DNA of 64,000 bases from Phreatobacter stygius (GTDB lineage: Bacteria; Pseudomonadota; Alphaproteobacteria; Rhizobiales; Phreatobacteraceae): positions 7,242,873 to 7,306,872 of the forward strand of contig NZ_CP039690.1 of assembly GCF_005144885.1 (NCBI RefSeq). The letters are read 5' to 3'. Position 1 is the stretch's first letter. Every line of letters starts with the position of its first letter. The notes beneath the pieces are model-generated. The model had not been told where the DNA came from. It saw only the letters and a list, made by a program, of their open reading frames with translations, and did not search any database. This document shows positions 1-64,000 of the stretch, in pieces. Both the position numbers and the translations under genes were made by a program.

Positions 1-339
1 CAGCCAATAGTGATGGGCGACCGCCAGCAGGATCAGGCCGACCAGCGTGAAGCCCATGCCGACCGACAGCGAATAAGGCTGCGGCCGCTTGTCGGTATAG
101 AGGCCGACCAGCGGCTGGAACAGCGACGCGGTGACGTTGAAGGTGAGCGTCAGCAGGCCGATCTGGCCGAAATCCAGCCCGAAATCAGTCTTCAGGATCG
201 GATAGATGGCCGTCAGCAGCGACTGCATCATGTCGTTGAGCAGGTGGCAGAAGCCGAGCGCGGCAATGACCTTGAAGGCGGTATTGTCCGCGGCCGTTGG
301 ATCGGCCGTCGTGGCGGATTGGGTCACGGAATGCTCCAT
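1..339 (-). CDS. MFS transporter, fosmidomycin-resistance (Fsr)-like, partial
   Basis: The first 113 codons of a major facilitator superfamily transporter; the rest lies beyond the left edge. After about 20 polar residues comes FKVIAALGFCHLLNDMMQSLL, then the loop GLYTDKRPQPYS, which matches the family loop between helices 2 and 3. The 'FCHLLNDMMQSLL' style of helix 1 is typical of Fsr-type exporters (established family pattern), so efflux of a small molecule at the inner membrane is likely. The start is an ATG on the minus strand at 339. It is divergent from the AraC-type regulator gene at 456, with 116 bp between them, which suggests that the regulator controls it. The substrate is unknown. 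Confidence 0.75.
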   Translation of the reverse strand, partial: MEHSVTQSATTADPTAADNTAFKVIAALGFCHLLNDMMQSLLTAIYPILKTDFGLDFGQIGLLTLTFNVTASLFQPLVGLYTDKRPQPYSLSVGMGFTLVGLILLAVAHHYWL

Positions 340-455
340 CGTCGAACGCTAGGGGGCCCGGCGGCCGGAGCGCGGGCGTTTCGAGTGCAGGATAGCGCTT
401 GCGGACTGACCTGCTTGCGTGATCTGGTCTAGTTCTTTCGCGACTGGGCCAAACC

Positions 456-1295
456 GTGGACCGCCCCAAACGAGACCTGCTCCCGCGCCCCGGCCTCGAC
501 ATCGACGGTCAGCGGCGCGCCTGGCTGGAGAGCACCGATGGCCATACCATCGCGCTCGCCAGCGACTATCCCAGGGGCTACCTGGTCAACAAGCACCGGC
601 ATTCGCGCGCCCAGCTGCTTTACGCGCTGGCCGGCGTGGTCACCGTCTCGACCGGCATCGGCCGCTGGGTCGTGCCGGCCGGCCATGCCTTGTGGATCCC
701 GGCCGGCATCGAGCACGCGGTCGAAATGCTCGGCCGGGTCAGCATGCGTTCGGTCTATGTCATGCCCGGCGCGATCGGCGGCCTGCCCGAGGGCATCCGG
801 GTGGTTGCCGTCACCGACCTGATGCGCAGCCTGGTCGTCGAGGCGGTCACCTTGCCGCTCGAGCATGAGCCGATGAGCCGCGCCGGCCTGGTCATGGCGC
901 TGATGACGCTGGAAATTCCGCGTTTGCCGGAACGGCCGCTCGGTCTCGCATTTCCGGCCGAGCCGCGGCTCGCCATGCTGTGCCGGCGCTTTCTCGAACA
1001 CCCCTCGCCCCATGCCCGCATCGATGAATGGGCGGACCAGCTCGCCATGAGCCGGCGCGCCTTCACCCGCGCCTTCCGCCGCGAAACCGGCTTGAGCCTG
1101 TCGGCCTGGCGCCAGCAGGCTTGCCTGTTCGCGGCCCTGCCCCGCCTTGCCGCCGGCGAAGCGGTGACCAGCGTCGCCCTCGATCTCGGCTACGAAAGCG
1201 TCGCGGCCTTCACGACCATGTTCAAGCGCATGCTGGGAACCCCGCCGAGCCACTATCTGCGCGAGACCCGCGAAGGCGGCGCCGGACTTGGTTGA
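456..1295 (+). CDS. AraC-family transcriptional regulator
   Basis: A cytoplasmic transcription factor of 279 residues. The N-terminal half (about residues 20-150) is a cupin-like sensor with the HRHSRAQLLYALAGVVTV and VPAGHALWIPAGIEH motifs. The C-terminal 85 residues form two helix-turn-helix units (DEWADQLAMSRRAFTRAFRRETG, then a second unit ending in SVALDLGYESVAAFTTMFKRMLG), the AraC signature. The start is GTG at 456. This layout and the divergent MFS gene resemble the NimR/NimT arrangement of E. coli, a regulator next to the exporter it controls; the link here is inference. No operator could be read with confidence. Confidence 0.85.
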   Translation: MDRPKRDLLPRPGLDIDGQRRAWLESTDGHTIALASDYPRGYLVNKHRHSRAQLLYALAGVVTVSTGIGRWVVPAGHALWIPAGIEHAVEMLGRVSMRSVYVMPGAIGGLPEGIRVVAVTDLMRSLVVEAVTLPLEHEPMSRAGLVMALMTLEIPRLPERPLGLAFPAEPRLAMLCRRFLEHPSPHARIDEWADQLAMSRRAFTRAFRRETGLSLSAWRQQACLFAALPRLAAGEAVTSVALDLGYESVAAFTTMFKRMLGTPPSHYLRETREGGAGLG

Positions 1296-1449
1296 GCAGA
1301 CTTGGCTGGGCCAATCTGGCTGACCGGCCTTGGCTGACTGACCGGCGCCGGGCGCCCCGGCCAACGGTCGCCGGCCCCTCGAAACCAAGCAACACAACAG
1401 ATTGTTGAGACTTCTTTGCTAGCCATGAGGCCGTGCTCCGGACAAGCAG

Positions 1450-2652
1450 ATGACCCTGACCATCGACACGGCGCCTGATGGCCATCACGGCGACGCCTTG
1501 GCAGATGCGCAGCGTTTCAGCCTGCGCATTGCCGCAGGCTTCGCCGAGGCCGAAGCCGTCTGGCGCGATCTCGAAGCCGATGCCGTTTTCAGCGCGTTCC
1601 AGCGCTATGACTGGGCGGCGTGCTTCTTCTCGACGCTCGGCCGCGGCGCCACGCCGTGCCTGGCCATCATCGCCGATGCCGAAGGCCGTCCGCAGGCTCT
1701 CCTGCCGCTGGCGATCGCCGAGGAGCGCGGGCTGTCGGTCGCGAGCTTCATCGGCGGCAAGCACTGCAATTTCAGCCTCGGCCTCTGGCGCCCGGCCTTC
1801 GCCGCCGCCTGCGATCCGGCCATGATGCGCGCCATGCTGGCCGAGATCGCCCGCAACGCGCCGCGCCGGATCGATCTCTACCGCCTCGTCGGCCAACCGG
1901 TCAGCTGGGCCGGCATGGACAATCCGCTCCGGCTGATCACGAGCCAGCCGTCGCCGTCCTCGGGTTATCACCTGCGGCTCGGCCCCGATCCGGAAGCCAT
2001 CCTCGGCGCCGCCATGTCGGGCCCGGCGCGCCGCAAGCTGCGCAAGAAGGAAAAGGCGCTCGGCGCCCATGGCGAGGTCGCCTTCCGCCAGGCCGCCAGC
2101 CGTGCCGAGGTCGAAGCCTTCACCGACATCTTCCTCGCGCAGAAGGCCGCGCGCTGCCGCGAACTGGGCATTCCCAACGCCTTTGCCAAGCCTTGCGCCC
2201 GCGAATTCATCCTTGCCGCCGCCACCCGCGGGCTCGCCGCCGGCCAGCCGGTCATCGAGCTCTACGCCCTCACCGTTGCCGGCCAGCCCGTGGCGATCTT
2301 TGGCGGCACCGTCTCGGGTGGCCGCTTCTGCGGCATGTTCAATGCGATGACATCGGGACCGATGACCCGCGAGAGCCCGGGCGAGATCCTGCTCAACCAC
2401 CTGATCCGCCATTGCTGCGAGCGCGGCCTCGCCGTGTTCGATCTCGGCGCCGGCAAGGCCCGCTACAAGTCGAGCCTGTGCGACGGCGTCGATGCCCTGT
2501 TCGACCAGTTCGTCCCGGTCACCTGGCGCGGCCAGGCGGCCGCCGCAGCCTATGGCGCGGCGATGCGGCTGAAACGCGCGATCAAGCAGTCGGACCGGCT
2601 ATGGCCGCTGGTCCAGTCGCTGCGCCGCGCCCGCGGCCAGGCCGCGGCCTGA
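1450..2652 (+). CDS. GNAT/FemAB-like acetyltransferase (BioF2-like) in polysaccharide locus
   Basis: A 400-residue cytoplasmic protein of the Acetyltransf_6 (FemAB/CelD-like) type, a GNAT-fold family often encoded in exopolysaccharide loci and thought to acylate sugars or carrier-linked precursors. Visible features are the basic stretch ARRKLRKKEKALG (about residues 195-207), followed by the acyltransferase core with ELYALTVAGQPVAIFGG and LAVFDLGAGKARYKSSLCDG near the C-terminus. The last motif is characteristic of this family. It converges on the ExoP-like gene with only 13 bp between the stops. The exact acceptor is not known. ATG start at 1450. Confidence 0.75.
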   Translation: MTLTIDTAPDGHHGDALADAQRFSLRIAAGFAEAEAVWRDLEADAVFSAFQRYDWAACFFSTLGRGATPCLAIIADAEGRPQALLPLAIAEERGLSVASFIGGKHCNFSLGLWRPAFAAACDPAMMRAMLAEIARNAPRRIDLYRLVGQPVSWAGMDNPLRLITSQPSPSSGYHLRLGPDPEAILGAAMSGPARRKLRKKEKALGAHGEVAFRQAASRAEVEAFTDIFLAQKAARCRELGIPNAFAKPCAREFILAAATRGLAAGQPVIELYALTVAGQPVAIFGGTVSGGRFCGMFNAMTSGPMTRESPGEILLNHLIRHCCERGLAVFDLGAGKARYKSSLCDGVDALFDQFVPVTWRGQAAAAAYGAAMRLKRAIKQSDRLWPLVQSLRRARGQAAA

Positions 2653-2665
2653 GCGCCACCGCCGG

Positions 2666-5023
2666 TCAGGCGGCGGCGACCGCCGCCTCCGCCACCGCCA
2701 GCATCACCGTCACCGGCTTCAACCCGGCGTCATCGAGCGCGGCATAGGCAGCCACCACCGCCGGATCCGACGCGCTGGTATCGCCGATGATCACCGCGTC
2801 GCTGGCAAAGCCGGCCACCCGCGAGAACCCCTGGCTCGCGGTCGACAGCCGGCCGGCCAGGATCAGCACCACGTCATAGGTCCTGGTCAGCGCCCCGATC
2901 GCAAAGGACAGCCTCTCGTCGTCGGTGACGGCGGGCATGCCGGGCAGGCGCCGGCCGAGCGGCACCAGATGGGCGCGCGAGGCCGGATCGCGATGGATGA
3001 TCTCGGCGAACGAGGTCCGCTCGGCCAGGAGGTCGGCAAGGCCCGGTGCGCCGTTGCCGGCAAGCGCCGACAAGGCGGCATTGTCGCTGTCGAGATCGAT
3101 CATCACCACCCGCCGGCCGTTGGCGGCGAATTGCCGGGCGAGCGCCAGCGTCACGCCGGTGGCGGCAAGGCCGGCTGAGGTCGCCAGGATCAGGGTGCGG
3201 CGCATCGGCTGGCCGGTCGCGTCGAGCCGCGCGGCCAGGCCGGAAATGCTCTGGGCCGGCGTGCCGTCGGCCTCGGGACGCGCCTCCGGCGCCGGATCCT
3301 CCGCCAGCTCTTGCGCCAGGTCTTCTTGCGCCAGGTCTTGCGCCAGATCGTCCTCGAACGCCTTGCCGTCGCTCTCGATGGCGATCTCCGGGCTGGGCGC
3401 CCCCCGACCGGCCATGGTGGCACTGGCCATGGTGGCACTGGACATGGTGGCACTGGACATGGTGGCACTGGACATGGCCCGGCGATCCGGCTGCGGCTCA
3501 TGGATCGCGGTCGCCATATGTGGCGCGATGTCAGGCGCATCCAGCACCGGCATCTTGTCGTCCGGCGGCGTCTCGCCGTCGTCCTGGCGCGCCGGGCGTT
3601 GCACGCCGCCGCTCATCAGGGCGCCGGTGGCGACGCAGCCGATCGCCAGCAGCACGGTGCCGAGCGTGGTGATCAGGACGGTCGGCAGCTTCTTCGGGAA
3701 AGCCGGAACATTGGAAATGGTCGCACGCGAGATGATCCTGGCATCCGCCGGCATGGCGCTCAGGCTGTCGCGCGCCGTCGCGTCACGGTATCGGGCCAGC
3801 AGCCCTTCGAGCTGGTCGCGGTGCGATTTCGCCTCGCGCTCGAGCACGCGCAGCTGCACCTCCTGCTCGCTCGCCTGCGTCGCCTGGCGTTTGACCTGGT
3901 CGAGCGTCTGGCCGAGCGATTCGACCCTGGCGCCGGCGAGCCTTGCATCGTTCTCCAGCACGCGGACCAGCTTTTCGGCCTCCGAACGCACCTGGCTGTC
4001 GAGACTGGTCAATTGCGCCCGCAACTCGGCAATGCGCGGGTGGCGCGGTCCGAGCGTCGAGGATTGTTCGGCGAGTGCCACCTGGACCGAGGCACGCTGC
4101 TCGTTCAACCGGCGAATGATCTCGGAATTGACCACGTCACCGGATTCGATCGGGCGGCCGGCGCGCAGGAAATCGCGCAACAGCCGCGAGCGGGTCTGGG
4201 CATCGGTCTGCTGCGCCCGCGCCGTGGCGATCTGGCTGTTCACCTCGGCCAGCTGCTGGGCGGTCAGGCTGGTATTGTTGGAGCCGACGAACAGGTTGGA
4301 GCGGGCGCGAAAGCTCTCGACCCGGCCCTCGGCCTCTTCGACCTTCTGGCGCAGACCGTCGATTTCCACCGACAGCCATTGCGACGCCGAGCGGGTCTGC
4401 TGGCGCTTGCTGGCCTGCTGGGCCTCCAGGAAACGATCGGCGACCGCGTTGGCGGCTTCCGGCGCCAGGCGCGGATCCTGCGATTCGAACTGGATCGCGA
4501 TGATCCTGGACTTGTCGACCTGATAGGCCGTGAGCTTCTCGAAATAGCTGCGCAGCACGCGCTCGTCGGCCGTCATGCGCAAGGGATCCTCGGCGAGGCC
4601 GGCCAGGATCAGTGCCTGCTTGATCGGATTGAAGCCGCGCAGCACCGGGTCGAACTCGGCGCGCCGGCCGAGTTCGAGCTGGGTTGCGACGCTACGCTCG
4701 ATATCGCGCGACAGCACCACCTGAACCTGGCTGAGCACGGCTTCCTGATCGACCGCGGAGCGGTCGCTGGCGCCGGCCCGGTCGACCTCCGAGCGGGTAT
4801 AGGCGTTGTCGCCGCTCTCGACCAGGATGCGGGCTTCCGACCGGTATGTCGGGGTGGTCATATTGACCACGACGAGGCTGCCGATCAGCGCCAGCGCCGA
4901 GGGAATGGCGATCCACAGGCGCTTGGCCCAAATCGCCTGGCCGAGCGCGGAGAGGTCGAGTTCGCCACGCTGCGGCGCCCCCGCTTCATCCGGGCCTTGT
5001 TGGCCGCCAAACCCACGCATCAT
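2666..5023 (-). CDS. ExoP/Wzc-like polysaccharide chain-length protein with degenerate BY-kinase domain
   Basis: An inner-membrane polysaccharide co-polymerase of about 785 residues. Order of parts: a Wzz domain with a first membrane helix (about residues 37-55, LWIAIPSALALIGSLVVV), a long periplasmic coiled coil (about 190-410), a second helix (about 450-475), a low-complexity linker with SSATM repeats, then a cytoplasmic nucleotide-binding-like domain from about residue 605. That domain keeps a Walker A'-like strand (VVMIDLDSDN), but the P-loop reads ATSAGLAATGVT without the GK[ST] lysine, and the Walker B strand (DVVLILAGRL) lacks the usual aspartates. No tyrosine cluster ends the protein. 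It is divergent from the Wza-like gene. I chose the ATG at 5023; a GTG 6 bp upstream is possible. Confidence 0.85.
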   Translation of the reverse strand: MMRGFGGQQGPDEAGAPQRGELDLSALGQAIWAKRLWIAIPSALALIGSLVVVNMTTPTYRSEARILVESGDNAYTRSEVDRAGASDRSAVDQEAVLSQVQVVLSRDIERSVATQLELGRRAEFDPVLRGFNPIKQALILAGLAEDPLRMTADERVLRSYFEKLTAYQVDKSRIIAIQFESQDPRLAPEAANAVADRFLEAQQASKRQQTRSASQWLSVEIDGLRQKVEEAEGRVESFRARSNLFVGSNNTSLTAQQLAEVNSQIATARAQQTDAQTRSRLLRDFLRAGRPIESGDVVNSEIIRRLNEQRASVQVALAEQSSTLGPRHPRIAELRAQLTSLDSQVRSEAEKLVRVLENDARLAGARVESLGQTLDQVKRQATQASEQEVQLRVLEREAKSHRDQLEGLLARYRDATARDSLSAMPADARIISRATISNVPAFPKKLPTVLITTLGTVLLAIGCVATGALMSGGVQRPARQDDGETPPDDKMPVLDAPDIAPHMATAIHEPQPDRRAMSSATMSSATMSSATMASATMAGRGAPSPEIAIESDGKAFEDDLAQDLAQEDLAQELAEDPAPEARPEADGTPAQSISGLAARLDATGQPMRRTLILATSAGLAATGVTLALARQFAANGRRVVMIDLDSDNAALSALAGNGAPGLADLLAERTSFAEIIHRDPASRAHLVPLGRRLPGMPAVTDDERLSFAIGALTRTYDVVLILAGRLSTASQGFSRVAGFASDAVIIGDTSASDPAVVAAYAALDDAGLKPVTVMLAVAEAAVAAA
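3413..3477 (+). repeat. 15-bp tandem repeat inside the ExoP-like gene
   Basis: Four copies of a 15-bp unit (CATGGTGGCACTGGA, the first ending in C) run from 3413 to 3472, followed by a partial copy. On the coding (minus) strand each unit encodes the pentapeptide SSATM. The multiple of three keeps the frame, so copy number can change without breaking the gene. It lies in the linker between the second membrane helix and the nucleotide-binding-like domain. Confidence 0.95.
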
Positions 5024-5183
5024 CGGCACCCTGAACCACTGCTTCCCGAGCCCGCATAAGAAATCATTAGGGTTGCCATCGCGTTAATTCCTGCAACCGC
5101 ACCGGCTTCGCGTTGGGCTTTTCTTAACCACGCCGCCGCATGATCGCGCTCATGAAGACCGTGGTTATCAAGGACTGAACGTA

Positions 5184-5816
5184 ATGCGTCGGCTCATCGC
5201 GCTTACGACCTGCGCTGTCGCGTTGGCGCTCGGCGGCTGCGCCGGCGGCACGCCCAATTCCGGCCCGGGCGTGCTGGTCGACACGACCCGTGGCGTCGTC
5301 GGACCGCTGAACGGCGACACCGGCACGATCGTGCCGCATGAGGCCATCGCCCCGCAAGGCCCCTATCTGCTCGACACCGGCGACCGGCTGCGCGTCGTGG
5401 TGTTCGGCCAGGAGGGTCTGACCAATTCTTACGCCGTCGATGCCTCGGGCAATATTTCCATGCCGCTGATCGGCGCGCTGCCGGCCGCCGGCCGCTCGAC
5501 CCAGGGCCTCGGCACCGACATCGCCGCCAAGCTGCGCGGCGGTTATATCCGCGACCCCAGCGTCTCGGTCGAAGTCGAGACCTACCGGCCGTTCTTCATC
5601 ATGGGCGAAGTGCTCGCCGGCGGCCAGTTTCCCTATGTCAGCGGCATGACCGTGCAAAATGCGGTCGCCATTGCCGGCGGCTTCTCGCCGCGCGCCAATC
5701 GCTGGAAGATCGAGGTCACCCGCAAGGTCAACGGCCAGCCCTACCGGGCCGACGTGCCGCTGACCCATCCGCTGATGCCGGGCGACACCGTGGTCGTCCG
5801 CGAACGCTGGTTCTGA
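5184..5816 (+). CDS. Polysaccharide export lipoprotein (Wza-like)
   Basis: A 210-residue outer-membrane polysaccharide export protein. The N-terminus is a lipoprotein signal with the lipobox LGGC (Cys19). It is followed by the Poly_export domain (GPYLLDTGDRLRVVVFGQEGLTN...DASGNISMPLIGALPAAG) and an SLBB-like segment (FFIMGEVLAGGQFPYVSGMTV). It ends soon after (GDTVVVRERWF), so it lacks the longer SLBB/helix parts of E. coli Wza; short forms are common in Rhizobiales. It would carry the polymer across the outer membrane with the ExoP-like protein encoded divergently. It is translationally coupled to the next gene (TGATG overlap at 5814-5818). Confidence 0.88.
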   Translation: MRRLIALTTCAVALALGGCAGGTPNSGPGVLVDTTRGVVGPLNGDTGTIVPHEAIAPQGPYLLDTGDRLRVVVFGQEGLTNSYAVDASGNISMPLIGALPAAGRSTQGLGTDIAAKLRGGYIRDPSVSVEVETYRPFFIMGEVLAGGQFPYVSGMTVQNAVAIAGGFSPRANRWKIEVTRKVNGQPYRADVPLTHPLMPGDTVVVRERWF

Positions 5817-6955
5817 TGCCGCGCGCCATCCTGCACGTCATGCGCTCGCCGGTCGGCGGGCTGTTTCGCCATGTCGTCGACCTCGCCCGCGAGCAGTCGG
5901 CCCGCGGCCACCGCGTCGGCATCGTCGCCGATGCCTCGACCGGCGGCGAGCGGGCCGCCGGCATCCTCACCGCGCTCGACGCCGAGCTCGCGCTCGGCGT
6001 CACCCGCGTGGCGATGAGCCGCGACCTCGGCCCGTCCGACTGGTCGGCCGGCCGCCACGTCGCCCGCCGGCTCGCCGCAATGAATGTCGACGTGGTCCAT
6101 GGCCATGGCTCCAAGGGCGGCGCTTATGCCCGCCTCGTCGGCGGCGACCGGCTGAAGGTCTACACGCCCCATGGCGGCAGCCTGCACTATTCGCGCCGGA
6201 CGCCGGTCGGGCTGGTCTATCTGACGCTCGAACGCCTGCTGGCCGCGCGCACCGACCTGTTCCTGTTCGAAAGCGCCTTTGGCCGGGATGCCTTCCGCGC
6301 CAAGGTCTGCGAGCCGAAGGGCCTGGTGAAGGTTGTCCATAACGGCGTCGGGCCGGCCGAGTTCGAACCGGTGGCGCGCCTGGACGCGACAGCCGCGCCC
6401 GGCGCCGCGGCCATGACCGATCTCCTGTTCATTGGCGAATTGCGCCACCTGAAGGGTGTCGACGTGCTGATCGACGCGATCGCCGAGCTCCGGCGCCACG
6501 GCCGCCGGCTGACCGCCACCCTGGTCGGCGCCGGGCCCGATGCCGGGCTGTTCCAGGACCAGGCCGAGCGGCTCGGCCTGACCGGCAGCATCATCTGGCC
6601 CGGTGCGCTGCCCGCCCGCGAGGCCTTCGCGCGCGGCCGGCTGATGGTCGTGCCCTCACGCGCCGAATCCCTGCCCTATGTCGTGCTCGAAGCCGGCGCC
6701 GCCGGCCTGCCGCAGATCGCCACCGCGGTGGGCGGCATCGGCGAGATTTTCGGACCGGATGCCGGATTGCTGATCCGGCCCGGCGATGCTCTGGCGCTGG
6801 CCGCCGCGATCGCCGCCAGCCTTGACGACCCGGCCGCGGCCGAAGCCTCGGCCGCGCGCCTGCGCGAGCGGATCGGCCGGGAATTTTCGATCGCGGCCAT
6901 GACCGACGGTGTGCTTGCCGCCTATGACGAGGCGCTCGGCCGGCGCGCCGTCTGA
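5816..6955 (+). CDS. Glycosyltransferase family 4 protein
   Basis: A 379-residue GT-B-fold glycosyltransferase that adds a sugar from a nucleotide donor to a lipid-linked acceptor on the cytoplasmic face. The N-terminal half has the glycine-rich start (SPVGGLFRHVVDLAREQ) and VVHGHGSKGG. The C-terminal half has GELRHLKGVDVLIDA and the catalytic E-x7-E motif in RAESLPYVVLEAG, typical of the GT1/GT4 C-terminal domain. Its ATG overlaps the stop of the Wza-like gene, so the two are one operon. Sugar specificity cannot be read from sequence. Confidence 0.88.
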   Translation: MPRAILHVMRSPVGGLFRHVVDLAREQSARGHRVGIVADASTGGERAAGILTALDAELALGVTRVAMSRDLGPSDWSAGRHVARRLAAMNVDVVHGHGSKGGAYARLVGGDRLKVYTPHGGSLHYSRRTPVGLVYLTLERLLAARTDLFLFESAFGRDAFRAKVCEPKGLVKVVHNGVGPAEFEPVARLDATAAPGAAAMTDLLFIGELRHLKGVDVLIDAIAELRRHGRRLTATLVGAGPDAGLFQDQAERLGLTGSIIWPGALPAREAFARGRLMVVPSRAESLPYVVLEAGAAGLPQIATAVGGIGEIFGPDAGLLIRPGDALALAAAIAASLDDPAAAEASAARLRERIGREFSIAAMTDGVLAAYDEALGRRAV

Positions 6956-6989
6956 CCTTTCGCCGGCCCCTTGAAGCCCCTTCAAACGC

Positions 6990-7026
6990 ATCGCTCCGCG
7001 CCAGCGGTCAGCCGGCGCGGAGCGAT
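6990..7026. terminator. Hairpin between convergent genes
   Basis: A perfect 13-bp stem (6990-7002 with 7014-7026) and an 11-nt loop lie between the 3' ends of the GT4 gene and the DUF1127 gene. There is no U-tract, so it may act as a mRNA 3'-end stabiliser or a weak bidirectional terminator rather than a classical intrinsic terminator. Confidence 0.6.
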
Positions 7027-7057
7027 GAGGGAGCGATGAGGGCCCGAAGGCCCGGTA

Positions 7058-7276
7058 TCAACGGCCGAAGCGGGAAACCCGGTCGATCTCGGAGCGGCTG
7101 ATGCCGATGTCGCGCAGCGCGTGATCGCTCAAAGTCCGGAGCTCGGCGGCGGTGCGGCGGGCGTAATAGCCCTCGGCGATCGTCTCGAACAGCCTGAAGG
7201 CGCGCGCCTGCAGACGGGCGAACAGGGTCGGGCCGGAATTGTGCACTGCGTCAGAGTGCAGGGTGAACAGGGTCAT
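7058..7276 (-). CDS. DUF1127 small protein
   Basis: A 72-residue basic protein with the C-terminal DUF1127 (YjiS-like) signature: RRTAAELRTLSDHALRDIGISRSEIDRVSRFGR. Members are abundant in alphaproteobacteria; some long members act in small-RNA and phosphate/carbon regulation, but the role of this one is unknown. The ATG at 7276 was chosen because GGAG sits 6 bases upstream; an in-frame ATG 12 bp earlier lacks such a site. Confidence 0.85.
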   Translation of the reverse strand: MTLFTLHSDAVHNSGPTLFARLQARAFRLFETIAEGYYARRTAAELRTLSDHALRDIGISRSEIDRVSRFGR

Positions 7277-7682
7277 TGGAATCTCCATGATATGGTTTGT
7301 TGACTGAAAGCACGTCCACGGGTCGAGCCGCGCCGTTCGCTCCGTTAGTATCCCCCGAGTGTGAAGTTGTTCAGACAGGATTGATCAAAGTTTTTGAAGG
7401 CAGCGATCAATTATTACAGAAACGGTTTCTATTGTTTCAGTCCGTGATCGAATCAACTTGAGGCCTGCCCGAATTGGGGCTTTTTCTCGGTATTGGTCGG
7501 GATTGTTGGAGATCTATTAAGTCACGATTAACAATCAGTTTATGGTGCGATGCGGTAGGAAAATCGCCTGCCGCGCAATCCCCTATGCTCAAGCGAAAAG
7601 CAAGGTTTGTCCCTTAAAGGTAGGTCCAGGCGCCGGGTCCGGCGGTGACGGCGGACCTCACAAACAGACAAGAGACCCGATC
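7277..7682. promoter_or_regulatory. Long AT-richer divergent intergenic region
   Basis: About 400 bp between the DUF1127 gene and the divergent sugar-phosphotransferase gene. Positions 7370-7545 are clearly richer in A+T than the surrounding DNA, which fits promoters in both directions. I could not read a convincing -35/-10 pair or a named operator. No coding region is supported here; the in-frame extension upstream of 7683 has poor composition and no ribosome binding site. Confidence 0.5.
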
Positions 7683-9248
7683 ATGTTGGGCTTTACGGGA
7701 CGAGACATCATCAAGGCGGTCGAGGCTGGAACGGCCGATGCCGCGGCAACACCGGGCGCGGCGGCCAAGCCCGGCAGCGGGGTCAGGCGCCAGCTCTCCG
7801 AGCTCGCCTCCAAGATCGCCGACGAGGCCGTCGGCACCGCCTATTCGCCGGTCGTGCTCGCCGGCATCATCCGTCTCATCGAATTCACCGTCGTGATGTT
7901 CCTCGGCGCGGTCATCTATCTCGGCTGGGTCTACCCGACCCACGGCATCCAATGGGCCTCCAGCGTCGGCCTGCTCGGGCTGACCATGCTGACCCTGCTC
8001 GCCTTCCAGGCCGCCGGGCTCTACGACGTCCACGTCTTCCGCACCCATGTCGCCCAGTTCGGCCGCCTGCTGGTGGCCTGGACCCTGGTCTTCCTGGTCG
8101 CCACCGCGATCGCCTTCTTCACCAAGGCCGGCGTCGAGCTGTCCCGGGTCTGGCTCGGTGCCTGGTATCTCGTCGGCCTCGGCGTGCTCACCGTGTTCCG
8201 CATTGGCCTCGCCCAGATCGTCCGCTCGTGGTCGCGCGCCGGCCGGCTGCAGCGCCGGGCGGTGATCGTCGGCGGCGGTGAGGCGGCCGAAGAGCTGATC
8301 CAGTCGATCCAGGCCCAGACCGACAGCGACGTCACCGTCTGCGGCACCTTCGACGACCGGACCGACGCGCGCTCGCCGGCGCACGCGGCCAATGTGCCCA
8401 AGCTCGGCACCGTCGACGACCTCGTCGAATTTGCCCGCCGCACCCGCGTCGACCTGGTCATCGTGACCATTCCGATGACCGCGGAAGCGCGCGTGCTGCA
8501 CATGTTGCGCAAGCTGTGGATCCTGCCGGTCGACATCCGGCTCGCCGCCCACACCGCCAAGCTCAGGTTCCGCCCGCGCGCCTATTCCTATATCGGCAAC
8601 GTGCCCGTGCTCGACGTCTTCGACAAGCCGATCCAGGACTGGGACGTCGTGCTGAAATGGATCTTCGACAAGATCGTCGGCACCTGCGCGCTGATCGCCC
8701 TGTCGCCGATCTTCCTCGCCACCGCGATCGCCGTGAAGCTCGATTCCAAGGGGCCGGTGTTCTTCCGGCAGAAGCGCTACGGCTTCAACAACGAGCTGAT
8801 CGAGGTGTTCAAGTTCCGCTCGATGTATACCGACCAGAGCGACGCCACCGCCGCGCGGCTGGTCACCAAGGGCGATCCGCGCGTCACCCGCGTCGGCCGG
8901 TTCATCCGCAAGACCTCGATCGACGAACTGCCGCAGCTGTTCAACGTGGTGTTCAAGGGCGACCTGTCGCTGGTCGGCCCGCGTCCCCACGCGGTCCATG
9001 CCAAGGCCGCCGACCAGCTCTATGACGATGTCGTCGACGGCTATTTCGCCCGCCACAAGGTGAAGCCGGGCATTACCGGCTGGGCCCAGGTCAATGGCTG
9101 GCGCGGCGAGACCGACACCCAGGACAAGATCCAGCGGCGTGTCGAGCACGACCTCTATTATATCGAGAACTGGTCGGTGCTGTTCGACCTCTATATTCTC
9201 GCCAAGACGCCGCTGTCGCTGGCGAGCCACCGCGAGAACGCCTTTTGA
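7683..9248 (+). CDS. Undecaprenyl-phosphate glucose phosphotransferase (WcaJ/PssY-like)
   Basis: A polyprenyl-phosphate hexose-1-phosphate transferase of 521 residues, which starts repeat-unit assembly by loading glucose-1-P or a similar sugar onto undecaprenyl phosphate. It has four N-terminal membrane helices (about residues 55-190), a Rossmann-like CoA_binding_3 segment (RRAVIVGGGEAAEELIQSI), then the bacterial sugar transferase domain: a re-entrant helix (DKIVGTCALIALSPIFLATAIAVK), the FRQKRYGFN and FKFRSM motifs, the SIDELPQLFNV core, VGPRPHA and KPGITGWAQVNG. I chose the ATG at 7683. A start at 7542 would add 47 residues unlike the family. Its stop overlaps the next start by 4 bp. Confidence 0.92.
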   Translation: MLGFTGRDIIKAVEAGTADAAATPGAAAKPGSGVRRQLSELASKIADEAVGTAYSPVVLAGIIRLIEFTVVMFLGAVIYLGWVYPTHGIQWASSVGLLGLTMLTLLAFQAAGLYDVHVFRTHVAQFGRLLVAWTLVFLVATAIAFFTKAGVELSRVWLGAWYLVGLGVLTVFRIGLAQIVRSWSRAGRLQRRAVIVGGGEAAEELIQSIQAQTDSDVTVCGTFDDRTDARSPAHAANVPKLGTVDDLVEFARRTRVDLVIVTIPMTAEARVLHMLRKLWILPVDIRLAAHTAKLRFRPRAYSYIGNVPVLDVFDKPIQDWDVVLKWIFDKIVGTCALIALSPIFLATAIAVKLDSKGPVFFRQKRYGFNNELIEVFKFRSMYTDQSDATAARLVTKGDPRVTRVGRFIRKTSIDELPQLFNVVFKGDLSLVGPRPHAVHAKAADQLYDDVVDGYFARHKVKPGITGWAQVNGWRGETDTQDKIQRRVEHDLYYIENWSVLFDLYILAKTPLSLASHRENAF

Positions 9249-10564
9249 GCGCCAGCGGCTCGCTGACCGGGACGCCGATCGGAGCCGCGGACGCAAGACC
9301 GCGGCTCCCTTTGCTTGGGCGCGGCCGAACCACGCCGGCCGGCCCGACCGAGCGGCTGCGCCTGCAGCTCCTGTGGCTGATGATGATCGGCGGCGCCTTC
9401 GTCTTCGCCGAGCCCTCGCCCTACGAGATCGGCGCCCTGATCACCATTGGCGCCTTCGTCGCGACCGGCGCCATCACGCTGCAGTCGGGCCTGCTGCCGC
9501 TCGTCTTCGTGCTGCTGTTCTACTGTTTCGGCCTGACCGTCTCGGCCATCCAGGTGCTGTCGGAACCCAAGGTCGTGCCCTGGGTCGCCGTCTCCTGGTA
9601 CCTGGCGGTGACCATGGTGTTCTTCGCCGCCATCCTGACCGAACGGACGCAGGCGCGGCTCGACGCCCTGGCGCGCGGCTGGACGGTGGCGGCGCTGATC
9701 GCCGCGCTCGCCGGTATTTCCGGCTATTTCCGGCTGTTCCCGGGCGCCTTCGACCTCTTCACCCTCTATGGAAGGGCGAAGGGAACCTTCAACGATCCCA
9801 ATGTTTTCGGGCCGTTTCTTATCTTCCCCATGCTGCTCGCCATCCAGGTGTTCTTTCGTGGCACGCCGGTTGCCATGCTGCGTGCCGGCGCCTTGCTCGG
9901 CGTGCTGATGGTGGCCCTGCTCTTGTCGTTCTCGCGCGGCGCCTGGGTCCATTTCGGGCTTTCGGCGGCGGTCATGCTGGCGCTGATGTTCGTCACTGCC
10001 GAATCGAAAGCCGCCCGCCAGCGCATGGTGCTGATCGTCGCCATCGGCCTCGTCCTGCTGCTCGCCTTCGTCACCGTGCTCCTGTCGATCGACAAGGTCG
10101 CCGACCTGATGCGCGAACGGGCCAATTTCAACCAGAGCTACGACAATGGCCCGATGGGCCGCTTCGGCCGCCATGTCTATGGCTGGCAAATGGCGCTGGA
10201 CAAGCCGCTCGGGCTCGGCCCCCTGCAATTCGCCAAATATTTCACCGAGGACGTCCACAACGTCTATCTCGATTCGTTCATCGCCGGCGGCTGGCTGTCC
10301 GGCATCACCTATCACGTGCTGGTTGGCATGACGCTGTTCGCCGGGTTGTTCGCCTGCCTCAAGCGGGCGCCCTGGCAGCCCCTGGCGATCGCCGTTTTCG
10401 CGACCTATTGCGGCCTCGCCTTCGAGGGCAAGATCATCGACACCGAGCATTGGCGCCATTTCTGGGTTCTGTCAGGGATAATATGGGGTTGTGCGCTGGC
10501 CAACCGGCACAGCCCACTGGATATCCGCTTCCGCCCGCTTGCGGCGCAGAGCAAAAGCGCCTAA
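9245..10564 (+). CDS. O-antigen ligase / polymerase-like membrane protein (Wzy_C family)
   Basis: A 439-residue polytopic inner-membrane protein with about ten hydrophobic helices. The central loop KGTFNDPNVFGPFLIFPML and the large periplasmic loop with YDNGPMGRFGRHVYGWQMA...DVHNVYLDSFIAGG are characteristic of the Wzy_C (O-antigen ligase/exopolysaccharide polymerase) family. In this locus, polymerisation of the exopolysaccharide repeat unit is more likely than LPS ligation (inference), because no other polymerase is present. The start is a TTG that overlaps the previous stop (TTGA), which implies coupled translation. Confidence 0.85.
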   Translation: MSASGSLTGTPIGAADARPRLPLLGRGRTTPAGPTERLRLQLLWLMMIGGAFVFAEPSPYEIGALITIGAFVATGAITLQSGLLPLVFVLLFYCFGLTVSAIQVLSEPKVVPWVAVSWYLAVTMVFFAAILTERTQARLDALARGWTVAALIAALAGISGYFRLFPGAFDLFTLYGRAKGTFNDPNVFGPFLIFPMLLAIQVFFRGTPVAMLRAGALLGVLMVALLLSFSRGAWVHFGLSAAVMLALMFVTAESKAARQRMVLIVAIGLVLLLAFVTVLLSIDKVADLMRERANFNQSYDNGPMGRFGRHVYGWQMALDKPLGLGPLQFAKYFTEDVHNVYLDSFIAGGWLSGITYHVLVGMTLFAGLFACLKRAPWQPLAIAVFATYCGLAFEGKIIDTEHWRHFWVLSGIIWGCALANRHSPLDIRFRPLAAQSKSA

Positions 10565-10578
10565 ATCCCCACCACGGT

Positions 10579-10655
10579 CGGAGTGTAGCGCAGCCCGGTA
10601 GCGCACTTGCATGGGGTGCAAGGGGTCCAGAGTTCAAATCTCTGCACTCCGACCA
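10579..10655 (+). tRNA. tRNA-Pro (GGG)
   Basis: A complete cloverleaf: acceptor arm CGGAGTG paired with CACTCCG, followed by an encoded ACCA end. The anticodon stem is CTTGC/GCAAG with loop ATGGGGT, giving anticodon GGG. The T-arm contains GTTCAAATC. It lies 14 bp after the ligase-like gene. Confidence 0.96.
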
Positions 10656-10812
10656 ATTTCCTCCTCATCTCGAAATAATCGATATCGCCGGTCAGGCGCG
10701 GCGGCATCGCTTCGCCCGAATCTCGGCGACGGCGACCGGCTCGCTGCCGAGGCTGGCTCGTCAACCGCCTGTCGTTTCGAAAGCCCCGCCATTCCCGCCG
10801 ACGGCCGGCGCC

Positions 10813-11598
10813 TCAGCGCGTCTCGAAGGCCTGGTCCAGCCGCTTGCGGCACTCGGTCAGTTCGAAGAGTGCGGATTGCAGCTTGCGGATGTCGTCGGCG
10901 GCGAGCAGCGTGGTTGGCGCGGTGTGATGGCTCGCCACCGGCGCAACGGCCGGCTGCCCGCCACGCGACGGCGGCGCGACGGGCCGGGGTCCGGATCCCG
11001 CCGGCGCCCAGGGCTGACCGGCCGACAGGTCCGGGCCCGGTCTTTGGGTCGGGGCCTGCCGGAGTGGACTGGGCGGCGGCTCGGCCGGCTCGTGCACGTC
11101 GTCATGCTCGACGAAATCGTCCGGCTCCCGCTCATCCTCGGCGAAACCCGGCTCGGCGCGCGCCCGCGCCTCGTCGCCGGCATGGGGCGTGTCGCCGCGC
11201 AAACCCGGGATCAGGCCCTTCAGGCTGGCGCGCAGGCCCGACGGCGACCGCGCGGCCTCGCCCGGCGCCTGGTCGTCGGAGCCGACGACATCGGGGCCGC
11301 CGGGCTTCGGCAGGGCCGAACCGCCCTCGCCGCGGCCCAGCGCCTGGATCGCCTTGATGCCGCTTTCCTTGATGATCCGCTGCACGCCGCGGATGGTATA
11401 GCCCTCGCCATAGAGCAGATGGCGAATCCCCTTCAACAGATCGATGTCTTCGGGCCGGTAATAGCGTCGCCCGCCGCCGCGCTTCAGCGGCCTGATCTGG
11501 GCAAATCGTGTCTCCCAGAACCGCAGGACATGCTGCGGCAGGTCGAGATCCTCGGCGACCTCGCTAATCGTGCGATATGCGTCCGGTGCCTTGTCCAC
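10813..11598 (-). CDS. MerR-family transcriptional regulator
   Basis: A 261-residue DNA-binding protein. The N-terminal winged helix ([25 protein letters not shown]) and wing ([21 protein letters not shown]) are classical MerR features. A long disordered, proline-rich region follows (about 110-230), then a short C-terminal helical segment ([17 protein letters not shown]). The family stands next to ihfA in many Hyphomicrobiales as part of plsX-fabH-ihfA-merR. The effector is unknown, and the metal-binding cysteines of classical MerR are absent. I chose the GTG at 11598 ([10 protein letters not shown]); TTG at 11610 is an alternative. Confidence 0.88.
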
Positions 11599-11739
11599 TG
11601 AGCGAACCAATTGTTTCGGAGCCCCGATCCCTTAGCCAGGACCAGCGGCGAAACGGTGACGGATTCGTGACCGCCCGACAATCCAAAACGACGTGTTGGC
11701 AGGCTCTATCGACCGAAGGCCTCGCGAAGCGGGCGCCGC

Positions 11740-12054
11740 TCAGTCCTTCAGGCCGGCCGTGTCGTGGCCGTTGATCTGGGCTTTGAGGATATTCGACGGC
11801 TTGAACACCATCACCCGGCGCGGCGCGATGGGCACTTCCTGGCCGGTCTTCGGATTGCGCCCGACACGCTCGCCCTTGGAGCGCACGACGAAGGAACCGA
11901 ATGACGACAGCTTCACCGTCTCGCCTTCGGCGAGGCAGTCGGTGATCTCTTTCAGGACCAGTTCGACGAGCTGCGCCGATTCGGTCCGCGACAGCCCCAC
12001 CTTTTGATAGACAGCCTCGCACAAATCCGCGCGCGTGACGGTTTTGCCCGTCAT
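11740..12054 (-). CDS. ihfA: Integration host factor subunit alpha
   Basis: A 104-residue HU/IHF-fold DNA-bending protein. The sequence [22 protein letters not shown] opens the helical part. The beta-arm carries [23 protein letters not shown], with the conserved proline that intercalates into DNA. It would pair with an IHF beta subunit encoded elsewhere and help architecture of sigma-54 promoters, recombination and replication. The start at 12054 ([11 protein letters not shown]) fits the family better than an upstream TTG. It lies between fabH and merR in the conserved order. Confidence 0.93.
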
Positions 12055-12199
12055 GTCGACCCCCAATGCAAGCCCCGGAACAACAACGGAACAGCCGGTC
12101 CCAGGAACCGACGGCCGCGCTTATCACCCTGATTTCATTATCACTATGGCCTCAAGAGGCCCCGGTCAACCACCTTGGGTCGCGACCGGCCGTTTCAGC

Positions 12200-13174
12200 T
12201 CACCAGCGGATCAGCGCCGAGCCCCAGGTGAAGCCGCCACCCATGGCTTCCAGCATGACCAGGTGGCCCTTGCGGATGCGCCCGTCCTTGACCGCGACGT
12301 CGAGCGCCAGCGGGATCGAGGCGGCCGAGGTGTTGCCGTGCCGGTCGACGGTCATCACCACCTTCTCCGGCGCGATCTTCAGCTTCTCGGCCGAGGAATC
12401 GATGATCCGCTTATTGGCCTGATGCGGCACGAACCAGTCGAGATCGGCCGAGGTCGTGCCGGTCGCGGCATAGGCGTCGTTCATCACGTCGGTGATCATG
12501 CCGACCGCATGTTTGAAGACCTCGCGGCCCTCCATGCGCAGATGCCCGACCGTGCCGGTCAGCGACGGCCCGCCGTCGACATAAAGCTTCGGCGTATGCC
12601 GCCCGTCGGAGCGCAGGTGCGTGGTCAGCACGCCGCGCCCGGTAATCCCGGCCGGCTGTTCCTGGGCTTCCAGCACGATCGCGCCGGCGCCGTCGCCGAA
12701 CAGCACGCAGGTGCCGCGGTCCTGCCAGTCGAGAATGCGTGAAAAGGTTTCAGCCCCGATCACCAGCGCCCGCTTGTGGCTGCCCGAACGCAGGAACTTG
12801 TCGGCGGTGGCAACCGCGAAGACAAAACCCGAACAGACCGCCTGCAGGTCGAAGGCGGCGCCATGGGTCATGCCGAGCCGGGCCTGGATCGCGGTCGCGC
12901 TGGCCGGAAAGGTGCGGTCGGGCGTCGAGGTCGCCAGCAGGATCAGGTCGATGTCGGCCGCGGTGATGCCGGCATGGGCAAGTGCTGCCTCGGCCGCCTT
13001 CAGGCCGAGATCCGACGTGGTTTCGCCGTCAGCCGCGATATGGCGCTCGCGAATGCCGGTGCGCTGCACGATCCATTCGTCCGAGGTGTCGACGGTTTGC
13101 GACAATTCGGCATTGGTCAGGATACGTTCCGGCAGATAGCTGCCGACGCCGAGGACTACCGAACGCAGTGTCAC
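12200..13174 (-). CDS. fabH: 3-oxoacyl-[ACP] synthase III (FabH)
   Basis: Initiates type II fatty-acid synthesis by condensing acetyl-CoA with malonyl-ACP. It is 324 residues, the normal length. The Cys-His-Asn triad is visible: Cys114 in LQAVCSGF, His251 in VPHQANKRI and Asn281 in [12 protein letters not shown]. The glycine-rich C-terminal [13 protein letters not shown] is also conserved. Its start overlaps the stop of plsX by 4 bp, so the two are co-translated and link phospholipid and fatty-acid synthesis. Confidence 0.97.
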
Positions 13175-14235
13175 GATGCAGCCTCGAGAGAAACGGGCGC
13201 GGGCTCGGCCCGCAAGGCATGATAGGCGTCAACCATCGTACGAATCTTGGATTGGAGGTCGTAGCGCGCCATGTCGTAGGCGATATCGACGGCGCTCGCA
13301 AAGCCAAGCGGATCGGTGCCACCATGACTCTTGATCACGACGCCATTGAGGCCGAGGAAAACCGCGCCATTGCTTTTTCGCGGATCCATCTTTTCGCGCA
13401 GCGTGGCAAAGGCGGTGCGGGCGAGCAGGTAACCGAGGCGCGAGCGCCAGGTGCGCGACATGGCGCCGCGCAGATATTCGCCGATCTGCCTGGCCGTGCC
13501 CTCGGCGGTCTTCAGCGCGATATTGCCGGTGAAGCCTTCGGTCACCACCACGTCGACGACACCCTTGCCGATATCGTCGCTTTCGACGAAGCCCTTGTAG
13601 TCCAGCCCGGCCAGGTTGGCGTCGCGCAGGATCTGGCCGGCCTCGCGGATGAATTCGAGGCCCTTGACCTCCTCGACGCCGATATTGAGCAGGCCGACCG
13701 TCGGCCGCTCGAGATCGAACACCACCTGCGCCATGGCGGCGCCCATGACCGCCATGATGGCCAGCGCCGGCGCATCCGCGCCGATCGAGGCGCCCATGTC
13801 GAGCGCAATGGATTCGCCGCGCAGCGTCGGCCAGAGCGCGGCGAGTGCCGGCCGCTCGACGCCGTTCATCGTCTTCAGGTTGAACGCCGCCATCGCCATC
13901 AAGGCGCCGGTATTGCCGGCGGAGACGGCCGCCGCCGCCCGCCCGAACTTGACCTCGTCCAGCACCTTCCACATCGACGAGACCCGGCGGCCATAGCGCA
14001 AGGCCTTGGACGGCTTGTCGTCCATGCGAATGGCGATGTCGGTATGGACGATCTGCGCATGCGCCTTGACGCGCGGATTGGCGGCCAGAAGCGGCAGGAT
14101 CTGCCGCTCGTCGCCGACCAGCACGAATTCCAGGTCGCGATGGCGCGACAAGGCGATCTCGGCGCCCGGAATGATGACCGAGGGACCGAAATCGCCCCCC
14201 ATGGCATCAAGGGCCAGCCTGACCTTCTCAGACAT
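13171..14235 (-). CDS. plsX: Phosphate acyltransferase PlsX
   Basis: Makes acyl-phosphate from acyl-ACP for the PlsY route to lysophosphatidic acid, at the inner face of the membrane. It has 354 residues, starting with the family hallmark [23 protein letters not shown], and keeps [12 protein letters not shown] and [17 protein letters not shown]. It is the second gene of a DUF177-plsX-fabH-ihfA order known from Rhizobiales; rpmF, next to plsX in many other bacteria, is not here. Confidence 0.97.
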
Positions 14236-14373
14236 TCGCCATCCCGTTCGACCACCGCGCGCGGTGCCAATTGCGTTGCCCGGAGCCGATCGGCCCGAGG
14301 AGCCGGGACAATAGCGTCTGGCTCCGGCGGCACAAGAGGCAGGCGCGCTGCGGCGAAAGTTTGATAGCGCGCA

Positions 14374-14919
14374 TCAGGGTTCGCGCTTCAGCTTGACCAG
14401 CCCGGCGAAGGGCGAGGCGCCCTCGCCCGCCGCCGGCGCCTCGAAGGCCGCATCCGGCCGGCGCGGATAGGGATCGACCACCAGCGCCAGGAATTCGACG
14501 GCGAGCGCCGCAAGGTCGATCTCGCCGCCGACCAGCGGGTCGTCGGCGGCGACCGAGGCATCGATCGCCAGCCCGTCCTCTTCGTCATGGACGAGATGCG
14601 GCTTCAGCTTGTCGACCGGCCGGAACGTGGCGTCGACCTCTTCCTCGATGACGTTTTCGACCGGCTCGAGGCTGACCACGCAGGTCTGCACGACAGTCGC
14701 CTTGACCCGGCCTGACGCCGCCAGTCCGTCGCCGCGATAAGGCGTGACGTCGACGTCGAGCAGGAAGGCGGTGATGGCGTTGACGCCGATCGCCGCGGCG
14801 AGCGCCGCGCTGTCGGCCGGCTCCAGCCGGTCGCGCTTGTAATGGCGCCCGCCCGCCGGCACGTCGTGGATCCGCACCGGCCAGCGCGGCATGTGTCCAG
14901 CGGATTGATCGGATGTCAT
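14374..14919 (-). CDS. DUF177 (YceD-like) protein
   Basis: A 181-residue protein with the DUF177 core QTCVVSLEPVENVIEEEVDATFRP and the C-terminal ALVVDPYPRRPDAAFE. YceD homologues are linked to accumulation of 23S rRNA in E. coli and plants (established for the family); the role here is inferred. Its start overlaps the stop of the bc1-chaperone gene by 4 bp, and plsX lies 138 bp downstream, so they may form one transcription unit. Confidence 0.88.
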   Translation of the reverse strand: MTSDQSAGHMPRWPVRIHDVPAGGRHYKRDRLEPADSAALAAAIGVNAITAFLLDVDVTPYRGDGLAASGRVKATVVQTCVVSLEPVENVIEEEVDATFRPVDKLKPHLVHDEEDGLAIDASVAADDPLVGGEIDLAALAVEFLALVVDPYPRRPDAAFEAPAAGEGASPFAGLVKLKREP

Positions 14920-15455
14920 GACTGGCCTCCGTGGCGAACCAGCGGGAAGGATATCCGGCCACCGGCCAGATGTTCAAATGGCAAGGCCGAGAGATCGGCG
15001 GCGGCGGCGCGGACATAGGCCGCCAGCGCCGAGGCCTCGGCGGCCGGCTGGCCCAGGATATTGCGGGCGATCGCCAGTTCCAGCTGTTTCGGCTCGCCGC
15101 TCGCCAGCGCGTCGTCATAGGCCTTGACCCGGCCATAGAACGCCTCGCCCATCTTCTTGATGCGCTTGGGCACCTTGGTGTCGGCGACGCCGAGCTCGCG
15201 CAGGCCCCGGTCGAGATCGAAGAACATCAGGTTGAACAGGGCCTGGCCCAGCTCGCGGCGTTCGGGGGCCTCCTCCTTCAGCCGGTGCAGCACGAGGAAA
15301 ATATGCAACACCACCATTTCAAATCGCCCCTCGACCGTGTCGGCCACGCCATGGTCGCGGAAGAAGGCGGGATTGCGGGATTGCGCCACGATGGCGCCGT
15401 AAAGGCTGCGGATCGTCTCGTCGCCCTTGTTCCGGCGGAAAAGGCCGAAGATCAT
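14916..15455 (-). CDS. Ubiquinol-cytochrome c chaperone family protein
   Basis: A 179-residue homologue of the Cbp3/UQCC1 chaperones that help assemble cytochrome b of complex III. Family traits are the N-terminal IFGLFRRNKG, the segment GRFEMVVLHIFLVLHRLK, and the core FDLDRGLRELGVADTKVPKRIKKMGEAFYGRVKAYDDAL. It is the first gene of the minus-strand run towards plsX and is divergent from bamE, with 117 bp between them. Confidence 0.9.
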   Translation of the reverse strand: MIFGLFRRNKGDETIRSLYGAIVAQSRNPAFFRDHGVADTVEGRFEMVVLHIFLVLHRLKEEAPERRELGQALFNLMFFDLDRGLRELGVADTKVPKRIKKMGEAFYGRVKAYDDALASGEPKQLELAIARNILGQPAAEASALAAYVRAAAADLSALPFEHLAGGRISFPLVRHGGQS

Positions 15456-15572
15456 GAGGTTCAGTCCGGCTTTGGGTTGAAAAGAATGCGCATGCGGGGT
15501 ACGTCAACGCGCCCCCGCATTCAAGCGCGGGGCGGCGTCCACGACGCCGCAGGGGTGTTGAAGGTTGTTCGA

Positions 15573-16067
15573 ATGGTGCCCGTGAAGTCCTCTTTTTCTA
15601 AAGCAGCGCTGCTGGTCGGTGCCGCTCTCATGACCGGCGCATGCTCCAACGGCCCGTCCTTTAATTTGTCCGCGCCGGCATTGCCCTCGCCGCCGTCCTT
15701 TACCACGGGCGAGACGTTCAATCGTGGCTATGTGATCTCCGAGGAGGCGCTCGCCCAGGTCCGGCCGGGCAACAGCCAGGATCAGGTGCTGGTGGCGCTC
15801 GGCACGCCGACGACCATCTCCACCATCAGCGGCGACGTGTTCTATTACATCAACGAGAAGCAGCAGCGCTCGTTCATGTTCCAGACGCCGCGGACGGTCG
15901 AGCGCAACATCATCGCGGTCTATTTCACCCGCGAACGCAAGGTCGAGCGGATCGCCAATTATGGCCTGCAGGACGGCAAGGTGTTCGACTTCATCAGCCG
16001 CTCGACCACCAGCGGCGGCGAAGAGGCCAGCCTGTTGCGCCAGATCCTCCAGGGTCCGCGCTCCTGA
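15573..16067 (+). CDS. bamE: Outer membrane assembly factor BamE
   Basis: A 164-residue lipoprotein of the BAM complex, which inserts beta-barrel proteins in the outer membrane. The signal peptide ends at Cys27; the lipobox TGAC is not the usual LxxC, but a cysteine follows a good hydrophobic stretch. The SmpA/OmlA domain is clear: GYVISEEALAQVRPGNSQDQVLVALGTPTT, then FYYINEKQQR and the IIAVYFTRERKVERIANYGLQDGKVFDF end. The ATG at 15573 has an AAGG box 9 bases upstream; the much longer open frame in this phase is antisense to the chaperone gene. An intrinsic terminator follows. Confidence 0.93.
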   Translation: MVPVKSSFSKAALLVGAALMTGACSNGPSFNLSAPALPSPPSFTTGETFNRGYVISEEALAQVRPGNSQDQVLVALGTPTTISTISGDVFYYINEKQQRSFMFQTPRTVERNIIAVYFTRERKVERIANYGLQDGKVFDFISRSTTSGGEEASLLRQILQGPRS

Positions 16068-16130
16068 CCTGAAGACGCGCCCTGCCGCGGCCGAACGGCC
16101 CGCCACGGCGGGTCGCACGAAAAGTCAAAA

Positions 16131-16159
16131 AAGCCCCGTTGAAAGACGGGGCTTTTTTT
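16131..16159. terminator. Bidirectional intrinsic terminator
   Basis: A perfect 9-bp stem (16131-16139 with 16146-16154), a 6-nt loop, a T-run on the plus strand after it and an A-run before it. It can end bamE transcription and also the minus-strand aminotransferase gene. Confidence 0.93.
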
Positions 16160-16194
16160 CGCGGTTCGGTCCGGGAATTCGGCGGGACCGGCCG

Positions 16195-17004
16195 TCACGG
16201 CGCGGTCAGCGGTTCGGCCTGGTAGGCCCGGTGCAGCAGATCCAGGAAGGCCGGCGCCTCGGGCAAGCGCGCCGGGCCGATCCGGTGGACCGCCACACCC
16301 GGCGTCCACGAGTTCATCACCACGGCCCCGGCCAAGGCCGGCAGGTCGGCCGGCGTCACCGCCTGGCTGCGCTGGTGAATGCCGAGCCGATCCAACTGCC
16401 GGCGGACGATGCCCATCGTGGTGCCGCCCAACATCTCGGCCTCCGGCCACACCACCGCGGCGCCGTCCCAAAAGGCCAGGTTCCAGATCGATGCCTCGCT
16501 GAGCCGGCCCCGGCGGTCGACGAAAGCGGCATCGTCGAAACCCTGTCGAACGGCCTCGCGCAGGAAATAGGTCTTGGCCACCTCGCCGACATGCTTCAGG
16601 GCCGGGAGGACGCGTTCGTGCTCGACCGTCGCCAGGGTCAGCGGGCCCTGCGGCCCGGACGCGGCCGCTCCGGTACGCACAAGCAGCTGCAGCTCGACAT
16701 CGGCCCCGGCCACGGTGAACTCGCCCGCCGGCGAATAGACCGTGGCGGTCATCGAGAGGTCAGCCGGACCAGCCGCCAGTGCCGCCCTGAGATGGGACCG
16801 CACCCGATCGTCGGACAAGGCCTGGCCGAACAACGCCACCGAGGCGGACCTGAGCCGTTCCAGATGCAGGTCGAGGCCGCGGACCTGGCCGCCACGCACC
16901 TGCATGGCGGTGAAATGGGCGTAACCGGCGAAGGCGAGCGGCGCCAGATCCTCGACCGTCGCCGCCCGGCCAATGCGTTGAACCACAAAAGAACCCGCTG
17001 ACAT
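16195..17004 (-). CDS. Aminotransferase class IV family protein
   Basis: A 269-residue protein of the fold-type IV PLP family (branched-chain aminotransferase/4-amino-4-deoxychorismate lyase/D-amino-acid aminotransferase group). The expected catalytic lysine lies in ALKHVGEV, followed by DDAAFVDRRGRLSEASIWNLAFWDG, which matches the family's PLP-phosphate and glutamate signature, and GTTMGIVRRQL. The N-terminal FTAMQVRGGQVRGLDLHLERL also fits. The exact substrate is not readable. The ATG at 17004 has GGAG 8 bases upstream. It is divergent from a LysR gene 146 bp away, a likely regulator-target pair. Confidence 0.82.
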   Translation of the reverse strand: MSAGSFVVQRIGRAATVEDLAPLAFAGYAHFTAMQVRGGQVRGLDLHLERLRSASVALFGQALSDDRVRSHLRAALAAGPADLSMTATVYSPAGEFTVAGADVELQLLVRTGAAASGPQGPLTLATVEHERVLPALKHVGEVAKTYFLREAVRQGFDDAAFVDRRGRLSEASIWNLAFWDGAAVVWPEAEMLGGTTMGIVRRQLDRLGIHQRSQAVTPADLPALAGAVVMNSWTPGVAVHRIGPARLPEAPAFLDLLHRAYQAEPLTAP

Positions 17005-17150
17005 CGCTGCACTCCAGGCATTTTGGACCGGGACGCGGCAAGGCCGTGTCCCGCCAGACATGATCGTCAAGTCAGGAGATCATCGCCGATTGAGGCGACA
17101 CTGAAAAACAAGTAGTTTTCGTCCGATCATCAAACATGGCTTGAAGATCG

Positions 17151-18077
17151 ATGGACCGCATGCTGCCGGGAACACGCGCCCTCAGGACCTTCGAAGCGGC
17201 CGGGCGGCATCTGAACTTCACGCGCGCCGCCGACGAGGTCGGGCTGACGCCGGCGGCGGTCAGCTACCAGATCAAGGACATCGAGGATCAGCTGGGCGTC
17301 GTGCTGTTCACCCGCACCAGCCGCCGCATTCAGCTGACCCCAGCCGGCGTGGTGCTGTTCGAGGCGGTCACCGACGCGCTGGACCTCTTGCAGCGCGCCG
17401 CCGGCCGCGCCCGAAGACTGGCGCGCGGCTCAGCGCAGCTGCGCCTGTCGCTCGGCGCACGATTTGCGACCAACTGGCTCTTGCCGAGACTGCCGCGGTT
17501 CAGGGCCGCGAACCCGACCCTGGAGCTGACATTCGATATTACCGATCAGGTCAGGGATTTCGACACCGACGATGTCGATGTGGCGATACGCTTCGGCGCC
17601 GGCCATTACCGGCCGGCGCGCTCGGATCGCCTGTTCGACACGGTCATAGCCCCGATCTGCAGCCCGAAACTGATTGAAACCGGTCCCAGGCTGGAGACGC
17701 CGCGGGATCTGTTTCACCACACGCTCTGCTATGCCGACCGAAAAGCCGAAGGCATGGCCTGGCCGAACTGGCGCATGTGGATGGCCGCGGCCGGCATCGA
17801 TGACTTCGACGACAGCCGATGTGTCGCCTTCGCCGAAACCAGCCAGGTCGTGCAGGCGGTCATCGAAGGCGGCGGCGTTGGTCTTGCAGATCTCGCGATG
17901 ATCGCCGGCGACCTCGCCCAGGGCCGGCTGGTGCGGCTGTTCGACATCGGCCTCAGCGTGGCGCAGGACTATACCTATCACCTGGTCTACCCGGAGCGCA
18001 GCAGCCAGGACCCGCGCGTCCTGGCCTTGCGCGAATGGCTGCTCGCCGAGGCCGGGCGGCCGATCGCGGCGAGCTGA
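17151..18077 (+). CDS. LysR-family (GcvA-like) transcriptional regulator
   Basis: A 308-residue regulator. The N-terminal winged HTH is LRTFEAAGRHLNFTRAADEVGLTPAAVSYQIKDIEDQLGVVLF; the effector domain begins near residue 95 and contains the GcvA-like LSLGARFATNWLLPRLPRF and VRDFDTDDVDVAIRFG motifs. Autoregulation and control of the divergent aminotransferase gene are expected from LysR behaviour, with the operator in 17005-17150, but I could not identify a specific T-N11-A site with confidence. Confidence 0.9.
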   Translation: MDRMLPGTRALRTFEAAGRHLNFTRAADEVGLTPAAVSYQIKDIEDQLGVVLFTRTSRRIQLTPAGVVLFEAVTDALDLLQRAAGRARRLARGSAQLRLSLGARFATNWLLPRLPRFRAANPTLELTFDITDQVRDFDTDDVDVAIRFGAGHYRPARSDRLFDTVIAPICSPKLIETGPRLETPRDLFHHTLCYADRKAEGMAWPNWRMWMAAAGIDDFDDSRCVAFAETSQVVQAVIEGGGVGLADLAMIAGDLAQGRLVRLFDIGLSVAQDYTYHLVYPERSSQDPRVLALREWLLAEAGRPIAAS

Positions 18078-18089
18078 TGCGCCTTGGCC

Positions 18090-18121
18090 AAAAAGAAACC
18101 CCGCGGATCGCTCCGCGGGGT
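18090..18121 (-). terminator. Intrinsic terminator of hppA
   Basis: A 10-bp perfect stem (18098-18107 with 18112-18121) with a TCGC loop. Read on the minus strand it is followed by TTTCTTTTT, so it ends hppA transcription. The plus-strand side lacks a T-run, so it is weaker for the LysR gene. Confidence 0.9.
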
Positions 18122-18150
18122 CTGGTGTTTCAAGAACCGGCCGACCTCGT

Positions 18151-20295
18151 TCAGTGCGCGAGGATCGCCAGCAGCAGCAGCGCCACGATGTTGCAGATCT
18201 TGATCGCCGGGTTCACGGCGGGGCCGGCCGTGTCCTTGTAGGGGTCGCCGACGGTATCGCCGGTCACCGAGGCCTTGTGCGCGTCGGAGCCCTTCAGGTG
18301 CTTGACCCCGTCCTTGTCGACGAAGCCGTCCTCGAAGGACTTCTTGGCATTGTCCCAGGCGCCGCCGCCCGAGGTCATCGAGATCGCCACGAACAGGCCG
18401 TTGACGATCACGCCGAGCAGCGAAGCGCCGAGCGCGGCAAACGCCGAGGCCTTCGAGCCGGACAGCCACAGCACGCCGAAATAGGCGACCAGCGGTGCCA
18501 GCACCGGCAGCAGCGAGGGAATGATCATTTCCTTGATCGCCGCGCGGGTCAGCATGTCGACGGCCCGGCCGTAATCCGGCCGCTCCGTGCCGGCCATGAT
18601 GCCCGGCTTTTCCTTGAACTGGCGGCGCACTTCCTCGACCACCGAGCCGGCAGCCCGGCCGACCGCGGTCATGGCAATGCCGCCGAACAGGTAGGGGATG
18701 AGGCCACCGAAGATCAGGCCGGCCACCACATAGGGGTTGGACAGGTCGAAGGAGACCTTACCGACGTCCCTGAAATAGGGCAGGCCCGCGTCGATGAACT
18801 GCTGCAGGTCGTTGGTATAGGCGGCGAACAGCACCAGCGCACCGAGGCCGGCCGAACCGATGGCATAACCCTTGGTGACCGCCTTGGTGGTGTTGCCGAC
18901 CGCGTCGAGCGCATCGGTCGACTGGCGCACTTCCTTGGGCAGGCCGGCCATTTCGGCAATGCCGCCGGCATTGTCGGTGACCGGGCCGAAGGCATCGAGC
19001 GCCACGATCATGCCGGCGAGGCCGAGCATGGTGGTGACCGCGATCGCCGTGCCGTAGAGGCCGGCGAGCTGGAAGGTGGCGATAATGCCGCCGACGATGA
19101 CGATCGCCGGCAGCGCGGTCGATTCGAGCGACACGGCGAGGCCCTGGATCACATTGGTGCCGTGACCGGTGACCGAGGCCTGGGCGATCGACACGACCGG
19201 ACGCTTGCCGGTGCCGGTGTAATATTCGGTGATCCAGACGATCAGGCCGGTAACGGCCAGGCCGACCAGGCCGCAGATGAACAGCGCCCTGCCGGTGACC
19301 GACTGGCCGGCGACCACGCCGAGCTCACCCCAGCCGGTGACGAACTGGGTTGCACCGGCAAGGCCGACGATCGACAGCAGGCCGGTGGCGATCAGGCCCT
19401 TGTAGAGCGCGCCCATGATCGAGTTCGAGGCGCCGAGCTTGACGAAGAAGGTGCCGGCGATCGAGGTGACGATGCACACCGCGCAGATCGCCAGGGGATA
19501 CATCAGCGCGGCCTGGAGCACCGCGGGCGAGGCCTTGGCGAAGAAGATCGCCGCCAGCACCATGGTGGCGACCACGGTCACCGCATAGGTCTCGAACAGG
19601 TCGGCGGCCATGCCGGCGCAGTCGCCGACATTGTCGCCGACATTGTCGGCGATCGTGGCCGGGTTGCGCGGGTCATCTTCGGGAATGCCGGCTTCGACCT
19701 TGCCGACCAGATCGGCGCCGACATCGGCACCCTTGGTGAAGATGCCGCCGCCGAGACGGGCGAAGATCGAGATCAGCGATGCGCCGAAGCCGAGCGCCAC
19801 CAGGGCGTCGATGACCGTGCGGCTGGCGATGCCGAGCCCCATCGGGCCGGTCAGCACCCAATAGTAGCCGGCAACGCCGAGCAGCGCGAGACCAGCGACC
19901 AGCAGGCCGGTGACCGCACCGGCCTTGAAGGCGATGTCGAGGCCGGCGGCGAGCGACTTGGTCGCCGCCTGGGCCGTGCGCACATTGGCGCGCACCGAAA
20001 CGTTCATGCCGATGAAGCCGGCGGCGCCCGAGAGCAGCGCGCCGATCAGGAAGCCGATGGCGACGATGCCGCCGAGCAGGAAATACAGCCCTACGAGAAT
20101 GACGATGCCGACGATCGAGATCGTCAGATATTGGCGGCGGAGATAGGCCTGCGCGCCCTCGGCGATCGCGCCCGCGATCTCCTGCATGCGCGCCGAACCC
20201 GGATCCTGTGCCATCAGCGACTTGGTCGCCCAAGCGCCATAGACCACGGACAATAGTCCGCAGCCGATAATTACCACCCAAAGGGCTGTGCTCAT
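18151..20295 (-). CDS. hppA: Membrane-bound H+-translocating pyrophosphatase, K+-independent type
   Basis: An integral membrane pump of 714 residues with about 16 helices that couples pyrophosphate hydrolysis to proton export. The pyrophosphate-binding motifs [35 protein letters not shown] are intact, as is the second acidic cluster [11 protein letters not shown]. The segment [10 protein letters not shown] carries lysine where K+-dependent enzymes have alanine (GNTTAA), so this is the K+-independent class (established marker). It is monocistronic, with its own terminator. The 5' region 20296-20484 presumably holds the promoter. Confidence 0.96.
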
Positions 20296-20484
20296 TGAAA
20301 ACGTTCCTCTCGACCAGCCGTCCGAATGGACGACCGACCGGCCACTTCGACCGGCTCTTCTTGCCTCTTGTTCACCGCGCGCAGCGCTGGGGACGCCGGC
20401 TGTCGCGGGACCGTCGCTTTTTTGCCAAAGTCTGTCCCGGTAAGCAACGGAAGAGAGGTTCGTCGAGCCTCGGTCGTTAGGCGA

Positions 20485-21699
20485 TCAATGAGCCGTCGAA
20501 GGAACCCGGCGCAGGGTTCCGAACGCCAGCGACACGGCGGCGACCAGGACGATCGGGAAGACCACCCAATTGACCATGTCCCAGCCATAATTGGTCAGAA
20601 TCTGCCCGGAAGAGAAGGATCCGACCGCCATCACGCCGAAAACGCAGAAGTCGTTGATCGACTGAACCTGGGTGCGTTCTTCCGGCTGGGCAGTCGCCGC
20701 GACCATGGCACTGGCGCCGATATAGCCGAAATTCCAGCCGAGCCCGAGCAGCACCAGGGCAAGGTAAAAATGCGCGACGGTCAGCCCTGCAAGCCCGGCA
20801 ACCGCCGCAAGCGCGGTCAGGGCCAGGCCGGCGGCGACGATTCGCGGCGCGCCGAAGCGGCTGATCAGGCCGCCGGTGAAGAAACTCGGGCCATACATGG
20901 CGATGACGTGCCACTGGATACCATAGGCCGCGTCGTCGACGCCGTGGCCGCAGCCGATCATGGCGAGCGGCGCCGCGGTCATCACGAAATTCATCAGCAT
21001 GTAGGTGGCGGCGCCGCAGACCACCGCGGTCAGGAAGGCGCGGTCGCGGAAAAAACGCGACACCGGCCGGCGCGCCGCCGCGGCCACCGGCTTCGGCTTG
21101 GGGATATCGATGAACGACAGGATCACGCCGGCGAGGATCGCCACCACCGCCTGGCCGATAAAGGTGCCGGCAAACAAGACAGGTGGCATCGCATCCTTGG
21201 TCCAGACCACCAGTTGCGGCCCGACCACGCCGGCAATGATGCCACCGGTCATGACCCAGGAAATCGCCTTCGGCCGGAACGCATCCGACGCCGTGTCGGC
21301 GGCGGCGAAGCGATAGCTCTGGGCGGCCGAGGCATAGAAGCCGGCGCAGAAGGTGGCGAGGCAGAAGATCGGAAAGCTGGCCAGCGTCACGCCGAGATAA
21401 CCGAACAGGCCGGTCAGCACGCCGGCCGAGGTGGCGATCTGATAGGCGGCCCGGCGCCCGAACCGGTGGATCAGCATGCCGACCGGCAGCGAGGCCGCGG
21501 CGAGCCCGACCACAAAGATCGAGATCGGCAGGGTCGCCAGCGAGCGCGACGGCGCAAGCCCGGCGCCGACAATGGCGCCGGTGGCGAACATGACGGTGGT
21601 ATTGGCACCGGCCAGCGCCGTCGCCAGCGACAGGATGAAGGCATTGCGGCGGGCCAGCCGGTCACCGGCGGCCAGCATGTCCTGTGTCGTCGCGGTCAT
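20485..21699 (-). CDS. MFS transporter
   Basis: A 404-residue, 12-helix major facilitator protein. Family features include the helix 2-3 loop GMLIHRFGRRAAYQ and a mid-protein loop with basic residues (DIPKPKPVAAAARRPVSRFF). The substrate is unknown. The ATG at 21699 (MTATTQDMLAAG) has GGAAA upstream; the 51 extra residues of the longer frame are not family-like. It is divergent from the Old Yellow Enzyme gene, 223 bp away. Confidence 0.85.
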   Translation of the reverse strand: MTATTQDMLAAGDRLARRNAFILSLATALAGANTTVMFATGAIVGAGLAPSRSLATLPISIFVVGLAAASLPVGMLIHRFGRRAAYQIATSAGVLTGLFGYLGVTLASFPIFCLATFCAGFYASAAQSYRFAAADTASDAFRPKAISWVMTGGIIAGVVGPQLVVWTKDAMPPVLFAGTFIGQAVVAILAGVILSFIDIPKPKPVAAAARRPVSRFFRDRAFLTAVVCGAATYMLMNFVMTAAPLAMIGCGHGVDDAAYGIQWHVIAMYGPSFFTGGLISRFGAPRIVAAGLALTALAAVAGLAGLTVAHFYLALVLLGLGWNFGYIGASAMVAATAQPEERTQVQSINDFCVFGVMAVGSFSSGQILTNYGWDMVNWVVFPIVLVAAVSLAFGTLRRVPSTAH

Positions 21700-21922
21700 G
21701 GCGTTTCCGAAGAATTCCGATAGCGGGCTTCCGGCGCTCCGCAGGATGTATGTTCCGTGGAACAGCTCTTTCGGAGAACGGACTGTTGCCTTACCCGGAA
21801 TGCCCCGCAACAGCCACAGCGGGCCGTCCGGGGTGACCTGCGCCGGACACATGCAGGCAGCGCGCCGGGGCGCTTGCCGTTGCGCGAGCTTTCCGGCCAG
21901 ATCGGCTCAGGAGACCTTTTCC

Positions 21923-23038
21923 ATGAGCCAGCTGTTCACGCCTCTCGACCTCGGCCCCTTGCATGTGCCGAACCGCATCGTGGTCGCGCCGATGTGCCAA
22001 TATTCCGCCAATGACGGCTGCGCCAACGACTGGCACCTGCAGCATCTGATGACGCTCGCCATGTCGGGCGCAGGCCTCGTCGTGCTCGAAGCCACCGCGG
22101 TCGAACGTGCCGGGCGGATCACCCATGGCTGCCTCGGCCTCTATTCCGACGCCAATGAGGCGGCGCTCACGCGGGTGCTGGCGGCCGCCCGCACGGTTGC
22201 CCTGCCCGGCACCCGCTTCGGCATCCAGATCGGCCATGCCGGCCGCAAGGGCTCGGCGGAGCGGCCCTGGGAGGGCGGCCTCGCCCTGAAGCCCGGCGCC
22301 GATCCCTGGGATGTCCTGGCCGCCTCGGCCATTGCCTTCGACGACGGCTGGCACCGGCCCAAGGCGGTCGATGCCGAGGACATCGCGCGGATCACCCAGG
22401 CCTTCGTCTTGGCCGCCGAGCGCGCCGCACGGATCGGCTTCGACGTGGTCGAGCTGCACATGGCGCACGGTTATCTCCTGCACAATGTGATGAGCCCGAT
22501 CTCCAACCGGCGCGACGACGGCCTGGGCGGCAGCCGGACCAACCGCTTCTCCTGGCCGCTCGCCATTGCCGGCGCCGTCAAGGCGGCCTTGCCGGACAGG
22601 ATAGCGCTCGGCGCCCGCATCACCGGCCAGGACTGGGCCGAGGACGGCCTTGAGGTCGCCGACGCGGTGGCGCTCGCCGCCGCGCTGAAGGCGGCGGGGC
22701 TGGCCTTCGTCTGCCTGTCGTCCGGCGGCATTCATCCGAAGGTCCGGGTCCAGGTATCGCCCGGCTACCAGGTGCCCTTCGCCCGCGAGGTCAGGGCAAA
22801 GGCCGGCATCGCCACCCGTGCGGTCGGCATGATTGCTCGGGCCGACCATGCCGAGGAGATCGTCGCCAGCGGCGCCGCCGACCAGGTGGCGCTCGGGCGC
22901 GCCATTCTCGATGATCCGCGCTGGGGCTGGCATGCCGCCGAGGCGCTCGGCGCGAGCCTCAGCCTGCCGCCGCAATATGCCCGCGTCGCCGCCAGGCTCT
23001 GGCCCGGCGCCGCGCTGGCGCGACCGCGCGCGGCGTGA
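21923..23038 (+). CDS. NADH:flavin oxidoreductase, Old Yellow Enzyme (YqjM-like)
   Basis: An FMN-dependent ene-reductase-type TIM barrel of 371 residues. It begins LFTPLDLGPLHVPNRIVVAPMCQYSAN, which holds the regulatory cysteine of the YqjM class (MCQYSA). Further motifs are QIGHAGRKGS, the substrate-binding VVELHMAHGYLLHNVMSPISNRR with the His-x2-His pattern altered to HMAH, and DQVALGRAILDDPRW at the end. Physiological substrates are probably alpha,beta-unsaturated carbonyls. The ATG at 21923 has GGAG 9 bases upstream. The long in-frame stretch before it is antisense to the MFS gene and is not coding. Confidence 0.92.
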   Translation: MSQLFTPLDLGPLHVPNRIVVAPMCQYSANDGCANDWHLQHLMTLAMSGAGLVVLEATAVERAGRITHGCLGLYSDANEAALTRVLAAARTVALPGTRFGIQIGHAGRKGSAERPWEGGLALKPGADPWDVLAASAIAFDDGWHRPKAVDAEDIARITQAFVLAAERAARIGFDVVELHMAHGYLLHNVMSPISNRRDDGLGGSRTNRFSWPLAIAGAVKAALPDRIALGARITGQDWAEDGLEVADAVALAAALKAAGLAFVCLSSGGIHPKVRVQVSPGYQVPFAREVRAKAGIATRAVGMIARADHAEEIVASGAADQVALGRAILDDPRWGWHAAEALGASLSLPPQYARVAARLWPGAALARPRAA

Positions 23039-23044
23039 CGGGCC

Positions 23045-23374
23045 AACCCTCCGCCCGCGTCTGCGCGGGAGAGGGTGGGTCCGGAGGACCCGGGTGAGGG
23101 TCGTTGCGTCGGCCCGCAACCTGCATTCCGGGCCGAGATGATGGCCGGGGCGTCGAATTCAGCCGTTCGCCCGCCGGCTCCGCCAAGTGTCAATGCATCC
23201 GGTGTCGCTCAATGCGGCTGCGCCGGGAGCGGCCACAAGTCGGCGCTCCGCATCATCTGATGGCCGCATGCGCGCCTTGCAGGGACGCAACCACCCTCAC
23301 CCGGCCGCTCCGCACAGGCAAAAGCTCTCGCTTTTGCCGAGCCACCCTCTCCCACACAGATGTGGGCGAGGGTT
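23045..23374. repeat. BIME-like paired inverted repeat
   Basis: Two related arms face each other: the left arm 23045-23110 (GAGAGGGTGG, GGGTGAGGGT, CGTTGCGTC) and the right arm 23284-23374 (GACGCAAC, CACCCTCACCC, CACCCTCTCCC). Each arm holds small hairpins, for example CAAAAGCTCTCGCTTTTG at about 23319-23336. The element fills the gap between the convergent OYE gene and tRNA-Val. No coding potential is evident. Confidence 0.8.
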
Positions 23375-23400
23375 GACGGTGCGGCCCTGCGCGAAAGGAA

Positions 23401-23476
23401 TGGTGGGCAGTGACGGGCTCGAACCGCCGACATCCTGCGTGTAAAGCAGGCGCTCTACCAACTGAGCTAACCGCCC
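23401..23476 (-). tRNA. tRNA-Val (TAC)
   Basis: A 76-nt cloverleaf on the minus strand: acceptor GGGCGGT with ACTGCCC and an encoded ACCA end, D-arm TAGCTCAGTTGGTAGAGC, anticodon stem CCTGC/GCAGG with loop TTTACAC giving TAC, and T-loop GTTCGAGCC. It lies downstream of hupB. Confidence 0.97.
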
Positions 23477-23617
23477 TGGCCGATCAGATCGGATCCATGC
23501 GGGCCATGTAGACGCCTCGGCCCTCGCAGGCAAGAGGCGCGGCCAAAACCGCGCGCCCCGGAAACGGCGAACGCCGCCGGGAGACCCGGCGGCGTTCGCG
23601 AAGCACTGCTCGATCCG

Positions 23618-23893
23618 TCAGCTGTTGACGGCGTCCTTCAGGCCCTTACCGGCCGAGAACTTGGGTGCCTTCGAAGCGGCGATCTTGACCGGCTTGCCGG
23701 TGCGCGGATCACGGCCATCGCGGGCAGCGCGGTTGCTCACCGAAAACGCGCCGAAGCCTACCAGCTTCACGTCGCCGCCAGACTTCAGCGTGGCTTCGAT
23801 GATGTCGAACGTGGCATCCACGGAAGAACCCGCCTGCGCCTTCGTCAGGCCTGCCTTCTCCGCAACAGCTGCGATCAGTTCGTTCTTGGTCAC
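23618..23893 (-). CDS. hupB: DNA-binding protein HU
   Basis: A 91-residue nucleoid protein. It starts TKNELIAAVAEKAGLTKAQA and keeps the dimer core VKLVGFGAFSVSNRAARDGRDPRTGKPV with the arm proline. The start is a GTG at 23893 with a strong AAGGAG box 6 bases upstream; the longer frame is not supported. It follows lon in the order common in alphaproteobacteria. The lon terminator lies in the gap, so it probably has its own promoter. Confidence 0.95.
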   Translation of the reverse strand: MTKNELIAAVAEKAGLTKAQAGSSVDATFDIIEATLKSGGDVKLVGFGAFSVSNRAARDGRDPRTGKPVKIAASKAPKFSAGKGLKDAVNS

Positions 23894-24035
23894 GGCTTTT
23901 CTCCTTGATCTAGCCGGGCCGGGAATCAGGGATTCCGCTGCCGGCGAGGACGACATGCTGTGCCGTGTGACGAGGTGGAAATCAAGGCTGGCGCGGCTTT
24001 TCCAAGCCGCAAAGCCATGAAATCCGCCGCTTTCA

Positions 24036-24067
24036 ACAGAAAACCCCGGGTCGAGACCCGGGGTTTT
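24036..24067 (-). terminator. Intrinsic terminator of lon
   Basis: A near-perfect 13-bp stem, 24040-24052 with 24055-24067, of which the inner pairs open to form the loop. On the minus strand the stem ends in TTTT followed by CTGTTG. It lies 21 bp after the lon stop. Confidence 0.88.
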
Positions 24068-24088
24068 CAACAGTTCGAACCTGCAAGC

Positions 24089-26515
24089 TCAGTGCGCGAG
24101 CGCGCCGGCCGCGTCGTCATCGCCGGTTTTCGGCGATGCCACGGGCTCCGCCTCCTCGTCCCAGACGATCGGCACGGGCTGCCGGATCAGGGCATGCTTG
24201 AGCACTTCGTCCATGCGCGCGACCGGGATGATTTCCAGCCCGTTCTTCACGTTGTCCGGGATCTCCGCCAGGTCCTTGGCATTCTCCTCGGGGATGAGGA
24301 CAATCTTCAGACCGCCGCGCAGCGCCGCCAGCAGCTTCTCCTTCAGGCCGCCGATCGGCAGCACCCGGCCGCGCAAGGTGACCTCGCCGGTCATAGCGAT
24401 GTCCTTGCGGATCGGAATGCCCGACATGACCGACACGATGGCGGTCGCCATGGCGATGCCGGCCGACGGACCATCCTTCGGGGTCGCCCCTTCCGGCACG
24501 TGGACGTGCACGTCGCGCTTGTCGTAGAGCGGCGGCTTGATGCCGTAATCGATGGCACGCGAGCGGACATAGGATGCCGCGGCGCTGATCGATTCCTTCA
24601 TCACGTCCCGGAGGTTGCCGGTCACCGTCATGCGGCCCTTGCCGGGCATCATCACGGCTTCGATGGTCAACAGCTCGCCGCCGACCTCGGTCCAGGCCAG
24701 GCCCGTCACCGCGCCCACCTGATCCTCGGTCTCCGCCATGCCGTAGCGATAGCGCGGCACGCCGAGATAATCCTCGACCACCTTCGGCGTCACCTTGATC
24801 GTCTTCTTCTTGGTCAAGGTGAGGTCCTTCACGGCCTTGCGGACGAGATTGGACATTTCACGTTCGAGGTTGCGCACGCCCGCCTCGCGGGTATAGCGGC
24901 GGATCACGCTCATCAGCGCTTCGTCGTCGATCGACCATTCCTTCTCCGCCAGGCCATGCTTCTTGATGGCGTTGGGGATCAGGTGCTTCTTGGCGATTTC
25001 GCGCTTTTCGTCCTCGGTATAGCCGGCGATACGGATCGTCTCCATCCGGTCCAGCAGGGCCGGCGGGATGTTGAGCGTATTGGCCGTGGTCACGAACATG
25101 ACGCTCGACAGGTCGAAATCGACCTCGAGGTAATGGTCGTTGAAGGTGGCGTTCTGCTCGGGATCGAGCACCTCCAGGAGCGCCGCCGAGGGGTCGCCCC
25201 GGAAGTCCTGGCCCATCTTGTCGATTTCGTCGAGCAGGAACAGCGGGTTCGCCGTCTTGGCCTTCTTCATCGACTGGATGATCTTGCCGGGCATGGAGCC
25301 GATATAGGTGCGCCGGTGACCGCGGATCTCGGCCTCGTCACGCACGCCGCCGAGCGAGATGCGGACGAATTCACGACCCGTGGCCCGGGCGATCGACTTG
25401 CCGAGCGAGGTCTTGCCGACGCCGGGAGGACCGACGAGGCACAGGATCGGCCCGGTCAGCTTGTTGGCGCGCTGCTGCACGGCCAGGTACTCGACGATGC
25501 GGTCCTTGACCTTGTCGAGCCCGAAATGGTCGTTGTCGAGCGTCAGCTGGGCGCCGGCGAGGTCCTTCTTGATCTTCGACTTCTTGCCCCAGGGCAGCGA
25601 CAGCATCCAGTCGAGATAGTTGCGCACGACGGTGGCTTCCGCCGACATCGGCGACATCTGACGCAGCTTCTTCAGCTCGTGATGGGCCTTGTCGCGGGCT
25701 TCCTTGGACAGCTTGGTCCGCTTGATCTTGTCTTCGAGTTCGACCAGTTCGTCGCGGCCCTCTTCGTCGCCGAGCTCCTTCTGGATCGCCTTCATCTGCT
25801 CGTTGAGATAATACTCGCGCTGGGTCTTCTCCATCTGCCGCTTGACGCGGGTGCGGATCTTCTTCTCGACCTGCAGCACCGAGATTTCGCTCTCCATCAG
25901 GCCGAGCGCCTTTTCCAGGCGCTTGGCGACGTCGAGCGTCTCCAGCACGGTCTGCTTGTCGGAGATCTTGACCGCGATATGGGAGGCCACCGTATCGGCG
26001 AGCTTCGAGGCATCCTCGATCTGGCCGACCACCGAGACGATCTCGGGCGAGACCTTCTTGTTCAGCTTCACATAGCCTTCGAACTCGGTGACGACCGAGC
26101 GCGCCAGCGCCTGGACCTGGACCTTGTCGCCGATCTCGTCGGCCACCACGGTCGCTTCGGCCTCGTAAAAGTCCTCGCGGGTGGAGTAGCCGGCGATCTT
26201 GGCGCGGGTGACGCCTTCGACCAGCACCTTGACGGTGCCGTCGGGCAGCTTCAGCAGCTGCAGGACGCTGGCCAGCGTACCGATGTCATAGATTGCTTCC
26301 GGCGCCGGATCGTCGTCCTGCGCATTCATCTGGGTGGCGAGCAGGATATGCGTTTCGGCACGCATCACCTCCTCGAGCGCGCGAATCGATTTCTCGCGGC
26401 CGACGAACAGCGGCACGATCATGTGGGGAAACACCACGATGTCGCGCAACGGCAGAACGGGGAAGCTCTTGGCTTCGCCGGGGGTGAGGGGCGGACGCTT
26501 CTTGGTCTCGCTCAT
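24089..26515 (-). CDS. lon: ATP-dependent protease Lon
   Basis: A cytosolic AAA+ serine protease of 808 residues that degrades misfolded and regulatory proteins. It has the N-terminal substrate domain ([26 protein letters not shown]), the ATPase module with Walker [10 protein letters not shown] and Walker [12 protein letters not shown], and the protease domain with Ser684 in PKDGPSAGI and Lys727 in GGLKEKLL, the catalytic dyad. Length is normal. Its neighbour clpX is separated here by mobile DNA. A heat-shock promoter would be expected upstream, but I could not identify one securely. Confidence 0.98.
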
Positions 26516-26982
26516 GATGCTTTCGTCCTTTGCTCGACACGCCGTTAAAAACGGCCCTTATGGGCCCGTTCCGACGCGGCGCTCGGATGAACCGGGGCGT
26601 GCACATGCCTGCCACATATGTCGCGCGGGGACGGCGGCGGGAATGAGGCCCTGCTGGGGAGCCGATGCGGCAACCCAAAGGCGCTCGTGGCGCTTGGCCG
26701 ACCCCTGGCATGAACCGTGCCCGGGGGTCTGTCGGTTACCATTAGGTGGCGGTGCACCCATGAGGTGTCAAGGCAGCCGAGGGACCCGTTTGTGCAGCGC
26801 CCACAAGTTGGCCGCCATCGCCCAGGCGCATGGCTCCGCCGAGGCCAAGAGATCGCTCACCAGATCGCCGCCCGATCGCCGCCCGATCGCCCTTGGGGGC
26901 GCCCGCGCAACCCGGCTGAAACAATTGCATTCGGCGGCCACATGACGTGGCGCGGCACGGCGAAACCCTGAAACATTCGCGC
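26516..26982. other. Intergenic DNA upstream of lon, no gene seen
   Basis: About 470 bp between lon and the IS481 element. Open frames here have unconvincing composition and no ribosome binding sites or recognisable motifs. A short 11-bp direct repeat (GATCGCCGCCC, two copies and part of a third) is at about 26862-26890. The lon promoter should lie near the lon end of this stretch. Confidence 0.5.
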
Positions 26983-26988
26983 CCTAGT
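26983..26988 (+). repeat. IS481 target-site duplication, left copy
   Basis: CCTAGT, identical to 28006-28011 on the other side of the element. It matches the NCTAGN target preference known for IS481. Confidence 0.9.
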
Positions 26989-27949
26989 TGTTTAGTCCCG
27001 GCATTTGATGGAGTGGATCGAGCCTGAATCGTTGAGGCTCTGTTGTCCAGAGTTTGCAGATGAATTCGTAGGGTGTGAGGCCCTTGAGGGTCTTCAGCCT
27101 CCGCCCGAAATTGTAGGCGCTGACGAAGTCGGCGAGATGCGCTTCGAACTGCCGGTGGCTGTCGTAGTGGTAACGCTTGACGGTGGCTTCTTTGATGGTG
27201 CGGTTCATGCGCTCGACCTGGCCGTTCGTCCAAGGGTGCTTCACCTTGGTGAGGCGGTGCTCGATGCCGTTCTCCTGGCAGCGCATGCCGAACATGTGCG
27301 TCACGTAGCGCGCCGTCGGACCATCGGCATACCGTGGCGGGAAGGTGAACTGGATGCCGTTGTCGGTGAGAACGGTATGGATCTTGTAGGGGACGGCCTC
27401 GATCAAGGCCGAGAGGAAGGCTGACGCGGAGGTCCGCCCCGTCTTCCTGACGATCTGTACGACGGCGAATTTGCTCGTGCGATCGATGGCGACATAGAGG
27501 TACAGCTTGCCCTCAGCGGTCTGCACCTCGGCGATATCGATGTGGAAGAAGCCGATCGGATAGGATTTGAACTTCGTCTTCGCCGGCTTCTCGCCTTCGA
27601 CCTCGGGCAGGCGGCTGATCCCGTGACGCTGCAGGCAGCGGTGCAGGGATGACCGCGTCAGCGTCGGGATCGTCGGCTGTAGCGCATAGAGGCAGTCGTC
27701 GAGCGGCAGCAAAGTATGCTTCCGGAAGGCGACGATCACGGCCTCTTCCTCAATCGTCAGCACTGTCGAAGTCGGGTTCTTCGGCCCGGTCGGCACATCG
27801 GTCACCGAGGTCCGCTTCTTCCACTTCGCGACCGTCTTCTGGTTAATCCCGTAGCGCTTAGACAGAGCCCTCAGGCTCTCTTGACTATGTTGTATCGCTC
27901 GACGGACCGCCTCAGTCGTCGTGGCGCTCCCGTGGAGAACCTGGCCCAT
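26984..27949 (-). CDS. IS481-family transposase
   Basis: A 321-residue DDE transposase. The N-terminal helix-turn-helix is RRAIQHSQESLRALSKRYGINQKTVAKWKKR. The catalytic core contains FFHIDIAEVQT (first D), VLTDNGIQFT (second D) and HPWTNGQVERMNRTIKEATVKRYHY (E). The C-terminal DFVSAYNFGRRLKTLKGLTPYEFI is typical of IS481. It is intact, so the element may be active. The reading frame runs out of the element: the AAC codon spans the IS end and the stop TAG lies in the duplicated CTAG target. Confidence 0.95.
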   Translation of the reverse strand: MGQVLHGSATTTEAVRRAIQHSQESLRALSKRYGINQKTVAKWKKRTSVTDVPTGPKNPTSTVLTIEEEAVIVAFRKHTLLPLDDCLYALQPTIPTLTRSSLHRCLQRHGISRLPEVEGEKPAKTKFKSYPIGFFHIDIAEVQTAEGKLYLYVAIDRTSKFAVVQIVRKTGRTSASAFLSALIEAVPYKIHTVLTDNGIQFTFPPRYADGPTARYVTHMFGMRCQENGIEHRLTKVKHPWTNGQVERMNRTIKEATVKRYHYDSHRQFEAHLADFVSAYNFGRRLKTLKGLTPYEFICKLWTTEPQRFRLDPLHQMPGLNN

Positions 27950-28005
27950 AGCGCGTCCCTCGATTCCTGCATCGAGATTGCACCATCAAAGCCCGGGATC
28001 AAACA
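26989..28005 (-). mobile_element. Complete IS481-family insertion sequence (1017 bp)
   Basis: The element is bounded by imperfect 23-bp terminal inverted repeats: 26989-27011 (TGTTTAGTCCCGG...) and the complement of 27983-28005 (TGTTTGATCCCGG...), with 19 of 23 positions equal. It is flanked by the 6-bp direct repeat CCTAGT. It encodes a single intact transposase and no passenger gene. Insertion is between lon and a small secreted-protein gene. Confidence 0.94.
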
Positions 28006-28011
28006 CCTAGT
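28006..28011 (+). repeat. IS481 target-site duplication, right copy
   Basis: CCTAGT, the second copy of the 6-bp duplicated target, directly after the right terminal inverted repeat. Confidence 0.9.
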
Positions 28012-28177
28012 CAGAGGTCACGCCTCGACGAGGAGGACGGGCCGCCGGCCGAACCTGCCAGACCGCTGCATCCCCTCAAGGGATCGCATCGGCCAGGCGG
28101 CAAGGACCGCAGCGACACGGCCAGGATCTCGGCGCGGTTCCTCATTCGGCTTCACAGCAGAACCACGGGAGTGTCCC

Positions 28178-28540
28178 ATGCGCCGCCGCCTTTTCCTTGC
28201 ATCCCTTGCCGCCGCCTCGGTGGTGGTCTCGACCGAAGCCTTCGCCCAGGCCCAGCAGAACTTCTCGCTGGTCAACCGCACTGGCTTCCAGGTCAACGAG
28301 GTCTATGTCAGCCCGTCGGCCAACAACAACTGGGGCCGCGACATCCTCGGCGACGGCGTGATGCCATCCGGCACCCGCCGCAACATCACCTTCCCGCGCC
28401 GGACCCAGGCCTGCATGTTCGACCTGCGCATCGTCTATGACGATGGCGACAAGTCCGAAGCCCGCGAAATCAACCTTTGCCAGGTGAGCAATGTCACGCT
28501 GACCTGGACCGGCCGCGGCACCCGCTTCTCCTACGACTGA
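28178..28540 (+). CDS. Small secreted protein of unknown function
   Basis: A 120-residue exported protein. Residues 1-24 form a Sec signal peptide (RRRLFLASLAAASVVVSTEAFA, cleavage near AQA). The mature part contains FSLVNRTGFQVNEVYVSPSANNNWGRDILGD, then GTRRNITFPRR and a late VTLTWTG strand, with two cysteines (in QACMFD and NLCQV) that could form a disulfide. The 'NRTG..., YVSPS, WG-D-LG' pattern recurs in small secreted alphaproteobacterial proteins, but I know no assigned function. The ATG has GGGAG upstream, and a terminator follows. It lies between an IS and a group II intron. Confidence 0.78.
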   Translation: MRRRLFLASLAAASVVVSTEAFAQAQQNFSLVNRTGFQVNEVYVSPSANNNWGRDILGDGVMPSGTRRNITFPRRTQACMFDLRIVYDDGDKSEAREINLCQVSNVTLTWTGRGTRFSYD

Positions 28541-28575
28541 TCACCTGACCGCTTCCTCCGCAGACCTCCACCTTC

Positions 28576-28606
28576 AGGCGGGCTTCACAAGCCCGCCTTT
28601 CTTTTT
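28576..28606 (+). terminator. Intrinsic terminator of the secreted-protein gene
   Basis: A 10-bp stem (28576-28585 with 28589-28598), a 3-nt loop and a T-rich tract TTCTTTTTG on the plus strand. Confidence 0.9.
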
Positions 28607-28663
28607 GACCGCCTGCCATTTCGGGACGCCCGGCCGGTTTGCAGGTCCAGGCTGTGCCAAATC

Positions 28664-28732
28664 GGCATAGGGGGCGGTCGTTTGACCGCACCCCTGCCAC
28701 ACCACCCGGCATGCGGGTCCGCACCGGGCGGT
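28664..28732 (-). ncRNA. Group II intron catalytic domains V and VI
   Basis: Domain V is a 32-nt hairpin with 9 closing pairs (ACCGCCCGG with CCGGGTGGT on the minus strand) and an inner GCGG/CCGC helix. Domain VI pairs GGCAGGGG with CCCCCTATGCC around GCGGTCAAACGACCGC and leaves an unpaired A as the likely branch point. Both look intact. Confidence 0.82.
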
Positions 28733-28746
28733 TCGAGAGATTGAGG

Positions 28747-30108
28747 TCAGGCGAGCCTGGGCATTCCCAGTTGGTCGGCCCATTTGATCGTGAGGACTGA
28801 GTTGAGGAGCATCCCGCTGTTGCGCCACCAGCAGCGGGAGTTTCCCGCTACCTTCTGAGCGACGTTGGGTTTGGCTCCCATCGCTATCAGCTCCCGAAGG
28901 ATTGTCCTGCCCCGCTTCCAGTGCTTGAGCTGGATGGCCCGCAAGCGATGACGCATCCACTCGTCCAGCTCGCGCCAGACCTTGGGTGTTTGCGCCAGTC
29001 GGAAGTAGGCTTTCCACCCCAGCACGAAGGAGCACAACCGCGCCGTCACCGCTGTTAACGATCGCCCGGTCACCCGGGGTGTCAGTTCACGGATCCGGGT
29101 CTTGAACGCCTTGATCGCCTTGTCGGCGACCCGCCGTTTGACCACCCGACCCGGCGCCACCCAGAAGGCGTAGCCGAGAAAGCGGCGGCCGAAGACGGAA
29201 GCCACGGCACTCTTGGTCTCGTTCACCGTCAGATGAAGCCGGCCGTAGAGTCGTCGCAGCAGAGCCATGACCCGCTCGCCCGCCCGCCTGGACCGCACAT
29301 AGACGTTGCTGTCGTCGGCATAGCGGCAGAAGGCATGGCCGCGTCGTTCAAGCTCCTTGTCCACCTCGTCGAGCAGCACGTTGGCCAGCAGCGGTGACAG
29401 CGGGCCACCTTGCGGCGTGCCCCTGGTCCGCTTGATGACCGCATCCCCATCAACAATGTCAGCGTTCAGGAAGGCACGGACCAGACGGATAACGCCGGGA
29501 TCCGGGACCTTCCGGCGCAGACGATCGATCAGGATGTCGTGGTCCACCCGGTCGAAGAACTTCTCCAGGTCGACATCCACCACAACCCGCCGCCCGGACT
29601 GCACGAACGATTGCGCCGCCAAAACGGCATCGTGTGCGCGTCTGCCCGGGCGGAAGCCGTAGCTGTGCTCGCTGAAGGTCGGATCAAGGATCGGCTGCAG
29701 GACTTGCAGGAGCGCCTGTTGGATCAGGCGATCCAGCACCGTCGGGATGCCGAGCTCGCGCTCGCCTCCCCCCGGCTTCGGGATCATCACGCGACGCACC
29801 GGCTGCGGCTGGTACGTCCCCTTCAGCAGACTGTCGCGGATCACGGACCAGTCGGTTCGCAGCATGCTGGCCGTCTGGTCGATATCCAGACCATCCACGC
29901 CTGCCGCACCCTTGTTGGCGCGCACCTGCTTCAAGGCCCGCAGAAGGTTCTCTCGCGCCAGAACCGCTTCGAGCAGTCCCGGCCCCGTGTCGTTCCTGGT
30001 CCGGGGCGGGGGCGCGGCTTCGTCGAGACAGGAGCCCGAGCGGGCTTCACCCGTTCGCCTCTCCCGCTTCCCGGGCGTACCCGGCATCTGACGCATGGCC
30101 TTGCTCAT
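28747..30108 (-). CDS. ltrA: Group II intron reverse transcriptase/maturase
   Basis: A 453-residue intron-encoded protein. Its RT blocks are complete: VRANKGAAGVDGLDIDQ, GIPTVLDRLIQQALLQVLQPILDP, SYGFRPGRRAHDAV, VVVDVDLEKFFDRVDHD, the TRGTPQGGPLSPLLANVLLDEVDKEL block and the catalytic RYADD. A maturase (X) region follows, with LRAIQLKHWKRGRT and the NSRCWWRNSG end. No H-N-H endonuclease is present. The ATG at 30108 was chosen because the sequence upstream is intron RNA; a frame extending to 30267 would need a TTG. It promotes splicing and mobility of its host intron. Confidence 0.93.
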   Translation of the reverse strand: MSKAMRQMPGTPGKRERRTGEARSGSCLDEAAPPPRTRNDTGPGLLEAVLARENLLRALKQVRANKGAAGVDGLDIDQTASMLRTDWSVIRDSLLKGTYQPQPVRRVMIPKPGGGERELGIPTVLDRLIQQALLQVLQPILDPTFSEHSYGFRPGRRAHDAVLAAQSFVQSGRRVVVDVDLEKFFDRVDHDILIDRLRRKVPDPGVIRLVRAFLNADIVDGDAVIKRTRGTPQGGPLSPLLANVLLDEVDKELERRGHAFCRYADDSNVYVRSRRAGERVMALLRRLYGRLHLTVNETKSAVASVFGRRFLGYAFWVAPGRVVKRRVADKAIKAFKTRIRELTPRVTGRSLTAVTARLCSFVLGWKAYFRLAQTPKVWRELDEWMRHRLRAIQLKHWKRGRTILRELIAMGAKPNVAQKVAGNSRCWWRNSGMLLNSVLTIKWADQLGMPRLA

Positions 30109-30499
30109 CCTTGGGGGAACTTCACTCTCTCTCGTTCGGTCCTTCGCCGACGGTGGCCCGCCGGCTACTACGACCTCGGCTGACTTCTCGCTCCGGTTCG
30201 ACACCGTCGCCCTTTCAGGCACGAGGCGAGATCTCCCCAGGTAAGAACGCAATCCTTCCCCGCACAAACGCCGGATTTACGTCATCGAGCCTTGACCACA
30301 AGGGCTTTGCGGTTCGTTGCCCGCTCGCCCTGCTCGACACCGCCTTCTATCCGGTTCTTGTCCATCGTCTCGCGGGTTACGCTCCACGCTTCCTCCCCAC
30401 GGTCGGTCGCCCTTCCGCAGTTGCGCTTCGCTTCGTTCGCTGTGGCCAGCTTACGGGAGGACTTCCACCTCCAAGATTGCGCCCATGCTGGGCGCACAA

Positions 30500-30530
30500 C
30501 GAAAAAGGCGGGCTCTTGCGGCCCGCCTTT
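30500..30530 (-). terminator. Intrinsic terminator of clpX, used as intron insertion site
   Basis: A perfect 10-bp stem (30521-30530 with 30504-30513) with a 7-nt loop, followed on the minus strand by TTTTTCGTT. The group II intron begins at the next base (30497). Confidence 0.93.
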
Positions 30531-30555
30531 CCCAGATCTCGCCGGTCGCAGCGCC

Positions 30556-31812
30556 TCAGGCGCTCGCAGCCTTTTCCTTCTCCGAATAGATGTAGAGCGG
30601 GTGCGCCTTGCCCTGCACCACCTCGTCGGAGATGACCACCTCCTCGACGCCTTCCAGCCCCGGCAGGTCGTACATCGTGTCGAGCAGGATGCTCTCCATG
30701 ATGGAACGCAGCCCACGCGCGCCGGTCTTGCGGTCGATCGCCTTGCGGGCGACCGCGCCGAGCGCGTCCTCGTGGAACGACAGGTCGACATTCTCCATCT
30801 CGAACAGCCGCTGATACTGCTTCACCAGCGCGTTCTTCGGCTCGGTCAGGATGCGCTTCAGCGCCGTTTCGTCGAGGTCTTCCAGGGTTGCCAGCACCGG
30901 CAGGCGGCCGACAAACTCCGGAATGAGGCCATATTTCAGGAGATCCTCGGGCTCGACCTCGCGGAAGATCTCGCCGGTCCGGCGATCCTCGGGAGCCCGC
31001 ACCTTGGCGCCGAAGCCGATCGAGGTGCCCTGCCCCTTGGTCGAGATGATCTTTTCCAGGCCGGCAAAGGCGCCGCCGCAGATGAACAGGATGTTGGAGG
31101 TGTCCACCTGCAGGAATTCCTGCTGCGGATGCTTGCGGCCGCCCTGCGGCGGAACGCTCGCGACCGTGCCTTCCATGATCTTCAGGAGCGCCTGCTGCAC
31201 GCCCTCGCCCGACACGTCGCGGGTGATCGACGGATTGTCCGATTTGCGCGAAATCTTGTCGATTTCGTCAATATAGACGATGCCGCGCTGCGCCCGCTCG
31301 ACATTGTAGTCCGACGCCTGCAGCAGCTTCAGGATGATGTTCTCGACATCCTCGCCGACATAACCGGCTTCCGTCAGCGTGGTCGCGTCCGCCATGGTGA
31401 ACGGCACGTCGAGGATACGGGCGAGCGTCTGCGCGAGCAGCGTCTTGCCCGAGCCGGTCGGCCCGATCAGCAGGATGTTCGACTTCGACAGCTCGACGTC
31501 ATTGTGCTTGGTCGCGTGATTGAGCCGCTTGTAGTGGTTGTGCACCGCCACCGACAGCACGCGCTTGGCATGGAACTGGCCGATCACATAATCGTCCAGG
31601 ACCTTGCAGATTTCCTTCGGCGTCGGAATCCCGTCCTTCGACTTCACCAGCGCGGACTTCGATTCCTCGCGGATGATGTCCATGCACAGTTCGACGCACT
31701 CGTCGCAGATGAACACCGTCGGGCCCGCGATCAGCTTGCGAACCTCGTGCTGGCTCTTGCCGCAGAACGAGCAGTAGAGCGTGTTCTTTGCGTCGCTGCC
31801 GGCCTTGCTCAT
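30556..31812 (-). CDS. clpX: ATP-dependent Clp protease ATP-binding subunit ClpX
   Basis: A 418-residue AAA+ unfoldase that feeds substrates to ClpP. The N-terminal zinc-binding domain has the four cysteines ([12 protein letters not shown]...[10 protein letters not shown]). Walker A is [12 protein letters not shown] and Walker [11 protein letters not shown]; the ClpP-contacting IGF loop reads SIGFGAKV, and sensor motifs are present. The ATG at 31812 ([14 protein letters not shown]) has GGAG 7 bases upstream and fits the family start. It follows clpP after 291 bp, which may hold its own promoter. Confidence 0.98.
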
Positions 31813-32103
31813 CTGTCTCTCCACGCGAACCCACGAAACATGTGGGCCCTTTGATACGAGGCATCCCCCTTTCGGGATCGCCTCCTGAGCTCTCGGATCC
31901 GGGCCCGTCCACCGGGGGTCGATTAGCCAACCATGGTGGCCTGACCCGGATCAAGAAATGATTAACGCTATTTCGTCACGCATGAGGGGCCGGTAAAGCC
32001 CGTCACACGCCATCGTGAGACGATCCTGTGACACTAAGCAATCTTTGGGCCGCAGGATGTGTCCCAAAAGTGACACGATAGCGGCGACCGCTCAGTGTCG
32101 GTC

Positions 32104-32739
32104 TCAACCCTTCGTCGCAGCCGGATCTTCGGGCCGCTGCTCGATCACCTGATCGATCAGGCCGAACTCCTTGGCCTTCTGCGCCGACATGAAATTGTCA
32201 CGCTCGAGCGCTTCCTCTATCTCCTTGAGGGTGCGGCCGGAGTGTTTCACATAGATTTCATTCAGCCGCCGCTTCAGTTCCTTGACCTCTTCGGCGTGGA
32301 TCAGGATGTCGGTCACCTGGCCGCGATAGCCGCCGGACGGCTGGTGCACCATGATGCGCGAATTGGGCAGGGCCAGGCGCTGGCCGGGCGCGCCGGCGGT
32401 CAGCAGCAGCGAGCCCATCGAGGCGGCCTGGCCCATGCACAAGGTGGTGATCGGCGGCTTGATGAACTGCATGGTGTCGTAGATCGACATGCCCGCCGTG
32501 ACGACGCCGCCCGGCGAGTTGATGTACATGTTGATCTCCTTCTTCGGGTTTTCGGCCTCGAGGAACAGGAGCTGGGCGACGATCAGGGTCGCCATCGCGT
32601 CTTCGACCGGACCCGACAGGAAAATGATGCGCTCCTTCAGGAGGCGCGAATAGATGTCGTAGGAGCGCTCGCCGCGGTTGGTCTGCTCGACCACCATCGG
32701 CACGAGATAGTTCTTCAGGGTGTCGGCCGGATCTCGCAT
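32104..32739 (-). CDS. clpP: ATP-dependent Clp protease proteolytic subunit ClpP
   Basis: A 211-residue serine peptidase that forms the barrel docking with ClpX/ClpA. The catalytic triad is Ser in [11 protein letters not shown], His in MVHQPSGG and an Asp in the following segment. The oxyanion strand [11 protein letters not shown] is intact. I chose the ATG at 32739 ([41 protein letters not shown], the normal N-terminus) with GAGG upstream; 34 more upstream residues in frame are not family-like. Confidence 0.98.
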
Positions 32740-32914
32740 CGTCTTAATATCCTCAAGGAGCCCATGTCCGGCGTGTCTTTCGCCGATTCTCTTTGACGCA
32801 ATCCTAACCGGATCGCGCAATCCAGGTGAACTGGTCCGCACCGAACATGCGAAGGGCCGCGCAACGGCGGCCCTCCCCTGAACCCAAGACGAAGGCTGTG
32901 GCCGGGGAACCGCT

Positions 32915-34270
32915 TCAGGCGGCCTCCTCGTCCTCGTTGTCCTTCAGGAGATCGTCCTTGGAGACGACCTTCTCGGTCACTTCGGCGAGTTCCAGAATAT
33001 AATCCACGACCTTCTCCTCGAAGATCGGGGCACGGAGCGAAGCAAGCGCTTCGGGGGTCTTGCGGTAATAGTCCCAGACCTGCTGCTCCTGGCCAGGGAA
33101 CTGACGTGCCCGCTCGACGACCGCGCGCGTCACTTCCTCGTCGCTGATCTTGATTTGGGCCTTGTCACCGATCTCCGCAAGGACGAGGCCGAGACGGACG
33201 CGCCGCTCGGCGATCTTGCGATAGTCCTCGCGGGCCTTCTCCTCGGTCGAGTCCTCGTCGGCGAAGGTCTTGCCGCGCGATTCCAGATCCTGGGTCACCT
33301 GGCGCCAGACGCTCTCGAACTCCTGCTCGACCAGCGTCGGCGGCAGCTCGAAGGCGTGCTTCTCGTCAAGCGCGTCGAGCAGCACGCGCTTCACCTTGCG
33401 GCGCGAGGCGCTGGCATATTCGTCTTTCAGCTTGTCGGTGATCGCGGTCTTCAGCTTTTCGAGATCCTCGAAGCCGACCATCTTGGCGAACTCGTCGTCG
33501 ATCTTGCGCTCGCCCGGCTTCTCGATGCTCTTCACCGTGGTGGCGAACTCGGCATCCTTGCCGGCCAGCTGCTGGGCCATGTAGTTCGACGGGAACTTGA
33601 CCTTGATCACCTTCTCGTCGCCGGTCTTGACGCCGACCAGCTGGTCCTCGAAGCCCGGAATGAACGAGTTCGAGCCGATTTCGACCTGAATGTCCTCGGC
33701 GGTGCCGCCGTCGAAGGTCTCGCCGTCGATGGTGCCGACGAAGGCGACGGTCAGCCGGTCGCCGGCTTCGGCCTTGCCCTTGGTCTTCGGCTCGAACGGC
33801 CGGTTCTGCTTGGCCATGGTCTCGAGCATGGCCTGGACGTCGGCTTCCGACGGCTCGACCACCGGCTTCTCGACCTTGATGCCCTTGAAATCGGCCAGGG
33901 TGATGGTCGGCAGCACCTCGAAGGCGACGGTGTAGTCGAGGTCGGCCTTGCCGTCGAACACCGCCTGGGCCTCGTCCTGGGCCTCCGGCAGCTTCACCGA
34001 CGGCTCCATGGCCAGCTTGAAGCCGTTGTCGGCGACGATCTTCTGGTTGGTTTCGCCGACCAGCGCCTCGATGGTCTCGGCCAGCACCGACTTGCCGTAG
34101 AGCTTCTTCAGGTGCTGCACCGGCACCTTGCCGGGACGGAAGCCATTGATATTGACGCGGCCCCTGAGGTCGTCGAGGCGGGCGTCAGCGCGCGCGGCGA
34201 GATCGGTCACGGGAACCACGACGCGGAATTCGCGCTTCAGACCTTCGGACAGGGTGGCTGTCACCTGCAT
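32915..34270 (-). CDS. tig: Trigger factor
   Basis: A ribosome-associated chaperone and peptidyl-prolyl isomerase, 451 residues. The N-terminal ribosome-binding domain includes the signature loop [17 protein letters not shown]. The FKBP-type domain spans about residues 150-245 ([44 protein letters not shown]). A long helical C-terminal domain follows and ends in an acidic tail (KDNEDEEAA). It is the first gene of tig-clpP-clpX-lon, in the usual order. Confidence 0.97.
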
Positions 34271-34321
34271 GGCTCAGTTTCTTTCGTGTTCGTGGTCTGT
34301 GGACCGGTCCCGATCGGTGGG

Positions 34322-34406
34322 TGGTGCGGGCGGAGGGACTTGAACCCCCACGGCTTTCGCCACGGGAACCTAAATCCCGCGTGTCTACCAATTCCACCAC
34401 GCCCGC
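34322..34406 (-). tRNA. tRNA-Leu (TAG)
   Basis: An 85-nt class II tRNA on the minus strand. Acceptor GCGGGCG pairs with CGCCCGC, followed by ACCA. The anticodon stem CGGGA/TCCCG carries loop TTTAGGT, giving TAG. The long variable arm TGGCGAAAGCCG is present, as is the T-loop GTTCAAGTC. It is placed upstream of tig. Confidence 0.97.
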
Positions 34407-34666
34407 CGAGGGCCGCTCGAAATAGCTTCTCGTCCCGGTAGGCGCAGACCGCCACCGGGCGCGGCCTCTTAGCACCGGGTTTTCCCGCATGCATCAAAAA
34501 AATGACACCGGCCCCGCCCTGATGCGGGATAAGGCGCCGAAGACCATCGTCCGGACCCTGCGGCTGCGCTGATGCGACGCGACCGGCGACGGCCCCGGCG
34601 GCGCGACCGGCCGCTGCCCGCCATGCTAAGAAGAGCCGCGATTCACGCCCGAAGGCCGAGTGTTTC

Positions 34667-36058
34667 ATGCCCCAGTCGACCCGCATCAGCCGCCGCCTGG
34701 CGCTTCAGGGCCTTGGCCTCGCCGCCGGCCCAGGGGCGCTCGGAGCGGTGATCGGAATCGTGTCGAGCGGCGTGGCGCTGGCGCAGGCCAAGCCGGCGAC
34801 CACGACGACGCTGACCGCCATGCGCGGCGAAGCCAGGCTGCGCGGGCCGGACCTGCCGGCGACCCCGGTCTGGGGTTTTGACGGCGTCAATCCCGGGCCG
34901 ACGCTGCGCGCCCGCCGGGGCGAGGAATTCCGCCTGCGATTCGTCAACGGCCTGGACGAGCCGACCGCCCTGCACTGGCACGGCATGCGCATCGACAACC
35001 GCATGGACGGCGTCCCCGGCCTGACCCAGCAGGCGACCGCGCCGGGCGCCGGCGTCGACATTGCCTTCACGCCTCGGGATGCCGGCACCTTTCTTTATCG
35101 GCCCTGGCACCCCGAGCACGGCGCCGGCCAGATGGCGCGTGGCCTTGCCGGCCTCCTGATCGTCGACGGCCCGAGCCTGCCGACCGCCGACCGCGAGCTG
35201 ACGCTGGTGCTCGACGACTGGGGGCTGGACGCCTCCGGCGCGGTCGCCGAGCCTGGCGTCACCCTGGAGCCGCAGGCGGCCCCCGGCGTCGCCGGCCGGC
35301 ACCTGACCGTCAACGGCCAGCCCTCGCTGACCATCGCGGCGCGCGTCAACGAGCGGATCTGGCTCAGATTCGCCAATGCCGCCCATGCCCGCATCCTGCA
35401 GTTCACCCTTCCCGGCCAGCCGCTGACCCTGATGGCGCTCGACGGCCAGCCCTGCGAGACCTTCCTGCTCGAACAGGCGCGCGTCGTGCTCGGTCCGGGC
35501 CAGCGCGCCGAGGTCATGCTCGATGTCACCGGCACGCCGGGGACCAGCGTGCCGCTGGAAGTGACCAATTTCGCCGGCGCCAGCCTCAAGGGCCACCTGG
35601 CGATCTCGGGCGACGCCCCGGCCCGGCTCCAGCCGCTCGGCGCCCCGCCGCCGCTCAGCCCCAATCCGATCGCCCAGACCATGGAGTTCCAGCGCGCCTT
35701 CCGGCTCGACCTCGGCATCGAGCCGCGTCCGGCCGGCGCGACCGCCTTCAACGGCCGGGCCGACCGGGCGCCGGGGCCGCAGCCGGCCTTCAAGGTCCGG
35801 CGCGGCACGGTGGTCATGGCGGGCCTGCGCAACGACACCAGGGTGTTCCAGGCCGTCCACCTGCATGGCCATCAGGCGCGCCTGCTCGACGGCCTCGACG
35901 ACGGCTGGAAGCCGTTCTTCCTGGACACCGTCATGGTCGCGCCCGGCCAGACCTCGCGCATCGCCTTCGCGGCCGATAATCCCGGCAAGTGGATCATCTC
36001 GGCCCAGGCGATCGGCGACGATCAGGGCCCGCTGGTGGCATGGTTCGAAGTGACTTGA
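34667..36058 (+). CDS. Multicopper-oxidase-like protein, copper sites degenerate
   Basis: A 463-residue three-cupredoxin-domain protein with a Tat signal (SRRLALQGLGLAAG, residues 8-21), so it is exported folded to the periplasm. The first copper motif is present (LHWHGMRIDNRMDGVPGLTQ), and HLHGH near the end is kept. But the second motif reads YRPWHPEHG instead of the YHxH form, and the C-terminal HCHxxxH block is replaced by WIISAQAIGDDQGPL, removing the type 1 cysteine and the trinuclear histidines. A structural role like that of FtsP/SufI is possible (inference). It is monocistronic. Confidence 0.82.
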   Translation: MPQSTRISRRLALQGLGLAAGPGALGAVIGIVSSGVALAQAKPATTTTLTAMRGEARLRGPDLPATPVWGFDGVNPGPTLRARRGEEFRLRFVNGLDEPTALHWHGMRIDNRMDGVPGLTQQATAPGAGVDIAFTPRDAGTFLYRPWHPEHGAGQMARGLAGLLIVDGPSLPTADRELTLVLDDWGLDASGAVAEPGVTLEPQAAPGVAGRHLTVNGQPSLTIAARVNERIWLRFANAAHARILQFTLPGQPLTLMALDGQPCETFLLEQARVVLGPGQRAEVMLDVTGTPGTSVPLEVTNFAGASLKGHLAISGDAPARLQPLGAPPPLSPNPIAQTMEFQRAFRLDLGIEPRPAGATAFNGRADRAPGPQPAFKVRRGTVVMAGLRNDTRVFQAVHLHGHQARLLDGLDDGWKPFFLDTVMVAPGQTSRIAFAADNPGKWIISAQAIGDDQGPLVAWFEVT

Positions 36059-36081
36059 ACCAACCCCCCAGGGCGCCTGGC

Positions 36082-36432
36082 TCAGCTTTGCAGGCGCTGG
36101 TAATTGGCGATGTCTGCCTTGATGCCGAGCCGGGCGATCATCTCCTGACGGTCGAAGCCGAGCGTCTTGTGAAACTCCGCCACGGCCGCGGCGACCGGCG
36201 CGACCATGCTGGCATCGGCCCATTCGACGAATGTCACGAAGTTGAATTCGCCCGGGCCCGAGCGCTGCTCCAGGATATAGTCCTGAACGAAGCCGTCCTG
36301 CCTCCGCAGGAAGGCATGGGTGGCGTTCACTCTCGCGAGAAACTCGGCCCGCGCCGGCGCGGGAACGGCAAACTTGTCCACCCGATATAGCGGCGCCGGC
36401 GCCTGATCATCCCCGCTCCCATTCATCTGCAT
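36082..36432 (-). CDS. ABM-domain (antibiotic biosynthesis monooxygenase-like) protein
   Basis: A 116-residue cytoplasmic protein with a dimeric alpha-beta barrel ABM-like pattern: YRVDKFAVPAPARAEFLARVNATHAFLRRQDGFVQDYILEQ, then FNFVTFVEWADASMVAPVAAAVAEFHKTLGF. Many such proteins are small oxygenases or heme/aromatic-degradation enzymes, but the substrate is not readable. It converges on the multicopper-oxidase-like gene with 23 bp between stops and shares no operon with the RND genes 190 bp downstream. Confidence 0.7.
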   Translation of the reverse strand: MQMNGSGDDQAPAPLYRVDKFAVPAPARAEFLARVNATHAFLRRQDGFVQDYILEQRSGPGEFNFVTFVEWADASMVAPVAAAVAEFHKTLGFDRQEMIARLGIKADIANYQRLQS

Positions 36433-36622
36433 CTCCCATGGCTCGTTGTTCGGCTCCGCCCCTGCGGACGGCGCGATACAGCCAAGCCTCGCACCTCAAA
36501 CAAGATTGAGGTCAAGCGCCATGGGAGTGAAATTCATCGGGGCGAAACCCGCCATCAACCTCCGAGGCAGGCGGTCACAAGATCGACCGGCCGAGGCGTG
36601 AGGCCCGCTCACGCCCGCCCGG

Positions 36623-37780
36623 TCAGGCTGCCGGCGCGGCCGCCGGCTGGGCCGGCAGGGGCGCCACCGGCATGCCCGGGAAGATCTTCTGCAGGTTGCC
36701 GCTGATGATCCGGTCGGTCTCGCGGATACCCCTGGTGACCGATACGAGATCGCCGTCGGCCGGTCCAAGCTCGACCAGCCGGATGCCGACCTTGCCGTCC
36801 TCCTCGATCACATAGACGAACTTGCCGAGCTGGTTCGAGCCGATCGCGACCTGCGGCACCAGCAGCGTGTCCGGCCTCTGGCCGACCAGCACGCGGATGT
36901 TGACATATTGGCCGGGCAGCAGGGACAGATCGCCGTTCTCGATGGTGGCGCGGGCGACGATCGTGCCGGTCGAACGATCCACGCTGTTGTCGATGAAGGT
37001 CAGTTCGCCGCGGTGCCTGGCCTGGGCCTCGCTCGGCACCCGGACCTCGGTTTCGATCTTGCCGTTGCCCCGCGCCTTCTGGATCTCGACGAGGTCGGCC
37101 TCGCTCGGGTTGAAGGTCACGTAGATCGGGCTGAGCTGCACCAGCGTGTTCAAGGGCGTTCCCGCCGCGCTGATCAGCGTGCCGGCCGGCGCCTGGTTGC
37201 GTCCGAGACGGCCCGGGAACGGCGCGCGGATCTCGGTATAGCTGAGATTGAGTTCCGCGCCGCGCACCGCCGTCCGCGACATCGAGAGCTGCGCCTCACC
37301 CTGCCTGACCGAGCTGGTCCGCTGCTCGAACGAATCCCGCGCCAGATAGCCGTTGCGGGCGAGCTCGTTGCCGCGACTGAGATTGGAACGCAGATATTCA
37401 AGCGATGCGGCATCGCGGTCGACCTGCGCCTTGGCGCTGTCGAGGGCGACCTGGTAGTCCCTCTGGTCGATCTGATAGATCAGGTCGCCTTCCTTGACGT
37501 CGGATCCGTCGGCGAGGCTCTGCAAGCCCATATAGCCGGTGATCTTGGCCTGCAGCACGACGTTGCGGATCGATTCCGTGCGCGCCGCATAGTCGAGATA
37601 GATCGGCACCGTGCGCTTGACGACGGCGGCGACCGGCACCGGCATGGCCTGCATCGCCGGGCCACCCGGTGCCGCCACGGCACGGACGAGGCCAGGCTGG
37701 TAGCGCAGGACGAAATAGGCGCCTGCCGCGGCGGCGATCGCCACGACTGCTACGCCGAACCTGATTTTCCCAATAGCCAT
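36623..37780 (-). CDS. RND efflux periplasmic adaptor subunit (AcrA/MexA-like)
   Basis: A 385-residue membrane-fusion protein. One N-terminal anchor helix (IRFGVAVVAIAAAAGAYFVL) is followed by the lipoyl half (RNVVLQAKITGYMGLQSLADGSDVKEGDLIYQID), an alpha-hairpin, the second lipoyl half (EIRAPFPGRLGRNQAPAGTLIS) and beta-barrel regions. It lies 15 bp after the permease gene, so they are one operon. No outer-membrane channel gene is nearby, so a TolC-type partner must come from elsewhere. Confidence 0.93.
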   Translation of the reverse strand: MAIGKIRFGVAVVAIAAAAGAYFVLRYQPGLVRAVAAPGGPAMQAMPVPVAAVVKRTVPIYLDYAARTESIRNVVLQAKITGYMGLQSLADGSDVKEGDLIYQIDQRDYQVALDSAKAQVDRDAASLEYLRSNLSRGNELARNGYLARDSFEQRTSSVRQGEAQLSMSRTAVRGAELNLSYTEIRAPFPGRLGRNQAPAGTLISAAGTPLNTLVQLSPIYVTFNPSEADLVEIQKARGNGKIETEVRVPSEAQARHRGELTFIDNSVDRSTGTIVARATIENGDLSLLPGQYVNIRVLVGQRPDTLLVPQVAIGSNQLGKFVYVIEEDGKVGIRLVELGPADGDLVSVTRGIRETDRIISGNLQKIFPGMPVAPLPAQPAAAPAA

Positions 37781-37795
37781 GTGCAGTTTCCCGTC

Positions 37796-40700
37796 TTATT
37801 CCGCGGCTTGTGGATGGCCGGCAGGCCCATGCGGAGTTGCCGGCGGCGCCGACACCGGATGTTGCAGGGCCTTTTCGCGCCACTGCTCGATCATCGCATA
37901 GAACACCGGCACGAATCCGAGGGTCAGGATGGTGGCGACCAGCATGCCGCCGAACACCGCCGTGCCCAGCGACTGGCGGCTGGCGGCACCGGCCCCGGTC
38001 GCCAGCATCAGCGGCACGACACCCAGGATGAAGGCGAAGGCGGTCATCAGGATCGGGCGAAGCCGGAGCCGCGCCGCCTCGGTCGCAGCATCGATGATGC
38101 TGAGCCCCTCTTCGCGGCGGCGCTTGGCGAATTCGACGATCAGGATGGCGTTCTTCGCCGCGAGGCCGATCAGCATGACGAAGCCGATCTGCGAATAGAC
38201 GTCCAGTTGCAGGCCGCGCAGCCAGATCGCCAGCAGCGCGCCGAACAGGGCGAGCGGCACCGACAGCAGCACCATGAAAGGCATCGACCAGCTTTCATAT
38301 TGCGCCGCCAGGATCAGGAAGACGAAGACGATGGCGAGAGCGAAGACGACCATCGCGATCGAGCCGGCCTTCAGCTCCTGGAAGGTGATGCCGGTCCACT
38401 CGTAGCCGAAGTCGCGCGGCAGCGCGACCGCCGCCGCCCGCTCCATCGCCTGCACCGCCTGGCCCGACGAGAAGCCGGGCGCCGCGCTGCCATTGATCAG
38501 GGCCGATCCGTAATTGTTGTAATGGGTCACGGTTTCCGGCCCGACCACCGGCCGGAGCGTGCCGAGCGTCGACAAGGGCACCATGGCGCCGGCGGCGTTG
38601 CGGACATAGAGGCGGGTCAGGTCGGCCGCCTCGGCGCGCGCGCCCTGATTGGCCTGCAGGGTGACGCGGAAGGTGCGGCCGAACAGGTTGAAGTCGTTGA
38701 CGTAGAGCGACCCGAGATAGATCTGCAACGTGTTGAAGACGTCGGGCAGGTTGAGCCCGAGAAGCTTGGCCTTGTTGCGGTCGAGGTCGTAGCGGAACTG
38801 CGGCGTCGAGGTCGAAAACGTGCTGAACAGGGTTTGCGGATTGAGCTCGGGCTGCTTGCGCGCCTCCGCCAGCAGCGCCTGCATCGCCTCGTTCACGGCG
38901 GCCGCGCCGCGCCCGGACAGATCCTCGAGCTGGAATTCGAACCCGCCGGTTGCACCGAGCCCCTGGATGGAGGGCGGCTCGAAGGCGAGAACCAGCGCCT
39001 GCGGGACGCCGAACAGCTTGGGACGCACCCCATTGACGATGTCGGTGGCGCTGAGCCCGTGACCCCGCTCGTGCCACGGCTTGAGGATGGCGAACAGCAC
39101 GCCGGAATTCGACTGCGCCGCGCCGGTGAGGAAGTTGAAGCCGCTGATCGACATCACCTTGTCGATGCCAGGCGTCGCCAGCAACGTCTGGCGCACCTGC
39201 TTCGACACGCTGTCGGTGCGCTCCAGCGACGCGCCGTCGGGCAACTGGACCACCGCGAAGAAATAGCCCTGGTCTTCGACCGGCAGGAAGGTCGAGGGAA
39301 TCCGGGTCGAGATCAGATAGGTCGCGGCGCAGACGAGCGCGAACAGCACCAGCACCGCCCAGCGCAGCCTGACCAGCCCGTGCACCGACGCGGCATAGCC
39401 GTGCGACAGCCAGTGGAAGCCACCGTTGAACCACCGGTAGAGAACAAAATTGCTCGGTGGCCGGTGGCGCAGGAAGGCCGCCGCCAGGGCCGGGCTGAGC
39501 GTCAGTGAATTGAACGCGGAAATGCCCACCGAGATCGCCACCGTCAGCGCGAACTGGTTGTAGAGCTGGCCGGCGACGCCTGGAATGAAGGCGACCGGGA
39601 TGAACACCGCCATCAGCACCGCGGTGGTGGCGACGATCGGTCCGGTCACTTCTTTCATGGCGATCTGGGCCGCTTCCAGCGGCGGATGCCCTGCTTCCAG
39701 CTGTCGTTCGACATTTTCGACCACCACGATGGCGTCGTCGACGACCAGGCCGATGGCCAGAACCATGCCCAGCATGCTGAGCATGTTGATCGAGAAGCCG
39801 AGCATCAGCATCACCACCAGGGTCGCGATCAGCGAGACCGGAATGGCAATGATCGGGATGATGGTGGTGCGCCAGTTCTGCAGGAAGATGAAGACCACCG
39901 CCACCACCAGCAGCAGCGCCTCGAGCAGCGTCTTCACGACGTCTTCCATCGCCGCGGCGACGAAACGTGTGGTGTCGTAGTGCAGGCCATATTCCACGCT
40001 TCGGGGAAAGCGCGCCTGCAGTTCCTTCATCTTCGCTTCGACATTGCGCTGCAACTGGAGCGAATTCGATCCCGGCGCCTGGAAGACGCCGAGAACCACG
40101 GTCGGCTGCTCGTTGTAGAAGGCGGTGGACGAATATTGCAGGGCGCCGAGTTCGATGCGCGCCACGTCGCGCAGACGCACCACCGAGCCCGCGGCTGCAT
40201 TGGCGCGCACGACGATATTGCCGAATTCCTGCGGATCGCTGAGCCGCCCGGTGGCGTTGACCTGCATCTCGAAGGCCGTGCCCGATGGTGTCGGCGGCTG
40301 GCCGATCTTGCCGGCGGCGACCTGGACGTTCTGCTCGGCGACGGCCTGCTGGACGTCGACCGCGGTGATGCCGAGATTGGCGAGCTTGTCCGGATCGAGC
40401 CAGATGCGCATGGAATAGCGCCGCTCGCCGAAGATCAGCACGTCGCCGACGCCCGGCACCCGCTTCAGCGGGTCGACGATCTGCAGATAGGCGAAATTGC
40501 TCAGCGCGATCGGATCGACCGAGCCGTCCGACGAGGTCAGGTTGACGATCAGAACGAAATTCGGGTTCTGCTTGGTGATCGTCACGCCGCCCTGGTTGAC
40601 GATGCCGGGAAGGGCTGAAGCCGCCTGGGACACGCGGTTCTGGACGTCGACCGCGGCGATCGCCAGGGGATAGCCGACGTCGAAGGTGACGGTGATGCGC

Positions 40701-40963
40701 GACGAGCCGTCGTTGGAGCTCGCCGACGACATATAGGTCATGCCGGTCACGCCGTTGATCGCCTGCTCGATCGGCGTGGTCACCGTGTCGGCGACGACCT
40801 GGGCGCTGGCGCCGGGATAATTGGCGCTGACCACCACCTGGGGCGGCGTGATGTTGGGAAACTGCGCCACCGGCAGCAGAAAATAGGCAATCGCGCCGGC
40901 CAGCACCATGATGATGGCGATCGACGATGCGAAGATCGGACGGTGGATGAAGAAGGTCACCAT
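37796..40963 (-). CDS. RND efflux permease (AcrB/MexB-like, HAE1 family)
   Basis: An inner-membrane proton-driven drug pump of 1055 residues. It has the 12-helix RND pattern and two large periplasmic loops. The start FFIHRPIFASSIAIIMVLAGAIAYFLLPVAQFPNI, the proton-relay aspartates in helix 4 (GLVVDDAIVVVENVER) and PSTFLPVEDQGYFF are HAE1 signatures. It starts in the stop of the small upstream gene (ATGGTGA) and precedes the adaptor gene, the reverse of the common adaptor-permease order. It probably exports hydrophobic toxic compounds under control of the divergent TetR regulator. Confidence 0.96.
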   Translation of the reverse strand: MVTFFIHRPIFASSIAIIMVLAGAIAYFLLPVAQFPNITPPQVVVSANYPGASAQVVADTVTTPIEQAINGVTGMTYMSSASSNDGSSRITVTFDVGYPLAIAAVDVQNRVSQAASALPGIVNQGGVTITKQNPNFVLIVNLTSSDGSVDPIALSNFAYLQIVDPLKRVPGVGDVLIFGERRYSMRIWLDPDKLANLGITAVDVQQAVAEQNVQVAAGKIGQPPTPSGTAFEMQVNATGRLSDPQEFGNIVVRANAAAGSVVRLRDVARIELGALQYSSTAFYNEQPTVVLGVFQAPGSNSLQLQRNVEAKMKELQARFPRSVEYGLHYDTTRFVAAAMEDVVKTLLEALLLVVAVVFIFLQNWRTTIIPIIAIPVSLIATLVVMLMLGFSINMLSMLGMVLAIGLVVDDAIVVVENVERQLEAGHPPLEAAQIAMKEVTGPIVATTAVLMAVFIPVAFIPGVAGQLYNQFALTVAISVGISAFNSLTLSPALAAAFLRHRPPSNFVLYRWFNGGFHWLSHGYAASVHGLVRLRWAVLVLFALVCAATYLISTRIPSTFLPVEDQGYFFAVVQLPDGASLERTDSVSKQVRQTLLATPGIDKVMSISGFNFLTGAAQSNSGVLFAILKPWHERGHGLSATDIVNGVRPKLFGVPQALVLAFEPPSIQGLGATGGFEFQLEDLSGRGAAAVNEAMQALLAEARKQPELNPQTLFSTFSTSTPQFRYDLDRNKAKLLGLNLPDVFNTLQIYLGSLYVNDFNLFGRTFRVTLQANQGARAEAADLTRLYVRNAAGAMVPLSTLGTLRPVVGPETVTHYNNYGSALINGSAAPGFSSGQAVQAMERAAAVALPRDFGYEWTGITFQELKAGSIAMVVFALAIVFVFLILAAQYESWSMPFMVLLSVPLALFGALLAIWLRGLQLDVYSQIGFVMLIGLAAKNAILIVEFAKRRREEGLSIIDAATEAARLRLRPILMTAFAFILGVVPLMLATGAGAASRQSLGTAVFGGMLVATILTLGFVPVFYAMIEQWREKALQHPVSAPPATPHGPAGHPQAAE

Positions 40964-41223
40964 GGTCCGGCCCCTTTCCGGCGATCGATCGCCATGTCTG
41001 TCTCGGCAAGGGCGGCAGCACCGGAACGTCGCAAGCCGGGACCGGGGCGTTTCGCGCCGGCAGGATTGGCATCGGCGAGACTTGAAGTGCCGAGACTTGC
41101 CGAAAGCTTGGCCAGCATCGCCCTGAAGCGAGCCGGATCAACGCCATCGGCCCGCATGATCGCAAGGATCATCGGATCATCGAGCAATTGATCGACAGTC
41201 GGCTCCACGCAATGCGATGCCAT
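40957..41223 (-). CDS. Small conserved-looking protein, first gene of the RND operon
   Basis: An 88-residue open frame. The first 45 residues look protein-like (VDQLLDDPMILAIMRADGVDPARFRAMLAKLSASL), resembling short alphaproteobacterial proteins with a 'DP-I---M-ADGVD' motif; the rest is low-complexity. Its stop overlaps the permease start (ATGGTGA), so the two would be translated together. AAGG stands 5 bases before its ATG. No transmembrane helix is visible. I do not know the function; it could be only a leader frame. Confidence 0.5.
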   Translation of the reverse strand: MASHCVEPTVDQLLDDPMILAIMRADGVDPARFRAMLAKLSASLGTSSLADANPAGAKRPGPGLRRSGAAALAETDMAIDRRKGAGPW

Positions 41224-41351
41224 TGGCCTTATCCTGCCGAAAACCGCTTACCCCCGCGCCCCGCCAAAACGCGTTCTCGGACCTCCGCCGGAGAGCGTCC
41301 GCTCCGCTCCCGCCAACGGCCCCTTGACCGGGGCATGTCCATATCAGATAC

Positions 41352-41387
41352 TTACCGGTCAGTAACAGTCTGTATTTTTACGGACTG
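41352..41387. promoter_or_regulatory. Palindromes in the RND/TetR divergent promoter region
   Basis: Two adjacent dyads: TTACCGGTCAGTAA (41352-41365, 5 of 7 bases symmetric in each half) and a second from 41366 to 41387, with 9-bp arms CAGTCTGTA and TACGGACTG (one mismatch) around TTTT. Their location 20-55 bp before the TetR gene suits operators for TetR-type repression of both directions. Confidence 0.6.
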
Positions 41388-41406
41388 AGAAGGTTTAGAG
41401 TGCGCC

Positions 41407-42021
41407 ATGTCGGATACGATCGTGCATCATGACGGGATGGACGGCACCGTCGCATTGCGCCCCCGCGAACGGATCGTCGCGACCGCGCGTGACCTGTTCC
41501 GTCGTCATGGCATCAGGGCCGTCGGCGTCGACGCCATCGCCGAGGCTGCCCGGACCAACAAGATGACGCTCTATCGGCATTTCCGCTCGAAGGACGAGCT
41601 CATCGTCGAATGCATGCAGCGCGCCGTCGACGAGTCCAACCTGTGGTGGGACCAGTTCGACGCCGAACATCCCGACGACCCGCTGGGCCAGATCAAGGCC
41701 TGGATCGAGCGTGGCGCCGAATGTATCGGAGCCGACGAACGTGGCTGCGAGATGGCGACCGCGGCGATCGACCTCGCCGCCGACGATCATCCGGCGCGGC
41801 GGGTGATCGAGGCCGGCAAGAAATTGCATCGCGACCGCTTCGTCGACCTGTGCGTCAGGGCCGGCCTGGTCAAGCCCGAGCTCGTCGCCGACACCCTGTG
41901 GCTGCTGCTCGAGGGCGCCAGGATCAGCCGCCAGAGCGCCGGCGCCGAGGGACCGAGCGCCCATTTCAAGCGCATGGCCGAGGCGATGATCACCGCCGCC
42001 GGCGGCGGGCGCGCCGGCTGA
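41407..42021 (+). CDS. TetR/AcrR-family transcriptional regulator
   Basis: A 204-residue repressor-type protein. The N-terminal HTH is RERIVATARDLFRRHGIRAVGVDAIAEAARTNKMTLYRHFRSKDELI, a canonical TetR_N sequence; the C-terminal ligand domain follows. It is divergent from the small gene-permease-adaptor operon, so it very likely represses efflux until an inducer binds (inference from family and arrangement). Confidence 0.92.
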   Translation: MSDTIVHHDGMDGTVALRPRERIVATARDLFRRHGIRAVGVDAIAEAARTNKMTLYRHFRSKDELIVECMQRAVDESNLWWDQFDAEHPDDPLGQIKAWIERGAECIGADERGCEMATAAIDLAADDHPARRVIEAGKKLHRDRFVDLCVRAGLVKPELVADTLWLLLEGARISRQSAGAEGPSAHFKRMAEAMITAAGGGRAG

Positions 42022-42088
42022 GCCAGGTCGCACCCGGTCGTCGCCTGCCCCGAGCCGCCCCGCCATTGCCGGCCGCGCCACCCCGGAC

Positions 42089-43570
42089 TCACTCCGCCGC
42101 GCGCAGCGCCTTCAGGACCCCGGGCAAGACCTCCGGCAGGTCCTCGGCGATCAATCCGATGCCCGCCGCAAGCCCTGCCTCGCCATGCAGCCAGACGCCG
42201 GCCGCCGCCGCCTCGAAAGCCGGCATGCGGGCCGCGAGCAGGCCGGTGACGATGCCGGCCAAGACGTCGCCGGATCCGGCGGTGGCCAGCCAGGGCGGCG
42301 CATTGGCGGCGATCGCCGCGCGTCCATCGGGCGCCGCGACCACCGTGTCCGGCCCCTTGAGCACCACCACGGCGCCGGCCCGTGCGGCGGCGCTGCGGGC
42401 CGCTTCGAGCTTCGAGCCGGCCTGATCCGGCCCGAACAGCCGGCCGAACTCGCCGGCATGGGGCGTCAGCACCACCGGCCGCTCGGCCCAGGCCTTGATG
42501 CCGGCGAACAGCTTGTCGGCCTCGCCGGCAAAACTCGTCAGCGCATCGGCGTCGAGCACGGTGGCGGCCCCGCTCGCCAGCGCCTCGGCGACGAGGCCCC
42601 GCGTGGCCTCGCCGAGGCCCAGCGCCGGGCCGAGGCAGACCGCATTGCGGCGCTGGTCGGCGAGGATCTCGCTCAAGCCGGTGACCCCGTCCATGCGCAT
42701 CAGCATGATGGCGGTCAGATGGGCGGCATTGACGCTGAGCGCTTCCGGCGGCGAGGCGAGCGTGACGAGCCCTGCCCCGGCCCTCAGCGCACCGCGCGCC
42801 GCAAGCCGCGCGGCGCCGGTCTGGGTCAGCCCGCCGGATACCACCACGGCATGGCCGCGGTCATATTTATGGGCGGCGATGCGCGGAAACGGAAACAGGC
42901 CGCGCCACAAGGCGGGTTCGTTGACGAAAGTCTTCGGTCCGATCGCCTGCAGCACGTCATCGGAAATGCCGATATCGGCGACCCGTATGGTGCCGCAATG
43001 AAGCCGCCCCGGCAGCAGCAGGTGGCCGGGCTTGCGCCGGTAGAAGGTGACCGTCTCATGGGCCTTGACCGCGGCGCCGCGCGGCTGGCCGGTGGCCCCA
43101 TCGATGCCCGAGGGAATGTCGACCGCGACCACCCGGCAGGCGGAAGCGTTCAGCCGCGCGATCAGCTCGGCCGCGGCGCCGCCGATGTCGCGTGACAGGC
43201 CCGCGCCATAAAGCGCGTCGACCACGATCCCGGCCGACGCGTCGGACCATTCCGACAAGGGCTCGATCGGCCCCTGCCACTCGGCGAAGGCGGCGGCGGC
43301 ATCGGCCGCGCGGCTGTCCGGCGGGGCGTCGGCGAAGACCGTCAGGCGATAGCCGCGATGCCGCAGGATGCGCGCAACGACATAACCGTCGCCGCCATTG
43401 TTGCCGGGCCCGCAGATGACCGCGACCCGGCCGCCCAGCGGCGCCGAACGCGACACCGCATCGGCCACCGCCAGACCGGCGCGCGCCATCAGCACCTGGC
43501 CCGACGGCCCGGCGGCGATCGTCAGCCGGTCGGCTTCGGCCATTTCTATTGGCGTTAGGAGTGCGGGCAT
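42089..43570 (-). CDS. nnr: Bifunctional NAD(P)H-hydrate epimerase / ADP-dependent dehydratase
   Basis: Repairs hydrated NAD(P)H. A 493-residue fusion. The N-terminal YjeF_N epimerase domain (to about residue 210) contains VAVICGPGNNGGDGYVVARIL. The C-terminal carbohydrate-kinase-like dehydratase domain has GAGLVTLASP, VLTPHAGEFGRLFG and TAGSGDVLAGIVTGLLA, the ADP-binding signature. Length is normal for the fusion. The ATG at 43570 was preferred to the TTG 6 bp upstream. Its neighbour on the other strand is glnB, with 337 bp between. Confidence 0.95.
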   Translation of the reverse strand: MPALLTPIEMAEADRLTIAAGPSGQVLMARAGLAVADAVSRSAPLGGRVAVICGPGNNGGDGYVVARILRHRGYRLTVFADAPPDSRAADAAAAFAEWQGPIEPLSEWSDASAGIVVDALYGAGLSRDIGGAAAELIARLNASACRVVAVDIPSGIDGATGQPRGAAVKAHETVTFYRRKPGHLLLPGRLHCGTIRVADIGISDDVLQAIGPKTFVNEPALWRGLFPFPRIAAHKYDRGHAVVVSGGLTQTGAARLAARGALRAGAGLVTLASPPEALSVNAAHLTAIMLMRMDGVTGLSEILADQRRNAVCLGPALGLGEATRGLVAEALASGAATVLDADALTSFAGEADKLFAGIKAWAERPVVLTPHAGEFGRLFGPDQAGSKLEAARSAAARAGAVVVLKGPDTVVAAPDGRAAIAANAPPWLATAGSGDVLAGIVTGLLAARMPAFEAAAAGVWLHGEAGLAAGIGLIAEDLPEVLPGVLKALRAAE

Positions 43571-43641
43571 GGTCAAAAGACTGGTCAGAAGGGGCCGGCA
43601 ACGTCAACTCGCGCGCTCGAAAGCAACAATTGGCCTGAAAT

Positions 43642-43658
43642 TGCATAAAAAATATGCA
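43642..43658. promoter_or_regulatory. Possible NtrC-type enhancer half-site pair
   Basis: A perfect palindrome TGCAT-N7-ATGCA (within TTGCATAAAAAATATGCAA). Spacing and length (17 bp) equal the NtrC consensus TGCAC-N7-GTGCA, with one changed base in each half. It lies about 185 bp upstream of the sigma-54-type promoter of glnB. Confidence 0.5.
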
Positions 43659-43826
43659 AACAAGAACAATGCACCCTTACGTCGCCAGCGCTCGACATGA
43701 CTTGTCTGCCTCTATTTTAAGCAATATGCCTATTTTCGGATCACTTCGAGAGCAGCATGCCTTGCCTATCCCGCCAAGACGGCATGCGGCCCTTGAAATC
43801 ACGTGCCTTTTCTATTCGGGCAGCTC

Positions 43827-43842
43827 TGGCACGCCTCCTGCA
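43827..43842 (+). promoter_or_regulatory. Sigma-54 (RpoN) promoter of glnB-glnA
   Basis: TGGCACGCCTCCTGCA has GG and GC separated by 10 bp and matches the -24/-12 consensus TGGCACG-N4-TTGCA except one base. It stands 65 bp before the glnB ATG. NtrC/RpoN control of glnBA is established in rhizobia. Confidence 0.82.
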
Positions 43843-43895
43843 AGCCCGCGAAATGGTCTGAGCGTCGGCACCATCCGCCGGCTCACGGGCCATAG

Positions 43896-44246
<351 letters not shown>

Positions 44247-44341
44247 TCCCGGCTGCCAATTCCAAATTCGGCGGCCAACCCTGCTTTCGGCGGCAATAGC
44301 CGCCGTTTTGACTGAACGTGCAAACCACAAAGGAAGCACCA

Positions 44342-45751
44342 ATGACGACTGCCAAGGACGTTCTGAAACTGATCAAGGAAAACGACGTGAAATACGTCGA
44401 TCTCCGCTTTACCGACCCGCGGGGCAAGTGGCAGCACGTCACCTTTGACATCACCATGATCGACGAAGAGATCTTCGCCGAGGGCACGATGTTCGACGGT
44501 TCGTCGATCGCCGGCTGGAAGGCGATCAATGAGTCGGACATGCTGCTCATGCTCGACCCGTCGACCGCGGTCGTCGATCCGTTCTTCGCCGAGACCACGC
44601 TGTCGATCGTCTGCGACGTGCTCGAGCCGACCACCGGCGAGCCCTATGGCCGCGACCCGCGCGGCATGGCCAAGAAGGCCGAGGCCTATCTGAAGTCGAC
44701 CAAGATCGGCGACACCATCTTCGTCGGCCCGGAAGCCGAGTTCTTCGTGTTCGACGACGTGAAGTTCTCGTCCGAGCCCTATCACATGGGCTTCAAGGTC
44801 GATTCCAGCGAGCTGCCGACCAATTCCTACACCGACTACGAGGGCGGCAACCTCGGCCACCGCGTCCGCACCAAGGGCGGCTATTTCCCGGTTCCGCCGG
44901 TCGACAGCCTGCAGGACATGCGCGGCGAAATGCTCGCCTCCATGGCCAAGATGGGCGTGAAGGTCGAGAAGCACCACCATGAGGTCGCTTCCGCCCAGCA
45001 CGAGCTCGGCATGAAGTTCGACACCATGACCCACATGGCCGACCAGATGCAGGTCTACAAGTACTGCATCCATCAGGTCGCCAATATCTATGGCAAGAGC
45101 GCCACCTTCATGCCGAAGCCGGTGTTCGGCGACAACGGCTCGGGCATGCACGTGCACCAGTCGATCTGGAAGGGCGGCAAGCCTTTGTTTGCCGGCAACA
45201 AATATGCCGACCTCAGCCAGGAATGCCTGTGGTACATCGGCGGCATCATCAAGCACGCCAAGTCGCTGAACGCCTTCACCAATCCGTCGACCAATTCCTA
45301 CAAGCGCCTGGTCCCGGGTTATGAAGCCCCGGTTCTGCTCGCCTATTCGGCGCGCAACCGTTCGGCCTCCTGCCGTATTCCGTGGACGTCCAACCCGAAG
45401 GCCAAGCGCGTCGAGGTTCGTTTCCCCGATCCGACCGCCAACCCCTATCTGGCGTTTGCGGCGATGCTGATGGCCGGCCTCGACGGCATCATCAACAAGA
45501 TCGATCCGGGCGCCGCCATGGACAAGGATCTCTACGACCTGCCGCCGAAGGAACTGAAGAAGATCCCGACGGTTTGCGGTTCGCTGCGCGAAGCGCTGGC
45601 CAGCCTCGACAAGGACCGCAACTACCTGAAGGCCGGCGGCGTGTTCAACGACGACTTCATCGACAGCTATATCGAGCTGAAGATGACCGAGGTGATGCGT
45701 TTCGAAATGGCGCCGCACCCGATCGAATACGACATGTATTACTCGGCCTGA
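44342..45751 (+). CDS. glnA: Glutamine synthetase type I
   Basis: A cytosolic dodecameric enzyme that makes glutamine from glutamate, ammonia and ATP; 469 residues. It has the beta-grasp start ([33 protein letters not shown]), the metal and ATP motifs ([42 protein letters not shown]) and Tyr398 in DLYDLPPKE, the adenylylation site of GSI-beta. The start at 44342 has AAGGA 9 bases upstream. It is second in the glnB-glnA operon, and a terminator follows. Confidence 0.98.
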
Positions 45752-45878
45752 GGCCTCATCCGGGGCGGACGATCACTCGTTCGCCCCGTGCTCCGGCAGG
45801 CAATGGCATTCCGGACCCAAGACGGTTCCGGCGCCAGGCTTCCTCCAAGCCGCCTGCCATGTAGCGGTCGCCTTCCAG

Positions 45879-45905
45879 AAACGGGCGCGCGAGCGCCCGT
45901 TTTTG
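45879..45905 (+). terminator. Intrinsic terminator of glnA
   Basis: A 10-bp stem (45879-45888 with 45893-45902) with a GCGA loop, continuing into TTTTTG on the plus strand. Confidence 0.92.
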
Positions 45906-45919
45906 TATGCGCGCGAGCC

Positions 45920-46936
45920 TCAGCGCAAGCCGAAGCGGGCGATGACCGGGAAATGGTCCGAGCCGAGATCCGGGCCGCGCGCCACCTGCAGCGGCGTGAG
46001 GTCGCGCCCGGCGAAGATGTGATCGATCGCCAGGAACGGCCGCGGCGGATGCAGGCCGAAGACGCCGCGCCGGGTCGGAAAGCTCATCAGGCCGTGGGTC
46101 GCACGCGCCAGCGGCAGCACCGCCGCCAGCCGCCGGAAGGCAAACGAGCCGGGGGCCGAATTGAAGTCGCCGGCGACAAGCAGGCGCTGCGGCCGCGATG
46201 ACGCCAGATAGTCTTGCGCCAGCCAGTCGAACTGGATGGGCTGGCCAATGCCGGCCGGCTGCGGCCAGCCGAAATGGACGCCGACCACGCGCAACGGGTC
46301 CCTGCCCGGCAGCTGGACCGTCGCGGCGATCAGGTCGGGGCGGGTCCTCGCGCCCTTGTCGAAGAGCGGCCGCACCAGCTCGGGCTCGGACAGCGGATAG
46401 CGCGACAGCAGGGCCAGCGCGCCGTCCGGAGCATGGACATGCGGCAGGATGCGCGCCAGCTCCGCCACGGCCTTGCGGCCGCCAAGGCCGACCTCCTGCA
46501 GAACGATGACGTCGATGCCTTCATCCCTCACCCAGGCGGCGAGCCGCTCGGACGAAGTATGGTGTTTCAGCATGTTGTAGGTGGCGACCGTGACGGTGGT
46601 CGCCGCCGGCCCAGGCATTGCGGCGAGCGCCGCCGGTGGCCTGATATGTTCGGGGACGACAATGCGCCCCTGGGTAACCAGCACGATGGCCGAAAGCACC
46701 ACCGCGACGAGGCCGGCCCGGCGCCGGATCAGCAGGGCGGCCGGAACCAGGACCGCCAGCGCCGCGAGCAGGATCAGCGGCCGGAAATGATTGATGATGT
46801 CGAGCGGGGCATGGAACGCGCCGAATTCACCGGCCAGCGTCAGGCCAAACAGGCCGATGGCGCCAAGCGCCAGCAGCAGCCCGAAGAGATCGGCCAAGAC
46901 AGACAGGCCAGAAAAGACCGGGAACCGTGTTGTCAT
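45920..46936 (-). CDS. Endonuclease/exonuclease/phosphatase family protein, membrane-anchored
   Basis: A 338-residue protein. Three hydrophobic helices fill about residues 8-85, so the catalytic part faces the periplasm. The EEP fold has the ordered motifs TYNMLKHHTS, VIVLQEVG, VGVHFGWP, VAGDFNSAP, AIDHIFAG and GSDHFPVIARF, all catalytic residues apparently present. Members cleave nucleic acid or phosphoester substrates, but the substrate is unknown here. It converges on glnA; upstream on the same strand is a small membrane-protein gene. Confidence 0.88.
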   Translation of the reverse strand: MTTRFPVFSGLSVLADLFGLLLALGAIGLFGLTLAGEFGAFHAPLDIINHFRPLILLAALAVLVPAALLIRRRAGLVAVVLSAIVLVTQGRIVVPEHIRPPAALAAMPGPAATTVTVATYNMLKHHTSSERLAAWVRDEGIDVIVLQEVGLGGRKAVAELARILPHVHAPDGALALLSRYPLSEPELVRPLFDKGARTRPDLIAATVQLPGRDPLRVVGVHFGWPQPAGIGQPIQFDWLAQDYLASSRPQRLLVAGDFNSAPGSFAFRRLAAVLPLARATHGLMSFPTRRGVFGLHPPRPFLAIDHIFAGRDLTPLQVARGPDLGSDHFPVIARFGLR

Positions 46937-47014
46937 GCCTCCGTTGAAGCGGCCGCTCGCGGCTCATTCATGGCCGGATCGCGTCGAGACCCGGCCGCGC
47001 CGCTCGAGGTCGGT

Positions 47015-47227
47015 TCACAGCACCAGGAAAGCGACGGCGAGCGCGCCGGTGATGGCCCAGGCGCCGATCCGGCCGAAGGTCCAGGCCGAGGCGATCTCGT
47101 CGCCCGGCAGAACCAGCCGCGTTTCCTCCGGATCGATGCAGCCGAGCGCCAGGCCTGCGCGCTCCGCGGTACGCATCAGCCTGGCAAGGTCCGCCTCGAC
47201 TGTCTGGAACCCGAGAACCCGATCCAT
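47015..47227 (-). CDS. Small predicted membrane protein of unknown function
   Basis: A 70-residue protein: a polar N-terminus rich in acidic and basic residues (DRVLGFQTVEADLARLMRTAER, then IDPEETRLVLPGDEIA) and a single C-terminal hydrophobic helix (IGAWAITGALAVAFLVL) reaching the last residue. The ATG has GGGAG 9 bases upstream. It precedes the EEP-family gene on the same strand with a 78-bp gap. The same frame stays open far upstream but only as antisense to phoX. I do not recognise a family. Confidence 0.5.
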   Translation of the reverse strand: MDRVLGFQTVEADLARLMRTAERAGLALGCIDPEETRLVLPGDEIASAWTFGRIGAWAITGALAVAFLVL

Positions 47228-47461
47228 GACCCACTCCCAACGCAACACATACCCACCGTTGATGAGTATAGCTTGAAGCCCGTAAACGAGGCCTTTCGCT
47301 TCTGTTGGCCCCATCGCATAGCCAGCCCGCGTGTCCAGTCGATGACGCGGCGACGGCCAGAATGGGACGAAATGTTTCAACGGTTCCGGCGAAGCTGCGT
47401 CAGTCACCGGCTTGTCGCCGATCCCATGCAAATTTGAGGGTGACCCATTCTGGAGCAAGCC

Positions 47462-49510
47462 ATGATCGACAAAACCAGCGCAAACGACAGCCTGGCCGCC
47501 CAGGCCGACGCTTTGGCGGAAACCCCGCTCAACCGCTCGCAGCAGGCCGAGGAGGCCGAGAACGCCGGCACCAATCTCTCGGATAATCCGACCATCGGCG
47601 ACATCATTGCGGTGCGCTTCAACCGGCGCGACCTGATGAAGGGCATTCTCGGCGTCGGCGCGATCACCGCCACCGTCTCGCCGCTGGCGCTCGCCGTGGC
47701 CGAGGCCGCCGGCGCCAACACCACGCCCTCCTTCGCCTTCAACGAATTGTCGTCGGCCCCGACCGACCGGGCCGAGGTCGCCGCGGGTTATGACGCCAAT
47801 GTGCTGATCCGCTGGGGCGACCCGGTGCTGCCGGGCGCGCCGGCTTTCGACCCGCGGAACCAGACGGGGGCGGCTCAAAGCCGGCAGTTCGGCTACAACA
47901 ACGACTATCTCGGCTATATCCCCCTGCCCGGCGCGGCCAATCCGTCCCGCCATGGCCTGCTCTGCGTCAATCACGAATATACCAATGAGGAGCTGATGTT
48001 CCCCGGCATCGGCGTGCAGGACGCCCGCGCCGCGCAGCGCGGCGGCATACCCTTCGCCAAGATGACCGCGGAACTCGCCAGCATCGAGATGATGGCCCAT
48101 GGCGGCTCGGTCCTGGAAATCCGCCGCGACGGCGAACATTGGGCGGTGGTTGCCGACAGCCGCTACGCCCGGCGCATCACCGCCGAGACCGAGATGGAGA
48201 TCACCGGACCGGCCGCCGGCCATCCGCGCATGCGCACCGGTTATGATCCCGAGGGCCGCAAGGTGCGCGGCATGATCAACAATTGTGCCGGCGGCCGCAC
48301 GCCCTGGGGCACCTGGGTGACCTGCGAGGAGAACGTCAACGGCTATTTCTCCGGCACGCTCGGCGAGGACCATCCGGAATACCGCAACTACCGCCGCATG
48401 GGCATTCCCGGCCGCTGGCAGAACTGGGCCGACTATCACCAGCGCTTCGACGTCAACAAGGAGCCGAACGAGGCCAACCGCTTCGGCTGGGTGGTCGAGA
48501 TCGACCCGTTCGATCCCAATTCCGTGCCGAAGAAGCGCACCGCGATCGGCCGCTTCAAGCACGAGGGTGCCGCCGGCATCACCGCCCGCGACGGCCAATA
48601 TGTCATCTATGCCGGCGACGACGAGCGCTTCGACTACGTCTACAAATTCGTCACCGCGGGCAAGGTCTCGGGCAATCGCGCCGAGGACATGAACCTCTTG
48701 GAGACCGGCACGCTGCATGTCGCACGCTACAATGTCGACGGCACCGGCGACTGGCTGCCGCTGGTCCATGGCCAGGGCCCGCTGACCGCCGAAAACGGCT
48801 TTGCCTCCCAGGCCGACGTGGTGATCGAGGCGCGGCGCGCCTCCGACCTGCTCGGCGCCACCCGCATGGACCGCCCCGAGGATGTCGAGGCCAATCCGAA
48901 GACCGACAAGGTCTATGTCATGCTGACCAACAACATCAGACGCACCGGCGACCAGGTGAACGCCGCCAATCCGCGCTCCGACAACCGTTTCGGCCACATC
49001 GTCGAGATGTTGCCCGAGGGCCGCGACCACGCCGCCTTGAAGTTCACCTGGGACATCCTGGTGCGCTGCGGCGATCCGTCGGTGGCCGCCGTCGGCGCCA
49101 CCTTCAACGCCAACACCACCAAGGACGGCTGGTTCGGCATGCCCGACAATTGCGCCATCGATTCCGAGGGGCGGCTGTGGGTTGCCACCGACGGCAACAT
49201 GCCGTCCAAGACCGGCCGCAATGACGGCATCTGGGCGATGGAGACCGAGGGTCCGGCGCGCGGCACCTCGAAACTGTTCTTCAAGGTGCCGATGGGCGCG
49301 GAAATGTGCGGGCCGGAATTTACCCCCGACGGCGAGACCTTCTTCGTCGCCATCCAGCATCCCGGCGAAGCCGACGACGAGAACCCGCGCGCCGAACCGG
49401 CAACCTTCGAGAACCCGTCGACCCGCTGGCCCGACTTCAAGCCGGACATGCCGCCGCGCCCGGCGATCGTGGCGATCACCAAAAAGGGCGGCGGCAAGAT
49501 CGCGGTTTGA
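47462..49510 (+). CDS. phoX: PhoX-family alkaline phosphatase, Tat-exported
   Basis: A periplasmic phosphatase (PhoX, DUF839) of 682 residues; known PhoX enzymes use Ca2+ and Fe and release phosphate from organic esters. The Tat motif FNRRDLMKG is at residues 53-61 with an unusually long polar N-terminal stretch. The core has HGLLCVNHEYTNEELM, NNCAGGRTPWGTWVTCEENVNGYF, RFKHEGAA, YAGDDERFDYVYKF and, near the end, FGMPDNCAIDSEGRLWVATDG, which fit the beta-propeller active-site set. I saw no good Pho box upstream. Confidence 0.93.
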   Translation: MIDKTSANDSLAAQADALAETPLNRSQQAEEAENAGTNLSDNPTIGDIIAVRFNRRDLMKGILGVGAITATVSPLALAVAEAAGANTTPSFAFNELSSAPTDRAEVAAGYDANVLIRWGDPVLPGAPAFDPRNQTGAAQSRQFGYNNDYLGYIPLPGAANPSRHGLLCVNHEYTNEELMFPGIGVQDARAAQRGGIPFAKMTAELASIEMMAHGGSVLEIRRDGEHWAVVADSRYARRITAETEMEITGPAAGHPRMRTGYDPEGRKVRGMINNCAGGRTPWGTWVTCEENVNGYFSGTLGEDHPEYRNYRRMGIPGRWQNWADYHQRFDVNKEPNEANRFGWVVEIDPFDPNSVPKKRTAIGRFKHEGAAGITARDGQYVIYAGDDERFDYVYKFVTAGKVSGNRAEDMNLLETGTLHVARYNVDGTGDWLPLVHGQGPLTAENGFASQADVVIEARRASDLLGATRMDRPEDVEANPKTDKVYVMLTNNIRRTGDQVNAANPRSDNRFGHIVEMLPEGRDHAALKFTWDILVRCGDPSVAAVGATFNANTTKDGWFGMPDNCAIDSEGRLWVATDGNMPSKTGRNDGIWAMETEGPARGTSKLFFKVPMGAEMCGPEFTPDGETFFVAIQHPGEADDENPRAEPATFENPSTRWPDFKPDMPPRPAIVAITKKGGGKIAV

Positions 49511-49525
49511 ACGATCGCGGTCTGA

Positions 49526-50344
49526 TCAGACAAGCGACAGCGCGGCGCGGGTGAGCAAACCATCCGCGCCGCGCAATTCGTCGAGCACCGAGAAGTGATC
49601 GGCGCCGGCAACCGCGATCAACGGACCTGGCGCGCCGGCGCGCTGACGCGCGGCATGAAAGCCGACGGAATTGGCCACCAGTTGGGGCAGTTCCTCGCCG
49701 CCATAGGCGATGGCGAGCGGCTTCATCACCGCCGGCCGGCGCATCGGCGAGAGATCGGCGACCTCGATCATGGTCAGCTTCAGCTTCTCGTCGAGATAGG
49801 TGTCGCACAGCGGCGCCAGTTCGAACACGCCTGAAATGGCCAGGCCCGCGGCAACGGCGGGGTGGTCGAGCGCCAGCGCCGCCAGATGCCCGCCGGCCGA
49901 CCAGCCCGAGACGATGAGCGGCCCGCCGACGCCCTGCGCCGGCCCCTCATCCGCCAGCCAGTCGAGCGCTGCCCCACATTCGGCCACGATGTCGCTGAGC
50001 GATGCCTCCGGCGCCAGCGTGTAGCCCGGGATCGCCACCGACCAGCCATGCGCCGCCACGCCCTCGCCCAGCACCGCGAACATCTCGCGGGAATTCCTCT
50101 GCCAATAGCCGCCGTGGAAATAGACAAGACAGGGCGCCTGCGGGTCATGGCCGGGAAACAGGTCGAGCCTGGTCCGTTCGCGCCGGCCGAAGGGCAGGTC
50201 CATGGTGGCCGGGTGACGGGCGCGGATGTCAGCCGATTGCCGGGTCCAGACGGCGAATTTTTCGGTCCATGACGGCACCGCCGCACCGTTGTTATAGGCC
50301 GCGTCGCGTTCGGCTTGAGGCACGGGCGAGACGTCGATCGGCAT
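49526..50344 (-). CDS. Alpha/beta hydrolase (kynurenine-formamidase-like esterase)
   Basis: A 272-residue serine hydrolase. The oxyanion motif CLVYFHGGYWQ and nucleophile elbow SGWSAGGHLA are clear, and the catalytic His is in GADHFSVLDEL. The HGGYW form is typical of arylformamidase-like esterases. No tryptophan-degradation genes are nearby, so the substrate is uncertain. The neighbouring minus-strand gene begins 18 bp upstream of this start, so they may share a transcript. Confidence 0.85.
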   Translation of the reverse strand: MPIDVSPVPQAERDAAYNNGAAVPSWTEKFAVWTRQSADIRARHPATMDLPFGRRERTRLDLFPGHDPQAPCLVYFHGGYWQRNSREMFAVLGEGVAAHGWSVAIPGYTLAPEASLSDIVAECGAALDWLADEGPAQGVGGPLIVSGWSAGGHLAALALDHPAVAAGLAISGVFELAPLCDTYLDEKLKLTMIEVADLSPMRRPAVMKPLAIAYGGEELPQLVANSVGFHAARQRAGAPGPLIAVAGADHFSVLDELRGADGLLTRAALSLV

Positions 50345-50362
50345 GCGAAACTCCTCAGACCG

Positions 50363-50860
50363 TCAGCGCGGCAGTTCGATCAGGAGCTCGGCGACATCCC
50401 TGACGTGGCGGGGGCCGGGCCTGAGATCGGCGAAGGCGCGCAGACTGAAGACGCCCTCGCGCGCGCTGTTCGGCCGGCCGTTCTCGCCGGTGATGACGAA
50501 GACGCGCCGGCCGCCCGACGTGTTGAACAATTCGCCCCAGCTGAAGCTGGCGCGATAGCCGTCGCGCGCCACCACGATGACGGTTGCCGCCCGCACGCCG
50601 TGCCGGTCGAGCCGCTCGATGCCGTTCGCCTCCAGCAGTTTGGCCAGTTCGACGCCGCGATAGACGATGTCGATGCGCTCGCGCCCGGTCGGCGTGGTCA
50701 CCTCGCGGCTGTCGATCACCTCCGATGTGCCGAGCTTTTCGAGCGTGGCGAGGTCGAGCGTCACCGCCGCGTCCGGCAGCCCGCGAATGGTCAGCGTCTG
50801 GGCCTGGACCGCCGCCGGCAGCGCCAGCGACACGAGGATGAACAGGAGAAATCGCCGCAT
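50363..50860 (-). CDS. Exported molybdopterin-oxidoreductase-like (SuoX-fold) small protein
   Basis: A 165-residue protein with a signal peptide (RRFLLFILVSLALPAAVQA, cut near AQ). The mature part resembles the small periplasmic domain of the Oxidored_molyb family: LTIRGLPDAAVTLDLATLEKLG, YRGVELAKLLEANGI, VVARDGYRASFSWGELF and a final DLRPGPRHVRDVAELLIEL. It has no cysteine in the mature part, so it lacks the normal molybdenum ligand. The start at 50860 (MRRFLL) was chosen for GGAG upstream and a good signal peptide. Role unknown. Confidence 0.75.
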   Translation of the reverse strand: MRRFLLFILVSLALPAAVQAQTLTIRGLPDAAVTLDLATLEKLGTSEVIDSREVTTPTGRERIDIVYRGVELAKLLEANGIERLDRHGVRAATVIVVARDGYRASFSWGELFNTSGGRRVFVITGENGRPNSAREGVFSLRAFADLRPGPRHVRDVAELLIELPR

Positions 50861-51010
50861 TGCGATCAGGCTCCGAACCAGGGAACAATGCGCCGCGTCG
50901 CGCGCTTGATGAGCCAATGCCGGCCCGGCGGGGCGCCGATGGCGTGCAGGATCATGCCGGACGGCGGTTCCGCCGACAAGGAAACAGGCAAGGGAACAAG
51001 GAACACCATC

Positions 51011-51397
51011 ATGTCAGCCAAGCCGTTTCAGCCAGCCGATCATTCCACCGTCTCCGCCTATATGATGGCCAGCGATGCCCGGCAGGTCATCGATTTCATT
51101 GCCGATGTCTTCGACGGCAAGACGCTGATGCGCATTGCCCGCGACGACGGCAGCGTCATGCATTCTTCCATCGGCATCGGCGATTCGGTCGTCATGATCG
51201 CCGACGCCACGAAGGACTACCCCGCCTTCCCGGTCTGGCTGCATGTCTATGTGGCCGATGTCGACGCCACCTATCGGACCGCTCTGGCCAAGGGCGCGAC
51301 CTCGGTCCAGGAGCCCTCGGCCAAGGGCGACGGCGACCGCCGCGGCGGCTTCATGGACCCGATCGGCAATACCTGGTGGATCGCCACGCCGGAGTGA
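51011..51397 (+). CDS. VOC-family (glyoxalase/bleomycin-resistance-like) protein
   Basis: A 128-residue protein with the double beta-alpha-beta-beta-beta fold: VSAYMMASDARQVIDFIADVFDGKTLMRIARDDGSVMHSSIGIGDSVVMIAD, then HVYVADVDATYRTALAKGATSVQEP and the end GGFMDPIGNTWWIAT. This YdcC/PhnB-like pattern usually binds a metal with a His/Glu set. Substrate unknown. The ATG at 51011 has AAGGA upstream. It converges on rpsI, sharing a terminator. Confidence 0.87.
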   Translation: MSAKPFQPADHSTVSAYMMASDARQVIDFIADVFDGKTLMRIARDDGSVMHSSIGIGDSVVMIADATKDYPAFPVWLHVYVADVDATYRTALAKGATSVQEPSAKGDGDRRGGFMDPIGNTWWIATPE

Positions 51398-51476
51398 GGG
51401 CGAAGTCCGGCGCCCTGCCCGCCGGTCGGCCGGCTGTTCGAGCGCCAGCCCGGTCGCTCTCACCGCGCCATAAAGA

Positions 51477-51503
51477 AAAAGCCGGGCGCGAGGCCCGGCT
51501 TTT
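51477..51503. terminator. Bidirectional intrinsic terminator
   Basis: An 11-bp perfect stem with A/T outer pairs (51477-51487 with 51493-51503) and a 5-nt loop. It has T-runs on both strands (TTTT on plus, TTTTTCTTTA on minus) and serves the VOC gene and rpsI. Confidence 0.93.
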
Positions 51504-51531
51504 CCAAATCCTTGAGGTCTGAAAGACCCGA

Positions 51532-52008
51532 TCAGCGCTTCGAGAACTGGAAGCTGCGGCGGGCTTTGGCCTTGCCGTACTTCTTGCGCTCGACCACGCG
51601 GCTGTCGCGGGTCAGGAAGCCTTCCTTCTTGAGCACGCCGCGCAGGTCCGGCTCGTAAAGCGTCAGAGCCTTGGAAATGCCGTGGCGCACCGCGCCGGCC
51701 TGGCCCGAAAGTCCGCCGCCGGCCACCGTCACGTTGATGTCGTACTGGGTGTCGCGGTTGGCGAGCACCAGCGGCTGCTTGAGGATCATGCGCAGCACGG
51801 GGCGTGCGAAATAGACCTCGAGCGAACGCTCGTTGACGGTGATCGTGCCCTTGCCCGGCTTGACCCAGACGCGGGCGACCGCGTTCTTGCGCTTGCCGGT
51901 GGCATAGGCGCGGCCCTGCTTGTCGAGCTTCTGGACATGCTTCGGCGCCTCGGAGGCAGCCGGCTTGAGGGACGCGAGGCCCTCGAGAGACGAAACGGTC
52001 TCGGCCAT
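51532..52008 (-). CDS. rpsI: 30S ribosomal protein S9
   Basis: A 158-residue S9/uS9. The N-terminal extension of about 25 residues is common in alphaproteobacteria. The core [26 protein letters not shown], the loop [21 protein letters not shown] and the C-terminal tail [17 protein letters not shown], which reaches the decoding site, are intact. It is the second gene of the rplM-rpsI operon, with a 2-bp gap. Confidence 0.98.
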
Positions 52009-52010
52009 CG

Positions 52011-52472
52011 TCAGATCCTCACATTCTTCGAGTTCATGACGCCGACGTCGAGCGTGACCGGCGACTGCGCCTCATGCGGGTGCTTGTCGCCGCCATAGAC
52101 GCGCAGGTTCGACATCTGCTGGCGACCGAGGGGACCGCGCGGAATCATGCGCTCGACGGCCTTCTCGATGATCCGCTCCGGGAAACGGCCGTCGCGGATG
52201 GTCTTGGCGATCCGCTCCTTGATGCCGCCGGGATAACCGGTGTGGTGGTAGTAGGCCTTCTGGTCCCACTTGCGGCCGGTGAGCACCACCTTCTCCGCAT
52301 TGATGATGATGATATTGTCACCGCAATCGACATGGGGGGTGTAGCTGGCCTTGTGCTTGCCGCGCAGGCGCATCGCCACGATCGTCGCGAGGCGGCCCAC
52401 AACCAGGCCTTTCGCGTCGATCAGGACCCACTTCTTGTCGACCTCGGCCGGCTTGGCCACGTAGGTCTTCAT
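52011..52472 (-). CDS. rplM: 50S ribosomal protein L13
   Basis: A 153-residue L13/uL13. Standard motifs: [62 protein letters not shown] and [20 protein letters not shown]. The ATG at 52472 ([10 protein letters not shown]) is the family start; 37 extra in-frame residues upstream are not. First gene of rplM-rpsI; the promoter should lie in 52473-52657. Confidence 0.98.
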
Positions 52473-52657
52473 GATGGTCTCATCCGAACAAGAGGAAATT
52501 CGAACGCCGGGACACGAGATCCCGGCGCGATGGGCAAGGCTATAAGCGAGGCGGCGCAGCGCGTCAATGCGCGATCCTGGCAATTTATTGAGCTATTTCA
52601 ACTGTTTATAAAAATGGTATTTCAATACCTTTGATTTAAGCGCGAAATTGCAAGCGC

Positions 52658-53098
52658 TTAGCCGTCGGACCGTTCCTGCGGGATGGCGTAGGTGCCGGTG
52701 ACATGGGCGACCATCTCCGCGTCGCCCTCCGAATAGATCGCAACCTCGCCGACCGCCAGCCGGCGGCCGAGCCGCATCAGCTTGGTCTCGGCGATCAGGT
52801 CGCGCGGCGCGGGCTTGCGCAGGAAGTTGATGTTGAGATTGGTGGTCACCGCCATGGCCACCGGCCCGACGGAGGCGAGGATGGCGACATAGAGCCCGAC
52901 ATCGGCGAGCGTCATCATGGTCGGGCCGGAGATCGTGCCACCGGGCCTGAGATGGCGCTCGTCGAAACGGCAGCGCATGACGCATTCGCGATAGCCGAGC
53001 GAAACGATCGTATAGAGGCTGTCGGCGGTGAACACCTGCGGGAAGTCGCGCGCCAGGAAGGCGTCCAGCTGCGGGATGGACATGACGGCATGGGACAT
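52658..53098 (-). CDS. PaaI-family thioesterase (hot-dog fold)
   Basis: A 146-residue hot-dog-fold protein. The central helix motif is RPGGTISGPTMMTLADVGLYVAI, with the conserved Asp of PaaI/4-hydroxybenzoyl-CoA-type enzymes, followed by TNLNINFLRKPAPRDLIAETKL. It is likely to hydrolyse an acyl-CoA. It is divergent from the crotonase gene by about 100 bp; a shared acyl-CoA role with the crotonase and CoA-binding genes is plausible but inferred. The start may alternatively be at 53083. Confidence 0.87.
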   Translation of the reverse strand: MSHAVMSIPQLDAFLARDFPQVFTADSLYTIVSLGYRECVMRCRFDERHLRPGGTISGPTMMTLADVGLYVAILASVGPVAMAVTTNLNINFLRKPAPRDLIAETKLMRLGRRLAVGEVAIYSEGDAEMVAHVTGTYAIPQERSDG

Positions 53099-53200
53099 CG
53101 ACGTTTCTGCTCCGGCAGGGCTGCCGACCGGCAGCTCTCTTGAAGCCGGAACGATAGCGGGCCAATTTGAGCCTGGCACCCCCGCGAAAGGCAGATGGTC

Positions 53201-54022
53201 ATGAATGCTCCCGCGCCCCAGCCTCTCGAGGCGACGACCATCCTCGAACGCCACGACGAAGGCGGCGTCACCACGCTGACGCTGAACGATCCCACGAGCC
53301 GCAACAGCCTGTCGGAGGCCATGCTGACGGCCTTGTCCGAGGCGCTGAAGGCGATCGCGGCGGATCGTTCGGTGCGCGCCGTGGTGCTCGCCGCCAAGGG
53401 GCCGGTCTTTTCCTCGGGCCATAATCTCAAGGAAATGACGGCGCGGCGCGCCGACGCCGATCGCGGCCGCGCCTATTTCACCGACATTCTGGATCGCTGC
53501 TCGGCTGTCATGCAGCAGATCGTCACCCTGCCCCAGCCGGTCGTCGCGGCGGTTCAGGCCACGGCGACCGCCGCCGGCTGCCAGCTCGTGGCGAGCTGCG
53601 ATCTCGCGGTCGCCTCGAGCGCCGCGCGCTTCTGCACGCCCGGCGTCAATTTCGGGCTGTTCTGCTCGACCCCGATGGTGGCGCTGTCGCGCAACGTGAC
53701 GCGCAAGCACGCCATGGAAATGCTGCTGCTCGGCGAGCTCGTCAGCGCCGATGAGGCGTTTCGCATGGGTCTGGTCAACCGGGTCGTCCCGCCGGGCGAG
53801 GAGCTCGGCGCGGCCCAGGTTTTCGCGCGCGTCATCGCGTCGAAATCCACGCTCACCGTCAAGATCGGCAAAAAGGCCTTCTACGAACAGCTGGAAATGG
53901 GCCTCGCCGACGCCTATCGACATGCCAGCGCCGTCATGGTCGACAACATGCTGGCCCGCGACGCCGAAGAAGGCATCGGTGCGCTCCTCGGCAAGCGCCA
54001 GCCGCGCTGGGAGGACAAGTGA
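53201..54022 (+). CDS. Enoyl-CoA hydratase/isomerase family protein (crotonase)
   Basis: A 273-residue crotonase. The oxyanion-hole segments are PVFSSGHNLKEM and VQATATAAGCQLVASCDLAVAS, the latter normally GG/AG-x-G; the acid/base glutamates common in hydratases are not evident near GVNFGLFCSTPM, so isomerase or other chemistry is possible. The ATG at 53201 has AAAGG 9 bases upstream; one 6 bp earlier is also in frame. Overlaps the next gene by 4 bp. Confidence 0.86.
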   Translation: MNAPAPQPLEATTILERHDEGGVTTLTLNDPTSRNSLSEAMLTALSEALKAIAADRSVRAVVLAAKGPVFSSGHNLKEMTARRADADRGRAYFTDILDRCSAVMQQIVTLPQPVVAAVQATATAAGCQLVASCDLAVASSAARFCTPGVNFGLFCSTPMVALSRNVTRKHAMEMLLLGELVSADEAFRMGLVNRVVPPGEELGAAQVFARVIASKSTLTVKIGKKAFYEQLEMGLADAYRHASAVMVDNMLARDAEEGIGALLGKRQPRWEDK

Positions 54023-54570
54023 ATCACGATGACTATTCCAATGGCTATATCCGCGGCATCCTGTCGTCGGTGAAGGTCATCGCCATGGTCGGCGCCTCGG
54101 CCAACGAGGTCCGGCCGAGCTATTTCGTGCTGAAATACCTGCTTGACCGCGGCTATCGCGTCCATCCGGTCAACCCTGTTCTCGCCGGCCGGGAGATCCT
54201 CGGCCGCACCGTCTACGGTTCGCTGGCCGACGTGCCCGGGGCCATCGACATGGTCGACATCTTCCGCAATGCGGAGGCTGCCGGCGCGGTCGTCGACGAG
54301 GCGCTGAAGCTCGAGCCGAAACCCCAGGTCATCTGGATGCAGCTGACCGTGCGCAACGACGCGGCCGCGGCGCGCGCCGAAGCGGCCGGCCTGAAGGTGG
54401 TGATGAACCGCTGCCCGAAGATCGAGCTTGGCCGGCTGTCGTCGGAGATCGCCTGGATGGGCGTCAATTCACGCACCCTCTCGTCCAAGCGCGCGCCGCA
54501 ACTGAAACAGGGCAAATTCCAGAAGCTCGGCCTCAGGCCAACCTTCGGCGGCTCCGGCGGGGACGAGTGA
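54019..54570 (+). CDS. CoA-binding Rossmann-fold protein (YccU-like)
   Basis: A 183-residue protein with the CoA-binding domain pattern: VKVIAMVGASANEVRPSYFVLKYLLDRGYRVHPVNPVLAGREILGRTVYGSLADVP, and QVIWMQLTVRNDAAAARAEAAGLKVVMNRCPKIE. This resembles the small CoA_binding_2 proteins. It starts at a GTG inside the stop of the crotonase gene (GTGA), so the two are co-translated and are probably functionally linked to acyl-CoA metabolism. Specific function unknown. Confidence 0.88.
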   Translation: MNHDDYSNGYIRGILSSVKVIAMVGASANEVRPSYFVLKYLLDRGYRVHPVNPVLAGREILGRTVYGSLADVPGAIDMVDIFRNAEAAGAVVDEALKLEPKPQVIWMQLTVRNDAAAARAEAAGLKVVMNRCPKIELGRLSSEIAWMGVNSRTLSSKRAPQLKQGKFQKLGLRPTFGGSGGDE

Positions 54571-54603
54571 TCTTCCCCACTTCGCCTTGACGCCTTCGCC
54601 CAT

Positions 54604-54621
54604 CGTTCGATAAATCGAACG
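54604..54621. promoter_or_regulatory. Perfect 8-bp inverted repeat upstream of metY-like gene
   Basis: CGTTCGAT-AA-ATCGAACG, a perfect dyad of 18 bp located 51 bp before the ATG at 54672, followed by another CGTTCG at 54625. It could be an operator or a small hairpin. No SAM-riboswitch signature was seen. Confidence 0.55.
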
Positions 54622-54671
54622 CAACGTTCGTCATTCGCGCCAGATCAAGGCCGACCCTCCAGGAGGAAACC

Positions 54672-55955
54672 ATGTCCGACCGCATTCCCGGCTTCTCGAC
54701 CTTGGCCGTCCACGCCGGCGCCCAGCCCGATCCGACCACCGGCGCCCGGGCGACGCCGATCTACCAGACGACCTCCTTCGTCTTCGACGATGTCGACCAC
54801 GCCGCCTCGCTGTTCGGGCTGCAGGCCTTCGGCAATATCTATACCCGCATCGGCAACCCGACCAATGCGGTGCTCGAAGAGCGTGTCGCCGCGCTCGAAG
54901 GCGGCACCGCCGCGCTCGCGGTCGCATCGGGCCATGCCGCCGAATTCCTGGTCATGCATGCACTGTTGCAGCCGGGCGACGATTTCGTCGCCTCCAAGAA
55001 GCTCTATGGCGGCTCGATCAACCAGTTCAACCATTCCTACAAGAATTTCGGCTGGAACGTGATCTGGGCCGACCAGGACGACCTGGCGGCCTTCGAGGTG
55101 GCGATCACGCCGAAGACCAAGGCGATCTTCATCGAGAGCATCGCCAATCCGGCCGGCAATATCACCGACATCGCGGCGATTTCGGCGATCGCCCGCAAAG
55201 CCGGCGTGCCCCTGATCGTCGACAACACGCTGGCCTCGCCCTACCTGATCCGCCCGTTCGAGCACGGCGCCGACATCATCGTCCATTCCGCCACCAAGTT
55301 CCTCGGCGGCCACGGCAATTCCATTGGCGGGCTGATCGTCGACGGCGGCACTTTCGACTGGTCAAAGGGCGGCCGCTATCCCATGCTGTCGGCGCCGCGC
55401 CCGGAATATGGCGGCATCGTCCTGCACGAGACCTTCGGCAATTTCGCCTTCGCCATTGCCTGCCGGGTGCTCGGCCTGCGCGATCTCGGGCCGGCCCTGT
55501 CGCCGTTCAATGCCTTCATGATCCTGACCGGCATCGAGACCTTGCCCCTGCGCATGGACAAGCATTGCCAGAACACCGTCAAGGTCGCCGACTGGCTCAC
55601 CAAGCACCCGAAGATCGCCTGGGTCAGCTATCCCGGCCTGCCCGGCGACAAGCAGCATGGGCTCGCCCAGAAATATTGCCCGCGCGGCGCCGGCGCGGTG
55701 TTCACCTTCGGCCTCAAGGGCGGCTTCGAGGCCGGCGTCAAGCTGGTCTCCGAGGTCAAGCTGTTCTCGCACCTGGCCAATGTCGGCGACACCCGCTCGC
55801 TGATCATTCACCCGGCTTCCACCACCCACAAGCAATTGTCGGATGATCAGAAGACCCAGGCCGGCGCCGGCCCGGAAGTGGTGCGCCTGTCGATCGGCAT
55901 CGAGGATGCCGCCGACATCATCGCCGACCTCGAGGAATCGCTGCGGGCGGTGTGA
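54672..55955 (+). CDS. metY: O-acetylhomoserine sulfhydrylase / aminocarboxypropyltransferase
   Basis: A PLP-dependent enzyme of methionine synthesis by direct sulfhydrylation, cytosolic, 427 residues. It opens with FSTLAVHAGAQPDPTTGARATPIYQTTSFVF. The PLP lysine is Lys209 in IIVHSATKFLGGHGNSIGG, with TRIGNPTN and the aspartate strand VPLIVDNTLASP before it. The C-terminal SVGDTRSL-like motif is NVGDTRSLIIHPASTTH. A strong AGGAGG box lies 5 bases upstream. metZ-type activity on O-succinylhomoserine cannot be excluded. Confidence 0.93.
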   Translation: MSDRIPGFSTLAVHAGAQPDPTTGARATPIYQTTSFVFDDVDHAASLFGLQAFGNIYTRIGNPTNAVLEERVAALEGGTAALAVASGHAAEFLVMHALLQPGDDFVASKKLYGGSINQFNHSYKNFGWNVIWADQDDLAAFEVAITPKTKAIFIESIANPAGNITDIAAISAIARKAGVPLIVDNTLASPYLIRPFEHGADIIVHSATKFLGGHGNSIGGLIVDGGTFDWSKGGRYPMLSAPRPEYGGIVLHETFGNFAFAIACRVLGLRDLGPALSPFNAFMILTGIETLPLRMDKHCQNTVKVADWLTKHPKIAWVSYPGLPGDKQHGLAQKYCPRGAGAVFTFGLKGGFEAGVKLVSEVKLFSHLANVGDTRSLIIHPASTTHKQLSDDQKTQAGAGPEVVRLSIGIEDAADIIADLEESLRAV

Positions 55956-56038
55956 TCGGGGCCGACGTCGGCGCGAAGCGGTGGCCGGTTGAGACGGCTG
56001 GCCATCCACCACATCCAAATGCGTCGCACTTGAACCTC

Positions 56039-56194
56039 TACGTCGCCCCCGGGCGAGCGGAGCGAACGGAAGGGGGTCCAGGAGCTGCAGGGCACGACCT
56101 TATCCCAGCGAAACCACCTCCCCGATATGCCGGTGAGCGCCGACGAGGCCGCCCTGGACCCCCTTCCCTCGCTTCGCTCGCCGGGGGTGACGTA
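56039..56194. repeat. Interspersed inverted-repeat element, copy A
   Basis: Arms CGTCGCCCCCGGGCGAGCGG...GGAAGGGGGTCC at the left and GGACCCCCTTCCCTCGCTTCGC...GGGGGTGACGTA at the right face each other around about 70 bp. The left arm is partly diverged. It is related to 58534-58710 and 63259-63439 and lies between the convergent metY-like and ctaA genes. Confidence 0.82.
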
Positions 56195-56201
56195 GAACAG
56201 A

Positions 56202-57287
56202 TCAAGCCGCGGAAAGAACCTGCGCCGCGGGCTGCTCCGGCATACGCGGCGCCCGCGTCAGGCCGTGGACATGGGCAACCACATGGCCGAGCACCAGGAC
56301 CGCGAAGGCCTGGTGCAGCAGGCCGGCCCAGAGCGGCACGACCAGCACCAGCGCGGTGATGCCGATGATCGCCTGGGCCGTCACCAGGCCGAGTTGCACC
56401 ACCGCGCCCTTGGCGAAGCCGGTGCCGCGCGCGCTCAGCATGTGCCAGATCGCCAGGGCAAACAGCGCATAGGCGCCGAGCCGGTGGTTGAACTGGGTCA
56501 GCGCCAGCGAATCGACGAAGGCCTCCAGCGTGCTCGGCTTGTCGAACAGTTGCTCAAGCGGCGGCACCAGGGCGCCGTCCATCAGCGGCCAGTCGTTGAA
56601 GCGCATGCCGGCGTCATTGCCGGCGACCAGCGCGCCCAGCATGATCTGCACGAACAGCAGCACCAGGATGGCGATGCCGCCGGCCCGCAGCCTGACCGGC
56701 GCCGGCGACCGTTCGCGCTGGGCCCCGAGGCCGAGCGCCACCCAGATCAGCGCGGCGAAGATCACGCAGGCGAGCGTCAGGTGGAACATCAGCTTGAGCG
56801 GCGCCACCGCCACCATACCCGGATTGAGGCCGGAGGCGACCATCAGCCAGCCGACCAGGCCCTGCAGGCCGATCATCAGGCCGATGCCGAAGGTGACCGC
56901 CGCAAGCCGGCCCTTCAGCCAGCCCTTGGCGACGAAGAACAGCCAGGGCAGCAGCATGGCGGCGCCGATCAGCCGGCCGAGCAGCCGATGCGCCCATTCC
57001 CACCAGTAGATGAACTGGAAGTTGCCAAGGCTCATGCCGCGATTGATCGCGTCATATTGCGGGCTGGCCCGGTATTTGGCGAATTCGACGAGCCATTGGT
57101 CATGGCTGAGTGGCGGGATCGCGCCCATCAGCGGCCGCCATTCGGTGATCGACAGCCCGGAATCGGTCAGCCGCGTCGCGCCGCCCACCACCACCATGGC
57201 AAACACCAGGACGGCGATGACGAAGAGCCAGAGGCGCACCGCGCGGTCATGGCCATCGGGGGCGGAAACGGTTTGGCCTGCCGGCAT
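56202..57287 (-). CDS. ctaA: Heme A synthase (CtaA/Cox15)
   Basis: An inner-membrane enzyme that oxidises heme O to heme A for cytochrome oxidase; 361 residues with eight helices in two four-helix halves. Conserved parts: VVVGGATRLTDSGLSITEWRPLMGAIPPL, WWEWAHRLLGRLIGA (His ligand), LMFHLTLA (His), and the second half with FNHRLGAYALF and LHQAFAVLVLGHVVAHVHG. The start at 57287 (MPAGQTV) gives normal length; the open frame upstream is antisense and non-coding. Confidence 0.95.
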   Translation of the reverse strand: MPAGQTVSAPDGHDRAVRLWLFVIAVLVFAMVVVGGATRLTDSGLSITEWRPLMGAIPPLSHDQWLVEFAKYRASPQYDAINRGMSLGNFQFIYWWEWAHRLLGRLIGAAMLLPWLFFVAKGWLKGRLAAVTFGIGLMIGLQGLVGWLMVASGLNPGMVAVAPLKLMFHLTLACVIFAALIWVALGLGAQRERSPAPVRLRAGGIAILVLLFVQIMLGALVAGNDAGMRFNDWPLMDGALVPPLEQLFDKPSTLEAFVDSLALTQFNHRLGAYALFALAIWHMLSARGTGFAKGAVVQLGLVTAQAIIGITALVLVVPLWAGLLHQAFAVLVLGHVVAHVHGLTRAPRMPEQPAAQVLSAA

Positions 57288-57380
57288 GCGGCGATCCCTT
57301 GGGCTTGTGATGGACGGTCCGGGAGAGATATAGACCGCGCCGGTGCCCGACAAGGCGGCATCCTGTCCTGGACAAGACCC

Positions 57381-57602
57381 ATGCATGTACGCACCCGCAA
57401 GCTCATCGGCACCTTCATCCTGCTGGCCTGGGTGGTGTTCTATGCGCTGCTGGTCATGGCGATCATGTACAACGCCGCCCGCAGGTTCGGCCCCGTGGGC
57501 GAGCCGGTCTTCTACGCCCTTGCCGGCATCGGCTGGATCCCGGTCGCCATGCTGGTCGTCTGGTGGATGGCGAAACCCGGTCCGGACGACGACACTGCCT
57601 GA
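57381..57602 (+). CDS. DUF2842 small membrane protein
   Basis: A 73-residue protein with two transmembrane helices: [24 protein letters not shown] and a second ([20 protein letters not shown]) before a polar end. This is the DUF2842 family, which in Rhizobiales often lies beside ctaA; the function is not known. It is divergent from ctaA by 93 bp and is followed by panC after 38 bp. Confidence 0.85.
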
Positions 57603-57640
57603 GCACTGAAATCCGTCCCGATCCGCTGCGAGGAATGCCC

Positions 57641-58504
57641 ATGACATCAACCATGCCGGTCGTCGTCCGCACCGTCGCCGATCTGCGCGCGCGGGTCGCA
57701 GGCTATCGCGCCGCCGGGGAAAGGATAGCGCTGGTGCCGACCATGGGCGCCCTGCATGCCGGCCACGTCTCACTGGTCGAGGCGGCCAAAGCCGAGGCGG
57801 CGCGGGTCGTGGTGTCGATCTTCGTCAACCCGACGCAGTTCGCCCCGACCGAGGATTTCTCCAAATATCCTAGGACCTTCGAGGCGGATCTTGAGAAGCT
57901 TTCCGAGGTCGGCGCCGAGGTGGTCTATGCGCCGACCGTCGATGTCATGTACCCGCAAGGCTTCGCCACCAGCATCACGCTGACGGGCCCTGCCGCGGCC
58001 GGGCTCGACGACATCGCGCGGCCGCACCATTTCGGCGGCGTCGCCACCATCGTCGCCAAGCTGTTCACCCAATGCGGGCCGGATCTGGCGATCTTCGGCG
58101 AGAAGGATTTTCAGCAACTGGCGGTGGTCCGCCGCATGGCCGTCGATCTCGATCTCGGCGTCGATGTCCGGGGCGCGCCGACCATTCGCGAGGCCGACGG
58201 CCTCGCCATGTCCTCGCGCAATGTCTATCTGAGCGCCGAGGATCGCGCCAAGGCACCGCTGCTGCACCAGGTCATGCAAGCTGCGGCAAGCGCCATCCGC
58301 GCTGGCGGCGCGATCGAGACCGCCAGGATCGATGGCGCGATGGCGAGCGGCCGGCAGGCCATCACGGCCGCTGGTTTCAGCCTCGACTATCTCGAATGCC
58401 GCGCCGCCGACGATCTCGGCGCGCCGCGATCCGGCGCACCGCTGCGCCTCCTGGTCGCGGCCCGGATCGGCGCCACCAGGCTGATCGACAATATCGCGGT
58501 GTGA
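57641..58504 (+). CDS. panC: Pantothenate synthetase
   Basis: A cytosolic ligase that joins pantoate and beta-alanine with ATP; 287 residues. ATP motif [39 protein letters not shown], the [14 protein letters not shown] segment, and [12 protein letters not shown] are all standard. The ATG at 57641 has GAGG 7 bases before it; another ATG at 57635 lies too close to that box. Likely an operon with the DUF2842 gene. Confidence 0.97.
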
Positions 58505-58533
58505 TGGGGTCGCATGACGTCTGCCTCGCAGAC

Positions 58534-58710
58534 TACGTCATCCCCGGCCGAGCGAAGCGAGGGGAAGGGGATCCAGGGGTTGAAGGGCAGTGTCCACGAC
58601 GCTGCGAAATCATCGGGCGGGATCATCCGCCTCTCGGGTTTTTGCGCTGAAAGCGCGGCCTGTCGACTCCTGGGTCCCCTTCCCTCGCTTCGCTCGCCGG
58701 GGATGACGTA
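58534..58710. repeat. Interspersed inverted-repeat element, copy B
   Basis: Left arm TACGTCATCCCCGGCCGAGC...GGGGAAGGGGATCC and right arm GGTCCCCTTCCCTCGCTTCGC...GGGGATGACGTA surround about 85 bp with GCTGCGAAATCAT and GCGCTGAAAGCGCGGCC. Copy C shares the inner block (GCAGCGAAATCAC; GCGCTGAGGACGCGGCC). It lies between convergent panC and the DUF1489 gene. Confidence 0.86.
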
Positions 58711-58763
58711 ATGTATTCTCCGGCCGTCGTTCTGCCCGGCGTCATCAGCACCGCAACGCCCCC

Positions 58764-59177
58764 CTACAACAACCCGAGCTCGGTCAGCTGCTTGGCCAGT
58801 TCCTGCGGCATGCCCTTGGTCGCGCCGCTCGACATGTCGGGCGGCGCGTCGCTGGCCGGGAAATAGCGCCAGCCCTGGAACGGCCCGCGCCGGCGTGGCT
58901 GCACCCTGACGATCACCGGCTCGAGCAGCAGGTCGCAGCGCGAAATGCCCTCGCTGTCGGTGAACGGCCGGAGGCCCAGGAGCTTCTGGCGGCACAGGAT
59001 GGTGCCCTTGATCACCCAGTAGAGCGAGCCTTCGCCGATCAGCTCATCGGCGCGCTTGGGCTGCATGCGCGTGGTGTGGACCTGCTCGCCATAGGTCTTC
59101 ATGCGCCGGTCGACCCATTCCTGCAGGTCCTCGACCGATTCCGCGCCGACGCAGAGCTTGATGAGATGCAGAGCCAT
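58764..59177 (-). CDS. DUF1489 family protein
   Basis: A 137-residue protein of the DUF1489 family, found mainly in alphaproteobacteria and of unknown function. Family features are the start ALHLIKLCVGAESVEDLQEW, the middle VHTTRMQPKRADELIGEGSLYWVIKGTILCRQKLLGLRPF and LEPVIVRVQPRRRGPFQGWRYF. It is soluble, with two cysteines near RC and LCR that are not a clear metal site. The next minus-strand gene upstream starts the mccA run. Confidence 0.87.
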   Translation of the reverse strand: MALHLIKLCVGAESVEDLQEWVDRRMKTYGEQVHTTRMQPKRADELIGEGSLYWVIKGTILCRQKLLGLRPFTDSEGISRCDLLLEPVIVRVQPRRRGPFQGWRYFPASDAPPDMSSGATKGMPQELAKQLTELGLL

Positions 59178-59223
59178 GGCGCCATCCTAGCGCGAAGCAC
59201 GTCGCCGGCCCAAGGCCGCCGGT

Positions 59224-59610
59224 TCAGCGGCTGGGGATAAATGGCAGCGGCCGCAACGCCAGCGCCATGCACAGATTGGTGCGCCAGACCGGGCCGTCGC
59301 GCACCGCGGCGAGGATCACCCGCTGGGCCACCCGGAAATCGACCCCGCAGGCCGCCGGACTGTCCGGCGTCAGCACGACGATCGAAGTCACCGGCAGGCC
59401 TTTTTCCTGGCGGCTGACATCGATGGTCGCCTGGTGCTGGCCGCGCGCCACCCGGGTCACCACCGCAACCGTGCCTTCGACCAGCACGTCGGCACGCGCC
59501 ACCACGTCCTCGCGCGACCAGGGATAGCACTGGCAGGCCTCGGCCGGACCGGCCAGCAGCGTCAGCGCGGCCGCCGCGGCGACCGCGAGCCTCGCGGCCG
59601 AGCCGCTCAT
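59224..59610 (-). CDS. Secreted protein with NTR/TIMP-like N-terminus
   Basis: A 128-residue exported protein. The signal peptide (about residues 1-25, LAVAAAAALTLLAGPAEA) is followed directly by CQCYPW, as in NTR/TIMP domains, where the first mature residue is Cys in a C-x-C. Then come ADVLVEGTVAVVTRVA, DVSRQEKGLPVTSIVVLT and AACGVDFRVAQRVILAAV, fitting an OB-fold beta pattern with a third cysteine; a fourth is in TNLCMAL. The start overlaps the mccA stop by 4 bp. Function unknown. Confidence 0.72.
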   Translation of the reverse strand: MSGSAARLAVAAAAALTLLAGPAEACQCYPWSREDVVARADVLVEGTVAVVTRVARGQHQATIDVSRQEKGLPVTSIVVLTPDSPAACGVDFRVAQRVILAAVRDGPVWRTNLCMALALRPLPFIPSR

Positions 59611-61628
59611 GCGGCTTGCTCCGCCGCCGCCTCGATGGTGGCGACCGCTGCGCCCTCGCCCACCTGATCGCCGGCGACAACCATCACCGCGGTCACCGTG
59701 CCGTCGCTTGGCGCGACCAGCGTATGTTCCATCTTCATGGCCTCGATCACCGCGATCCGGTCGCCCTTGGCGACCTGCTGGCCCGGCTCGACCAGAACGG
59801 CCACCACCTTGCCATGCATCGGCGCCTTGACCGCGCCGCCGCCGTCGAGATGGTCGAGATCGACATCAAAGGGGTCGAACCGGCGCACATCGGTCTGGCG
59901 GCCGTTGCGGACGACGAACAGGCCGTCCCGGGTCGGGGTGAAGGTCGGCTCGGCGCCGACATCGCCATGGTCGTGCAGGCTGCTGCTCTCGCCGCCGCCG
60001 AACACCACGCGAACACCGGACGGGCCGGCGGCGCCAGCCCGCGGCGCGGTCCAGACCAGATCGACCTGAACGCGCTCGCCATCGACGATCAGCGGCATGG
60101 CCACCCGCCTGGGGGCGCCGAGCTGGAAGCCGTCGCTGACGCCCCAGGGCGAGGCCGGCTCGCTGGAGCGCGTCTCGGCGCGCCATTGCAGGTCGCCGCT
60201 GATCCCCTCGAGCAATTTCAGCGCGGCGAGCCGGATGGTTTCCGGGTCGGCCGGCCGCGGCACGGCGCCCAGCGCCTCCAGGTTGCGGTCGATGAAGCCG
60301 GTGTCGAAATGGCCGGAGCGGAAGCCGGGCGCCTCGGTCAGCGCCTTCAGGAAAGCGAGATTGGTGCGTGGGCCGGCCACCACCGTGCCGCCGAGCGCCT
60401 GGCCGAGCCGGTCCAGCGCCTCGTCGCGGGTCTCGCCAAAAGCGATCACCTTGGCGATCATCGGATCGTAGAAAGGCGAAACCTCGGCGCCTTCCTGGAC
60501 GCCGGTATCGACGCGCACGCCTTCGCCGTCGCCGAAGCTCAGCCGGTGCAGCGTGCCGGTCGACGGCAGGAAGCCCTTTTCCGGGTCCTCGGCATAAAGC
60601 CTGGCTTCGACCGCATGGCCGTGGATCTGCAACTCGTCCTGCAACAGCGGCAGCCGCTCGCCCGAGGCGACCCGCAACTGCCATTCGACCAGGTCCTGGC
60701 CGGTGATCGCCTCGGTCACGGGATGCTCGACCTGCAGGCGGGTGTTCATTTCCATGAAATAGAACTTGTCGGGCTGCAGGCCGTTGGAGCCGTCGGCAAT
60801 GAACTCGACCGTGCCGGCGCCGACATAACCGACCGCCTTGGCGGCCTCGACCGCGGCGCGGCCCATGGCCTCGCGCATGGCCGGCGGCATGTCGGGGGCT
60901 GGAGCCTCCTCGATCACCTTCTGGTGGCGGCGCTGCAGCGAGCAGTCGCGCTCGAACAGGTGCACGACATTGCCCTGGATATCGCCGAACACCTGGATCT
61001 CGATATGGCGCGGCGACTGCACATATTTTTCGATCAGCACGCGCGGATCGCCGAACGAGCTTGCCGCCTCGCGCTGGGCCGAAGCCAGGGCCTCGTCGAA
61101 ATCGACCAGCTTCTCGACCTTTTTCATGCCCTTGCCGCCGCCGCCGGCGACCGCCTTGATCAGCACGGGATAGCCGATCTCATAGGCTTTCTCTTTGAGG
61201 AATTTCGGGTCCTGCATGGCGCCGTGATAGCCAGGCACGACCGGCACGCCGGCCTTCTGCATCAGCGTCTTAGCGCCGTCCTTCAGGCCCATGGCGCGGA
61301 TGGCGCTGGCCGGCGGGCCAACGAACACGATGCCGGCCTCGGCGCAGGCGTCGGCGAATTCGGCGCGCTCCGACAGGAAACCGTAGCCCGGATGGATCGC
61401 CTCGGCGCCGGCTTGCCTGGCAACGGCAATGATCTTGTCGATGACCAGATAGCTGTCGCGCGCCGGCGCCGGGCCGATCGCATAGGCCTCATCCGCCATG
61501 CGCACATGCATCGCGCCTGCGTCCGCTTCCGAATAGACCGCGATCGTGCGCAAACCCAGCCGCCGCGCCGTCTTGATGACGCGGACGGCGATTTCGCCGC
61601 GATTGGCGATGAGCACGGAAGACAGCAT
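59607..61628 (-). CDS. mccA: Acyl-CoA carboxylase alpha subunit (biotin carboxylase-BCCP), probably MccA
   Basis: A 673-residue fusion. Biotin carboxylase: ANRGEIAVRVIKTARRLG, ATP-grasp loop KAVAGGGGKGMKKVE, EMNTRLQVEHPVTEAITG. A middle BT-like domain follows, and the C-terminal BCCP has Lys632 in EAMKMEHTL as the biotin site. This form occurs in MCC and propionyl-CoA carboxylase. The mccB-like gene 1.9 kb upstream on the same strand makes 3-methylcrotonyl-CoA carboxylase (leucine breakdown) the likely partner. It precedes and overlaps the NTR-like gene. Confidence 0.9.
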   Translation of the reverse strand: MLSSVLIANRGEIAVRVIKTARRLGLRTIAVYSEADAGAMHVRMADEAYAIGPAPARDSYLVIDKIIAVARQAGAEAIHPGYGFLSERAEFADACAEAGIVFVGPPASAIRAMGLKDGAKTLMQKAGVPVVPGYHGAMQDPKFLKEKAYEIGYPVLIKAVAGGGGKGMKKVEKLVDFDEALASAQREAASSFGDPRVLIEKYVQSPRHIEIQVFGDIQGNVVHLFERDCSLQRRHQKVIEEAPAPDMPPAMREAMGRAAVEAAKAVGYVGAGTVEFIADGSNGLQPDKFYFMEMNTRLQVEHPVTEAITGQDLVEWQLRVASGERLPLLQDELQIHGHAVEARLYAEDPEKGFLPSTGTLHRLSFGDGEGVRVDTGVQEGAEVSPFYDPMIAKVIAFGETRDEALDRLGQALGGTVVAGPRTNLAFLKALTEAPGFRSGHFDTGFIDRNLEALGAVPRPADPETIRLAALKLLEGISGDLQWRAETRSSEPASPWGVSDGFQLGAPRRVAMPLIVDGERVQVDLVWTAPRAGAAGPSGVRVVFGGGESSSLHDHGDVGAEPTFTPTRDGLFVVRNGRQTDVRRFDPFDVDLDHLDGGGAVKAPMHGKVVAVLVEPGQQVAKGDRIAVIEAMKMEHTLVAPSDGTVTAVMVVAGDQVGEGAAVATIEAAAEQAA

Positions 61629-61799
61629 CTCGAAAACCTCGAACCGGCACTGATTTGGCCGTCGAATTTAGCGGTTCTGGCGGCGAAGGCCAGCACTCCG
61701 AACGGCCGGCGGGATTCTCCCGCATGGCTTGCCCGCAAGCGCGCCCTTGCGGAGACGGGCGGCGGCGGACGATGCTGCGGCAACCTTCCGGAGCCATCA

Positions 61800-63197
61800 A
61801 TGACTGCCTTGCCTGACCTGTCGACCGCCCAGCTCGCCACCGCCTATCGCGCCAGGACTTTGTCACCGGTGGAGGTGACCAAGGCGGTGCTCGCCCGCAT
61901 CGCGGCCTGCGAGCCGAAGATCAACGCCATGTACATCGTCTCGGCCGACCAGGCGCTGCTGGCCGCCGGCGCCGCCGAGAAGCGCTTCGCCAAGGGCGAG
62001 CCGCTGTCGGCCATCGACGGCGTGCCGGTGACGGTCAAGGAGAACATGGCGACCGAGGGCGATCCTTGCCCGGTCGGCGTGCCGATCGCCGACATGACGC
62101 CGCGCCCGGCCGATTCGCCGGTGCCCGCGCGGCTGCGCGAAGCCGGCGCGGTGATCACCGGCAAGACCACCATGCCGGATTACGGCATGCTGTCGGCCGG
62201 CCTGTCGTCGCTGCATGGCGTCACCCGCAATCCCTGGAACCTCGCCAAGAACACCGCCGGCTCGTCGTCGGGCGCCGGTGCGGCCGGCGCCGCCGGTTAT
62301 GGCCCCTTGCATATCGGCACCGATATCGGCGGTTCGGTCCGCCTGCCCGCCGCCCATTGCGGCTTGTTCGGGTTGAAGCCATCGCTCGGCCGGGTGCCGA
62401 TCCATCCGCCCTTCCTCGGCCGCGTCGCCGGTCCGATGACCCGCACCGTCGCGGATTCGGCCATGCTGATGACCGTGATCTCGCGGCCCGACCCGCGCGA
62501 CTTCATGGACCTGCCTTATGATCCCGTCGACTATGCCGACAGGCTGGATGGCTTGCCGGTCAAGGGCCTCAGGATCGGCCTCTTGACCGAAATGCCGGCC
62601 GGGCTGAAGGCCGATCCGGCGATCGTCGAGGCGGTGCGAGCGGCAGCCAAAGCACTCGCCGGGCAAGGCGCCGAGGTCGAGGAGCTCAAGGGCTTCCTGA
62701 CCAAAGAGATGCTCGACGGCATGTGCCGCTTCTTCGAGGCACGTTCCTATTCCGACATCGTCGACCTGCCCGAGGCCAGGAAACAGCAATTGCTGCCCTA
62801 TATCGTGGAATGGGCGACCTGGCGGGCCAAGTCCTTTACCGGCACCGACGTGATGCGCGCCTATACCGCCGTCCACGCCATGCGCGAGGCGAGCGTCAAG
62901 GCGACCCAGCCCTATGATTTCGTGCTGTCGCCGGTGACCTGTCCGGTGAGCTATGCGGCGGAGGCCCATTCGCCGACCGACGACCCGCATAGCGCGCTGG
63001 AGCACATCCCCTTCACGGTCGCCTCCAACATGAGCGAGCAGCCGGCGGCGAGCGTCAACTGGACGTTCCACACCGACGGCATGCCTGTTGGCGTCCAGGT
63101 CATCGGCCGGCGCTTCGACGACACCGGCGTGATGCGGCTGAGCCGCGTGCTGGAACAGCTCCGGCCGCAGCAGCGCGAGTGGCCGGTGCTGGGGTGA
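61800..63197 (+). CDS. Amidase (amidase-signature family)
   Basis: A 465-residue amidase. The Ser-cisSer-Lys triad is visible: Lys in VPVTVKENMATEG, the cis-Ser in NTAGSSSGAGAAGAAGYG and the nucleophile in GTDIGGSVRLPAAHCGLFGLKPS. The C-terminal MPVGVQVIGRRFDD is typical. Substrates may be an aliphatic or aryl amide; no motif decides it, and GatA is excluded by context. GGAG 7 bases before the ATG at 61800. It is the only plus-strand gene between the two carboxylase subunit genes. Confidence 0.92.
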   Translation: MTALPDLSTAQLATAYRARTLSPVEVTKAVLARIAACEPKINAMYIVSADQALLAAGAAEKRFAKGEPLSAIDGVPVTVKENMATEGDPCPVGVPIADMTPRPADSPVPARLREAGAVITGKTTMPDYGMLSAGLSSLHGVTRNPWNLAKNTAGSSSGAGAAGAAGYGPLHIGTDIGGSVRLPAAHCGLFGLKPSLGRVPIHPPFLGRVAGPMTRTVADSAMLMTVISRPDPRDFMDLPYDPVDYADRLDGLPVKGLRIGLLTEMPAGLKADPAIVEAVRAAAKALAGQGAEVEELKGFLTKEMLDGMCRFFEARSYSDIVDLPEARKQQLLPYIVEWATWRAKSFTGTDVMRAYTAVHAMREASVKATQPYDFVLSPVTCPVSYAAEAHSPTDDPHSALEHIPFTVASNMSEQPAASVNWTFHTDGMPVGVQVIGRRFDDTGVMRLSRVLEQLRPQQREWPVLG

Positions 63198-63258
63198 AAG
63201 GCCGGGGCGCCCTTTCCGGAGGGCGCCCGGGGACCGAGGATGAGCGCTGGAACCTCTG

Positions 63259-63439
63259 CGTCTCCCCCGGCGAGCCCGAGCAGAAGCCCTTGCTCCTGCG
63301 GAGGCGAGGGAAGGGGGTCCAGGAGTTGCAGAACACCGCCAGTGACGCAGCGAAATCACTCGAACGCATGCGCTGAGGACGCGGCCAAGCGGCTCCTGGA
63401 TCCCCTTCCGCTCGCTTCGCTCGGCCGGGGATGACGTAG
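63259..63439. repeat. Interspersed inverted-repeat element, copy C
   Basis: Left arm GTCTCCCCCGGCGAGC...GGGAAGGGGGTCCAGGAG, with about 26 extra bases inside, and right arm TCCTGGATCCCCTTCCGCTCGC...GGGGATGACGTA, with inner block related to copy B. It lies between the convergent amidase and mccB genes. Confidence 0.83.
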
Positions 63440-63492
63440 GGGCCCCAGCGCGACATCTGAACGCTGGAAGCCCCCTCGCCCACCCTGCGACC

Positions 63493-64000
63493 TCACATCC
63501 TGAACACGCCGAACCTGGTCTCCGGCACCGGCGCGTTGAGCGCCGCGCTGAAGGCAAGGCCGAGGACCCGGCGGGTCTCGCTCGGCGTGATGATGCCGTC
63601 GTCCCACAGCCGGGCGGTGGCGTAATAGGGATGGCCCTCGGCCTCGTAATTCGCCCGGATCGGCGCCTTGAAGGCCTCTTCCTCCTCGGCGCTCCAGTCC
63701 TTGCCTTCGGCCTCGAAATTCTCGCGCTTGACGGTGGCGAGCACGCTCGCCGCCTGTTCGCCGCCCATCACCGAAATGCGTGAATTCGGCCAGGTGAACA
63801 GGAAGCGCGGCGAATAGGCCCGGCCGCACATGCCGTAATTGCCGGCGCCATAGCTGCCGCCGACCAGCATGGTGATCTTCGGCACCTGGGCGCAGGCGAC
63901 CGCGGTGACGAATTTGGCGCCGTCCTTGGCAATGCCGCCGGCCTCGAACTGCCGGCCGACCATGAAGCCGGTAATGTTCTGCAGGAACAGCAGCGGGATG
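63493..64000 (-). CDS. mccB: Methylcrotonyl-CoA carboxylase carboxyltransferase subunit, partial (MccB)
   Basis: The C-terminal 168 residues of a carboxyltransferase; the rest lies beyond the right edge. The segment [68 protein letters not shown] is the hallmark of 3-methylcrotonyl-CoA carboxylase beta subunits, with [18 protein letters not shown] following. It transfers CO2 from biotin on MccA to 3-methylcrotonyl-CoA in leucine breakdown. The stop is at 63493, and the repeat element and amidase gene lie next. Confidence 0.92.

Follow-up and report, generated by a model that had tools for sequence, protein, structure and literature searches.

Class C (group IIC) introns are described as splicing with the assistance of their protein, recognizing a hairpin together with IBS1, reverse-splicing at such sites, and then being copied (excerpts of PMC4424553, PMC7161350, and PMC3522654). 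Such introns are transcribed solely if RNA polymerase fails to stop at the terminator, a presumed self-regulation that has been in print since 2012; occupancies of 4% and 11% are given there for two class C introns (the same excerpt of PMC3522654). The boundary consensus printed for the class reads 5′ GUNYGCCNRGCAUGG and 3′ CCUACYCGAU (PMC4028801, in the section available). The IIC intron of Oceanobacillus iheyensis splices hydrolytically, and branch spacing is given as one of the changes by which a hydrolytic IIC intron came to branch, with an Azotobacter vinelandii intron as the model and A.v.I2 named as a branching IIC intron (PMC7161350, excerpted text). In Sinorhizobium meliloti, the replicon pSymB of GR4 bears one class C intron (protein WP_015243078.1), according to the accessible part of PMC5894124, which also supplies the class labels that we use for the GR4 and RmInt1 proteins.

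In the window (the whole 64,000-nucleotide stretch of Phreatobacter stygius DNA analyzed here), we find an element that is almost certainly a complete group IIC (class C) intron, probably mobile in the recent past, which by analogy with its family would splice via its own maturase and reverse-splice behind terminator-type hairpins. It occupies 1,837 bp of the minus strand (30497..28661) and starts 3 bases past the TTTTTC of the clpX terminator. Judged from its sequence, it is an ordinary but well-preserved intron of a known bacterial kind and apparently intact. No report of this copy at the clpX terminator was found in the literature searched.

Among described introns, the class C intron of GR4 pSymB is one of the closest. 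We take it to be our locus L145: once three 439-amino acid copies that fit RmInt2 in number are set aside, pSymB has no intact group II protein other than that of L145, which is therefore the candidate left by exclusion (PMC5894124, in part). The L145 protein is 70.4% identical to the maturase of the window intron, and the two introns share the type of 5′ start, the 3′ end TATGCCGAT, and a hairpin with a T-tract ahead. Unlike the window intron, that of GR4 is a single intact copy of its type on the plasmid, and its 5′ exon ends differently, which implies a different EBS1. Two copies in Azotobacter vinelandii CA (L044 and L107) likewise lie behind terminators and encode proteins of ∼70% identity; L044 has the same layout of domains V and VI, whereas EBS1 and IBS1 differ from those of the window intron. 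The best solved-structure match of the maturase is the GsI-IIC RT (PDB code 6ar1; 437 bits), a likeness between proteins, with host and sequence being different. We take the source organism of GsI-IIC to be Geobacillus. The Oceanobacillus iheyensis intron shares the CGC triad and a two-base bulge of domain V (PMC6868427, excerpted text), its bulge being AC and that of the window intron AU. RmInt1 (class D) is also a mobile group II intron of an alphaproteobacterium, but its protein is only 33% identical and falls outside the class C clade.

Location and boundaries of the intron

The intron and its immediate surroundings comprise the following features.

28661..30497, minus strand: complete, almost certainly group IIC (class C) intron (5′ GTGCGCC, 3′ CCTATGCCGAT; seven copies, the L117 empty site, and a six-copy comparison)
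30498..30502, minus strand: IBS1, TCGTT, in the 5′ exon ((T/G)(C/T)GTT common to 7/7 copies)
28660..28660, minus strand: base 1 of the 3′ exon, T (presumed IBS3; T in 7/7 copies, EBS3 candidate weak)
30507-30527, minus strand: core of the clpX terminator hairpin, with AAA upstream to 30530 (fold, 0/200 shuffles as stable; conserved at the L117 empty site)
30556..31824, minus strand: clpX, upstream of the terminator (open reading frame; DNA matches in 38 of 41 genomes)

On the minus strand, the 5′ junction (30498/30497) reads AAAGGCGGGCCGCAAGAGCCCGCCTTTTTCGTT followed by GTGCGCCCAGCATGG, and the 3′ junction (28661/28660) reads CCCCCTATGCCGAT followed by TTGGCACAG. These junctions define an intron of 1,837 bp (28661-30497), flanked by a 5′ exon that ends with TTTTTCGTT and a 3′ exon that begins with TTGGCACAG. 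The two ends follow from seven genomic copies, in which the common stretch is exactly the intron plus only target-matched bases, and again from the empty site of a congener (L117), which reads TTTTTCATT + TTGGCACAG. The first-pass annotation had an intron beginning with GTGCGCC exactly behind the clpX terminator, which the copies and the empty site confirm. Of the span that it gave (28661-30530), the lower limit holds; the upper limit takes in the terminator hairpin and has to be moved to 30497.

A 3′ end at ...CCCCCTAT, which would leave no branch bulge, was tried and rejected, as all seven copies share a further GCCGAT. With this GCCGAT, the helix of domain VI is complete and one A bulges out, and we therefore placed the 3′ end at 28661.

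The order of elements on the minus strand is hairpin, TTTTTC tract (30501-30506), GTT, and intron. With hairpin and T-tract intact ahead of the intron, clpX keeps its terminator, as had been proposed. A scan for consensus terminators did not list this terminator, probably because its stem greedily absorbs the T-tract.

Domains of the intron RNA

The RNA domains were assigned as listed here.

30245..30416, minus strand: part of domain I, Rfam group-II-D1D4-3 (RF02001; 117.5 bits, E 1.9e-23)
30139..30228, minus strand: rest of the D1-D4 core, Rfam group-II-D1D4-1 (RF01998; 49.3 bits, E 7.5e-6)
30314..30318, minus strand: EBS1, AACGA, in a domain I loop (complementary to IBS1; covaries over 69 sites)
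28701..28732, minus strand: domain V (fold; 13 pairs, 99.8% of cells paired in 36 sequences)
28730-28728 and 28712-28711, minus strand: CGC triad of domain V, with G-U at its center, and AU bulge (triad roles from an excerpt of PMC6868427)
28663..28699, minus strand: domain VI (fold; 15 pairs, 7 changed on both sides)

A covariance search had been suggested as a check on domains I–IV, and Rfam indeed placed parts of them (RF02001 and RF01998). Domains V and VI matched no Rfam model even at E≤5 and were therefore placed by folding and covariation. Some weak names do appear in the E≤5 list (mir-2241, suhB, STnc320, STnc250, and others); all of them fall far short of the respective gathering score, and we regard them as chance matches.

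The fold of domains V and VI has a z of -4.45, and none of 200 shuffles is as stable. When the window sequence was aligned with 35 of 56 distinct relatives, 99.2% of 1,008 cells were paired, and 10 of 28 pairs had changed on both sides. None of 500 shuffles reaches the observed pairing, and slid partners pair at 37–50%. The domain V triad is C-G, G-U, C-G in all 36 sequences, together with the two-base bulge. Intact domains V and VI, read from the letters alone in the first pass, are thus well supported by fold and covariation. In domain VI, a UA bulge presents an A at 28668, 7 nt before the 3′ end, which is the presumed branch point.

The maturase and class assignment

The intron carries the following coding frame.

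28747..30108, minus strand: intron-encoded reverse transcriptase/maturase, 453 amino acids (ATG at 30108; frame open to 30267; TIGR04416 387.5 bits, cut-off 300)

The frame is intact, with YADD and with RVT_1 and GIIM domains, in agreement with the RT/maturase announced by the earlier reading. RVT_1 and GIIM are its only Pfam matches; no match to an endonuclease domain was found. After the GsI-IIC RT, the next solved-structure matches (308 and 256 bits) are to what we take to be IIC proteins. Outside IIC, group II intron proteins match with 139 and 126 bits at best, the labels IIC, IIB, and IIA being our assumption.

The maturase is 32.7% identical to the RmInt1 protein, and the proteins of RmInt1, RmInt2 (both class D), and a class E piece are all ∼33% identical to it. 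In a phylogenetic tree, 12 class C-like rows, the maturase among them, group together at 99/97; the class E row is a 332-amino acid open piece only and has a very long branch. At the level of the RNA, the 5′ end GTGCGCCCAGCATGG (30497-30483) fits the class C consensus, whereas the 3′ end CCTATGCCGAT is one base longer than the consensus (PMC4028801, in the section available). This 3′ end, TAT(G/C)CCGAT, has equal length in 36 of 36 aligned sequences. Protein identity, the tree, the GsI-IIC RT match, the domain V triad, and the hairpin sites described below thus agree on the class C identity that had been assigned at the outset.

Copies in the genome and the empty site

The first-pass annotation had proposed a search for other copies next to terminators, and six more were found, all behind hairpins. 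Eight matches in the same assembly represent seven copies, namely the window copy, five other full-length copies, and one more that is broken in two. Each of the seven begins with GTGCGCC and ends with TATGCCGAT followed by T, and their flanks otherwise differ. The six full-length copies are 1,837 bases each and show 0–2 differences, confined to positions 293 and 938, and the 453-amino acid frame is preserved in every one of them. In the seventh copy (L014/L015, G000:C1:2354087-2357325), an insertion with a gene for an IS256 family transposase separates the two pieces. Nine intron bases (1114-1122) are present on both sides of this insertion, and a 4-base deletion lies further on. The split copy sits between what we take to be a CarD-like frame and a sigma-factor-like frame.

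In the congener G003, clpX is 95% identical in DNA and is followed by an empty site, ...GCCCGCCTTTTTCATTTTGGCACAG (L117). This site corresponds to the two flanks of the window intron joined together, with one base different beside the junction and with neither duplication nor deletion. No intron match was reported in 11 same-genus genomes. Most simply, these species had already diverged when the intron arrived, and its copies are young.

Target sites and exon pairing

A scan found 473 relatives, 80 of which were kept. A recognizable 5′ end and at least 45 bases upstream were available for 62 of the 80, which together with the seven own copies gave 69 sites; the other 18 were omitted, their 5′ end not being found or lying at a contig edge. 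Because several relatives share one genome (e.g. Lautropia, Burkholderia), the sites are not fully independent.

All seven own copies are preceded by a hairpin of 9–19 pairs that ends 1–8 bases ahead of the intron. Hairpins of at least 5 bp ending within 12 nt are found at 68 of the 69 sites (80 of 473 relatives sampled), compared with 37% of 335 control windows from the flanks, and in this sample the median hairpin energy of the 69 sites is reached by 0 of the 335 control windows. The one exception, L052, lies near a contig end and has no adjacent hairpin. These counts substantiate the terminator targeting that had been proposed for the intron. Insertion at terminators reportedly goes back to Robart 2007 as the founding paper. 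One of the own sites, L013, features a hairpin without a good T-tract.

Six of the seven own copies are located 53–62 bases past the stop of a sense frame. These frames are clpX, a long low-complexity protein frame, a dihydroxy-acid dehydratase, two outer-membrane-type frames, and a CarD-like frame. The dehydratase was named by database match; the CarD-like and outer-membrane-type frames gave weak or no match, and their names are partly our assumption. For the seventh copy (L010), the nearest long sense frame lies 660 bases upstream.

The 5′ exon ends with (T/G)(C/T)GTT in 7/7 own copies and is complementary to EBS1 (AACGA). Over the 69 sites, EBS1 and IBS1 pair at 296 of 345 positions (mean of 189.2 and maximum of 216 in 5,000 shuffles). 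When only one site per distinct EBS1 is considered (40 sites), 164 of 200 positions pair (shuffled mean 105.2, maximum 127). Ten of the 69 sites pair at fewer than four of the five EBS1 positions. This covariation is strong evidence that EBS1–IBS1 pairing helps choose the insertion site. A candidate for EBS3 (position 221) pairs in 35 of 58 cases compared with 23.9 after shuffling, which is weak, the position being the second best column scanned.

In two relatives (L054 and L077), the 3′ end of the intron is directly followed by the apparent start of another such intron, and in L098 the 5′ flank is itself an intron 3′ end. These junctions suggest tandem insertion.

A mild peculiarity concerns the bulged A of domain VI, which among the aligned relatives stands seven bases before the 3′ end, one base farther away than the printed class C consensus places it. 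On account of this extra base, the sub-lineage may differ from most IIC introns and splice on its own RNA through branching, and because of the missing T-tract at L013, it may need only a hairpin and TYGTT directly followed by T, not a working terminator. We put this forward tentatively, as a possibility rather than an expectation.

Two other identities of the element were considered, and both appear highly improbable. The split copy, with its IS256-type insertion and 4-base deletion, is what one might expect if the intron were a dead relic multiplied by segmental duplication or by another element; however, what the flanks of the seven copies have in common is only the target motif, and the near-identical full-length copies have kept their frame. 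The element might also be an attC-targeting class C intron, or a class D or E intron, that lies near terminators by chance. Introns that target attC do belong to class C as well (PMC4424553, excerpted text), but the position of six of the seven own copies 53–62 nt past a sense frame argues against an attC target, and no integron gene was seen among the frames examined. The low identity (∼33%) of class D and E proteins to the maturase speaks against the other two classes.

Mechanism and expression

As judged from the known family, the intron RNA would be made at a low level and would splice, assisted by its own maturase. The particle formed in this way would reverse-splice into DNA just 3′ of a terminator-type hairpin, choosing targets in which the last bases of the hairpin pair with EBS1 (AACGA with TCGTT) and the next base is T. 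The inserted intron would then be copied into DNA by the reverse transcriptase.

The first-pass annotation also asked whether the RNA of an intron behind a terminator arises by read-through or from an internal promoter. The question is real but general to class C, and the accessible text of PMC3522654 takes read-through as the source of the RNA; the window intron would probably be expressed in this way from clpX. The intron might instead have its own promoter, lying within or close to its 5′ end, but this source seems less probable. Such a promoter would fit the strong, intact terminator that separates clpX from the intron, and a paper cited in PMC4424553 (excerpted text) has as its topic the internal promoters of class C introns of the attC type. 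Yet a scan of 28500-30700 on both strands found 0 sigma-70-like consensus promoters compared with 0.2 expected, a weak counterargument, as such a scan is uninformative for a high-GC alphaproteobacterium.

Whereas the knowledge of class C introns as a kind is unchanged by this intron, it adds a clean, apparently active, multi-copy example from an alphaproteobacterium. The empty site in a congener and seven natural targets sharing one EBS1 make it a convenient test bed, in which recognition of the hairpin can be set against that of sequence and expression behind terminators can be studied.

Neighboring features

Between the intron and lon, the window contains a gene for an IS481 family transposase (26984-27949, minus strand). 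A small frame convergent to clpX (28171-28606, plus strand) has its own terminator (28576-28598), and similar sequence is found at the same place in the congener locus L117 and in some others. Upstream of lon, a block on the minus strand (26515-26800) is conserved in 11 of 11 matching congener loci and reads CCTTGACACC...GCCACCTAATG...ACCGACAGACC...CGGCCAAGCGC. It presumably resembles a heat-shock-type promoter followed by a conserved leader.
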